Shown here: positions 1 through 32,731 of the stretch, piece by piece
Layout: each line of letters opens with the position of its first letter
Numbering within the stretch: position 1 is the first letter of the stretch
Position numbers and translations under genes: made by a program
Source of the DNA: a virus
Strand: one strand, 5' to 3'
Virus record (IMG/VR): IMGVR_UViG_3300021247_000285
Location: 1 to 32,731 of that record
DNA: 32,731 bases
The notes under the pieces: generated by a model
Told to the model about the DNA's origin: nothing
What the model saw: the letters and a program-made list of their open reading frames with translations, nothing else
Databases searched by the model: none

Positions 1-159
1 TTTTTCACACAAATATTTATTAAATATCTAAAACAAAAAAATCAATTATTCCCTGAATACCTAAATTTCAAAAGTGGTATTTGTACAATCGTTCCTTACT
101 TAGAAGGTTATACTTCATCTTTATATTTAGAAGATGATTGTGATTGTGATAAAAAGTAA
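1..159 (+). CDS. C-terminal end of unknown phage protein (partial)
   Basis: Frame 1 is open from the first base to a TAA at 157-159, giving 52 residues of a gene whose start lies outside the window. The tail ends in an acidic Cys-rich stretch (EDDCDCDKK). It lies just upstream of a tail-terminator-like gene, so it is probably a connector or tail gene, but I do not recognise the family. Confidence 0.6.
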   Translation, partial: FFTQIFIKYLKQKNQLFPEYLNFKSGICTIVPYLEGYTSSLYLEDDCDCDKK

Positions 160-196
160 TTAGAACAAAAGTATCAGGGTAAAATAGGATGATAAT

Positions 197-325
197 ATGA
201 GCAAAGAAGCAAACATTAAAAATCAAAATAAGCTAAAAGTTTATTTAGAAAAAACAAAAAAGAATGACTTTAAATCAAATAGTAAAACAAATAACAACAT
301 TCGGAAACAATCACGAGCAAATTAA
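197..325 (+). CDS. possible small basic ORF overlapping the next gene
   Basis: An ATG at 197 opens a 42-codon frame rich in Lys and Asn (begins MSKEANIKNQ). It follows the partial gene by 37 nt but overlaps the next, much better supported gene by 62 nt. The second half looks like an out-of-frame shadow. It may be a short real peptide or only a leader; support is weak. Confidence 0.25.
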   Translation: MSKEANIKNQNKLKVYLEKTKKNDFKSNSKTNNNIRKQSRAN

Positions 326-698
326 GTTCGTGTATTTCGGTGATGTCTGGGAACGTTTAAGTAATGGTGAAGTTACTTATCCTGCTATGTTCTTTTCTTT
401 AATTGATGCACAGATATTAGCGAAGCAAATACAATACAATTTTTCTATCTATGTAATGGATAGGATGCTAATGGAAGAAACTAATGAAACAGAAGTATTG
501 AGTGATATGACTTTAATCGGTCAGGATATGGTTGCTAAATTAAGAAGTCCTGAATATGATTGGACTGCAAGTGATAATATGACATTATCGTTTTATACTG
601 AATCTGACCCTGACTATTTAGCAGGTGTTAAAATTGATTTCACATTAACATTATCTTCATTAAACGACACTTGTCAAATACCTACTAATGGAATCTAA
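264..698 (+). CDS. tail terminator / head-tail connector-like protein
   Basis: 144 residues, with no signal peptide or membrane segment. The middle of the protein (FGDVWERLSNGEVTYPAMF and the VLSDMTLIGQDM segment) resembles a conserved protein I associate with Bacteroidota phage structural operons, usually just before tail genes. Proteins of this size there typically finish the tail or join it to the head; that role is inferred from family recall and position, not from a catalytic motif. Its end overlaps the start of the tail fibre gene by 11 nt, so translation is probably coupled. The ATG at 264 was kept because the conserved sequence begins within a few residues of it. Confidence 0.55.
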   Translation: MTLNQIVKQITTFGNNHEQIKFVYFGDVWERLSNGEVTYPAMFFSLIDAQILAKQIQYNFSIYVMDRMLMEETNETEVLSDMTLIGQDMVAKLRSPEYDWTASDNMTLSFYTESDPDYLAGVKIDFTLTLSSLNDTCQIPTNGI

Positions 699-3690
699 AA
701 AAATAAATCAACTAGCGACAGAAATGTCACCTGCTGCAAGTGACCTTACAATAATAGGTGACCCAATAACAGGTGTATCAAAAAAGATTACACTTGAACA
801 AATTTCATATTTATTTGGTGGCACAGTTTCTTTTTATACTAATTATGCATCATTCCCTGCAACAGGCGAAGTTGATGTAATATACTGTGCGAAGGATACT
901 AAAAAACTATATTTGTGGTCAGGTTCTGCCTATGTAGAAATGTTCCCTAGTCAGGCATTATTAGATACATATCAATTAAGAAGTGAGAAAGGAAATGCTA
1001 ATGGCTATGCATCATTGGATAGTTTAGGCAAAGTTCCTATTTCGCAATTGCCTAGTTCTATTATGGAATATAAGGGAATGTGGAATGCAGCAACAAATAC
1101 CCCAACATTAGCTAATGGCACAGGTGATACAGGTGATGTATATATATGTAATGTTGCAGGTACAGTTAACTTTGGTGCAGGTGCAATTACATTTGCAGTA
1201 GGTGATTATGTAGTTTATTCAGGTACTATTTGGCAGCGTTCAAGTGGTGCAACAGGTACGGTTACAAGTGTAGCAGTTACTGAAACAGGTGATGCATTAA
1301 CAATAACAGGTTCACCAATTACTACAAGTGGAACAATCAATATAGGCTTTGCAGGAACAGGTTCACAATATATTAAAGGTGATGGTACTTTAGCTACTTT
1401 CCCTACAACAATTTCAGAAGCACAAAAATTAGTTACTGAAGTATATAATAGTACAGGTGCAACATTAACAAAAGGTACAGTAGTTTATATTAATGGTGGT
1501 CAGGGAAATTTACCAACGGTTACTAAGGCACTAGCTACAGGTGATTCAACTTCAGCACAAACTTATGGTGTAGTAAAATCTGACATAACTAATATGAATA
1601 ATGGTTATGTTGTAGTAATGGGTGCATTAATTGACTTAGATACACAGGCTTATTCTGTTGGAACACAACTTTATTTAAGTAGCACAACTGCAGGTGCATG
1701 GACTACTACAAAGCAATACGCACCTAATCATTTGGTTTATGTAGGTATTGTAGTTAGGTCGCATCCTACACAGGGTGTTGTAGAAGTAAGAATTCAGAAC
1801 GGATTTGAATTAGATGAACTTCATAATGTTTCTGCACAAACACCTTCAAATAATAACGGAATATTTTATAATACTTCAACTTCATTATGGGAGGCTAAAT
1901 CTATTGCAACGGCATTAGGTTATACACCTGCAAATGATTCTTTAGTAGTACATTTATCAGGTAGTGAAACAATAACAGGTACTAAGACTTTTAATCCTCA
2001 ACAAAAGTTTGATGGCACATTAGCAATAAAAGAAGGCACTAGCGGAACATTAACAGGATATACTGTTTTGGGTGCTAATACAAATCAGTTGTTAGTTGGT
2101 GTTGTAGGTGCAACACATACTTTAACTTTCCCATCTTCAACAGGATATGTTTATACATTGCCAAGTGCAACAGGAACTTTAGCTTTAACTAGTGATTTAT
2201 CTTCTTATGTTCTAACAACTAGAACTATTTCTACTACTGCACCATTGCAAGGTGGTGGGGATTTAAGTGCAAATAGGACTTTATCTATAACACAAGCGAC
2301 TACTTCAACAAATGGTTATTTAAGTAGTACGGATTGGAATACTTTTAATGGCAAACAAAATGCTTTAACTAATCCTGTAACAGGTACAGGTACAAGCGGA
2401 CAAGTAACTTACTTTAATGGTACTTCATCAATTACAAGTTCAGCGAACTTAGCTTGGGATGGTACTAATTTATCAATAGGAAATCCAAGTTCACCTTTAG
2501 CACAATTACACGTTTACAATGCAAGTGCGGCTGCAACTATTTTATTACAAACTAATAGCACTACTGATTATTCGGAAATAGCAGTAAGGAACAATAGTTC
2601 AACGGCTACTTCTTATTTTAGACAATATTCAACGGCTACGACAGGAAGTGATTTTGGTATATCAAGGGCAGGATTAGCTTTGTTCTTTAGTAACTATGCT
2701 ACTAACTTTGCAATAGGAACTAGAAATGGAGGTAATTTAATATTTGGTACGGCTGATACTGAAAGGGCAAGGATAAATACTTCAGGTAATTTTGGAATTG
2801 GAACAACTTCGCCAACTTCTCCTTTGCACGTTGGTACTGCAACAAGTGGTAATCAAAAGATACAACAATGGGGAGAACCAGGTTTTGTTGACAATTACGG
2901 TTTAATATTAAGGGGAAGTAGTTTAGATGGTATATTCAAGTTTTATGGTTTAAACAATGGTACGGAAACTAGTTCGCCTATTTTATCAATGAACAGAAGC
3001 AATGGTAACGTAGGTATAGGAACAAGTACTCCAAATACCTATTCAAATTATACAAACTTACAAGTAAATGGAACTAGTGCAGGAATGGTTCAAGTATCAG
3101 GTTCTTCATCTACGTTAGCATCTTTTTATGCAGGTTCAGGTATAGGTCAAATAGGCACTACATCTAATCATCCTTTTATGTTCTTTACTAATGATGTTGA
3201 AAGAGCCAGAATTACAAGTGGGGGGGTATTATGTGTTGGAACTACTTCAGGATTTGATAGTGGGAAGATTTGTTCGGATGGTGGGACTGATTATACTCCA
3301 TTCGCTGCAAAAGTAGGCACAACTGCAAATGCAGGGCAAATGTATTTTAGAAATCCAAATGGTATTGTTGGTTCAATCACTTCTAGTGGTTCAGCAACTT
3401 CTTTTAACACTTCATCTGATTATCGTCTAAAACAGGACATAAAAGACTACAACGGATTGTCTTTAGTTTCTGCAATTAAAACTTATGATTATGAATGGAA
3501 ATCGGATAATACAAGAGCTTATGGAGTTTTAGCTCACGAATTAGCAGAAGTAATTCCTTATGCAGTACACGGACAAAAAGACGGTAAAGAAATGCAAGGT
3601 GTTGACTATTCTAAAATAGTACCAATATTAGTAAAAGCAATACAAGAACAACAACAACAAATAGAAGAATTAAAACTAAAAATAAAATAA
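688..3690 (+). CDS. tail fibre with C-terminal S74 self-cleaving chaperone domain
   Basis: A 1000-residue receptor-binding fibre. The N-terminus (about 1-45) is the likely virion-attachment part. The long middle is Gly/Ser/Thr/Asn-rich and low complexity, as in beta-structured trimeric fibres, with repeated phrases such as GIGTTSPTSPLHVG and NVGIGTSTPNT. From about residue 907 it matches the intramolecular chaperone of endosialidase (Peptidase S74): the motif SSDYRLKQDI supplies Ser910-Asp911 at the expected cleavage site and Lys915 as partner, followed by a Y-G-V-x-A-x-E-L core and a C-terminal coiled coil (QEQQQQIEELK). In this family the domain trimerises the fibre and then cuts itself off. 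Host specificity probably resides in this gene. Confidence 0.88.
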   Translation: MESKKINQLATEMSPAASDLTIIGDPITGVSKKITLEQISYLFGGTVSFYTNYASFPATGEVDVIYCAKDTKKLYLWSGSAYVEMFPSQALLDTYQLRSEKGNANGYASLDSLGKVPISQLPSSIMEYKGMWNAATNTPTLANGTGDTGDVYICNVAGTVNFGAGAITFAVGDYVVYSGTIWQRSSGATGTVTSVAVTETGDALTITGSPITTSGTINIGFAGTGSQYIKGDGTLATFPTTISEAQKLVTEVYNSTGATLTKGTVVYINGGQGNLPTVTKALATGDSTSAQTYGVVKSDITNMNNGYVVVMGALIDLDTQAYSVGTQLYLSSTTAGAWTTTKQYAPNHLVYVGIVVRSHPTQGVVEVRIQNGFELDELHNVSAQTPSNNNGIFYNTSTSLWEAKSIATALGYTPANDSLVVHLSGSETITGTKTFNPQQKFDGTLAIKEGTSGTLTGYTVLGANTNQLLVGVVGATHTLTFPSSTGYVYTLPSATGTLALTSDLSSYVLTTRTISTTAPLQGGGDLSANRTLSITQATTSTNGYLSSTDWNTFNGKQNALTNPVTGTGTSGQVTYFNGTSSITSSANLAWDGTNLSIGNPSSPLAQLHVYNASAAATILLQTNSTTDYSEIAVRNNSSTATSYFRQYSTATTGSDFGISRAGLALFFSNYATNFAIGTRNGGNLIFGTADTERARINTSGNFGIGTTSPTSPLHVGTATSGNQKIQQWGEPGFVDNYGLILRGSSLDGIFKFYGLNNGTETSSPILSMNRSNGNVGIGTSTPNTYSNYTNLQVNGTSAGMVQVSGSSSTLASFYAGSGIGQIGTTSNHPFMFFTNDVERARITSGGVLCVGTTSGFDSGKICSDGGTDYTPFAAKVGTTANAGQMYFRNPNGIVGSITSSGSATSFNTSSDYRLKQDIKDYNGLSLVSAIKTYDYEWKSDNTRAYGVLAHELAEVIPYAVHGQKDGKEMQGVDYSKIVPILVKAIQEQQQQIEELKLKIK

Positions 3691-3691
3691 A

Positions 3692-4021
3692 ATGAGTACA
3701 ACTTACAATTGGGTAATAAACCAAATGGATACAAAGCCAACCGAAGATGGCTTAACTGATGTAGTGGTAACAGTACATTGGACTAGAGTAGCAACGGAAG
3801 GCGAAATCGTAGTATCTAGTTACGGCACAATGAATTGCACAACTCCGAGTGCTACAGACTTTACAGCATATCCTGACTTAACACAGGAGCAAGTAGAATC
3901 TTGGCTTGATGCAGGATTAGATGTACCTACTATTGATTTAGGATTAGACAAACAAATTGAGGATATTATCAATCCACCAATAATTGTTTTGCCTTTGCCT
4001 TGGCAGAATACAAATAATTAA
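3692..4021 (+). CDS. small fibre-associated protein (DUF7936-like)
   Basis: 109 residues starting 1 nt after the fibre stop. The pattern TYNWVINQMD ... VVVTVHWTRVATEGE ... YPDLTQEQVESWLD resembles small proteins found next to tail fibres in many phages (the fold named DUF7936, as I recall it). The end is hydrophobic and Pro-rich (PPIIVLPLPWQ). A role as fibre assembly or capping factor is plausible from position only. Confidence 0.55.
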   Translation: MSTTYNWVINQMDTKPTEDGLTDVVVTVHWTRVATEGEIVVSSYGTMNCTTPSATDFTAYPDLTQEQVESWLDAGLDVPTIDLGLDKQIEDIINPPIIVLPLPWQNTNN

Positions 4022-4032
4022 TTATATATTTG
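4000..4032 (+). promoter_or_regulatory. candidate Bacteroidota promoter before lysis cassette
   Basis: TATATTTG at 4025-4032 matches the Bacteroidota -7 consensus TAnnTTTG. A TTG at 4000-4002 lies 22 nt upstream, slightly longer than usual. It ends 16 nt before the first ATG of the lysis cassette. It would allow separate late expression of lysis genes. Confidence 0.5.
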
Positions 4033-4048
4033 TAAAAAAAATAACATT

Positions 4049-4189
4049 ATGACACTTAACGAACAACAACTACAGGAACTACAAAACATTATCAATGCAA
4101 TCCCTACATTATACGGAGTGCAATTAATTCAATTTTTTCAAAAGGTAAGCCAAGATAACGCACCTAAAGAAGAAGTAAAAGAAGACTAA
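4049..4189 (+). CDS. 46-residue hypothetical at the head of lysis cassette
   Basis: ATG at 4049 gives a 46-residue protein (begins MTLNEQQLQE, ends EEVKED). It has an amphipathic N-terminus with a central LYGVQLIQFFQ stretch and an acidic tail. Its stop TAA shares one base with the ATG of the next gene (TAATG), a sign of coupled translation that supports it being real. Function is unknown; lysis control is possible from context. Confidence 0.6.
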   Translation: MTLNEQQLQELQNIINAIPTLYGVQLIQFFQKVSQDNAPKEEVKED

Positions 4190-4362
4190 TGACACCACAT
4201 AGCGACCGAGCAGACATATCAACACTTACAAGCATTTTAGGTGCAGTTATTTCAATAACAAGTATTCAACCAATAGTTACATTAATGGCTAGTTTGGTCG
4301 CTATTGTTTCAGGTTTATTTGCAATTAGATATTATTACAAGGCTATTAAAAAGTTAAAGTAA
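4189..4362 (+). CDS. holin-like small membrane protein 1
   Basis: 57 residues. A hydrophilic start (MTPHSDRADIS) is followed by two hydrophobic segments, roughly 14-30 and 31-50, and a basic tail (YYYKAIKKLK). Both ends overlap neighbours by one base (TAATG). Small size, two membrane segments, charged C-terminus and the downstream spanin and endopeptidase fit a holin that would permeabilise the inner membrane at lysis. The next gene is an alternative candidate, so which one is holin and which antiholin cannot be told. Confidence 0.65.
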   Translation: MTPHSDRADISTLTSILGAVISITSIQPIVTLMASLVAIVSGLFAIRYYYKAIKKLK

Positions 4363-4553
4363 TGATGAAGTTTTTAAATACTATATACGGTTCATGGGTT
4401 AAAATATTCCTATCTGCCATACTTGCAATGGTAATAAGCAAAGGTGATATTTATTCAGTAACATTAAAGGATTGTATCAATGCAGGTATCATTTCAATAT
4501 TACCTATAGTCATAAATTATATAAATCCACACGATACCAGATATGGGAAATAA
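4362..4553 (+). CDS. holin-like small membrane protein 2
   Basis: 63 residues with hydrophobic stretches at about 12-27 and 40-55, ending in NPHDTRYGK. The ending NP-x-DTRYGK is familiar to me from holin-like proteins of Flavobacteriia phages. The start overlaps the previous stop by one base and the end overlaps the spanin gene by 11 nt. It may be the holin or a second pore or antiholin component. Confidence 0.65.
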   Translation: MMKFLNTIYGSWVKIFLSAILAMVISKGDIYSVTLKDCINAGIISILPIVINYINPHDTRYGK

Positions 4554-5043
4554 AACTAAGTTATTTATTATTTATTTAATATGTTTATTTTTAATAATAA
4601 TATCAGGATGCAATAGTATAAAGAAGGCAGAAAGAAAGGTTTTAAATGACAAAGAAAGTAGTGAAAGGGTATTCAGGGAATTAGAAAAAACAAGACCTTG
4701 TGCGAATGATACAACGGTTATAACTGTTTCAGATACAGTTTATAAAACAGATACTGCTATAGATTATAAAAGGGATACAATAAACAATGTTATAACATTG
4801 ACTGAAAAGGGAAAAATAATTTATAAGACTAAGACAATAACTGAAACCAAAACTGCGTTTGTAGTAGATAATCGTAGATTGGATTTAATGGCTGATTCTG
4901 TGCGTTTCTACAAGGTTTCTTTGGCATATAGTATAGATACCACAAAAAAGTGGAGAGGTCGATTTTGGAACTTATTATTAGGTTTAATTGGATTTATAGT
5001 AATTATTGTATTTTTATATAAGCTATTAAAGACTTTAAAATGA
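4543..5043 (+). CDS. probable unimolecular spanin (u-spanin)
   Basis: 166 residues with a complete u-spanin layout. The N-terminal signal sequence ends in a lipobox, I20-S21-G22-C23, with Asn at +2, so the protein should be an outer-membrane lipoprotein. A periplasmic region of about 115 residues follows, rich in Thr/Val/Asp strands (TTVITVSDTVYKTDT). A C-terminal transmembrane helix spans about 142-162 with a basic tail. One chain anchored in both membranes is the design of T1 gp11, which fuses the two membranes in the last step of lysis. It overlaps the endopeptidase gene by 4 nt and sits between holin-like genes and endolysin. No homology search was possible. Confidence 0.72.
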   Translation: MGNKTKLFIIYLICLFLIIISGCNSIKKAERKVLNDKESSERVFRELEKTRPCANDTTVITVSDTVYKTDTAIDYKRDTINNVITLTEKGKIIYKTKTITETKTAFVVDNRRLDLMADSVRFYKVSLAYSIDTTKKWRGRFWNLLLGLIGFIVIIVFLYKLLKTLK

Positions 5044-5546
5044 AAGACCAAGTAACATTAGATAGGATAAAATTATTGCATCCTAAGTTAAAAGATGAAG
5101 TTTTAAATATATATGATGAAATAGTAGCTGCACTTAATGGTTCAGCTATTTGTCGTTTTGCATATACTTTAAGAACTTTTGCTGAACAGGATGCATTATA
5201 TGCACAAGGTAGAACAAAGGTAGGTGCTAAGGTTACAAATGCTAAAGGTGGGCAGTCATATCATAATTATGGGTTAGCTATTGATATTGTTTTATTGGTA
5301 GACAAGGATAAAAATGGTAGCTTTGAAACTGCAAGTTGGTCAACCAATGAAGATTTTGATGGGGATAAGACTGCAGATTGGATGGAAATAGTTTCTATAT
5401 TTAAAAGATATGGGTTTGAGGCAGGAATAGATTGGCATTTTAAAGATGCTCCACATTTCCAAAAGACCTTCGGATATTCTGTAAAAGAATTACAAGATTT
5501 ATATAACTCTAAAAAAGTAGATAAAAATAATTATGTTCTTATATAA
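5040..5546 (+). CDS. endolysin, M15 peptidoglycan endopeptidase
   Basis: 168 residues with the M15C (VanY/L-alanyl-D-glutamate peptidase) signature: RTFAEQDALYAQGR near residue 44, SYHNYGLAIDI supplying zinc ligands His75 and Asp82, and DAPHF with His139 as third ligand and Asp136 as likely catalytic base, in the same spacing as T5 endolysin. It would cut peptide stems of murein in the periplasm. No signal peptide is visible, so export through a holin is expected. It overlaps the spanin gene by 4 nt and the homing endonuclease by 14 nt. Confidence 0.88.
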   Translation: MKDQVTLDRIKLLHPKLKDEVLNIYDEIVAALNGSAICRFAYTLRTFAEQDALYAQGRTKVGAKVTNAKGGQSYHNYGLAIDIVLLVDKDKNGSFETASWSTNEDFDGDKTADWMEIVSIFKRYGFEAGIDWHFKDAPHFQKTFGYSVKELQDLYNSKKVDKNNYVLI

Positions 5547-6102
5547 TAGTGGAATTTACTTTATTGCATCTAAAATAGATGGTAAACTATATATTGGTCA
5601 AAGTAAAAAACTGAATAATAGAATTAATGACCATTTTAGAAGGCTTAGAAATAATAAACATCAAAATAGACATTTACAATATGCATATAATTTATATGGG
5701 AAAGATAATTTTTACTATGAAATAATTGAATATTGTGATGAAAATATGTTATCAAGTGCAGAATCTTTTTATATATCTTATTTAAAAACTTATAATGATT
5801 CAATTGGTTATAATTTAAAGGCAGAAATTGGAGAGCATAGCATTCATAGTGAAAATACAATAAAATATATGCGTTCAATAAAACCTTGTAAAATAGTATA
5901 TGCTTTTAATATTAATGGACAATTAATAAAATATTGGGATAGCATTAAATTATGTGCAAGTGAATTGAAAGTAAATACTTGTGATGTAAGAAGAACAATA
6001 TCACAAAAACAAAGACTTTGCAAAGGATATGTTTTAAATGATGCTCCGACTTTTAGACTTAGAGAAAATAAAAGAAAATTAAACTATAAAAATTTATGCT
6101 AA
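5533..6102 (+). CDS. GIY-YIG homing endonuclease with NUMOD1-like tail
   Basis: 189 residues. GIY at 7-9, YIG at 20-22, Arg30, Glu77 and Asn94 match the GIY-YIG catalytic core. Residues about 122-168 (VYAFNINGQLIKYWDS ... RLCKGYVL) resemble the NUMOD1/IENR1 DNA-binding module of homing enzymes. The gene is squeezed between endolysin and exonuclease genes with overlaps of 14 and 7 nt, and looks even more A/T-rich than its neighbours, as expected for a mobile free-standing endonuclease. No intron is evident around it. Its target is likely the same locus in related phages. Confidence 0.85.
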   Translation: MFLYNSGIYFIASKIDGKLYIGQSKKLNNRINDHFRRLRNNKHQNRHLQYAYNLYGKDNFYYEIIEYCDENMLSSAESFYISYLKTYNDSIGYNLKAEIGEHSIHSENTIKYMRSIKPCKIVYAFNINGQLIKYWDSIKLCASELKVNTCDVRRTISQKQRLCKGYVLNDAPTFRLRENKRKLNYKNLC

Positions 6103-6830
6103 AAACCAAGCGAAGAAGGCTATACTTTGATATTGAAGTTTCAGCCAACGTGGGTTTATTTTGGCAGTCAGGATACAAACTGCAAATAGGTACAGAAAAT
6201 ATTATAAAAGAAAGAGCAATTATTTGTATTTGTTACAAGTGGGAAGATGACAAAGATGTCTATTATTTGCAATGGGATAGCAAACAATGTGATAAAAAAC
6301 TATTACAGGAATTTGTTAGTGTAGCAAATCAGGCTGATGAATTAATAGGGCATAATGGTGATAAGTTTGACTTAGCATGGATTAGAACAAGATGCTTATT
6401 TCATAGAATAGAAATGTTCCCTACATATACTACAATAGATACATTAAAGGTTGCACGTTCTAAGTTTAAATTTAATTCTAATAGACTAGATTACATTGGT
6501 AAGTTCTTAGGCTTAGGTCAAAAGAATCATACCAACTTTGATTTATGGAAAGATATAATGCTAAAGAATTGTAAAAAGGCAATGAATACAATGATTGATT
6601 ATTGTATCCAAGATGTAGTGTTATTAGAAAAAGTTCATAAAGAATTAAATAATCATATACCTGCTAAAACACACTATGGTGTTGTATTTGGACATGATAG
6701 GGGTACTTGTCCTGAATGTGGTAGTGATGATTTAATAAGAAATAATAAAGTAATTACTGCAACAGGATTAACTAGGATTCAATATAAATGTAATACCTGT
6801 CATAAGTATCATTCTAAAACTGACAAATAA
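6096..6830 (+). CDS. DEDDy 3'-5' exonuclease with C-terminal zinc ribbon
   Basis: 244 residues. The RNase H-like exonuclease fold is shown by YFDIE (Asp12, Glu14), GDKFDL (Asp92) and YCIQD (Tyr169, Asp173), i.e. DEDDy acids as in DnaQ and family B polymerase exonuclease domains. Four cysteines at 205, 208, 232 and 235 (CPECG ... CNTC) form a zinc ribbon fused to the C-terminus. It probably trims DNA ends in replication or recombination or degrades host DNA. It is transcribed with the MazG-like gene, meeting it at TAATG. Confidence 0.8.
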   Translation: MLKTKRRRLYFDIEVSANVGLFWQSGYKLQIGTENIIKERAIICICYKWEDDKDVYYLQWDSKQCDKKLLQEFVSVANQADELIGHNGDKFDLAWIRTRCLFHRIEMFPTYTTIDTLKVARSKFKFNSNRLDYIGKFLGLGQKNHTNFDLWKDIMLKNCKKAMNTMIDYCIQDVVLLEKVHKELNNHIPAKTHYGVVFGHDRGTCPECGSDDLIRNNKVITATGLTRIQYKCNTCHKYHSKTDK

Positions 6831-7033
6831 TGAGTAAAATCCTATATAGTATAATAGATGATTTAATAGCTAGAGAAGACAAAGGATTAAAGGAATACGG
6901 AACTACAATGGATAGGACTGATTTAACTGAACAGGATTGGCTTCAACACGCTTATGAAGAAGCATTAGATTTATCTATTTATCTAAAGAAAATTATAAAA
7001 ACTAAACAAAATGCGTTATCCAAAAAACTTTAA
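6830..7033 (+). CDS. MazG-like nucleotide pyrophosphohydrolase-related protein
   Basis: 67 residues containing YGTTMDRTDLTEQDWLQHA and YEEALDLSIYLKK. The EEAxD helix motif is typical of the all-alpha NTP pyrophosphatase (MazG/dUTPase-2) superfamily, and short versions of this sequence are frequent in phages. It is much shorter than full MazG (about 100 residues per domain), so it may work as a multimer or not be catalytic. It begins one base before the exonuclease stop. Confidence 0.6.
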   Translation: MSKILYSIIDDLIAREDKGLKEYGTTMDRTDLTEQDWLQHAYEEALDLSIYLKKIIKTKQNALSKKL

Positions 7034-7196
7034 TAAAATGAGCATTGTAGAGCAGGAAGTTTGGTTAGTAAAAAAACTATCTGAATTATATAGTGAAGAA
7101 AATACTATAAAAAAAGCATTGGCAAAGGTTAGGGGTGGAACTAAGTATGAAGTAAAAGAAATTGAAAGACCTGATGAACTTGAATTAAAGTCATGA
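7011..7196 (+). CDS. hypothetical protein
   Basis: 61 residues, charged, beginning MRYPKNFNKM with a helix-rich middle (EQEVWLVKKLSELY). It overlaps the previous gene by 23 nt; an in-frame ATG at 7038 would remove the overlap and start at MSIVEQE. I kept the upstream start because YPKNFN looks like a true N-terminus. No family recognised. Confidence 0.55.
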   Translation: MRYPKNFNKMSIVEQEVWLVKKLSELYSEENTIKKALAKVRGGTKYEVKEIERPDELELKS

Positions 7197-7462
7197 AAAT
7201 AAAGATAATACATAAAAAGCTAGGCAGAGAACAAGCACATGGCATTGCCGAAAGTGATGGTATTATCTATATAGACCCTAGATTAAAGGGTAGAAAGAAA
7301 CTTGAAATATATATACACGAAATATTTCATATATTAAATCCTGAAGATACAGAAGAACAGGTCATTGAAAAGAGTGTCACATTAACTAAAATGCTATGGA
7401 ATCTAGGCTACAGACAGGTAGACAATAGCAAACATTTACCCCTACAGGATGGTAGCAAATAA
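7193..7462 (+). CDS. small HExxH metallopeptidase-like protein
   Basis: 89 residues with His42-Glu-Ile-Phe-His46 in a helix after the strand IIYIDPRL, the arrangement of minimal zincin proteins (ImmA/IrrE or SprT-like). A third metal ligand could come from Glu59. ImmA-like enzymes cut repressors in other mobile elements; whether this one is active, and on what, is unknown. It overlaps the previous gene by 4 nt and is the last gene before a control region. Confidence 0.6.
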   Translation: MKIKIIHKKLGREQAHGIAESDGIIYIDPRLKGRKKLEIYIHEIFHILNPEDTEEQVIEKSVTLTKMLWNLGYRQVDNSKHLPLQDGSK

Positions 7463-7480
7463 TATATAATTATATATCAT

Positions 7481-7515
7481 TTACCATTTATCCCTATTAT
7501 TTACCGTTCATCACA
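7481..7515 (+). promoter_or_regulatory. twin operator, copy 1
   Basis: Two direct repeats TTACCATTTATC (7481-7492) and TTACCGTTCATC (7501-7512) have start-to-start spacing of exactly 20 bp. The same pair with the same 20-bp spacing occurs at 20047, identical at 30 of 35 positions. The second box starts 40 bp upstream of a TTTG -33 element in both places. This looks like an activator or repressor site bound on one face of the helix. Confidence 0.75.
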
Positions 7516-7540
7516 TTTCTAAAAAATAAGTGCATATTGT

Positions 7541-7571
7541 TTTGATAGTATGTTCATAAGTTGTATATTTG
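7541..7571 (+). promoter_or_regulatory. Bacteroidota-type promoter for replication operon
   Basis: TTTG at 7541-7544, a 19-nt spacer and TATATTTG at 7564-7571 match the Bacteroidota primary sigma consensus (TTTG/TAnnTTTG). The transcript would carry an A-rich leader (AAACAAACAAAAAAC) to the ATG at 7609. No other gene start or terminator lies between. Confidence 0.8.
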
Positions 7572-7608
7572 CTATGTCATTAATTGATAAACAAACAAAA
7601 AACAAATT

Positions 7609-7845
7609 ATGGAAAATTTATTAGAAACATTAGAATTTACTAAATTGTCATTGAACTACAAAGAATTTGATGCTTTGTATATGGCAACACTTACTCGTAT
7701 TGAAAGAATTGAAAACCTAATTAAAAATTGGCAGCAATTTCCTAGCAATGATTCTGAATCATTTATTATTAAGTATTCAGAAGAAAAAGAATTATTGGAA
7801 AACTTAGGTAAAAAATTATTAAATTTTAATCAAAATAATATCTAA
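7609..7845 (+). CDS. hypothetical protein, first gene of replication operon
   Basis: 78 residues, mostly helical and charged (MENLLETLEF; EEKELLENLGKKLL), with no Cys and no recognisable domain. It is the first gene behind the promoter at 7541. Similar N-termini (MEN) recur in the next genes, but the sequences are not otherwise alike. Confidence 0.65.
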   Translation: MENLLETLEFTKLSLNYKEFDALYMATLTRIERIENLIKNWQQFPSNDSESFIIKYSEEKELLENLGKKLLNFNQNNI

Positions 7846-7849
7846 CAAT

Positions 7850-8122
7850 ATGGAAAATATATTATACACTTATGAAAATTTATGCTTAACCTATGGCAAA
7901 GAAACTATTGACCATTTAGATAGTTTTATATATTGGCAAATAGAACACAATTGGAATATCAATGTAAATAATAATTTAGTTTCAGTTGAAGATTACTTTA
8001 AATTCTTTCATAAGAAGCCACAATTATTTGCAGGATATGACTATGAAGATGATGCTTTTACTTTCGGTCAATGGATGCAACATCAGGCAGAATTGAAATA
8101 TGATGAAATGATTCAAATATAA
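7850..8122 (+). CDS. hypothetical acidic protein
   Basis: 90 residues, acidic and aromatic-rich (FIYWQIEHNW; AGYDYEDDAFTFGQW). It starts 4 nt after the previous stop in the same operon. No catalytic motif or membrane segment is visible. Small acidic early proteins often bind host factors, but nothing here shows that. Confidence 0.65.
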   Translation: MENILYTYENLCLTYGKETIDHLDSFIYWQIEHNWNINVNNNLVSVEDYFKFFHKKPQLFAGYDYEDDAFTFGQWMQHQAELKYDEMIQI

Positions 8123-8141
8123 AAACTATAAAAAACAAACT

Positions 8142-8687
8142 ATGAAATTAGTAAAAATCCAAACAGAATTAAAAGCACCCAAAAACCAAACAAATGCATT
8201 TGGTAAATATAAATACAGGAGTGCAGAGGACATTGTAGAAGCAGCCAAACCTATACTTTTCAAGTATGATGCTGCCCTATTAATTAGTGATGAAATGGTT
8301 CAGGTAGGTGAAAGAATATATGTAAAAGCTACTGCAACATTGATACTAGATGAAAATAATATTGTATCTGTTCATGGTTGGGCAAGAGAAGAAGAAGTTA
8401 AAAAAGGTATGGATGCTGCACAGATAACAGGTAGTGCTAGTTCATATGCCAGAAAGTATGCTTTAAATGGATTATTCGCCATTGATGATACAAAGGATAG
8501 TGATGCAACCAATGACCATAAAGATGAAGTTGGTGAAGACAAAAGAATGGAATTGATAGTATTATTGGAAAACACAATTTGGGATAGCACTACAAAGGAT
8601 TCTATTGCAAATAAGATTAGTCAATATACTACTAAGGAGCAATACAATAAAGCGTATAAATCTATTACTGAAAATCAAATAAAATAA
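8142..8687 (+). CDS. ERF-family single-strand annealing protein
   Basis: 181 residues. The conserved ERF core is visible: YKYRSAEDI (23-31) near the start, then DAAQITGSASSYARKYAL (91-108) and GLFAIDDTKD (110-119). ERF proteins anneal complementary single strands in phage recombination and genome circularisation, usually with an exonuclease and SSB. The C-terminal 50 residues are a less conserved helical tail. It lies in the replication operon. Confidence 0.88.
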   Translation: MKLVKIQTELKAPKNQTNAFGKYKYRSAEDIVEAAKPILFKYDAALLISDEMVQVGERIYVKATATLILDENNIVSVHGWAREEEVKKGMDAAQITGSASSYARKYALNGLFAIDDTKDSDATNDHKDEVGEDKRMELIVLLENTIWDSTTKDSIANKISQYTTKEQYNKAYKSITENQIK

Positions 8688-8689
8688 TT

Positions 8690-8890
8690 ATGGAAAATAT
8701 TTGGGGAATAAAAGTTAGTAGAATAGCTTTGCCTAAAGAAAAACTAAGTTTTAATGATTGGGTTAGAGCATTAAATGTATCAAGTAATTACCGTAGTAAT
8801 ACTACCAATAACGCACATTTTTTAAACAGTCAATATAATTTTTCTAAAATTAAAAACAAACAACATGACACAACAAACGCAGGTGCTTAA
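8690..8890 (+). CDS. hypothetical protein
   Basis: 66 residues. The first half (MENIWGIKVSRIALP ... FNDWVRAL) looks structured, the rest is Asn/Ser-rich. It starts 2 nt after the ERF stop and overlaps the next gene by 26 nt. The Asn-rich tail could be partly an artefact of the overlap. No family recognised. Confidence 0.5.
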   Translation: MENIWGIKVSRIALPKEKLSFNDWVRALNVSSNYRSNTTNNAHFLNSQYNFSKIKNKQHDTTNAGA

Positions 8891-9086
8891 TCACCTTAAA
8901 AAAGAACCGCTTACACCATTAGTGGCATTAAGAAAATATGGTACATTAAGATTAGCAGCATTAGTATTTAATCTTAGAGATGAAGGGTATAACATTAAAA
9001 CCAATATGGTTAATGTTGGGAATAAGAAAACCCCTAAATTTGTTGCACAGTATTCACTTTTAAAAACAAAATCTAATGGAAAATAA
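8865..9086 (+). CDS. small helix-turn-helix protein
   Basis: 73 residues with the pattern QVLNHLKKEPLTPLVALRKYG, LRLAALVFNLRDEGYNI and a terminal beta-wing (KFVAQYSL). This is a winged helix seen in many phage replication operons. A DNA-binding role, perhaps controlling early genes, fits; the target is unknown. It overlaps the flanking genes by 26 and 11 nt. Confidence 0.7.
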   Translation: MTQQTQVLNHLKKEPLTPLVALRKYGTLRLAALVFNLRDEGYNIKTNMVNVGNKKTPKFVAQYSLLKTKSNGK

Positions 9087-9276
9087 TGAAGTAAAAAAGA
9101 AATATGGTGCTTGGAAAAAGCAGACACCAAAGGGTGAAGTAATTGGCTTTACAATTGAAGGAAAAAAATATTCAATGTGGGTTAATAATTACAAAACGGA
9201 ATCAAGACATCCTGACTACCAAATTTATGAAGACCATTATGTAATGCAAAAAGAATCAAAAGATTTACCATTTTAG
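9076..9276 (+). CDS. small protein with SSB-like C-terminal tip
   Basis: 66 residues: a compact beta-rich body (YGAWKKQTPKGEVIGFTIEG, KKYSMWVNNY) and a C-terminus ending DLPF. The ending resembles the acidic-hydrophobic tip (DDDIPF) with which bacterial SSB recruits partners. With ERF upstream and initiator genes downstream, a single-strand-binding or accessory role is plausible but not proven; it is far shorter than standard SSB. Confidence 0.5.
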   Translation: MENNEVKKKYGAWKKQTPKGEVIGFTIEGKKYSMWVNNYKTESRHPDYQIYEDHYVMQKESKDLPF

Positions 9277-9278
9277 TT

Positions 9279-9707
9279 ATGTCAATACAAAAAGAAATAT
9301 ATGATGCATATAAGATGCAAAAGGATAGCTTTAATTTTCTGCATAAATTAATGACTAAAGAAGGAATCATATTAGATGATATTGCAGTTACAATTACAGA
9401 TAGAACTATCAAGCCAATTAAAGTAGTACAGTTAGTTGAAGAAATATTTAATACTGACATCAAAGCTAAGAATAGAAAACAAAGTACTGTATTTGGTAGA
9501 CAAGCTGCTGCATATCTATTAAGACTTTATACTAGGTTAAGTTTATCTGAAATTGCACCTTTCATTGGTGTTAGTCATCATACGACTACATTATATTCAA
9601 TCAAGAATTGCCAGAATCTAATGGATACTGAAGATTGGTATAAAGAAAAAGTCATGCAGATTTGCACAGAATTAGATGAATATAATTTATATTTGCAATC
9701 TAATTAA
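9279..9707 (+). CDS. DnaA domain IV-like DNA-binding protein
   Basis: 142 residues. Residues about 70-128 resemble the C-terminal DNA-binding domain of DnaA: RQAAAYLLRLYTRLSLSEIA, then FIGVSHHTTTLYSIKN, comparable to the DnaA signature G-x-DHTTVLHA. There is no AAA+ ATPase part, so this is a DnaA-box-binding module alone. The N-terminal 65 residues are helical and unassigned. Lying just before an initiator-like gene with iterons, it may help mark the phage origin or interfere with host DnaA. Confidence 0.72.
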   Translation: MSIQKEIYDAYKMQKDSFNFLHKLMTKEGIILDDIAVTITDRTIKPIKVVQLVEEIFNTDIKAKNRKQSTVFGRQAAAYLLRLYTRLSLSEIAPFIGVSHHTTTLYSIKNCQNLMDTEDWYKEKVMQICTELDEYNLYLQSN

Positions 9708-9744
9708 ATAGAAGATATGTCGCATATATCTTATTAAACTATAT

Positions 9745-9799
9745 TGGGGGGATGATGAACTGCTAATGCGACTAGCAGGGAATCTGAACCCCATTTTTT
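9745..9799 (+). promoter_or_regulatory. nested hairpin plus T tract just before the initiator gene
   Basis: An outer stem TGGGG (9745-9749) / CCCCA (9789-9793) encloses an inner perfect stem CTGCTA (9760-9765) / TAGCAG (9773-9778) with a 7-nt loop. Six T follow at 9794-9799, and the ATG of the next gene is at 9805. It looks like an intrinsic terminator or attenuator placed in the 5' leader, which would make expression of the initiator conditional. Confidence 0.55.
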
Positions 9800-9804
9800 A
9801 TTTT

Positions 9805-10440
9805 ATGTCAAAAGACCCTGCTTTTTTATTTTATCCCAATGACTATTTAGGTGGTACTATGGGAATGACCTTTGAAGAAAAAGGTGCGTATATTGAACTA
9901 TTGATGCTTCAATTTAATCGAGGTCATATGACCACACATATGATAGGTCAAACAGTAGGTCAACTTTGGGTCAAGATACAGGACAAATTTATAGAAGATA
10001 GTAATGGTATGTGGTATAATGAACGTTTAGATATTGAAAAAGAACGTAGGAAAACATTCACAGAATCTAGGCGCAATAACGTTTTAGGTAAAAATCAACA
10101 TACTAAAAACAAAGAAAAAGAAGTTGGTCATATGACCACACATATGATAGGTCATATGGAAAATGTAAATATAAATGTAAATAATAAAGATTTATTTATA
10201 AATAGTATAGAAGAATATAAAGAACTATTAGGTGAATCGTATAATGAATTTATTGAATATTGGTGTGAACCAAATAAAAATCATAAATTGCGTTATGAAC
10301 TTGAAAAGTTTTTTGATGTTAAACGCAGAATAAATACATGGATTAAAAACAAACTACGTTATGGAAATACAAAAACATTTCAACCAGCTGCCACAAGTCA
10401 ACAAAGAATGGAAAACCTTAAACAATGGATTAATAGTTGA
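9805..10440 (+). CDS. replication initiator-like protein (DUF1376/YdaU N-terminal type)
   Basis: 211 residues from the ATG at 9805. The frame runs upstream to another ATG at 9766, but that lies in a hairpin, and the family consensus starts at MSKDPAFLFYPNDYLGG. The N-terminal 60 residues (FEEKGAYIELLMLQF) match the winged-helix DUF1376 domain of phage initiators. The motif GHMTTHMIG occurs twice (about 38-46 and 106-114), encoded by a 29-bp perfect DNA repeat, so the gene probably contains the origin. The C-terminal part has helices typical of loader or primosome contact. The last 80 nt overlap the next gene. Confidence 0.7.
   Translation: MSKDPAFLFYPNDYLGGTMGMTFEEKGAYIELLMLQFNRGHMTTHMIGQTVGQLWVKIQDKFIEDSNGMWYNERLDIEKERRKTFTESRRNNVLGKNQHTKNKEKEVGHMTTHMIGHMENVNINVNNKDLFINSIEEYKELLGESYNEFIEYWCEPNKNHKLRYELEKFFDVKRRINTWIKNKLRYGNTKTFQPAATSQQRMENLKQWINS
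9922..9974 (+). repeat. iteron array, block 1 (candidate origin)
   Basis: Begins with a perfect 12-bp palindrome GGTCATATGACC (9922-9933). GGTCA half-sites follow at 9946, 9958 and 9969, i.e. spacings of 24, 12 and 11 bp. The first 29 bp (9922-9950) are repeated exactly at 10126-10154. Confidence 0.7.
10126..10158 (+). repeat. iteron array, block 2 (candidate origin)
   Basis: Contains the exact 29-bp copy of block 1 (10126-10154). CATATG recurs at 10129, 10141 and 10153, exactly 12 bp apart. An AT-only-like tract follows immediately, the layout of iterons beside a DNA unwinding element. Confidence 0.7.
10159..10225 (+). other. AT-rich tract beside iterons (candidate unwinding element)
   Basis: Nearly free of G and C, with a short tandem repeat AAATGTAAAT / AAATGTAA at 10161-10180 and a run TTTATTTATAAATAG. 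It is still coding for the initiator, and directly follows iteron block 2. Confidence 0.5.
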
Positions 10441-11107
10441 TAACGAAATAGCTGAAGCATTTAAGGGTAGCAAACTTAATTTGCTTTCAACTATAACTTT
10501 AAAAGAAAATTTAGCTTACATTTTCACTTTGATAGGATTAACAAAATACCCTGAAAAAGAAGAAATGATTGTCATTGAAGATTTCATTAGAACTAGCTAC
10601 CCATTATATACTATTGAAGAATTTAGGATAGCTTTTAAAATGGCAGTACAGGGAAAACTAGATTGCAGTACAGAACACTACGAAAAGTTTAGTCCTAAGT
10701 TTATAGGTCAGGTTATGGCAGCCTACACAAAAAAGGCAATAGAAGTTAGAAAAATGATAAAACCGATTTTAAGCGAAATAGAGACACCCAAATTATCGGA
10801 TGATGACATAGTATCATTTACCCAAAATGAGTGGCTAGAATCGCCTAAAAATGACTTTAACAAGGTTTTTAATGCTGATAAGGTATTCGCAATTTTGCTA
10901 AAGCAAGGGAAGTTAAAATTTGAACCTAGCGAAATGATGAATATAATTAAGCTAGTAAGAGAAGATAACCTATTGAAACTTAATAAGTTATATGGGCAGG
11001 ATGCTAAAGAATTTAGTAAAAGATTAAAAGATGATGATTTTATTGATACACAATGTAAAAAACTAGCTTTAGTAAAATATTTTGAAAATATATCAAATCA
11101 AGTATAA
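10361..11107 (+). CDS. probable replication accessory protein (helicase-loader-like)
   Basis: 248 residues, with no nucleotide-binding motif. The segment YPLYTIEEFRIAFKMAVQGK followed by EHYEKFSPKFIGQVM resembles a conserved helical region in Bacteroidota phage replication proteins found after initiator genes. The position after an initiator recalls the O-P pair of lambda, so helicase loading is the best guess. The start overlaps the initiator gene by 80 nt in another frame; no better in-frame ATG was found. Confidence 0.5.
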   Translation: MEIQKHFNQLPQVNKEWKTLNNGLIVDNEIAEAFKGSKLNLLSTITLKENLAYIFTLIGLTKYPEKEEMIVIEDFIRTSYPLYTIEEFRIAFKMAVQGKLDCSTEHYEKFSPKFIGQVMAAYTKKAIEVRKMIKPILSEIETPKLSDDDIVSFTQNEWLESPKNDFNKVFNADKVFAILLKQGKLKFEPSEMMNIIKLVREDNLLKLNKLYGQDAKEFSKRLKDDDFIDTQCKKLALVKYFENISNQV

Positions 11108-11258
11108 TTTTAGGGGAATTAGAAGATATGCGTATACTTCTGATTTTATAAACTATTATGCATCCTATATGGATGTAAAAACAAAAACCAACTTAATAAC
11201 TGAAAAAAAAGAATTTTATGAGGAAGTGCAAAAAATGTGGATTGACAAAAAAGTTTAA
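11082..11258 (+). CDS. possible small protein with TTG start
   Basis: A frame opened by TTG at 11082 encodes 58 residues (MKIYQIKYNFRG ... KKEFYEEVQKMW) that look like a real, charged globular protein. There is no ATG start upstream in frame. It overlaps the previous gene by 26 nt and the next small zinc protein by 41 nt. Both overlaps lower confidence. Confidence 0.4.
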   Translation: MKIYQIKYNFRGIRRYAYTSDFINYYASYMDVKTKTNLITEKKEFYEEVQKMWIDKKV

Positions 11259-11382
11259 TGAATTTAAAATTGCAAAGAATAATTTAACAGGATATAGTTT
11301 AACTTTATGTGCGGACTGTCATAGGGAATCTGAAAAGCAAAGACATAAGAATAGAAAAAAAGACACAATAATAGCATTTTAA
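11218..11382 (+). CDS. small zinc-binding protein (HNH-related)
   Basis: 54 residues from the ATG at 11218. Two Cys pairs are visible, CKKC (4-7) and CADCH (31-35), around KKFNEFKIAKNNLTGYS, followed by a basic tail (KQRHKNRKK). The pattern C-x2-CG ... L-C-x2-CH is that of the zinc half of small phage HNH-type proteins, but the catalytic His-His part is absent. It may bind DNA or be a remnant. Confidence 0.65.
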   Translation: MRKCKKCGLTKKFNEFKIAKNNLTGYSLTLCADCHRESEKQRHKNRKKDTIIAF

Positions 11383-11383
11383 T

Positions 11384-11403
11384 ATTAGAAATATAATTCT
11401 AAT
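11384..11403 (+). promoter_or_regulatory. hyphenated palindrome 1
   Basis: ATTAGAA (11384-11390), ATATAA, TTCTAAT (11397-11403): 7-bp arms with a 6-nt spacer. A near copy lies exactly 60 bp downstream. A candidate operator in the 168-nt gene-free stretch 11383-11550. Confidence 0.55.
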
Positions 11404-11443
11404 TAACTAAAAACAAACAATAAAAAAACAATTATTTAACCAA

Positions 11444-11463
11444 ATTGGAAATATAAATCCAAT
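11444..11463 (+). promoter_or_regulatory. hyphenated palindrome 2
   Basis: ATTGGA (11444-11449) / TCCAAT (11458-11463) with an 8-nt spacer. It agrees with palindrome 1 at 17 of 20 positions, and two of the three differences are a compensating A-T to G-C swap. This supports selection on the symmetric site. Confidence 0.55.
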
Positions 11464-11550
11464 AATAAATATTTAAAAATTAGTATTTATACTTAACATT
11501 AATCAATATAATTAAATTAATATTACATTATTAAACCAAAAACACAAATT

Positions 11551-11772
11551 ATGAAAAAATTACCTATTACAACATTAAAATACAAATTACAACAAGTGTA
11601 TTTTAAATTTATAAAAAAGTTAAAATTTCAAGTATATATATCCCCACTTATTTGGGAATTATTGCCATCTATTGTATTGTCAAATGGAAAATATACATTT
11701 AGACTGCAAATAGGCATTTTTAGGTTTTTTATTGAAATATGCTATATTAAAAAAGAAACGAATTTTAAATAA
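11551..11772 (+). CDS. hypothetical basic protein
   Basis: 73 residues, very basic and aromatic (FKFIKKLKFQVYI; FRFFIEICYIKK). It is the first gene after the paired palindromes and has the leader AAACCAAAAACACAAA that also precedes the gene at 20171. Hydrophobic stretches are short, so a membrane location is uncertain. No family recognised. Confidence 0.5.
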   Translation: MKKLPITTLKYKLQQVYFKFIKKLKFQVYISPLIWELLPSIVLSNGKYTFRLQIGIFRFFIEICYIKKETNFK

Positions 11773-11788
11773 CCAAAACAAATAACCC

Positions 11789-11995
11789 ATGAAAACAGCA
11801 ATGCAAGAATTAATTGAATATTTAGAGAAAGTATATTATGTAAAAGAAATTATAGATTGGGAAGAATATAAAAAAGAATTACTTAAAAAAGAAAAAGAGC
11901 AGATAATAAATGCTTGGATAGCCACTGATAATGAATTGCAAAGAATGAAAGCAGAAGAATACTACAACCAAACCTATAAACCAGAAACAATATGA
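11789..11995 (+). CDS. hypothetical charged helical protein
   Basis: 68 residues, almost entirely helical, with Glu/Lys-rich heptads and the segment KEKEQIINAWIATDN. Proteins with this segment are common, in my recollection, among small Bacteroidota phage proteins of unknown role. It is preceded by the repeated leader AACCAAAACAAATAACC. Confidence 0.6.
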   Translation: MKTAMQELIEYLEKVYYVKEIIDWEEYKKELLKKEKEQIINAWIATDNELQRMKAEEYYNQTYKPETI

Positions 11996-12273
11996 AACTA
12001 TATACAGAAGAACAAGTAAGGCAGATATTCAAAGAAGCACAACATTTACAAGATTGTAACGAACCTTTATATCATATGTTTGAAGATTTATTGGTTGATA
12101 ATAACATAACACCAATAGAACTACCAAGTGATGAGGAGATAAAATCATATTCTAATAGATATTCAACAATGCACGAAGATGTATCTGATAAATTAGGTAA
12201 GTATCTCGTATCTGCTATTCATATTGATGGTGCTAAATGGATGAAAGAACAAATACTTAACCAAAACAAATAA
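11992..12273 (+). CDS. hypothetical protein
   Basis: 93 residues, overlapping the previous stop by 4 nt. Acidic middle (LPSDEEIKSYSNRY), C-terminus DGAKWMKEQILNQNK. The last 9 codons are repeated almost exactly at the end of the next gene, because both ends lie in a duplicated DNA segment. The phrase HIDGAKWMKEQI is typical of small phage proteins without assigned function. Confidence 0.6.
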   Translation: MKLYTEEQVRQIFKEAQHLQDCNEPLYHMFEDLLVDNNITPIELPSDEEIKSYSNRYSTMHEDVSDKLGKYLVSAIHIDGAKWMKEQILNQNK

Positions 12274-12281
12274 ACTATGAA
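12245..12281 (+). repeat. gene-junction repeat, copy A
   Basis: A 37-bp segment covering the end of one gene, its stop and the ATG of the next. It is repeated at 12551-12587 with one mismatch. Shorter versions (AACAAATAACCYATG) stand before the ATGs at 11789 and 12766. Confidence 0.7.
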
Positions 12282-12579
12282 ACAATGTACAGGATGTGGC
12301 AGATATGATAATGAGCCAATAGGATTAAATAAATATGGGAATCCATATTTAGCTTGTTGCCCTGATAATAATTATGTAGAAGTAAATACAGTTAAACTAT
12401 ATGATGAATTGCAAATAAGTCAATCACTCAGACATTATAATATTTCTGAATCTGAAATATCTAAAATAATTTCTTTTATGGAGCCAATAGAACTACCATT
12501 TGATGGAGAAGTGTATAATATGCTTACAGCTAATGAGGGTAATGCAGTAGAAGAACAAATACTTAACCAAAACAAATAA
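12277..12579 (+). CDS. hypothetical protein with Cys pairs
   Basis: 100 residues. The N-terminus has CTGC (4-7) and a second pair Cys27-Cys28 (LACCPD), which may bind zinc. The C-terminus VEEQILNQNK copies that of the preceding gene, and IELPFDGE echoes IELPSDEE there. The two genes may therefore share a duplicated C-terminal segment with diverged N-termini. Confidence 0.6.
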   Translation: MKQCTGCGRYDNEPIGLNKYGNPYLACCPDNNYVEVNTVKLYDELQISQSLRHYNISESEISKIISFMEPIELPFDGEVYNMLTANEGNAVEEQILNQNK

Positions 12580-12587
12580 CCTATGAA
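12551..12587 (+). repeat. gene-junction repeat, copy B
   Basis: Matches 12245-12281 at 36 of 37 positions, with the same relation to stop and start codons. It looks like a recombination joint at which small genes can be swapped. Confidence 0.7.
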
Positions 12588-12762
12588 CAAAGAATTAATA
12601 ATTAGTCAAATAATGACTATAACCGTTATGGTAATTGGATGGTTATTAGGAATTATTGTAACGAACCCAATAGATATTTATTTTTTATACATAAGTCTAA
12701 CCCTATTTTGTCTTGGTATTTTAAAAACAATATCATATATAGATAGATTAAAAAACAAATAA
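12583..12762 (+). CDS. small two-helix membrane protein
   Basis: ATG at 12583 gives 59 residues. Two hydrophobic segments (about 10-27 and 31-50) are separated by NPIDIYF, with a basic C-terminus (DRLKNK). It carries the same repeated leader and ATG context as its neighbours, which supports translation. Role unknown; superinfection exclusion or another membrane function is possible. Confidence 0.6.
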   Translation: MNKELIISQIMTITVMVIGWLLGIIVTNPIDIYFLYISLTLFCLGILKTISYIDRLKNK

Positions 12763-12765
12763 CCT

Positions 12766-12993
12766 ATGACACCAAAAGAAAAAGCTGACCAATTATTAAC
12801 TAAATATATAAATCAATGGTTTGCATTTGGGGATTATTTAAGTCTTGCTAAAGCTAAACAATGTGCATTAATGGCAGTAGATGAATTAATTTATTTTGGC
12901 AATACTGAATTATTATCTGTAGTATTTGAAGGTGATTATTATTGTGATGTAGATTTTTTTGAAGCAGTTAGACAAGAAATAGAAAAATTATAA
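12766..12993 (+). CDS. hypothetical conserved phage protein
   Basis: 75 residues beginning MTPKEKADQLLTKY, with SLAKAKQCALMAVDELI. This pattern is familiar from many small Bacteroidota phage proteins of unknown function. Helical, no membrane segment. Its stop overlaps the next ATG by one base. Confidence 0.65.
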   Translation: MTPKEKADQLLTKYINQWFAFGDYLSLAKAKQCALMAVDELIYFGNTELLSVVFEGDYYCDVDFFEAVRQEIEKL

Positions 12994-13307
12994 TGGATAT
13001 ATCAGCAAACGATTTAACAAAGTGGGCAAAAAAGAATCTTGAATTTTTAGGCTACCGGCTTAATAGAGTAAATAATATTCCATTTGGTAAACGAAAGGGA
13101 ACCATAGAAAAAGGTTGGGCAGACCTTCAAGGTTATACATCAGAAGGGATATATGTTGCAGTAGAAGTTAAAAAGATTGGTGATAAATTAAGTCTTGAAC
13201 AAAAAGAAAGATTGCAAGATATTCATAATTGTAAAGGAATTGTCTATATTTGTACTGAAAAAGAAAATAAACCTGTACTAATAGAGTGGACAAAAATAAA
13301 ATTATAG
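12993..13307 (+). CDS. VRR-NUC family nuclease
   Basis: 104 residues. GWADLQGYTSEGIYVAVEVK shows the PD-(D/E)xK layout: Asp44, then Glu58-x-Lys60, followed by LSLEQKERL (Gln70), as in stand-alone VRR-NUC phage enzymes. These cut branched DNA and can act as Holliday-junction resolvases, useful before packaging. The length is normal for the stand-alone family. It is coupled to both neighbours by short overlaps. Confidence 0.82.
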   Translation: MDISANDLTKWAKKNLEFLGYRLNRVNNIPFGKRKGTIEKGWADLQGYTSEGIYVAVEVKKIGDKLSLEQKERLQDIHNCKGIVYICTEKENKPVLIEWTKIKL

Positions 13308-13768
13308 AACAATATTGGATTAATGAAGAAGTCAATCAGGCATTTGCAAAGATGCAGCCTGAAGAATTGCAATATGATTTGAAGATGGAAGTTTTTTTAG
13401 TTCTTTTAGAAATGGATGATGAAAAACTAATTGGGTTGTATGAAAGAAACGAAATTAAATTTTACATAGTAAGAACTATGTTGAATATGATTAAATCCGA
13501 TAGAAGCCAATTTTGGAAGAAATACAGGAATCATACTGAATATAAAGAAAAAGAATTACCTGATGTAGAAAATACTTGTGTCATTGGTATAATGGAAGCA
13601 GGGATAGAAAAACTTCATTGGTATCAAAAAGAAATTTTAAAATTATATACTTTTGATTTTAATAAAAACGCTAAGGAATTAAGCAGACATACAGGAATTC
13701 CATATATGTCAATAATTAGAACATTGAAGCAAACAAAAACTGAACTAAAAAAACATATACGAAAATGA
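13286..13768 (+). CDS. sigma-factor-like transcription regulator
   Basis: 160 residues from a GTG at 13286, overlapping the nuclease gene by 22 nt. The GTG start keeps the N-terminal helix IIEQYWINEEVNQAF. Residues 25-85 (ELQYDLKMEVFLVLLEM ... FYIVRTMLNMIKSDRSQFWKKYR) resemble sigma region 2. Residues 110-155 (WYQKEILKLY ... TGIPYMSIIRTLKQ) form a helix-turn-helix like region 4. Such proteins could redirect host RNA polymerase to phage promoters. It lies before the structural genes in gene order, so late control is plausible. Confidence 0.65.
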   Translation: MDKNKIIEQYWINEEVNQAFAKMQPEELQYDLKMEVFLVLLEMDDEKLIGLYERNEIKFYIVRTMLNMIKSDRSQFWKKYRNHTEYKEKELPDVENTCVIGIMEAGIEKLHWYQKEILKLYTFDFNKNAKELSRHTGIPYMSIIRTLKQTKTELKKHIRK

Positions 13769-14004
13769 TTCAAATAATTTTAACAAGTATCTGTGCATCA
13801 TTATTTTTTAATACTATCCACAACCTACACCGTAAATGGGGAATCAATTTCAAACCTTTCAGTTGTGGAAGTTGCTTGGCTTCATGGATTGCAGTCGTAT
13901 TATATTTTACACCTGAACTAATAGTTAATATAGCTAGTGTATTATTTATTTCAGGATTCCTGGCATCAATTATTGAAACTTTAATGTATAAATTATGGAA
14001 CTAA
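13765..14004 (+). CDS. small membrane protein with CGSC motif
   Basis: 79 residues with three hydrophobic stretches (about 2-15, 38-50, 54-72) and FSCGSCLASWIAV in the middle. This pattern recurs in phage membrane proteins of unknown role (similar to DUF1360 in general shape, weakly). It overlaps both neighbours by a few bases. Confidence 0.6.
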   Translation: MIQIILTSICASLFFNTIHNLHRKWGINFKPFSCGSCLASWIAVVLYFTPELIVNIASVLFISGFLASIIETLMYKLWN

Positions 14005-14315
14005 TAGATAGACAATTTTTAAAAGAACATTATAATAATTTTGAAACTGCTAAAAGTGGATTTCTAAGAAACTTAGATTTAAATATAATGAAAACCTATG
14101 AACATATTTATAGGAAATATATTGACCATAATTTCATTTTGACAATATGGTGTGGCAACTGCCGGATGGATATGGTTTTAAGATTGTATGCACATTATGA
14201 AAAAGTATTACATCAGGATGAAACAATGATGCAAACACCTGTTAATTTATTTGAACAATCGGAAGTAATTAATATACCAAAAAAGCGTGGTCGCAAACCG
14301 AAAACAAATGGCTAA
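13995..14315 (+). CDS. hypothetical protein with AT-hook-like tail
   Basis: 106 residues. Helical body (YEHIYRKYIDHNFILTIWCGNCRMDM) with a Cys pair, and a C-terminus KKRGRKPK that matches the AT-hook core R-G-R-P-like motif for minor-groove binding of AT-rich DNA. Homologous-looking proteins occur before late genes in Bacteroidota phages. A DNA-binding role is inferred from the tail only. Confidence 0.6.
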   Translation: MELIDRQFLKEHYNNFETAKSGFLRNLDLNIMKTYEHIYRKYIDHNFILTIWCGNCRMDMVLRLYAHYEKVLHQDETMMQTPVNLFEQSEVINIPKKRGRKPKTNG

Positions 14316-14790
14316 TTTTATACATCCAACTGCCATCATTGGTGATAATGTTGAACTAGGTGATAACAATTATATTGGTGCTTATTGCATTATAGGTGAT
14401 AAAGCAGAACATAAAAAACATTGGGATAAGCCAACCGGCAAAGTATACATAGGTGATAACAATATAATAACAGGATTAGTTACAATAGATGCAGGTACTG
14501 AAGTAACTACCTTTATAGGTGATAATTGTTTTATAATGAAACATTCACATATAGGTCATGATTGTACTATACATTCAGGAGTTACCATAAGTTGTGGTGC
14601 AAAAATTGGTGGTCATTCAATTATTGGCAAAGCATCAAACATAGGACTTAATGCAGTTCTTCATCAATTCAGCCATATAAAAGAAGGTTGCATGATTGGA
14701 GCAAGTGCATTTTTCAAAGGTGAATCTGAACCATTTACAAAATATGCAGGTGTACCGGCTAGAAAACTAGGAATAAATAATCCAAAATGA
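14308..14790 (+). CDS. LpxA-like left-handed beta-helix acyltransferase
   Basis: 160 residues from the ATG at 14308; an upstream GTG at 14287 is inside the previous gene and adds no conserved sequence. Repeated hexapeptides (IGDNVELGDN, IGDNNI, IGDNCF) form a left-handed beta helix. HSHIGHDC aligns with the active site of E. coli LpxA (AHIAHDC), so His84 would be the catalytic base. His103 (IGGH) and His119 (LHQF) match two more conserved LpxA histidines. It ends with YAGVPARKLG, usual for sugar acyltransferases, and lacks the C-terminal helices of LpxA (262 residues). It probably acylates a nucleotide sugar or glycan made with the next two genes. Confidence 0.75.
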   Translation: MANFIHPTAIIGDNVELGDNNYIGAYCIIGDKAEHKKHWDKPTGKVYIGDNNIITGLVTIDAGTEVTTFIGDNCFIMKHSHIGHDCTIHSGVTISCGAKIGGHSIIGKASNIGLNAVLHQFSHIKEGCMIGASAFFKGESEPFTKYAGVPARKLGINNPK

Positions 14791-15374
14791 ATGCAGTAAT
14801 ATTTTTAAACTATCAAAATGATAGTGTTAAGACATTAGGTCAAAACCTTATTAATGCCGGAATAGATATTGAACAATTAATAATTGTAAAAGAAAAAGGT
14901 ATATCTAATGCTATTAATGTAGGCTTAAATAAAATAGACTTTAGTAATATTCAATATGTTACAATACTAGCAAATGATATTTTCGAACCTGATAATTGGT
15001 TAGCAATAAGAAATGAATTTTTAAAAGATGAAAGCATTGGTATATGTTCAATTCCTTTAGATGGGTTTTCAGGTGATTCATTAGATTTGATTGGTAATTT
15101 TACAATAACAAAAGAAGCAATTAAAAGAGTTGGTGCATTTAATCAAGAGTTAGACCCATATGGTGCAATAGATTTAGATTACTGCACAAGAGTAAGGGCA
15201 GCAGGATTACATACTAAATTTGTACCATCTACAAAAGCTATACATTTAGAACAAAATGGTAGTGATAAATACGGATACAATAAAATGGACTTAGTTAAAA
15301 AAACATGGGATTTGCATAATCAAAACGTATCAGCTTATACGGATAACACTAAAGCATATTATATACCATTATGA
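14787..15374 (+). CDS. family 2-like glycosyltransferase (GT-A)
   Basis: 195 residues, short for GT2. It starts with a Rossmann-like strand (MNAVIFLNYQND), then YVTILANDIFEPDNW, where Asn63-Asp64 occupies the place of the DxD metal motif. DLDYCTRVRAAGL (Asp129, Asp131) with FVPSTKAIHLEQ is the usual GT2 acceptor-side end. It would transfer a sugar from a nucleotide donor in the cytoplasm. It overlaps its neighbours by 4 nt, so it is probably co-translated with the acyltransferase. Confidence 0.75.
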   Translation: MNAVIFLNYQNDSVKTLGQNLINAGIDIEQLIIVKEKGISNAINVGLNKIDFSNIQYVTILANDIFEPDNWLAIRNEFLKDESIGICSIPLDGFSGDSLDLIGNFTITKEAIKRVGAFNQELDPYGAIDLDYCTRVRAAGLHTKFVPSTKAIHLEQNGSDKYGYNKMDLVKKTWDLHNQNVSAYTDNTKAYYIPL

Positions 15375-16366
15375 GAATACTAGCAATTACAAGTAAATTT
15401 AGTGGGGTTGGATATCATAGAATAATGATGCCATTGGTTAATATGAAAAAAGATTATTGCTTAATAACAGATACAATCAATGAATTAGTATTTGACAATA
15501 ATTATGATATTGTAATTTTCAATCGTTTCTTAGCTTCAACAGATGCAAAGTTATTGGTTAAAATGAAGTTGAAATATAACTTTAAATTGGTAGTAGATAA
15601 TGATGACTATTGGCATTTACCCCCATCCCATGTTTTATATCAAAGGTATCAGGATAGCAATATATCAGAAATCATAACTGAATATATGAAGGTGGCAGAC
15701 CTTTGCACCTGCACCCATGAAAGACTAGCTGAAGAAATATATAAGTTTAATCCAAATGTAGAAATATTACCTAATGCACTACCATATGGCAGGGAGCAAT
15801 TTCAAGATAATAAAATAGAATCTGATATGGTTAGATTGTTTTGGTCAGGTTCAGGTACACATTCTGCTGATATGGATATATTACGCAATCCCATAAAGAA
15901 GATTAATTTCCCTGTTAAAACAATTATAGCAGGTTATAATCTAGCAGAAAAACATATATGGGATAGAATGATAGCAGTATTTACAAATGGCTTAAAATTA
16001 AATCCTACTATTTACGATTATTCAGAAGTAACAAAATACATGGGTGCTTATGCTGATTCAGATATTAGCGTTATCCCATTGGTAGATAATAAGTTCAATT
16101 CAATGAAATCTAATTTAAAGGTATTAGAAACTGCATCTAAAAGAAATCCTGCCATTGTTAGCAATGTGCATCCCTACAAGGATATGCCATTATGTTATGT
16201 AAATAATCAGAAAGATTGGTATTATTGGATTAAACTATTAACCCATGATGATGCAGCTAGGATTGAATATGGGCAAAAGCTATTTGAATACTGCAATGAA
16301 CATTACAACTTAGACACTATAAATAATAAAAGATTTGCTATTTATAATAAATTGATAGGCAAATGA
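15371..16366 (+). CDS. family 4-like glycosyltransferase (GT-B)
   Basis: 331 residues. N-terminal strand MRILAITSKFSGVGYHRI, a middle domain linker with FWSGSGTHSADMDIL, and a C-terminal donor-binding region (ISVIPLVDNKFNSMKSN and LKVLETASKRNPAIVS) as in GT4/GT1 enzymes. Full two-domain length. With the LpxA-like and GT2-like genes it forms a three-gene glycan module. Possible products are virion glycosylation or host surface change; the sequence does not say which. Confidence 0.75.
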   Translation: MRILAITSKFSGVGYHRIMMPLVNMKKDYCLITDTINELVFDNNYDIVIFNRFLASTDAKLLVKMKLKYNFKLVVDNDDYWHLPPSHVLYQRYQDSNISEIITEYMKVADLCTCTHERLAEEIYKFNPNVEILPNALPYGREQFQDNKIESDMVRLFWSGSGTHSADMDILRNPIKKINFPVKTIIAGYNLAEKHIWDRMIAVFTNGLKLNPTIYDYSEVTKYMGAYADSDISVIPLVDNKFNSMKSNLKVLETASKRNPAIVSNVHPYKDMPLCYVNNQKDWYYWIKLLTHDDAARIEYGQKLFEYCNEHYNLDTINNKRFAIYNKLIGK

Positions 16367-16890
16367 TGACTTTTACAGAACTAGATTCAAAGGGCAGATT
16401 AAGGTCTAAAGTTAAATTTTTATGTGAAAAATGTAATTGTGAAACAATATACAGATTAGATGAAGTAAAGAGAAGGGGTAAATTATGTAAAAAATGTAAA
16501 TTAATAGAAAATAGCATTAACGAATTTTCATATAAGAATTTAGAATTAATTTGTGCTAATGTATTAAAATCTAGGATGAATAAAAGATACATTAAAAGAG
16601 GTCTTAATTGTACTTTGACAGGCAATGAAATATTAGAATTAGTTAAATCTAAATGCCATTATTGTGGTGATGAATCTAGTAATATGTTTTTATATAAGCA
16701 ACCTAATTTTCAATATAAGTTTTATTATAATGGTATTGATAGAATAGATAGTTCAAAAGGATATATAAAAGGCAATGTTTTAAGTTGCTGCAAAACTTGT
16801 AATATTTCAAAAATGGATATGGATTATAATAAATTCATTGAGCATATTAATAAAATATATATAAACTTAATAGAAAATGCCAATATATAA
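16363..16890 (+). CDS. HNH homing endonuclease with zinc-finger N-terminus
   Basis: 175 residues. The N-terminal pairs Cys21/Cys24 and Cys42/Cys45 form a zinc finger. CHYCG (98-102), GIDRIDSSKGY (Asp126 region) and NVLSCCKTCNISK form an HNH core with its own zinc site, as in phage HNH homing enzymes. It sits between the glycosyltransferase and the HAD fusion with overlaps of 4 and 14 nt and is unrelated to either, which suggests insertion by homing. Confidence 0.8.
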   Translation: MMTFTELDSKGRLRSKVKFLCEKCNCETIYRLDEVKRRGKLCKKCKLIENSINEFSYKNLELICANVLKSRMNKRYIKRGLNCTLTGNEILELVKSKCHYCGDESSNMFLYKQPNFQYKFYYNGIDRIDSSKGYIKGNVLSCCKTCNISKMDMDYNKFIEHINKIYINLIENANI

Positions 16891-17608
16891 ATGCGAATCT
16901 AACGGAAAATATAGAATAGGTACAGGTTCATGCGTTTATGATACACATGAAAAAGCTGCAGAAGTATGGGCAGCTATTTTAGCAAGTGGTAAAATGGCAG
17001 CTAAGAAAGTTAGCTATGACTATGATGGGGTATTAAGTACAGATGCAGGAAAAGAAAAAGCTAAAAGGGATATTGCATCAGGTAATTTAGTTTATATTAT
17101 TTCAGCTAGAGGTGACAAAGAAACAATGCTAGGTACTGCAAAATACTTAGGCATACCTGCAGATAGAGTTTATGCAACAGGTTCAAATAAAGCAAAGGTT
17201 GAAAAAATAGCTTCATTAGGAATAGAAATACATACTGATAATAACCCTGATGTGATTGCACAGGTTAATGCTCTGCCAAAAGCTAGAGGTGTTAAATTTG
17301 AATTTGAAGAAACATATAATGACTATCCTGAATCTGCATCTAATAATGCAAAGAAGGCTTTAAAGTGGGCAGAAGAAAACGGATGGGGTGAATGTGGAAC
17401 TGCAGTTGGAAAAGCTAGGGCAAACCAATTAGCTAATAAAGAAAACATTTCAAGGGATACTATTGCTAGGATGGCATCATTTAAAAGACATCAACAGAAT
17501 AAAGATGTACCTTATTCAGAAGGTTGTGGCGGTTTAATGTGGGATGCATGGGGTGGCACTTCTGGTATTGAATGGGCAATTAATAAACTAAAGCAAATAG
17601 ATAAGTAA
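16877..17608 (+). CDS. three-part fusion with HAD-like phosphatase domain
   Basis: 243 residues. Part 1 (1-38): YKCESNGKYRIGTG ... EKAAEVWAAILA. Part 2 (about 43-135): a HAD fold with Asp48-Tyr-Asp50 nucleophile motif, Ser76 (YIISARG), Lys around 105-110 and Asp121/Asp125, probably a small-molecule or nucleotide phosphatase. Part 3 (145-243): NDYPESASNNAKKALKWAEE, CGTAVGKARANQLA, GCGGLMWDAWGG. I recall part 3 from C-termini of phage head-related proteins in Bacteroidota. Its presence on a HAD enzyme is unusual. It lies before the terminase genes. Confidence 0.65.
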   Translation: MPIYKCESNGKYRIGTGSCVYDTHEKAAEVWAAILASGKMAAKKVSYDYDGVLSTDAGKEKAKRDIASGNLVYIISARGDKETMLGTAKYLGIPADRVYATGSNKAKVEKIASLGIEIHTDNNPDVIAQVNALPKARGVKFEFEETYNDYPESASNNAKKALKWAEENGWGECGTAVGKARANQLANKENISRDTIARMASFKRHQQNKDVPYSEGCGGLMWDAWGGTSGIEWAINKLKQIDK

Positions 17609-17790
17609 TGGAATGGTTTGTTCAATTTGGTAACTTTAGAATATCATTAGGTCTATTAACTAATACAATACACTTAGGTATTTCATTAGGATATTCAGTA
17701 GATGAAAATAATGAACTGCATAAGAGTTTAAATATAGGATTTATCTTTGTATCATTGAACTTTATAATGTTTAATGAAGAAACATACTAA
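17608..17790 (+). CDS. hypothetical hydrophobic protein
   Basis: 60 residues, beta-like and hydrophobic (FRISLGLLTNTIHLGISLGYSV; LNIGFIFVSLNFIMF). It may be membrane-associated or a beta sandwich. It begins at TAATG with the preceding stop and overlaps the HNH gene by 17 nt, arguing that it is translated. No family recognised. Confidence 0.55.
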   Translation: MEWFVQFGNFRISLGLLTNTIHLGISLGYSVDENNELHKSLNIGFIFVSLNFIMFNEETY

Positions 17791-18031
17791 GATATATTTA
17801 GATTACTTTGGATATGGGATAGAAGATTTTATACCTTGTGAATCTTGTGGAGCAAAGGCAGTAGACATTCACCATATAGAAGCTAGGGGAATGGGGGGGA
17901 ACAAAAAGGCAGATACAATAGAAAACCTGATGGCACTATGCAGATATTGTCATACAGTTATGGGGGATACTAAGACACATATGGAATATTTAAAAAATAA
18001 GCATAAAGAAAAATTAGATGGCAAAGGGTAA
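17774..18031 (+). CDS. small HNH endonuclease next to terminase
   Basis: 85 residues. CESC (22-25) and CRYCH (56-60) bind zinc; DIHHIEARGMGG supplies the catalytic His33-His34; ENLMALC supplies Asn51. Compact HNH enzymes beside terminase genes are needed for DNA packaging in several cos-type phages, where they support end cleavage. The position four genes before the large terminase fits that role. Confidence 0.82.
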   Translation: MKKHTKIYLDYFGYGIEDFIPCESCGAKAVDIHHIEARGMGGNKKADTIENLMALCRYCHTVMGDTKTHMEYLKNKHKEKLDGKG

Positions 18032-18140
18032 AAACGATTCAACCAAAGTTTCATTTGGCAAACGCAAAAGAGGACAGGCAAAGAAATCCTATAATAAACA
18101 TTCACCAAAGCCTAAAGTTTATAGAGGACAGGGCAGATAA
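18018..18140 (+). CDS. 40-residue basic protein
   Basis: ATG at 18018 overlaps the HNH stop by 14 nt and encodes 40 residues with more than a third Lys/Arg (GKRKRGQAKKSYNKHSP; ends KVYRGQGR). The ending YRGQGR and the SYNKHSP motif are ones I recall from tiny proteins in other Bacteroidota phages. It may bind nucleic acid; function unknown. Confidence 0.65.
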   Translation: MAKGKNDSTKVSFGKRKRGQAKKSYNKHSPKPKVYRGQGR

Positions 18141-18151
18141 AAACTACAACT

Positions 18152-18505
18152 ATGATAATACTACCTGCACAAATAGAAGGCTTAACTGCTAGAAAGGATA
18201 AAACAATCAAAGTAACATTTGGTACACAGGAACTAACACCTGTTGATGCAGCACAAGTTTTCCAACTGAATCAGAAATTCTGCTATATAGCTATCAAAGA
18301 AGAATCCTTTCAACAGGATGAACTAGATAACCTAGATAGTATTAAGACTGACCTAGAATCAAATAAAACCCCATCACAAAGATTAAGGGGTATTTTATAT
18401 ATTAACTTTCAACAGGATAGCGAAGGCTACAAAGATTTCATGACTTATTACATTAGTAAGATGGATAAACTTTGTGAGCATTTTAAATCTAAATTAGATA
18501 AATAA
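18152..18505 (+). CDS. conserved hypothetical protein upstream of terminase
   Basis: 117 residues. N-terminal beta part (MIILPAQIEGLTARKDKTIKVTFGTQEL), then a helical C-terminal half (GYKDFMTYYISKMDKLCEHFK). Similar proteins lie just before terminase genes in Bacteroidota phages. No enzymatic motif is seen; a DNA-packaging or DNA-binding accessory role is a guess. Confidence 0.6.
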   Translation: MIILPAQIEGLTARKDKTIKVTFGTQELTPVDAAQVFQLNQKFCYIAIKEESFQQDELDNLDSIKTDLESNKTPSQRLRGILYINFQQDSEGYKDFMTYYISKMDKLCEHFKSKLDK

Positions 18506-18523
18506 CAACCATTATACAACGAT

Positions 18524-18895
18524 ATGGGTAACCCAAAAGCAATAGAAGGGCAAGGATTTCACACTAACCCTGAAAGAATAAATAAAGAAGGCAGACCTAG
18601 AAAATATGTCAGCCTACTAAAAGAACAAGGCTATAAACTATCTGAAATTAATGATAGTATACAGGCTTTAATGTCTATGGATGAAGAAGAATTAAAATCA
18701 GTTAGCACAAATGACAAAGCTACTGTATTAGAAAAAACTATTGCTAAGGCTATTTTAAAGTCAATGAGTAATGGTAGCTTATATTCATTAGATACTTTGT
18801 TGACTAGGGTATACGGCAAACCTAAAGAGCAAATGGATATTAAATCAGATAACAAAATAGAAGTTATCTTTGTAGATGGTAAAACCATTTTATAA
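18524..18895 (+). CDS. probable terminase small subunit
   Basis: 123 residues. The N-terminal GFHTNPERINKEGRPRKYVS resembles the start of DUF5681-like and small-terminase-like proteins. The helical middle (LSEINDSIQALMSMDEEEL) and SLYSLDTLLTRVYGKPKEQ follow. It ends one base into the ATG of the large terminase (TAATG), the classic small-large order. It would recognise the packaging site. Confidence 0.65.
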   Translation: MGNPKAIEGQGFHTNPERINKEGRPRKYVSLLKEQGYKLSEINDSIQALMSMDEEELKSVSTNDKATVLEKTIAKAILKSMSNGSLYSLDTLLTRVYGKPKEQMDIKSDNKIEVIFVDGKTIL

Positions 18896-20046
18896 TGCAA
18901 ATATTCCTACCCAATCCACACGCTAACCAACAGAAGATACTAGAATGTGATAAACGTTTTAGAGTGGTGATGTGTGGTCGTAGATTTGGTAAGTCAGAAC
19001 TATCACAGATACTTTCAGTCACATATGCCGTTAAAGGTCTATCTGTGGCTTATATAACCCCTACTTATGGATTGGCTAAGGTTTTCTTCAGTAAGCTAAC
19101 CGAATCCCTAGAACTGCCTAAAAACAAGTCTGACCTAAAAATAGACTTTCCCAATGGTGGGCAGGTAGAATTTTTTACAGGTGAAAGATTGGATAACCTA
19201 AGAGGTAGAAAGTTCCATTTGGTTATTATAGATGAAGCATCATTTATCCCTGACCTAGAATCAGGATGGCAAAATAGTATTAGACCTACTTTAACCGATT
19301 ACAAAGGCAAGGCAATATTCCTTTCAACACCTAGAGGGAAAAATTATTTCTATAGTTTATTTATGAAGGCAGGGGAAAATGATTGGGCATCATTCAAGTT
19401 TACTAGCTATGACAATCCTTTCATTGACCCAATGGAAATAGATGAAGCTAGGATGCAATTACCCAATGTGGTATTTGAGCAGGAGTACATGGCTAACCCA
19501 TCAGAGAATAGTGCTAACCCATTTGGTAATAAGTTCATACAGGATTGTGTAAAGCCAATTAGCAATCAACCAATAGTAGCATTTGGGATTGACCTTGCTA
19601 AGTCAGTAGACCACACCGTAATTATAGGTCTTGATAATGGTGGCAATGTGGCTTATTTTGACAGGTATCAAATGGATTGGCATAATACTAAGGAGAATAT
19701 TAAAAGGTTACCCAGATGCCCTATATTAGTAGATAGTACAGGTGTAGGTGACCCTATCCTAGAAGACCTGCAAAGAGAAGGGATAGCCATTGAAGGATTG
19801 AAATTTACAAGTTCAAGCAAGCAACAATTAATGGAGGGGTTAGCTACTGCCATTCAACAGGGCAGGATAGGATTCCCTGAAGGAGCAATCACAAATGAAT
19901 TGCAAGTCTTTGAATATCAGTTTACTGCAAATGGTGTTAAGTATTCTGCACCATCAGGATTCCATGATGACTGCGTTATGGCATTGGCTTTGGCTTGGAA
20001 TAACTTCAGCATAAAAAGGGGTAATGGCAGGTATTCTTTTGTATAA
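18895..20046 (+). CDS. terL: terminase large subunit
   Basis: 383 residues with both required activities. ATPase: Walker A CGRRFGKS (27-34), Walker B LVIIDEA (Asp113, Glu114), motif III STPRG (144-148). RuvC-like nuclease: Asp233 in GIDLA, Asp280 in VDSTGVGD, and Asp358-Asp359 near the end. It pumps DNA into the prohead and cuts concatemers. It is shorter than many TerL (about 420-550). The first operator box of the next control region begins right after its stop codon. Confidence 0.93.
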   Translation: MQIFLPNPHANQQKILECDKRFRVVMCGRRFGKSELSQILSVTYAVKGLSVAYITPTYGLAKVFFSKLTESLELPKNKSDLKIDFPNGGQVEFFTGERLDNLRGRKFHLVIIDEASFIPDLESGWQNSIRPTLTDYKGKAIFLSTPRGKNYFYSLFMKAGENDWASFKFTSYDNPFIDPMEIDEARMQLPNVVFEQEYMANPSENSANPFGNKFIQDCVKPISNQPIVAFGIDLAKSVDHTVIIGLDNGGNVAYFDRYQMDWHNTKENIKRLPRCPILVDSTGVGDPILEDLQREGIAIEGLKFTSSSKQQLMEGLATAIQQGRIGFPEGAITNELQVFEYQFTANGVKYSAPSGFHDDCVMALALAWNNFSIKRGNGRYSFV

Positions 20047-20081
20047 TTACCGTTCATCCTTGATATTTACCGTTCATCACA
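20047..20081 (+). promoter_or_regulatory. twin operator, copy 2
   Basis: TTACCGTTCATC at 20047-20058 and again at 20067-20078, start-to-start 20 bp, followed by ACA as in copy 1. 30 of 35 positions equal copy 1 at 7481. It starts at the base after the terminase stop. Confidence 0.75.
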
Positions 20082-20106
20082 AAGTTTAAAAATAGTTGGC
20101 AAAATG

Positions 20107-20139
20107 TTTGGATTGTGTATATAAGTTATACTATATTTG
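20107..20139 (+). promoter_or_regulatory. Bacteroidota-type promoter for tail-leading operon
   Basis: TTTG at 20107-20110, 21 nt, TATATTTG at 20132-20139. The -33 element lies exactly 40 bp after the start of the second operator box, as at 7541. The leader AAACAAACCAAAAACACAAA to the ATG at 20171 resembles the leader of the first copy. Confidence 0.8.
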
Positions 20140-20170
20140 ATTTATCAAACAAACCAAAAACACAAACGTT

Positions 20171-20410
20171 ATGAAAAATCCACAATTAACAGAATTAGAA
20201 TTTTTAGTTCTTAAGTCTTTAAGTCAACAAGATACATTTGATGAATTACCAACTTCTTCTGTTGAAAATTTAATTGATGAAACAGGTATTGAAGCAAAAC
20301 AAATTAGAGGTGTTTTAACTTCTTTATATAATAAGGGTTTAGTTCAATCAATTGTTTTTCCAAATAATAAACTTGGTTTTCAATTTATGACTAATTTATA
20401 TCAATTTTAA
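20171..20410 (+). CDS. winged-helix-like small protein
   Basis: 79 residues. LTELEFLVLKSLSQQD, then SVENLIDETGIEAKQIRGVLTSL and NKGLVQSIVF read as a winged helix-turn-helix (MarR-like topology). It is the first gene behind the duplicated operator-promoter, so it may regulate that promoter or both copies. Confidence 0.6.
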   Translation: MKNPQLTELEFLVLKSLSQQDTFDELPTSSVENLIDETGIEAKQIRGVLTSLYNKGLVQSIVFPNNKLGFQFMTNLYQF

Positions 20411-20426
20411 TAATCTAACCCAAAAA

Positions 20427-20452
20427 GTCAGGGGTGCGACTGACCAACGCAC
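20427..20452 (+). ncRNA. candidate H-type pseudoknot in leader of next gene
   Basis: Stem 1 GTCAG (20427-20431) / CTGAC (20440-20444). Stem 2 GTGCG (20434-20438) / CGCAC (20448-20452). The stems interleave with linkers of 2, 1 and 3 nt, a sterically reasonable H-type pseudoknot. It is G/C-rich in AT-rich surroundings and ends 7 nt before an ATG, so it could control translation. Confidence 0.5.
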
Positions 20453-20459
20453 ATTTATT

Positions 20460-20774
20460 ATGGCAAACAAAACTAACAATATGAAAAATCAAAAATCTAG
20501 CGAATACCTATACAAGTACTTAACAAATCAAAGAGGATTTGAAATAGCTAGAAGGTCACTACTTAGACAAATGGAATGGTTTGAACCTACTGATTTAGAA
20601 AATTCAATTGCTAATACTTATGGTATGTTGATGGTTGCAAATGGGGGGAATAAAGATGAATCAATTAAATTTATTTCTAAGATTTATCAACCTGAAAATC
20701 TAACTAAGCTATTTAAAATGATTGAGAACAATGAAGAATTAAATTCAGAATTAGTAAACGAAATATTAAATTAA
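20460..20774 (+). CDS. hypothetical protein behind pseudoknot
   Basis: 104 residues, helical (FEIARRSLLRQMEWFEP; ESIKFISKIYQPENLTKLFKMI), acidic C-terminus. An internal ATG at 20481 is possible, but the upstream one was kept for its A-rich context. No family recognised. It lies between two candidate RNA structures. Confidence 0.6.
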   Translation: MANKTNNMKNQKSSEYLYKYLTNQRGFEIARRSLLRQMEWFEPTDLENSIANTYGMLMVANGGNKDESIKFISKIYQPENLTKLFKMIENNEELNSELVNEILN

Positions 20775-20778
20775 CATT

Positions 20779-20862
20779 ATGAAACAGAAACAATACAACG
20801 CAGAAGCAATACTAATAGTTATATTTGCTATCTTAGCTACTGCATATATCCAAAATAATTAA
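20779..20862 (+). CDS. 27-residue single-span membrane peptide
   Basis: ATG at 20779, 4 nt after the previous stop. Basic N-terminus (MKQKQYNAEA), one hydrophobic segment (ILIVIFAILATAYI), short polar end. Charge and length fit a small inner-membrane peptide. Its small size makes chance possible. Confidence 0.45.
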   Translation: MKQKQYNAEAILIVIFAILATAYIQNN

Positions 20863-20868
20863 ATATAT

Positions 20869-20949
20869 TATCCCTGCCATAAACAATCAATTAAATTAAT
20901 AAACAGGGGTGTTCGTTAGTTCCTTGATGGAAATGGTGGGGATATTTTT
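20869..20949 (+). ncRNA. candidate branched structured RNA / attenuator
   Basis: Closing stem of 12 bp: TATCCCTGCCAT (20869-20880) / ATGGTGGGGATA (20933-20944), with two G-T wobbles. It encloses an AACA-GGGG-TGTT hairpin (20902-20913) and a TTCC-TTGAT-GGAA hairpin (20920-20932 region). Five T follow at 20945-20949. It lies 12 nt upstream of the ATG at 20962. It may be a terminator with a large folded head, or a riboregulator. Confidence 0.5.
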
Positions 20950-20961
20950 AAAACTATTATT

Positions 20962-21126
20962 ATGACAAACTACGAATTAAAACAAGGTATATTGGATAGA
21001 TTAGAAATAGAAGGATTGGTTGAAAAGATTGAGAAACTTGAACACCAATTAGCTATTAAGGAATTGGAAATCAAAAAGTTAACTAGAGAATTAATATCAT
21101 TTCAGCAAGACTTTTATAAAGAATAA
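20962..21126 (+). CDS. 54-residue coiled-coil protein
   Basis: ATG at 20962; 54 residues. Residues 8-45 form regular heptads (LVEKIEKLEHQLAIKELEIKKL), so it should dimerise as a coiled coil. It follows the structured leader and precedes a small membrane protein. Function unknown. Confidence 0.6.
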   Translation: MTNYELKQGILDRLEIEGLVEKIEKLEHQLAIKELEIKKLTRELISFQQDFYKE

Positions 21127-21129
21127 TCA

Positions 21130-21234
21130 ATGAAGTATATAAAGTTCTTTCTTATTAGCATACCATTGGCTTGTTTATTATATGGAATTGTATTATCTTT
21201 ATGTAAAATCAAGGAACTATGTGGGAAAAAATAA
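21130..21234 (+). CDS. 34-residue membrane peptide
   Basis: ATG at 21130, 3 nt after the previous stop. Basic start, one hydrophobic span (FFLISIPLACLLYGIVLSL), Cys/Lys-rich end. It overlaps the tail chaperone gene by 16 nt. SIPLAC resembles a lipobox, but the chain would leave only a very short lipopeptide. Modest support. Confidence 0.45.
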   Translation: MKYIKFFLISIPLACLLYGIVLSLCKIKELCGKK

Positions 21235-21899
21235 ATGTCTGGCAATATCAGCAGATATACAATCTTTACAATTCAAAGGATAAATATACTACTGATTTAG
21301 AAGTAGATGCTAAATTGGTTTCAATAGTTAATAACATAACTGAAGCACAGGTAGATAGCCTATCATTAAATGATTTTAATAAGCTAAAGAAAAGCATTGC
21401 ATTTTTGAATGAACCAATTCAAGGTAATCCTGTTAAGTATATAAAGATAAATAAAAACATAAGGTATAAAATTAACTATGATGTTAGCAAGATGCCATTC
21501 GCTAGGTATATTGAAAGTAAAGTATTCAGCGAAGATTTATATGGCAACCTGCATAAGTTGGCAGCTACTATGGTACTACCACAAAAAAGAAAGTTTGGTA
21601 TTTGGTTTAATCAAAAGTATGATGCTAGTAAACATCAGCAATATTCTGATGATATGCTAACCGCTAGATTTATAGATGTTTACCATTCGCTTGTTTTTTT
21701 TTATCAAGTATACAGAAATTGGATAGAAGTTTCACAGGGTTATATGGAGAAGAAAATGATGGAGGCAGGGATGACACAGGAACAAGCGAAAGAGGCGGTT
21801 CAAAGTTTATGCAGTATTTTGGATGGCAATATTCAACCAAACTTATTGCCGAGTACGAAAATTGCACAGTTACAGAAGCATATGAACTTAGCACAATAG
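21219..21899 (+). CDS. tail assembly chaperone, first protein (gpG-like)
   Basis: 226 residues, helical, no membrane segment (MWEKINVWQYQQIYNLY; PFARYIESKVFSEDLYGNLHKLA). It precedes tail genes and the tape measure and is overlapped at its 3' end by a second frame, the usual G/G-T arrangement of siphophage tail chaperones. A run of nine T at 21694-21702 contains the slippery heptamer T TTT TTT in the reading frame. These proteins coat the tape measure before tube assembly and are absent from the virion. Confidence 0.65.
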   Translation: MWEKINVWQYQQIYNLYNSKDKYTTDLEVDAKLVSIVNNITEAQVDSLSLNDFNKLKKSIAFLNEPIQGNPVKYIKINKNIRYKINYDVSKMPFARYIESKVFSEDLYGNLHKLAATMVLPQKRKFGIWFNQKYDASKHQQYSDDMLTARFIDVYHSLVFFYQVYRNWIEVSQGYMEKKMMEAGMTQEQAKEAVQSLCSILDGNIQPNLLPSTKIAQLQKHMNLAQ

Positions 21900-21973
21900 A
21901 GTGCTTAAATATATTATCATACTTAAAAGCTAAGAATGATTTTGATAGGGAACAAATAAAAAAGATTAGATAG
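21809..21973 (+). CDS. tail assembly chaperone, second protein (gpT-like)
   Basis: Frame -1 relative to the preceding gene. From the ATG at 21809, 54 residues: MQYFGWQYSTKLIAEYENC, then TVTEAYELSTIECLNILSYLKAK. FGW ... AEYE ... LAYLKAK-like sequences are the second chaperone in Bacteroidota phages, by my recollection. The frame is open back to about 21701, so it could also be made by -1 frameshifting on the T9 run; but codons between 21703 and 21806 read as noise (Gly/Asp/Ser-rich), so an internal start or a frameshift nearer 21800 seems likelier. Confidence 0.55.
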   Translation: MQYFGWQYSTKLIAEYENCTVTEAYELSTIECLNILSYLKAKNDFDREQIKKIR

Positions 21974-21998
21974 TTTTGCATATAGGTTTTTTGGTTTG

Positions 21999-22038
21999 CT
22001 GACCCCTACCCCTAAAAAGGTGGGGGTTAGTTATTTTT
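21999..22038 (+). terminator. intrinsic terminator after tail chaperone genes
   Basis: A 12-bp stem CTGACCCCTACC (21999-22010) / GGTGGGGGTTAG (22019-22030) with two wobbles and an 8-nt loop, then TTATTTTT. TATTTTTG and TATCTTTG just after it (22032-22047) resemble -7 promoter boxes, but no -33 partner is seen. Confidence 0.7.
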
Positions 22039-22061
22039 GTATCTTTGCCCTATTTATTAGT

Positions 22062-22730
22062 ATGAGCATTAGTAAAGCACAGGCAAAAGCAATAGCAGAT
22101 GGATTTTTAAATACATTAGGTGAGCAACCTATGAAAGAAGGGGAAATGCCTGTTATTGAAAAGTTATTAAAAGATTTTGGGGGTGATTTTATAACTACTG
22201 CACAAAAGAATCTGGTTAAAAATAAATCAATTGCTTCAGGTGCTATTGATGATATTAGAATGAATTTTACAAAGTTTGCTACTTCATATACAATTTCATT
22301 AGGCTATCCTAAAAGTGAACCTGCTTCTAAATATTGGGACTTTATAAATAAAGGGGTAAAAGGTACTAAGAATGTAAAGGCTGATGCAAAGACACCTTAT
22401 AAATTCAATCCATCTAAAAAAGCAATACCAATAGCTTCAGCACAAAAATGGCTAGGCTATAATAAGCTAAAAGTAACCGCAATAAAGAAATATAAAAAAC
22501 TAGGTGTAGAACAAAAGGCAATAGATGGTAAAAAGTCATTAGCCTATATGTTAGCTAGGTCAATACATAGAAAGGGTATTAAGTCAACACACTATTTTGA
22601 CAATGCCCAAAAAGAAGTATTTGGTAAAAACTTTTATGAAGTAATGGAGGCAGCATTAGGTGGTGATATTCAAATTAAAATTAGACAAATAAGTAAAGAG
22701 TTAAAAGATGGCAATAACAATACAAAGTAG
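22062..22730 (+). CDS. tail/neck component, gp10-like in position
   Basis: 222 residues from the ATG at 22062. The frame is open back to 21996, but that part is the terminator hairpin, so the upstream start was rejected. Basic protein (FTKFATSYTISLGYPKSEP; KKYKKLGVEQKAIDGKKSL; LARSIHRKGIKST). In related phages a protein of this size and position belongs to the tail-completion or minor tail group; I cannot confirm this by motif. It overlaps the next gene by 23 nt. Confidence 0.5.
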   Translation: MSISKAQAKAIADGFLNTLGEQPMKEGEMPVIEKLLKDFGGDFITTAQKNLVKNKSIASGAIDDIRMNFTKFATSYTISLGYPKSEPASKYWDFINKGVKGTKNVKADAKTPYKFNPSKKAIPIASAQKWLGYNKLKVTAIKKYKKLGVEQKAIDGKKSLAYMLARSIHRKGIKSTHYFDNAQKEVFGKNFYEVMEAALGGDIQIKIRQISKELKDGNNNTK

Positions 22731-23934
22731 TCCTGCACCATATTCAAGTATGCATGATGACTTATGGTACGTTTCTAGTTCAACAAATGTAGGTCAAACT
22801 GCATTTAAGTTCGTTTATGATGTTTATGTTAATGGTAGTCAAGTAAGCAGAACAAAGGTGTATCCATCACCATCAGCAGAAGGCAGTTATGGTGTGTTCA
22901 ATGCTTCACCAATGGTTAGGTCTTATGTAACTAATTACTTTGAACCATCAGGCAGTTCAATATTAGTAGCATCAAATGATAAAATAAAGGTAGATAGCAC
23001 AATCAAAATAGGTGAAGAATATGTAAGTGGTGGGAACTTAATAACAAACTTGAATTTAGTTTCAGGTGCTTTGAGTGCTTATAATTACTACCCACCATTA
23101 TTTGCAGATATATTGTTTGTAAATAATAATACCCCTTTGGTATTGTCTGATTATTATGATAATCTATTATTGGAAAACTTTACAGATGACTGGATTACAG
23201 AAAGGGATAACCTTAATATCACTATTGAATATGGTGATAATTTTTATGCCACCTATTTTAAAGTAACTTCAGGTACTTATTCGGCATGGGTAGATGTTAT
23301 TAATGAATCAGGTTCAGTAATAGATACGGCAAGTGGTGGCATCACATTTAGTGGTGAAATGAACCTATTTAATTGTCAGGCAGGGCATATAAATACTTTT
23401 GCAGGTAGAACATTAATCACAGAGAATACATATGGATATAATGTTTATTTAAAACGTGGAGTGGCGGTATCTAGGAAATTACAATTCATTCAAAAATGCT
23501 ATCCTAAATACAAACAATATAATTTACATTTCCTTAATAGGCTAGGAGGTTGGGATACTATGAAATTTGCATTAGTTAACAAAAGGTCAACAGAAGTACA
23601 AAGGGCATCATACAGAAGAAACGATTGGCAGTTATCAGGCAATACAATGACTAATATTGATTCATATAACAAGTACAATGAAACTACTTTGAACTATGCT
23701 ATTCAGCATAAGGATAAATTCCATTTAGTTTCTGATTGGGTTAATGAACAAGACTACGAATGGTTAGCACAATTATTTGCAAGTACTATTACATACATGG
23801 AGGTGCAAGGTGCATATTTCCCTGTAACAATTAGTAGCACAAACTATGAATATAAATTAGAAACTTCTGATAAACTATTCAATTTTGAAATAGATATTGA
23901 AGTTGGTAAATATTTAACAAGCCAATTTAGATAA
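22708..23934 (+). CDS. virion protein, probable distal-tail component
   Basis: 408 residues, beta-rich with Ser/Thr/Asn-rich loops and few charges. The N-terminus (FKFVYDVYVNGSQVSRTKVYP) looks like a fibronectin III/Ig-like sandwich. The second half has LHFLNRLGGWDTMKFALVNK and ends in KYLTSQFR. It lies between chaperones and the hub-like protein. Baseplate or tail-tip structure is the likely role. Confidence 0.6.
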   Translation: MAITIQSSPAPYSSMHDDLWYVSSSTNVGQTAFKFVYDVYVNGSQVSRTKVYPSPSAEGSYGVFNASPMVRSYVTNYFEPSGSSILVASNDKIKVDSTIKIGEEYVSGGNLITNLNLVSGALSAYNYYPPLFADILFVNNNTPLVLSDYYDNLLLENFTDDWITERDNLNITIEYGDNFYATYFKVTSGTYSAWVDVINESGSVIDTASGGITFSGEMNLFNCQAGHINTFAGRTLITENTYGYNVYLKRGVAVSRKLQFIQKCYPKYKQYNLHFLNRLGGWDTMKFALVNKRSTEVQRASYRRNDWQLSGNTMTNIDSYNKYNETTLNYAIQHKDKFHLVSDWVNEQDYEWLAQLFASTITYMEVQGAYFPVTISSTNYEYKLETSDKLFNFEIDIEVGKYLTSQFR

Positions 23935-25979
23935 TGATTAGTACTGAAATATATATTGAAGATTATAAGTTAGACTTATTGCAAGACATAAGTACAGAAT
24001 TTACTTATGCCATTGATGATATTAATGATTTTGGTTCAAAGAATACATCATTTAGTAAAACCATATCACTATCAGGTACTGCTAGAAATAACCAAATATT
24101 TGGATTCATTTTTGATTTGGGTAATGCAAACTTTACTGATGATACATTGCCAAATGTTAATTATAATTTTAATGCATCAAAAGCAGCACAATGTAAAATC
24201 TTTATTGACAAAGTACAGATATTTAAAGGTACATTAAGGATATTAGAAATAGTAAGTCAAGGCAAAACTATAGAATATCAATGTTCTGTATTTGGTGAAC
24301 TAGGTGGATTTATGAGTTCATTAGGCAATGCCAGATTAGAAGACTTAGATTTTAGTGCATACAATCATACGTATAATGTTGGTAGCATAACAGGAAGTTG
24401 GGATGCATCTGCAGGTTCAGGGTATTACTATCCATTGATTGATTATGGTAATGTGAGTACTAATAAAATAGATTTTCAGTTTAGTGCATTTAGACCTTCA
24501 TTCTATGTTAAAGAATATATAGATAAAATATTTAATGCTACTGATTATACGTATGAATCTGACTTTTTTAATACGGATTTCTTTAAAAGGTTAATTATAC
24601 CACATAATCAAAAGACATTAACTAGTTCAAGCAATACACAGTTATCTGCATTGAATGTAAGTAAAGATTATATTGACTATGGTACTGATTTTCCAATAGA
24701 ATATGCCACAACTTTGCTAGGTAACTTTACATTAACAAGTAGTTATTTATTTACATATACAGGTGCAATATCAAAAGTAATTAATATTAATTTATCATTA
24801 TTAGGTACATATACATTAGGATATGCAGGTTCAATACATATAAGAAAAAATGGTGGTATCATTGGGACTTATTATGTAGGTGCAGGATTTGTAGGTAATG
24901 ACTTTGAGGCTAATATTAATTTAACAGGAATATCAATTGCAACAGGTAATACCATTTCAGTAACTTTTGATATTGCTCATATTGGTGATAGTGATTATGA
25001 ATTTACTGCTTCATTAGGCACTTTAGATTTTACTACAACTAGCAGCGAAATAGTTCCAATTGGTTATGGTGAAACTATTATAGCAAATAGCACAATACCT
25101 AAAGGGGTATTTCAAAGAGACTTTTTATTAAGCCTTGCTAAGATGTTTAATTTATATATATATGATGATACTTATGATGATAAAAAAATTCACATAAAGC
25201 CTTATATTGATTTCTATTCTGCATCAAGTGCTAATGCATTAGATTGGAGCAATAAGATAGACAGGTCTAAGCCATTAAGCATAAAGCCAATGAGTGAGCT
25301 TAATGCCAGATATTACCATTATAAATTTAAAGAGGACAATGACTTCTACAATGAAAACTACAAAAAGAAATATAACGAAAGTTATGGTGACAGGGTATAT
25401 GATACTTCATATGATTTTAGTAAAAATACGGAAAGTGTTGAAGTAATATTTGCACCATCAGTTTTATTTCAGGCAACAGGTACGGATAAAAAATATCCTG
25501 CAATATATAAATTGTCAAATAATAATACTACAGAAGATGCTATGGATAGTGTTATTAGAATAATGCAAAAGAAAAAGATTACAGGTGTTACATCTTGGAC
25601 AATTAAAAACGGTGCCACTACTTTAACTACATTAACATCATACGGATATGCAGGGCATTTAGATGACCCTAATAATCCTACTAATGATATTAACTTTGGT
25701 TCACCTAAAGAAGTTCAAATAGTAGTTTCTAATTATCCTACTACTAATTTATTCAATGCATATCATTCTGAATACATAGCAGAAATAACGGATAAAAATA
25801 GTAAGCTATTAACTTGTTCAGCTTTATTAAATACAATAGATATATTTAATTTAGACTTCAGTAAATACATTTGGATAGATGGAATACTATTTAGATTAAA
25901 TAAAGTAGAAGGTTATAACCCAATGGAATATAATACAACGAAAATAAGTTTATTAAAAGTAATTGAAACAACATACTAA
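23934..25979 (+). CDS. tail hub-like structural protein
   Basis: 681 residues. The N-terminus (YKLDLLQDISTEFTYAIDD, then FSKTISLSGTARNN, IFGFIFDLG) is familiar from large tail proteins of Bacteroidota phages that take the place of the tail hub. The middle is rich in strands; the C-terminal third (KIWIDGILFRLNKVEGY) is compact. No catalytic motif seen. It meets its neighbours at one-base overlaps (TAATG). Confidence 0.65.
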   Translation: MISTEIYIEDYKLDLLQDISTEFTYAIDDINDFGSKNTSFSKTISLSGTARNNQIFGFIFDLGNANFTDDTLPNVNYNFNASKAAQCKIFIDKVQIFKGTLRILEIVSQGKTIEYQCSVFGELGGFMSSLGNARLEDLDFSAYNHTYNVGSITGSWDASAGSGYYYPLIDYGNVSTNKIDFQFSAFRPSFYVKEYIDKIFNATDYTYESDFFNTDFFKRLIIPHNQKTLTSSSNTQLSALNVSKDYIDYGTDFPIEYATTLLGNFTLTSSYLFTYTGAISKVININLSLLGTYTLGYAGSIHIRKNGGIIGTYYVGAGFVGNDFEANINLTGISIATGNTISVTFDIAHIGDSDYEFTASLGTLDFTTTSSEIVPIGYGETIIANSTIPKGVFQRDFLLSLAKMFNLYIYDDTYDDKKIHIKPYIDFYSASSANALDWSNKIDRSKPLSIKPMSELNARYYHYKFKEDNDFYNENYKKKYNESYGDRVYDTSYDFSKNTESVEVIFAPSVLFQATGTDKKYPAIYKLSNNNTTEDAMDSVIRIMQKKKITGVTSWTIKNGATTLTTLTSYGYAGHLDDPNNPTNDINFGSPKEVQIVVSNYPTTNLFNAYHSEYIAEITDKNSKLLTCSALLNTIDIFNLDFSKYIWIDGILFRLNKVEGYNPMEYNTTKISLLKVIETTY

Positions 25980-27877
25980 TGGCAGAGAATTTAAATTTAA
26001 ATGTAAACGTAAATACATCAGGTGCTGATGCTTCAGTAGGTTCACTTAAAAAGCAACTTAGAGAAGCACAACAAGATGTGATGGCTTTAGCTGATAAATT
26101 TGGTGCTACTTCAAAACAAGCAATTGAAGCAGCAAAAAAAGCAGCAGACCTTAGAGATAGGATTGGTGATGCAAAAGCATTAACAGATGCATTTAATCCT
26201 GATGCAAAGTTTAAAGCATTGACTTCTTCACTATCTGGTGTTGCAGGTGGATTTGGTGCAGTACAAGGTGCTATGGCTTTATTTGGTGCTGAATCTGAAA
26301 ATGTTCAAAAAACATTATTAAAGGTTCAATCTGCTATGGCTATTTCACAAGGACTTCAATCAGTTGGAGAAAGTATTGATTCATTTAAACAATTAGGTGC
26401 AGTTATACAAAATACTACAATATTTCAAAAAGCAAATAATGCAGTTACCGTAATAGCAGCTACAGTGCAAAAAGCATTTACAGGTGCAGTTGCTCAAACA
26501 AGTATTGGATTTCAAGCATTAAAAGGTGCAATTGCTGCTACAGGTATTGGATTATTAGTAGTAGGATTGGGCAGCTTGATTTCAAAAATATCTGAATGGA
26601 CAGGAAGTACAAAAAATGCTGATGAAGCTAATGAAAAACTTAATGAAACATTGAAATTTCAAAACGAATTATTGCAAGATAATTTAAAAGAAATTGATTA
26701 TGTTACAAAACGTTCAGTAGCAAATGCAAAAATAGCTGGGAAAACCGAGGAAGAAATAAATAAAATTAAAAAAGAGGGTGCAGATAAAAGAAATAAAGAA
26801 CTTTTTAATGCATTTAAAAGGGCAGAAAAATTAGCTGATGACTTCCATGCAAGCGAAGTAATTGATTTAAAAAAATCACAGGAATTAAATGATGCAGCAA
26901 CAAAGGCACATAAAGCATGGCTTGATGATAGTGCAGAAATGGATTTAAAAGATTTAGAAGATAAAGCAGATAGAACAGTAAAAGCAAGAGAAAAACAAAA
27001 TGAAGCTACAAAAAAAGCAGCTGAAAAAGCTAAAGCATTAAGGGAGCAACAAATAGCTGATGAATTAGCTGCACAAAAAGCATTGGAAGATGCATTATTG
27101 CAAAGTGAAATAGATGCATTTGAAAAAAGACAAGAGTATAGAAAGAATTTTGCTTTAAATGCAGTTGGAATTGATGGATTAACAAATGAAGAAAGAGAAA
27201 AGAAAATTGAAGATGATGCAAAAAGAAAGGAATTTTTTGATAAAAAAGCACAAGACCTTGCAGAGCAAATGGAATCTGATGGCTTAGGTAAAATATTAGC
27301 TATTAAGGCAAAAGGAATAGTTGCAGAACAAAAACAAGATGAAGATAATTTAGCAGCAAAGAAAAGAATAAATGATTTAGAAGTTCAAGCAAAACAAGCA
27401 CAAATTGAAACATTAAAAGGTTTCATTGGAAATTTAGGAGCTGCTTTTGAACAAGGAACAGTTGCAAGTAAAACTGCTGCCATTGCTGAAATTGGAATTA
27501 ATACTGCATTAGGATATATTCAAGGATTAGATATTGCTCAAAAAGGTGCAAAAGGAACAGGACCACTAGCACCATTTACAATGCCTATATTTTATGCTTC
27601 GCAAATTTTAGCAGTTATAGGAGCAGTAGGAAAAGCGAAACAAGCATTGAGTGGAGTAAAAGGTGGCGGTGGAGTAGGTGGCACAGTTAGTCCACCATCA
27701 TTAAATACTGCTTCGCCAATGAGCCCACAGATTCCATCTGCACAAACCACTAATATTAGTCAACAGTCAATTAATCAATTAGGCAATCAAGCAGTAAAGG
27801 CTTATGTAGTAGAAAGTGATGTTACTAGCAATCAACAAAGAATAGAAGCCATTAGACAAAGAGCAAGATTTAGTTAA
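25979..27877 (+). CDS. tape measure protein
   Basis: 632 residues. N-terminal helices (SLKKQLREAQQDVMALADKF), Gly/Ala-rich segment, a hydrophobic stretch at about 184-203 (AIAATGIGLLVVGLGSLI), and long Lys/Glu/Ala coiled coils (about 300-370 and 390-480), then a Gly/Pro-rich C-terminus. This is the usual tape-measure design, setting tail length and entering the tube. At about 0.15 nm per residue the tail would be near 95 nm, an estimate only. Confidence 0.82.
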   Translation: MAENLNLNVNVNTSGADASVGSLKKQLREAQQDVMALADKFGATSKQAIEAAKKAADLRDRIGDAKALTDAFNPDAKFKALTSSLSGVAGGFGAVQGAMALFGAESENVQKTLLKVQSAMAISQGLQSVGESIDSFKQLGAVIQNTTIFQKANNAVTVIAATVQKAFTGAVAQTSIGFQALKGAIAATGIGLLVVGLGSLISKISEWTGSTKNADEANEKLNETLKFQNELLQDNLKEIDYVTKRSVANAKIAGKTEEEINKIKKEGADKRNKELFNAFKRAEKLADDFHASEVIDLKKSQELNDAATKAHKAWLDDSAEMDLKDLEDKADRTVKAREKQNEATKKAAEKAKALREQQIADELAAQKALEDALLQSEIDAFEKRQEYRKNFALNAVGIDGLTNEEREKKIEDDAKRKEFFDKKAQDLAEQMESDGLGKILAIKAKGIVAEQKQDEDNLAAKKRINDLEVQAKQAQIETLKGFIGNLGAAFEQGTVASKTAAIAEIGINTALGYIQGLDIAQKGAKGTGPLAPFTMPIFYASQILAVIGAVGKAKQALSGVKGGGGVGGTVSPPSLNTASPMSPQIPSAQTTNISQQSINQLGNQAVKAYVVESDVTSNQQRIEAIRQRARFS

Positions 27878-27903
27878 TATTTTAAATTAATATATTTATA
27901 GTT

Positions 27904-28491
27904 ATGGAATTACCTTTATATATGTTGGAAATATCTGATGATTTGAATGATGATGCAGAGGTGCAATTCGTATCATTAGTAGATAGACCTGCCATTCAAA
28001 AGAATTGGAATGCGTTTAAAAATGAACAAAAATTTCAAATTGTTAGCGAAGATAAGCATATTATTAGCGGTTGTGCTATGTTGGCTGACACTCCTATTTT
28101 CAGGAGTGATGTTAACTTTGGTGATTATTATGTTGCTTTTTCTAAAGAAACAATTGTTAAGATTGTACAAAAATACTTTAAGAAAGGGTATCAAAATAAT
28201 GTGAACTTGATGCATGACCATAACCAGATTGAAACAGGGGTAACAATGTTTGAAAGTTTTATTAGTGATAAAACAAGGGGTATTCATCCAATGAAAGGAT
28301 TTGAGGATGCACCTGATGGCAGTTGGTTTGTTTCTATGTTAGTAGAAAATGATTCAGTTTGGGAACAAGTAAAGGCAGGACAGGTTAATGGATTTTCAAT
28401 AGAAGGCATATTTAACTATGCACCAAAAGTAAGTCAGGATGAAATTAAGATGAGTAGAATATATGATATTCTAAGTTCAATAAAATCCTAA
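27904..28491 (+). CDS. XkdF-like prohead maturation protease
   Basis: 195 residues. LYMLEISDDLNDDAEVQFVS is the typical opening of XkdF-like serine proteases. NLMHDHN gives a candidate catalytic His (104 or 106), and VNGFSIEG gives Ser165. It cleaves scaffold and capsid N-termini during head maturation. It precedes the scaffold-like and capsid genes, its usual place, although here it follows the tape measure gene. Confidence 0.8.
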   Translation: MELPLYMLEISDDLNDDAEVQFVSLVDRPAIQKNWNAFKNEQKFQIVSEDKHIISGCAMLADTPIFRSDVNFGDYYVAFSKETIVKIVQKYFKKGYQNNVNLMHDHNQIETGVTMFESFISDKTRGIHPMKGFEDAPDGSWFVSMLVENDSVWEQVKAGQVNGFSIEGIFNYAPKVSQDEIKMSRIYDILSSIKS

Positions 28492-28534
28492 GTGATAAAT
28501 ATAATTAATTATTAACATTTAAAGAAAAATAAAA

Positions 28535-29149
28535 ATGAATCCAAAAGAAGCATTAAAACAAATTAGAGCATTGTTTGAGGATATGCCACAAGTCGTAGAG
28601 CCTGTTGCACCAATTGAACCTGTTGTTCCTGCAGAACCTGCAGTTACTAAGGTAGAAATGGCTGAATATTCTTTAGTAGATGGTACTAAAGTTATGATTT
28701 CAGAATTGAAAATCGGTGGTATGGTAACAATGGCTGATGGTACACCTGCACCTGCAGGAGAACATCAATTAATGGATGGTACAATTATCCAAGTTGATGA
28801 GTTAGGAACAATCGTAGAAATAGCTTCACCAAAAGAAGATGTAATTGTAGAAGAACCTGTTGCACCTGCTGCACCTGTTGCTCCTGCACAAGATACAACT
28901 GCTATGGCTGAAGAATTAAAGGCTGAATTTGCAGAGCAAAAGAGCCAATTAGAATTAAAAATCGCTGAATTAGAGAGCAAAGTAAAACAAGGTTTTGCAC
29001 AAGTAGCTGAATTAGTAGAAGCACTTTCAAACACCCCAACTGCAGAGCCTACTCAAAAAGCAGCAAACGCATTTCAATCTTATGTAACTACTAATGACAG
29101 TAAGTACGAAAGATTGGAAAAATATAGAACCGCAATTTTAAACAAATAA
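28535..29149 (+). CDS. head scaffolding-like protein
   Basis: 204 residues, acidic, with Pro/Ala/Val/Glu-rich linkers (VEPVAPIEPVVPAEPA), a small beta module with repeated MADGT / LMDGT motifs around 45-98, and a coiled coil at about 123-165. It lies between protease and capsid genes, as expected for a scaffold that is removed by the protease. Low-complexity sequence makes homology weak, so the call rests on composition and place. Confidence 0.65.
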   Translation: MNPKEALKQIRALFEDMPQVVEPVAPIEPVVPAEPAVTKVEMAEYSLVDGTKVMISELKIGGMVTMADGTPAPAGEHQLMDGTIIQVDELGTIVEIASPKEDVIVEEPVAPAAPVAPAQDTTAMAEELKAEFAEQKSQLELKIAELESKVKQGFAQVAELVEALSNTPTAEPTQKAANAFQSYVTTNDSKYERLEKYRTAILNK

Positions 29150-29160
29150 ATTTATAACAA

Positions 29161-30111
29161 ATGTCATTTTCAGTAAGTTCATTAACAAACTATACTAAAG
29201 AGAACGAAGCATTATTAGTTTCTTCTTCAGTATTAGGTGCAAAAACTGCAGCTTTAATTAAGAGTGCAGGTAACGTTATGGTTGGTGTTAAATCAGCAGA
29301 AACCATTAACATTATGGATACAGATGCTTTCTTCCAAGCAGGTGGTACTTGCGGTTGGAACGCATCAGGTACAACTTCTTTCACACAAAGAACTGTAACA
29401 GTAGGTAAAATCAAAGTACAAGAGTCTTTATGCCCTAAGGCATTAGAAGCTAAGTATTTACAAAAGGCTTTGCCAACAGGTTCTCAATACGATTCAATTC
29501 CATTTGAGCAAGATTATTCTGATAGAAAAGCAAAAACTATTGCTTCTCAATTAGAGACTGCTATTTGGCAAGGTGATACTGCTTCTGCTAACGGTAACTT
29601 AAACAAGTTTGATGGTTTAATCAAATTGATTGGTGCTGCTTCAGGAGTTGTAGATGCTAACGTTTCAGGTTATGTTTCAGGTGCTCCATTAACTTCTATC
29701 ACTTCTGCAAACGTAATTGCATTATTTGATGGTGTTTATAAAGCAATCCCTGCTAAAGTAGTATCTGCTGATGATATGACTATCTTCTGTGGTGTTGATA
29801 CTTTCAGAACTTACACTATTGCATTGAAGAACGCAAATATGTTCAACTATGCATTTGATGGTAAAGCTGATAGCGAATTCGTATTGCCGGGGACTTCTAT
29901 CAAAGTGGTAGCAGTAAATGGTTTGAACGGAACAAATGATGTTTACGCAATGCGTTTAAGCAACTTGTTCTTAGGTACAGACTTATTGAATGAAGAAGAA
30001 AAATTTGAAATCTTCTTTGCTAAAGAAGCTGATGAAGTACGTTTTGCAGCAGAATTCAAAATGGGTGTGAACATTGCATTCCCTGATGAAATTGTAAAAG
30101 TAGCTATCTAA
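29161..30111 (+). CDS. major capsid protein
   Basis: 316 residues. Order and composition fit a HK97-fold capsid protein of the Bacteroidota phage type: helix-rich start, NIMDTDAFFQAGGTCGW, LCPKALEAKYLQKAL, and a C-terminal beta part (NEEEKFEIFFAKEADEVRF). Codon choice stands out: AAC for Asn and TTC for Phe are strongly preferred here while AAT/TTT dominate nearby genes, as expected for the most abundant virion protein. A terminator follows the gene. Confidence 0.78.
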   Translation: MSFSVSSLTNYTKENEALLVSSSVLGAKTAALIKSAGNVMVGVKSAETINIMDTDAFFQAGGTCGWNASGTTSFTQRTVTVGKIKVQESLCPKALEAKYLQKALPTGSQYDSIPFEQDYSDRKAKTIASQLETAIWQGDTASANGNLNKFDGLIKLIGAASGVVDANVSGYVSGAPLTSITSANVIALFDGVYKAIPAKVVSADDMTIFCGVDTFRTYTIALKNANMFNYAFDGKADSEFVLPGTSIKVVAVNGLNGTNDVYAMRLSNLFLGTDLLNEEEKFEIFFAKEADEVRFAAEFKMGVNIAFPDEIVKVAI

Positions 30112-30118
30112 TTATAAA

Positions 30119-30146
30119 GGGGGTTTGAAATATAACCCCCATTTTT
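30119..30146 (+). terminator. intrinsic terminator after capsid gene
   Basis: Stem GGGGGTT (30119-30125) / AACCCCC (30134-30140), 8-nt loop, followed by ATTTTTA. It lies 8 nt after the capsid stop and would end or thin the capsid transcript. Confidence 0.75.
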
Positions 30147-30167
30147 AAAAATATAAAATAAACAAAA

Positions 30168-30686
30168 ATGGCGTGTGCATTAACACAGGGATATACCCTT
30201 GATTGTCGTGATTCCTTAGGTGGAATTACTGAAGTTTATTTTATTGCAAGTTCGGATATAACTTCTACTACTGAAGCTAGTGGTGTAATTACTGCATTAG
30301 TAAAGAATACAGGTAAGAAGTTTTACAAATATGAATTAACAAAAGGTACTTCAATGTTTACTGAAAACGTAGCATCAAACGTACAAAATGGTACTTTATA
30401 TTTCACTCCTGAATTAACAATAATCTTAAACAAGTTACAAGCTAATACTAGAAACGAAATCTTATTATTAGCACAAAATAGACTTGTTGCAGTTGCTAAA
30501 GATAACAATGGTAAATATTGGTATCTAGGCAAAACAAGAGCATTAGATTTAACAGGTGGTAGTGCTGCAAGTGGTACTGCTGAAGGTGATAGAAGTGGTT
30601 ATACATTAACCTTTACAGGTGCAGAACCTGCTTTAGCACCTGAAGTAAATTCTACAGTTGCTGCTGCTTTGACTACTGCAGGATAA
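30168..30686 (+). CDS. probable major tail (tube) protein
   Basis: 172 residues. YFTPELTIILNKLQANTRNEILLLAQNRLVAVAKDNNGKYWYLGKTRALDLTGG and SGYTLTFTGAEP are visible in pieces; the pattern with a final YTLTFTG strand is what tail tube proteins in these phages show. It sits alone between two strong terminators right after the capsid gene, consistent with high, separate control. A head-decoration role is the main alternative. Confidence 0.6.
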   Translation: MACALTQGYTLDCRDSLGGITEVYFIASSDITSTTEASGVITALVKNTGKKFYKYELTKGTSMFTENVASNVQNGTLYFTPELTIILNKLQANTRNEILLLAQNRLVAVAKDNNGKYWYLGKTRALDLTGGSAASGTAEGDRSGYTLTFTGAEPALAPEVNSTVAAALTTAG

Positions 30687-30714
30687 TAAGTTTGTAGATT
30701 TTTCATAGTTAGTT

Positions 30715-30746
30715 CCCCTGCCTAGTTTTCTAGGTGGGGGTTTTTT
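30715..30746 (+). terminator. strong intrinsic terminator
   Basis: An 11-bp stem CCCCTGCCTAG (30715-30725) / CTAGGTGGGG (30730-30739) with a TTTT loop, two wobbles, and six T at 30741-30746. The clearest terminator in the window. Confidence 0.85.
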
Positions 30747-30748
30747 AT

Positions 30749-30853
30749 ATGTCAAAAAGTAAAGTTATTGACTTACTTTATTACGACATAAGTCAAATAA
30801 TAGCTTTACTTACTTGTTTTGTAAATATTTATATAATTGCTATTTATAATTGA
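30749..30853 (+). CDS. 34-residue hydrophobic small protein
   Basis: ATG at 30749, 3 nt after the terminator's T run. 34 residues: MSKSKVIDLLYYDIS, then a hydrophobic span (IIALLTCFVNIYIIAIY). Its TGA shares one base with the next ATG at 30853 (TGATG), which supports translation. Because it lies just behind a terminator, expression would depend on read-through. Confidence 0.5.
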   Translation: MSKSKVIDLLYYDISQIIALLTCFVNIYIIAIYN

Positions 30854-31227
30854 TGATACATTTAACTAAAGGACAAACTAATACTATTATTTTGACATTA
30901 ACTGAAAAGCAGTTATTGATTAACCCTAACTATTTATTTGTCTTTACAAATAGAAGTAGCAATAATATTATCAAATTCGTAGTTTTAAACGCATCTGATT
31001 TAAGTTTATATAAGGATAGATACAATGAATTTAGCATTGTTACTAATACTAACTTTAGTTCTGCATTAGAAGGGCAATATACCTATGAAGTGTACGAACA
31101 AGCAAGTAGTTCAAACACAAATATAACAGGCTTAAATAAGCTAGAAACAGGCATTATGTGGCTTTCAGGTTCTACTATGACTTATAACCAATATACAACA
31201 ACTGACACTTATACAATTAGACAATGA
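30853..31227 (+). CDS. conserved virion protein
   Basis: 124 residues from the ATG at 30853; a TTG one codon upstream is less likely. IHLTKGQTNTIILTLTEKQ, YLFVFTNRSS, YNEFSI, EGQYTYEVYEQ: a beta-rich protein found, by my recollection, in structural operons of Bacteroidota phages. It precedes the portal gene with a 4-nt overlap. Exact place in the virion unknown. Confidence 0.6.
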   Translation: MIHLTKGQTNTIILTLTEKQLLINPNYLFVFTNRSSNNIIKFVVLNASDLSLYKDRYNEFSIVTNTNFSSALEGQYTYEVYEQASSSNTNITGLNKLETGIMWLSGSTMTYNQYTTTDTYTIRQ

Positions 31228-32731
31228 TAGATTTAAGAGTATTAACATTCGCTGAAGCTAGGCAGCCTGAATTCAAAGAGAAGAAAGGCATAGATGGCGG
31301 ATATATTAAATATGGGGAAAACAATGATTATCCTGAATACATAGTAGACTTATATAATAAGTCTTCTAAGCATAGTGCAATCATTAAAAGCAAGGTGCAT
31401 TATATTACAGGTAATGGCTGGTCAGGTCAGCCTGATGCACAAGCATTTATTGACAAAGCTAATAGAGTTGAATCATTAAACGATTTAACTAGAAAGGTAT
31501 CATTAGATGTTGAAATATTTGGTGGTGCTTATTTAGAAGTTATTTGGGATATGGCAGGTAATCTTGCTGAATTATGGCATTGTGATTATACTAAAATAAG
31601 GACTAACAAAGACAATACACAATATTGGTATAAAGAAGATTGGAAAGATAATAAGGTTAAGCCTGATGTTATAGCTGCATTTAATCCTAAGCAGCCAACA
31701 GGAAAACAAATTCTGTACATAAAAGAGTACAGACCTAATATTGGTATCTATGGATTGCCTAGTTATTTTGCTGCATTAAATTATATTGAATCGGATATTG
31801 AAGTTTCTAAGCATATTTTAGGAAATGCACAGACAGGGTTTTCTGCTAGTAAACTTATTACTTTGCCAAATGGTGAACCTAATGATGAAGAAAAACGCAA
31901 TGTAGATAATAGATTAAGAAAAACATATAGCGGTGCAGATGGTAAAAAATATATGATTGCATTTGTTAATGACATATCTAGGAAGCCTGTCGTAGATGAT
32001 TTAGGCACAAGTGATTTAACAAAAGAAGATTTTAGCAGAGTAGATGAATTAATTCAGACTAATATATTTAGTGGGCATCAGGTTACTACCCCATCAATTA
32101 TGGGTATTGCTGAAGCAGGTAAGCTAGGCAGTAGAACTGAAATGCGTGATGGCTATGAAATATTTAAAAACACTTATGTAAATGCAAAACAAATGCATTT
32201 AGAAAGTGTATTCAATATGTTAGCTAAATTAAAAGGTGTTGAAAGTGAAATAAAGATTATACCTACAGAACCTATTGGAATAGAATTTAGCGAACAAACT
32301 ATTGTTTCAGTAGCACCAAAAGAATGGGTATTAGAAAAGATTGGTATTGATTCTACTAAATATACACCTGCAGAAGTTACTGCACCTGCTGAAGCGTTAT
32401 CGGTTAATGAGCATATCAAAGGCTTAAAAGGTCGTGAGTGGCAAAATATGCAGCGTATTATTCGTGAGTTTAACAAAGGAAAAATTAATAGGGAACAAGC
32501 TGCTGCAATGCTTAAAACAGGATATGCATTAAGTGATGAAGAAGTTAATACATGGTTAGGTTCAGATGAAATGGATGCTGAATTTGCAGCACAAGATTTT
32601 AGTGTGTTCTATGAATTCGGTGAAAATAAAGAAGGTTATAATATCTGGAAATCTAAAAAGCGTTTTAGTGATGAAGCAGATTTTCATATGTTTGCTGATG
32701 TTACACAATTAGAATCAGATATACTTGACCA
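31224..32731 (+). CDS. portal protein (partial, runs off the window)
   Basis: An open frame of 502 codons from the ATG at 31224 to the window end with no stop. YGENNDYPEYIVDLYNKSSKH, HYITGNGWSG, VSLDVEIFGGAYLEVIWD and the QVTTPSIMGI region are typical of phage portal proteins of the SPP1/HK97 kind. It would form the dodecameric head vertex through which DNA is packaged by the terminase. The last 60 residues (FSVFYEFGENKEGYNIWKSK) look like an extra C-terminal domain. Confidence 0.78.
   Translation, partial: MIDLRVLTFAEARQPEFKEKKGIDGGYIKYGENNDYPEYIVDLYNKSSKHSAIIKSKVHYITGNGWSGQPDAQAFIDKANRVESLNDLTRKVSLDVEIFGGAYLEVIWDMAGNLAELWHCDYTKIRTNKDNTQYWYKEDWKDNKVKPDVIAAFNPKQPTGKQILYIKEYRPNIGIYGLPSYFAALNYIESDIEVSKHILGNAQTGFSASKLITLPNGEPNDEEKRNVDNRLRKTYSGADGKKYMIAFVNDISRKPVVDDLGTSDLTKEDFSRVDELIQTNIFSGHQVTTPSIMGIAEAGKLGSRTEMRDGYEIFKNTYVNAKQMHLESVFNMLAKLKGVESEIKIIPTEPIGIEFSEQTIVSVAPKEWVLEKIGIDSTKYTPAEVTAPAEALSVNEHIKGLKGREWQNMQRIIREFNKGKINREQAAAMLKTGYALSDEEVNTWLGSDEMDAEFAAQDFSVFYEFGENKEGYNIWKSKKRFSDEADFHMFADVTQLESDILD

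Follow-up and report, generated by a model that had tools for sequence, protein, structure and literature searches.

The window, by which we mean the whole stretch of DNA that was analyzed, is a 32,731-base virus record whose main genes all lie on the + strand. A portal-like frame (31224–32731) runs past its end and no direct terminal repeat of 12–200 bp was found at the window ends; the genome in this record is therefore probably incomplete. The features that concern us here are the following.

9805–10440, + strand: putative DUF1376-like initiator gene, 211 aa, with PHROG, Pfam and fold matches
9835–10086, + strand: winged-helix-like helical domain with a short hairpin (residues 11–94, AlphaFold2), proposed iteron-binding domain
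9922–9973, + strand: upstream iteron cluster, with GGTCATATGACC at 9922–9933, CATATG at 9937–9942 and in-phase putative GGTCA half-sites at 9946–9950, 9958–9962 and 9969–9973
10126–10158, + strand: downstream (main) iteron cluster, in the linker, with CATATG at 10129, 10141 and 10153 at 12-bp spacing
10159–10182, + strand: four A-rich 6-bp tandem units (GAAAAT GTAAAT ATAAAT GTAAAT), adjoining the last iteron
10159–10225: AT-rich tract of 86.6% A+T and low stability, proposed DNA unwinding element
10183–10437, + strand: C-terminal helical part in the model (residues 127–210), with a putative partner-recruiting role
10361–11107, + strand: overlapping downstream gene for an all-helical protein of 248 aa
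9279–9707, + strand: upstream gene, encoding a small protein that has a DnaA DNA-binding domain (Bac_DnaA_C, 1.2e-12)
8142–8687, + strand: ERF single-strand annealing protein, replication/recombination module
18895–20046: terminase large subunit

Elsewhere in the window, three successive frames (14287–16366) resemble a hexapeptide acyltransferase and two glycosyltransferases, which is unusual cargo at such a phage size, and frames at 5533–6102 and 16363–16890 resemble GIY-YIG and HNH homing endonucleases.

An alternative in-frame ATG for the gene at 9805–10440 lies at 9766; the relatives keep the start at MSKDPAF/MAKDPAF. The encoded protein matched PHROG families named primosomal protein (6e-8). 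In a Pfam scan with E values up to 0.1, its N-terminal part matched DUF1376 (PF07120; 24.1 bits, E = 4.7e-5) and this model alone; lambda O models and plasmid Rep domains gave no match. Because the score lies under the curated DUF1376 cut-off of 30.1 bits, we refer to the protein as DUF1376-like.

The AlphaFold2 model of the protein was confident at residues 11–94 and over much of 131–180, with a pLDDT of about 94–98 over residues 11–80, and fell below 50 at residues 105–124, a stretch encoded by the main array together with the beginning of the A-rich tract. Residues 40–57, encoded by the upstream iteron cluster, overlap helix 44–61, which in the model could be the recognition helix. Foldseek searches of BFVD returned annotated DUF1376 and phage replication proteins (best E = 1e-8, for an unnamed protein), with DUF1376-named proteins from E = 7e-6 at a probability of 1.00, and kinship with DUF1376 was found both by fold and by sequence. 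A fold search of the PDB gave no match at E below 0.001; weak winged-helix matches there were to ORC2 (the best, Z = 5.4), the DnaD N-domain (Z = 3.9) and MarR-type proteins, and the winged-helix assignment, which draws on the model and these weak matches, is tentative. Sequence searches of solved structures with both alignments returned nothing useful.

The initial annotation of this DNA described a 29-bp perfect repeat, which we confirmed at 9922–9950 and 10126–10154, together with CATATG or GGTCA recurring at 12-bp steps, which were likewise present. Within the gene, CATATG occurs five times (9925, 9937, 10129, 10141 and 10153) and GGTCA at 9922, 9946, 9958, 9969, 10126 and 10150. If GGTCATATGACC is the full palindromic site, then the GGTCA copies at 9946, 9958 and 9969 would be half-sites; they extend the register of the two preceding CATATG motifs, giving steps of 12, 12, 12 and 11 bp. 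The two clusters are about 190 bp apart, in the DNA that codes for the winged-helix-like domain and the linker. It had also been argued that conserved synonymous positions make this more than a protein repeat. From the window alone this did not follow: with the window protein and its codon usage held, a synonymous null gave a mean of 4.4 CATATG compared with the 5 seen (P = 0.53), because His-Met is nearly always written CATATG here, and the null has no power on this gene. It is the relatives, described below, that prove the argument.

The AT-rich tract at 10159–10225, which had also been pointed out, stands at the 99.4th percentile of the window for A+T, and the DNA after the array has 86% A+T compared with a gene mean of 67%. 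Only about 0.07% of the window's 60-mers have a lower stability than the one that begins at 10159, and the 60-mers beginning within the tract rank in the lowest 0.1% by stability. The array is thus adjoined by the least stable DNA of its neighborhood. The 45 bp past the array had an A+T content above the whole-gene value in 74 of 75 relatives. GC skew was positive throughout the window, with no switch marked.

Relatives were collected by a protein search of IMG/VR, which gave 80 loci and, from these, 75 distinct homologous genes. CATATG arrays at 11–12 bp were present in all of them (75/75), with 226 CATATG pairs inside the genes, 200 at 12 bp and 26 at 11 bp (counts that are not independent, the sequences being related), and the CATATG pair of the upstream cluster was retained. 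With the same dependence among sequences, the codon preceding Met was CAT for every His (338/338), compared with 142 CAT and 78 CAC elsewhere; Gly before HM was written GGT in 134 of 140 cases (elsewhere 401/897), and the half-site glycines used GGT in 104 of 115 (other glycines, 298/783). Among six close relatives at 86–87% DNA identity, which are likewise not independent of one another, synonymous change at codons for the same amino acid was seen in 1 of 79 inside the array, compared with 220 of 906 elsewhere in the gene. This is the opposite of a kept protein motif with diverged synonymous codons, the outcome that the initial annotation had named as counting against its reading.

In distant relatives the protein motif HM changed to SYD, SYE, PYE, GIC or TYD, with CATATG and its 11–12-bp spacing kept. 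Across 59 non-redundant genes, CATATG was found in codon frames 0, 1 and 2 in 187, 44 and 41 cases, and a further 12 copies were non-coding. The linker of L011–L013, SYDPSYDESYVKHM, carries CATATG three times in frame 1 and once in frame 0; at L035, L046 and others, SYE or PYE stands ahead of HM, an 11-bp step shifting the frame; and the very different proteins of L088, L098 and L143 (MASSWFPMFGRDFL...) read CATATG as GIC repeats in frame 2. At L085, L096, L104, L128 and L093, the stop codon of a short DUF1376-only gene comes after the domain and is followed by the array, here non-coding, again with AT-rich DNA adjoining. As CATATG occurs in all frames and in non-coding copies, the signal is therefore one of the DNA, tied to DUF1376-like genes, and we take reading frame, as seen in these sequences, to be the decisive evidence for a DNA-level signal.

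L051 (3001–3873), a close relative whose ERF protein is 100% identical, has about 80 extra linker residues before the iterons, which resemble a GIY-YIG/T5orf172-type domain, and the array beyond them is intact. At L083 (5742–6644), four CATATG at 11-bp spacing run across all three frames of a gene whose protein, a different candidate initiator, has no detectable DUF1376-like match; a second initiator family may share the CATATG iteron.

IMG/VR was also scanned for the DNA pattern by itself, three CATATG spaced at 11–12 bp. Among the matches listed, 69 of 80 readable loci had the pattern in, or no more than 120 bp after, a DUF1376-like ORF, compared with 0 of 80 readable loci among the matches listed for GTATAC, a control of the same composition. 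A scan of bacterial genomes for three CATATG returned mostly other repeats, and only L223 and L260 held the array inside DUF1376-like genes. At L090 (11505–11532) and L150 (296–323), triplets of CATATG spaced at 11 bp precede A-rich repeats, with no recognizable initiator gene around them; they may be orphan origins, decayed genes or breaks in the assembly. In that bacterial scan, genomes of Rhodobacteraceae (Rhodovulum, Actibacterium, Phycocomes and Marinosulfonomonas; L204, L230, L241, L250 and others) had several three-fold CATATG arrays on different contigs, most of them with 11-bp spacing.

The gene after the initiator in relatives encodes a DnaB helicase (L025, L034, L060, L064), a DnaB N-domain protein (L014) or, at L125, a member of a helicase-loader family; at L110 a primase-type gene lies downstream. 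The window's counterpart to this downstream helicase or loader gene is the all-helical 248-aa protein, which has no assigned function and whose structure gave no usable match in a fold search.

In lambda O/ori-lambda and the origins of Stx phages, iterons lie in the middle of the initiator gene with an AT-rich tract beside them, extra iterons just lengthen the protein, and a helicase-side gene comes next (PMC7466680). The DUF1376-like genes have in common with these the iterons in the initiator gene, the adjoining AT-rich tract, the longer protein with extra iterons and, in relatives of the window's gene, a helicase-side gene that follows. They are unlike lambda O in that the DUF1376-like protein has no lambda O model match, the spacing is 11–12 bp and the palindromic core has 6 bp, the DNA that encodes the DNA-binding-like domain contains a second cluster, and in some relatives the array comes after the stop codon. 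The initial comparison with lambda O/ori thus stands for the plan of the locus and not for the protein, and its proposal of iterons with an easily melted element in an initiator gene is supported by the comparative evidence of the relatives' arrays and the AT-rich tract. Iteron plasmids such as F, whose initiator is RepE, have winged-helix initiators, helically phased iterons and adjoining AT-rich repeats, with the origin beside the rep gene and not within it. The window is like them in its winged-helix-like initiator, helically phased iterons and AT-rich repeats alongside, and unlike them in that the putative origin is inside the gene and no plasmid Rep domain was matched.

We conclude that the region is very probably a phage replication origin inside its own initiator gene, in the manner of lambda O; the encoded protein would bind the array, and DNA melting and the start of replication would take place there. 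The protein is predicted to begin with a winged-helix-like domain, to continue as a disordered linker and to end in a helical part, and would bind the palindromic CATATG iterons (in their extended form GGTCATATGACC), probably as dimers. Since the iterons repeat every 11–12 bp, all sites would lie on about the same side of the helix, and the filled array would give a compact nucleoprotein structure. This structure would melt the tract of A-rich hexamers that comes next, at 10159–10225, and would recruit a helicase or its loader.

The array could be the origin and yet be bound by the phage DnaA-like protein (9279–9707), the HTH_39 protein or a host protein, with the DUF1376-like protein only recruiting the helicase. 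The DnaA_C-domain gene lies directly upstream in the window and has a relative in 61 of the loci L002–L161, both genes are present in Rhizobium phage RHph_TM3_3_3 and Cellulophaga phage phi19:1, and CATATG is retained despite strong divergence of the N-domain. However, many array-bearing relatives had no DnaA_C gene within the flanks examined, and the sequence of the iterons varies by DUF1376 lineage, which fits recognition by a co-evolving protein. A search for DnaA boxes over the entire window gave three relaxed matches, a number below that expected by chance, and none within 6 kb. As the array persists without a DnaA_C gene in the flanks examined and without a DnaA box nearby, the DUF1376-like protein is the likeliest binder, and we consider a different one improbable. 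An origin of the DnaA-box type was rejected, the box cluster that it would have near the AT-rich tract being absent. The DUF1376 gene and the small DnaA-domain gene share a genome in RHph_TM3_3_3, where they are adjacent, and in phi19:1, where they are apart (loci L323 and L557), as they do in the window; the pair is possibly a two-protein initiation system.

A regulatory role for the array, as an operator through which the protein controls transcription of its own gene while replication starts elsewhere, appears very unlikely. Palindromic sites and a winged-helix-like protein would suit a repressor, and the second cluster is inside the coding region, but 417 kb of flanks of the relatives held no CATATG pairs at 10–13 bp and therefore no such array at neighboring promoters, and AT-rich DNA of minimal stability after the array, together with the replication module, is expected of an origin and not of an operator. 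We give very little credence to a partition (parS-like) or packaging (pac) site in place of the origin: phased short-site arrays occur in partition systems too, but the gene to which this one is tied is DUF1376-like and is not that of the terminase, helicase genes come next in relatives and the AT-rich tract adjoins. Lastly, the array might be a protein repeat (GHMTTHMIG), or a small duplication of recent date, without function at the DNA level. The five CATATG predicted by the window protein (P = 0.53) and a step of 12 bp, or four codons, might speak for this, but it is refuted by the three frames, 11-bp spacing, non-coding copies and synonymous conservation of the relatives.

The origin reading was extended to the DUF1376 family with 33 non-redundant DUF1376-type genes, picked by protein only, from bacterial genomes, viral contigs (other DUF1376 queries), E. 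coli ydaU and phage records. For each gene, self-similarity was measured over the 150 bp that follow the domain, with flanking controls (n = 530). Repeats at lag 11 were detected in 19 of 33 genes compared with 28 of 530 controls (P = 3e-14), at lag 7 in 16 genes compared with 16 controls (P = 1e-13), and at lag 12 in 14 genes compared with 53 controls; lags 10 and 13 were flat. Lags 11 and 7 also exceeded a null in which synonymous codons are resampled while the protein stays the same, and in 8 of the 33 genes this method detected neither a lag 11 nor a lag 12 repeat. Further DUF1376 members were reached with a profile built from the relatives of the window protein, and Pfam DUF1376 gave no match in 14 control genomes. 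The repeats were lineage-specific, as follows.

L326/L327: CATATG
E. coli Rac ydaU: ATGTTCAAACA and its inverse, directly past the domain
L330: GCAATGCG-like
L324: GGTAATACC-like
L441: GAAATCAGAT-like
Cellulophaga phage phi19:1, 11049–11090 of the record: AAACCGAAA type, 11-bp

The 6–7-bp repeats match stretches such as AACCATAAACCAATAACC and, in the window, GAAAATGTAAATATAAATGTAAAT.

An active origin, oriJ, has been reported for the E. coli Rac prophage (PMC3945230). Rac ydaU-ydaV is like the window in having a DUF1376 gene, phased repeats after the domain and a gene for a putative ATP-binding protein next, and unlike it in the sequence of the iterons. In the cultured Cellulophaga phage phi19:1, gp031 appears, from its sequence, to be the DUF1376 protein that the fold comparison had listed; its gene resembles that of the window in carrying 11-bp repeats, in a phage with an ERF and a DnaA-like gene, and differs in that the iterons are not CATATG and HNH and primase/helicase genes follow.

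It is likely, though with less assurance than for the window itself, that DUF1376 is a widespread phage initiator family with every gene a self-contained replicon, and oriJ would in that case have E. coli Rac ydaU as its core. Such a replicon would comprise a winged-helix-like domain, followed by lineage-specific iterons phased at one helical turn and by A-rich tandem repeats of 6 or 7 bp, these elements usually lying within the linker and sometimes just past the stop codon. Origins within initiator genes are already known. No precedent was found for DUF1376 genes as origin-carrying units, whose iteron code is readable and lineage-specific and which come with a natural three-frame control, in the literature searched, which included few subscription papers. 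Judged by titles and abstracts, DUF1376 received passing mentions in papers on other subjects, and among papers containing both "CATATG" and "iteron" none was on this topic by its title.

These findings suggest a likely function for a domain that is named as one of unknown function, and the replication start of many uncultured phages may be readable from sequence alone. They would also provide a rare natural case of a DNA-level signal that crosses a protein linker in all three reading frames. As the iteron code of each lineage can be read, the co-evolution of initiator and site would be open to direct study.

Follow-up and report, generated by a model that had tools for sequence, protein, structure and literature searches.

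The segment 20047–20139 of the window (the whole 32,731-nucleotide stretch of viral DNA analysed here) is best explained as a complete regulated promoter, predicted from its sequence: two direct-repeat boxes, together forming a twin operator, are followed by the elements of a Bacteroidota promoter. The operator is part of a wide putative phage regulon with sharp geometry, and activation by a host regulator of the LytTR family is the best explanation for it, one that we consider on balance probable.

The operator-promoter module and its two copies

The TAA stop codon of TerL occupies 20044–20046, and the operator sequence TTACCGTTCATC begins one base past it, at 20047, to be repeated at 20067; the two ACCGTTCATC boxes within it are thereby spaced by exactly 20 bp (Table 1). 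The first-pass annotation had described this as a second copy of a twin-operator promoter, lying one base after the TerL stop and agreeing with copy 1 in 30 of 35 bases. Realignment of 20047–20081 against 7481–7515 confirms this identity, and the module found at 7483–7571, whose boxes are likewise 20 bp apart, supports the description as a second copy.

In both copies the boxes are followed by a TTTG and, after a spacer of 21 nt in copy 2 and 19 nt in copy 1, by the element TATATTTG. The −7 consensus of flavobacterial sigma-A is described as TAnnTTTG, located at −12 to −5 (PMC9723704), and the window promoter (TTTG-N21-TATATTTG) conforms to it; since the consensus has this location in flavobacteria, transcription is expected to start near 20144 in copy 2 and near 7576 in copy 1. 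The difference in spacer length had been taken to mean that the two promoters may differ in strength or in their need for an activator. The lengths do differ, but the distance from the operator to the −33 element is 38 bp in both copies, so the 19- and 21-nt spacers appear to be a by-product. The shared distance points to a fixed position of the activator rather than to two different designs. An activator, as suggested, is likely.

Table 1. Operator boxes, promoter elements and neighbouring genes in the window.
Feature	Position	Strand	Basis
Operator box 1, copy 2 (ACCGTTCATC)	20049..20058	+	sequence
Operator box 2, copy 2 (ACCGTTCATC), 20 bp after box 1	20069..20078	+	sequence, spacing count
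−33 element TTTG, copy 2, 38 bp from box 2 start	20107..20110	+	promoter alignment, distances
−7 element TATATTTG, copy 2 (Bacteroidota sigma-A TAnnTTTG)	20132..20139	+	consensus as described in PMC9723704
Operator box 1, copy 1 (ACCATTTATC)	7483..7492	+	sequence
Operator box 2, copy 1 (ACCGTTCATC)	7503..7512	+	sequence
−33 element, copy 1, 38 bp from box 2 start	7541..7544	+	promoter alignment, distances
−7 element TATATTTG, copy 1	7564..7571	+	promoter alignment
Single-strand annealing protein ERF, marking the operon that follows copy 1	8142..8687	+	
TerL, gene upstream of copy 2	18895..20046	+	
Small winged-helix-like protein, first gene of a variable cassette, not conserved	20171..20410	+	

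The protein encoded at 20171 has weak Pfam hits, and its structure model shows the element order H-H-H-E-E at a mean pLDDT of 62.9; its fold is thus plausibly a winged helix. At 9279–9707 the window encodes a 142-aa protein, whose only significant Pfam match is to the DnaA C-terminal (DnaA-box binding) domain (E 1.2e-12).

Recurrence and helical phasing across phages

Single boxes are weak evidence: the window contains five matches with up to two mismatches, against 1.67 expected. One two-mismatch match inside terL, weak, on the opposite strand and without a promoter, was treated as coding sequence rather than as an operator. The box pair is not weak evidence. When each box is allowed at most one mismatch and spacings from 10 to 60 are counted, 49 of 51 same-strand pairs in 22 phage contigs (G041 left out) are exactly 20 bp apart, the others having spacings of 15 and 48 (one each); five shuffles of all contigs yielded 14 pairs over all spacings, a single one of them at 20 bp. 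The twin operator is therefore far beyond chance.

The exact twin is present in 70 IMG/VR stretches and its ACCGCTTATC version in 28. Within the family of the window it recurs at two sites, one preceding the ERF operon and the other immediately following TerL, ahead of the structural block; some phages have a third or fourth site. It lies within 200 bp after TerL in 58 of 78 TerL relatives and is absent there in 20 (two of 80 loci, L048 and L049, have incomplete sequences and were not counted). Fourteen of the loci in which the twin is absent after TerL have kept the TATATTTG promoter there (L053, L057–L061, L065, L066, L068, L071, L074, L075, L077 and L079); G020, the 26.2-kb record behind L061, has no twin anywhere.

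The operator site extends to several unrelated phage lineages. In the distant contigs G026, G033 and G035 it lies 7–52 bp before ERF, with the −7 element at 42. G036 has no gene cluster in common with the window family, and in G037 only two small families match the window, one of them marginally; in each of the two contigs the twin is perfect and its −7 element phased. L377, a 65-kb viral contig with the ACCGCTTATC twin and TATATTTG at 43 bp, is perhaps another operator-bearing lineage. L141, a 63.8-kb phage contig with one twin operator, also encodes a 528-aa protein at 3665–5248, which, going by its sequence, we take to be chaperonin-like.

Aligned across 19 representative operators, both boxes follow the consensus TTACC(G/A)(T/C)T(C/T)ATC, in which C, C and T are invariant and changes are mostly transitions; little information resides in the 10 nt that separate the boxes or in the DNA beyond the ACA tail of box 2. 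Distances were evaluated on 128 distinct segments, which fall into 24 sequence clusters under a clustering cut-off different from that used for the consensus. The −7 element lies mostly at 41–42, 50–53 or 60–63 from box 2 (Rayleigh R of 0.78 at the level of clusters, against 0.13 for shuffled tails searched with the same finder). Seven segments are exceptions: one lacks a −7 element, and six have other distances (44, 45 and, in four cases, 65), the cluster at 65 also having TAnnTTG at 41. Divergent second operators near the ERF promoter (G002:27974, G008:3354, G028:3650, G042:16969) have TAnnTTG as their −7 element, at 41, and this motif resembles the alternative sigma motif SM5 described for Flavobacterium psychrophilum (PMC9723704).

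A TTG at −33 is present in 88 of 128 segments (the 39 without one were not counted), and in these the distance from operator to −33 is 17 (10 segments), 20 (1), 27 (11), 35 (2), 36 (5), 37 (8), 38 (50) or 39 bp (1). The distances of 17, 27 and 38 bp are helical steps, and would constitute a natural series of activator positions; the promoters of L144 and L006, with distances to −7 of 52 and 63, are nearly the same except for one helical turn of DNA. By arithmetic, the centre of the twin comes to lie near −60, −70 or −80 in the three classes. Such positions fit class-I-type activators like CRP.

The gene behind the operator-promoter changes from phage to phage, in almost every relative, while the promoter stays. 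Within the cassette of the window, 7 nt before the ATG at 20460, stands GTCAGGGGTGCGACTGACCAACGCAC (20427–20452), a conserved 26-nt leader element compatible with an H-type RNA pseudoknot. Its stem 1 pairs GTCAG with CTGAC, with the paired variants GCAG/CTGC, ACAG/CTGT, ATAG/CTAT and GTAG/CTAC, and its stem 2 pairs GTGCG with CGCAC, with ATGCG/CGCAT and GCGCG/CGCGC, in a search that itself demanded pairing; the C-G/T-A change in stem 1 was also matched in every one of 20 variants that had been chosen on their sequence only. The element occurs in at least 119 IMG/VR stretches, often 7–8 nt before an ATG, and in none of 198 Bacteroidota genomes; Rfam gave no match, either at gathering score or in an E-value search of the stretch, and single-strand folding without pseudoknots is unremarkable (z −1.36). 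It is possibly a translational or regulatory element of phages. In three post-TerL cassettes (L015:4076, L035:11137 and L123, minus strand, 714) it is followed immediately by a second twin operator-promoter; genes of the cassette thus seem to move together with control elements of their own.

The candidate regulator

LytTR sites are described as two repeats of 9–11 nt with 11–13 nt between them and without a common consensus (PMC4847170), so that the letters of the boxes alone do not identify the family. In the layout of the boxes, the 9-mer ACCGTTCAT is followed by 11 nt before it recurs, giving the 20-bp register. For the LRS operators, the repeats are likewise reported 11–13 nt apart, often 10 bp upstream of −35 (PMC6193735), and AgrA sites, found at promoters whose spacers are long, reportedly have their centre near −60 (PMC4227749). 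Phage operators of the 17-bp class lie 8–9 bp from −33, in the layout of LytTR sites near −35; in the window copies the operator is two helical turns further upstream. It was what we take to be the operator motif of BtsR that first suggested LytTR for the boxes. Box, pair spacing and placement all fit the operators of LytTR response regulators; the assignment of the operator to LytTR is a likely one.

A LytTR gene of the phages themselves was sought and rejected as a candidate: the domain (Pfam PF04397) was found in none of 44 virus records, which may be fragments, and our own profile, which finds 30 of 30 known loci, found it in none of 222 phage loci. The same operator and activator logic could nevertheless be served by an unrecognised protein that the phage makes early in infection instead of a host LytTR protein, a possibility that we regard as rather unlikely. 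A middle or late phage activator would be expected to control both main blocks, the window family keeps DnaA_C, sigma-like and HTH_39 proteins, and the 20-bp twin is rare in host genomes: it was found in 8 of 395 Bacteroidota genomes, against 2 in a reversed control, and in 8 of 149 genomes of a second set, against 5. However, no protein family of the window is common to all operator-bearing lineages and none reaches G036, so that a common phage regulator tracking the operator was rejected as well. G022 has the operator but no HTH_39, whereas the operator-free G020 keeps DnaA_C and sigma-like genes; neither DnaA_C nor HTH_39 finds a match in G026, G029, G033 or G035, several of these contigs being fragments, and the sigma-like family matches G026 weakly (3e-04). 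The absence of LytTR from the phage sequences examined, the lack of a shared family and the genes of G020 together favour a host protein.

The evidence for LytTR as this host protein extends to bacterial twin motifs with spacings of 20–21 bp, which were collected from at least 118 loci; most of them have a spacing of 21 bp, not 20. Among the matches listed, 9 of the 60 intergenic loci have a LytTR gene no more than 300 bp away, as does 1 of the 22 loci in repeat arrays but none of the 36 coding ones; the count is small. In Bacteroidota, 20-bp twins adjoin LytTR genes in L307, L348, L349 and L351, and the host promoters L262 and L357 each show a twin with spacing 20 and the −7 element at 42, the same as in the phages; these six loci are a selection. 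The genome scans of Bacteroidota gave a LytTR gene in 4 of 21 host loci, two of the four (L348 and L349) having first been found in the bacterial twin scan. Against LytTR it counts that bacterial twins mostly use 21 bp, that the 20-bp twin is rare in Bacteroidota genomes although LytTR genes are numerous, being present in 13 of 13 genomes tested, that 20 of 78 TerL relatives have no operator near TerL, and that a loose box scan around 30 LytTR genes in Bacteroidota detected no enrichment at 20–22 bp over the reversed control. That another direct-repeat binder of the host uses the boxes is improbable in our judgement: helical phasing and the arguments for a host factor would hold for any class I activator, and only architecture and neighbourhood speak for LytTR, but the boxes have the repeat length and spacing described for LytTR sites, and it is LytTR genes that adjoin a share of the intergenic twins.

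That the repeats serve as a repressor site, as replication iterons or as a packaging (pac) site, rather than as an activator site, is very unlikely: one of their two places adjoins terL and the phage has a DnaA_C-like protein, but the repeats also stand before ERF, a TAnnTTTG-like promoter follows them nearly always, at phased distances, and at about 80 bp upstream of the expected +1 they stand too far away to act by simple occlusion. Feedback control through the 20171 protein, which the first-pass annotation had read from a winged-helix protein being encoded by the first gene downstream, can practically be dismissed: the protein has a single relative in IMG/VR and belongs to no window family present in at least 3 of 23 contigs, though most of these carry the operator, and the same promoter leads into unrelated genes in other phages, so that as the general binder of the boxes it drops out.

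Activation by a host LytTR regulator, as we infer it, would proceed as follows. The two boxes, two helical turns apart, would form a LytTR-type operator; a dimer of a LytTR-family response regulator of the host (or a LytTR one-component regulator) would bind them on one face of the helix and, from about 80 bp upstream of +1, would activate the host sigma-A RNA polymerase in a class-I-like manner. The operator-promoter at 7483–7571 would play the same role for the ERF/replication operon, and both main gene blocks of the phage would answer to one host signal. That many environmental Bacteroidota phages have the same paired site, at fixed helical positions ahead of their main gene blocks, suggests that a sensor-controlled regulator of the host switches on their replication and structural genes. 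A broader reading, which we offer tentatively as possible though not probable, is that unrelated Bacteroidota phages converged on one LytTR sensor pathway of their hosts as a gate for the replication and structural operons, placing the operator at about −60, −70 or −80, one turn apart; the lytic programme would then run only in a certain host state, and relatives without the operator would have moved to hosts or signals without the regulator.

As to the hosts, a search for TerL in 395 Bacteroidota genomes, run without a positive control, returned nothing at 1e-60. Among named phages the MCP has no match, and the portal shows only a distant likeness to those of Nonlabens and Tenacibaculum phages; for the operator, named phages and plasmids gave short, weak matches and no clear counterpart, and the papers listed as containing the letters of the box look unrelated. 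If host LytTR activation holds, the operator would be a readable mark of the host signal to which a metagenomic phage listens and, used as a bait of phage DNA, a way to fish out the host regulator.

Comparison with known systems

Host response regulators at phage promoters are already described for CtrA (PMC9437464) and PhoB (PMC10976474); our literature search for such control found no case involving LytTR or Bacteroidota. The phage operator shares with those of the LytTR family (AgrA, the LRS of HdrR/BrsR, YpdB and BtsR) the two direct repeats of 9–10 nt, one face apart, upstream of a promoter with variable spacer; the site of AgrA, reportedly centred near −60 (PMC4227749), corresponds to the 17-bp class. 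It differs in that the pair spacing is 20 instead of the usual 21, in that the promoter elements are those of Bacteroidota, in that other operators stand one and two turns further upstream, and in that no LytTR gene was found in the phage sequences examined.

CtrA is an OmpR-like regulator and controls the cell cycle, whereas the box type here is LytTR-like and the hosts are Bacteroidota. As in the phages of Alphaproteobacteria, where CtrA sites are discussed as 'lytic deferment' (PMC9437464), sites of a host response regulator would stand at phage promoters and have evolved in several lineages; binding and reporter assays are reported there, whereas the sites described here are predicted from sequence. 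The PhoB boxes of cyanophages offer a further parallel, a two-component regulator of the host acting on phage promoters, but they are described for phosphate-stress-responsive genes (PMC10976474), whereas the operator described here is followed by the replication and structural blocks. Phages that carry agr homologues without AgrA are likewise thought to use a LytTR regulator of the host (PMC11945551); those phages are described as bringing signal and sensor genes, whereas operators alone were observed in the phages described here.
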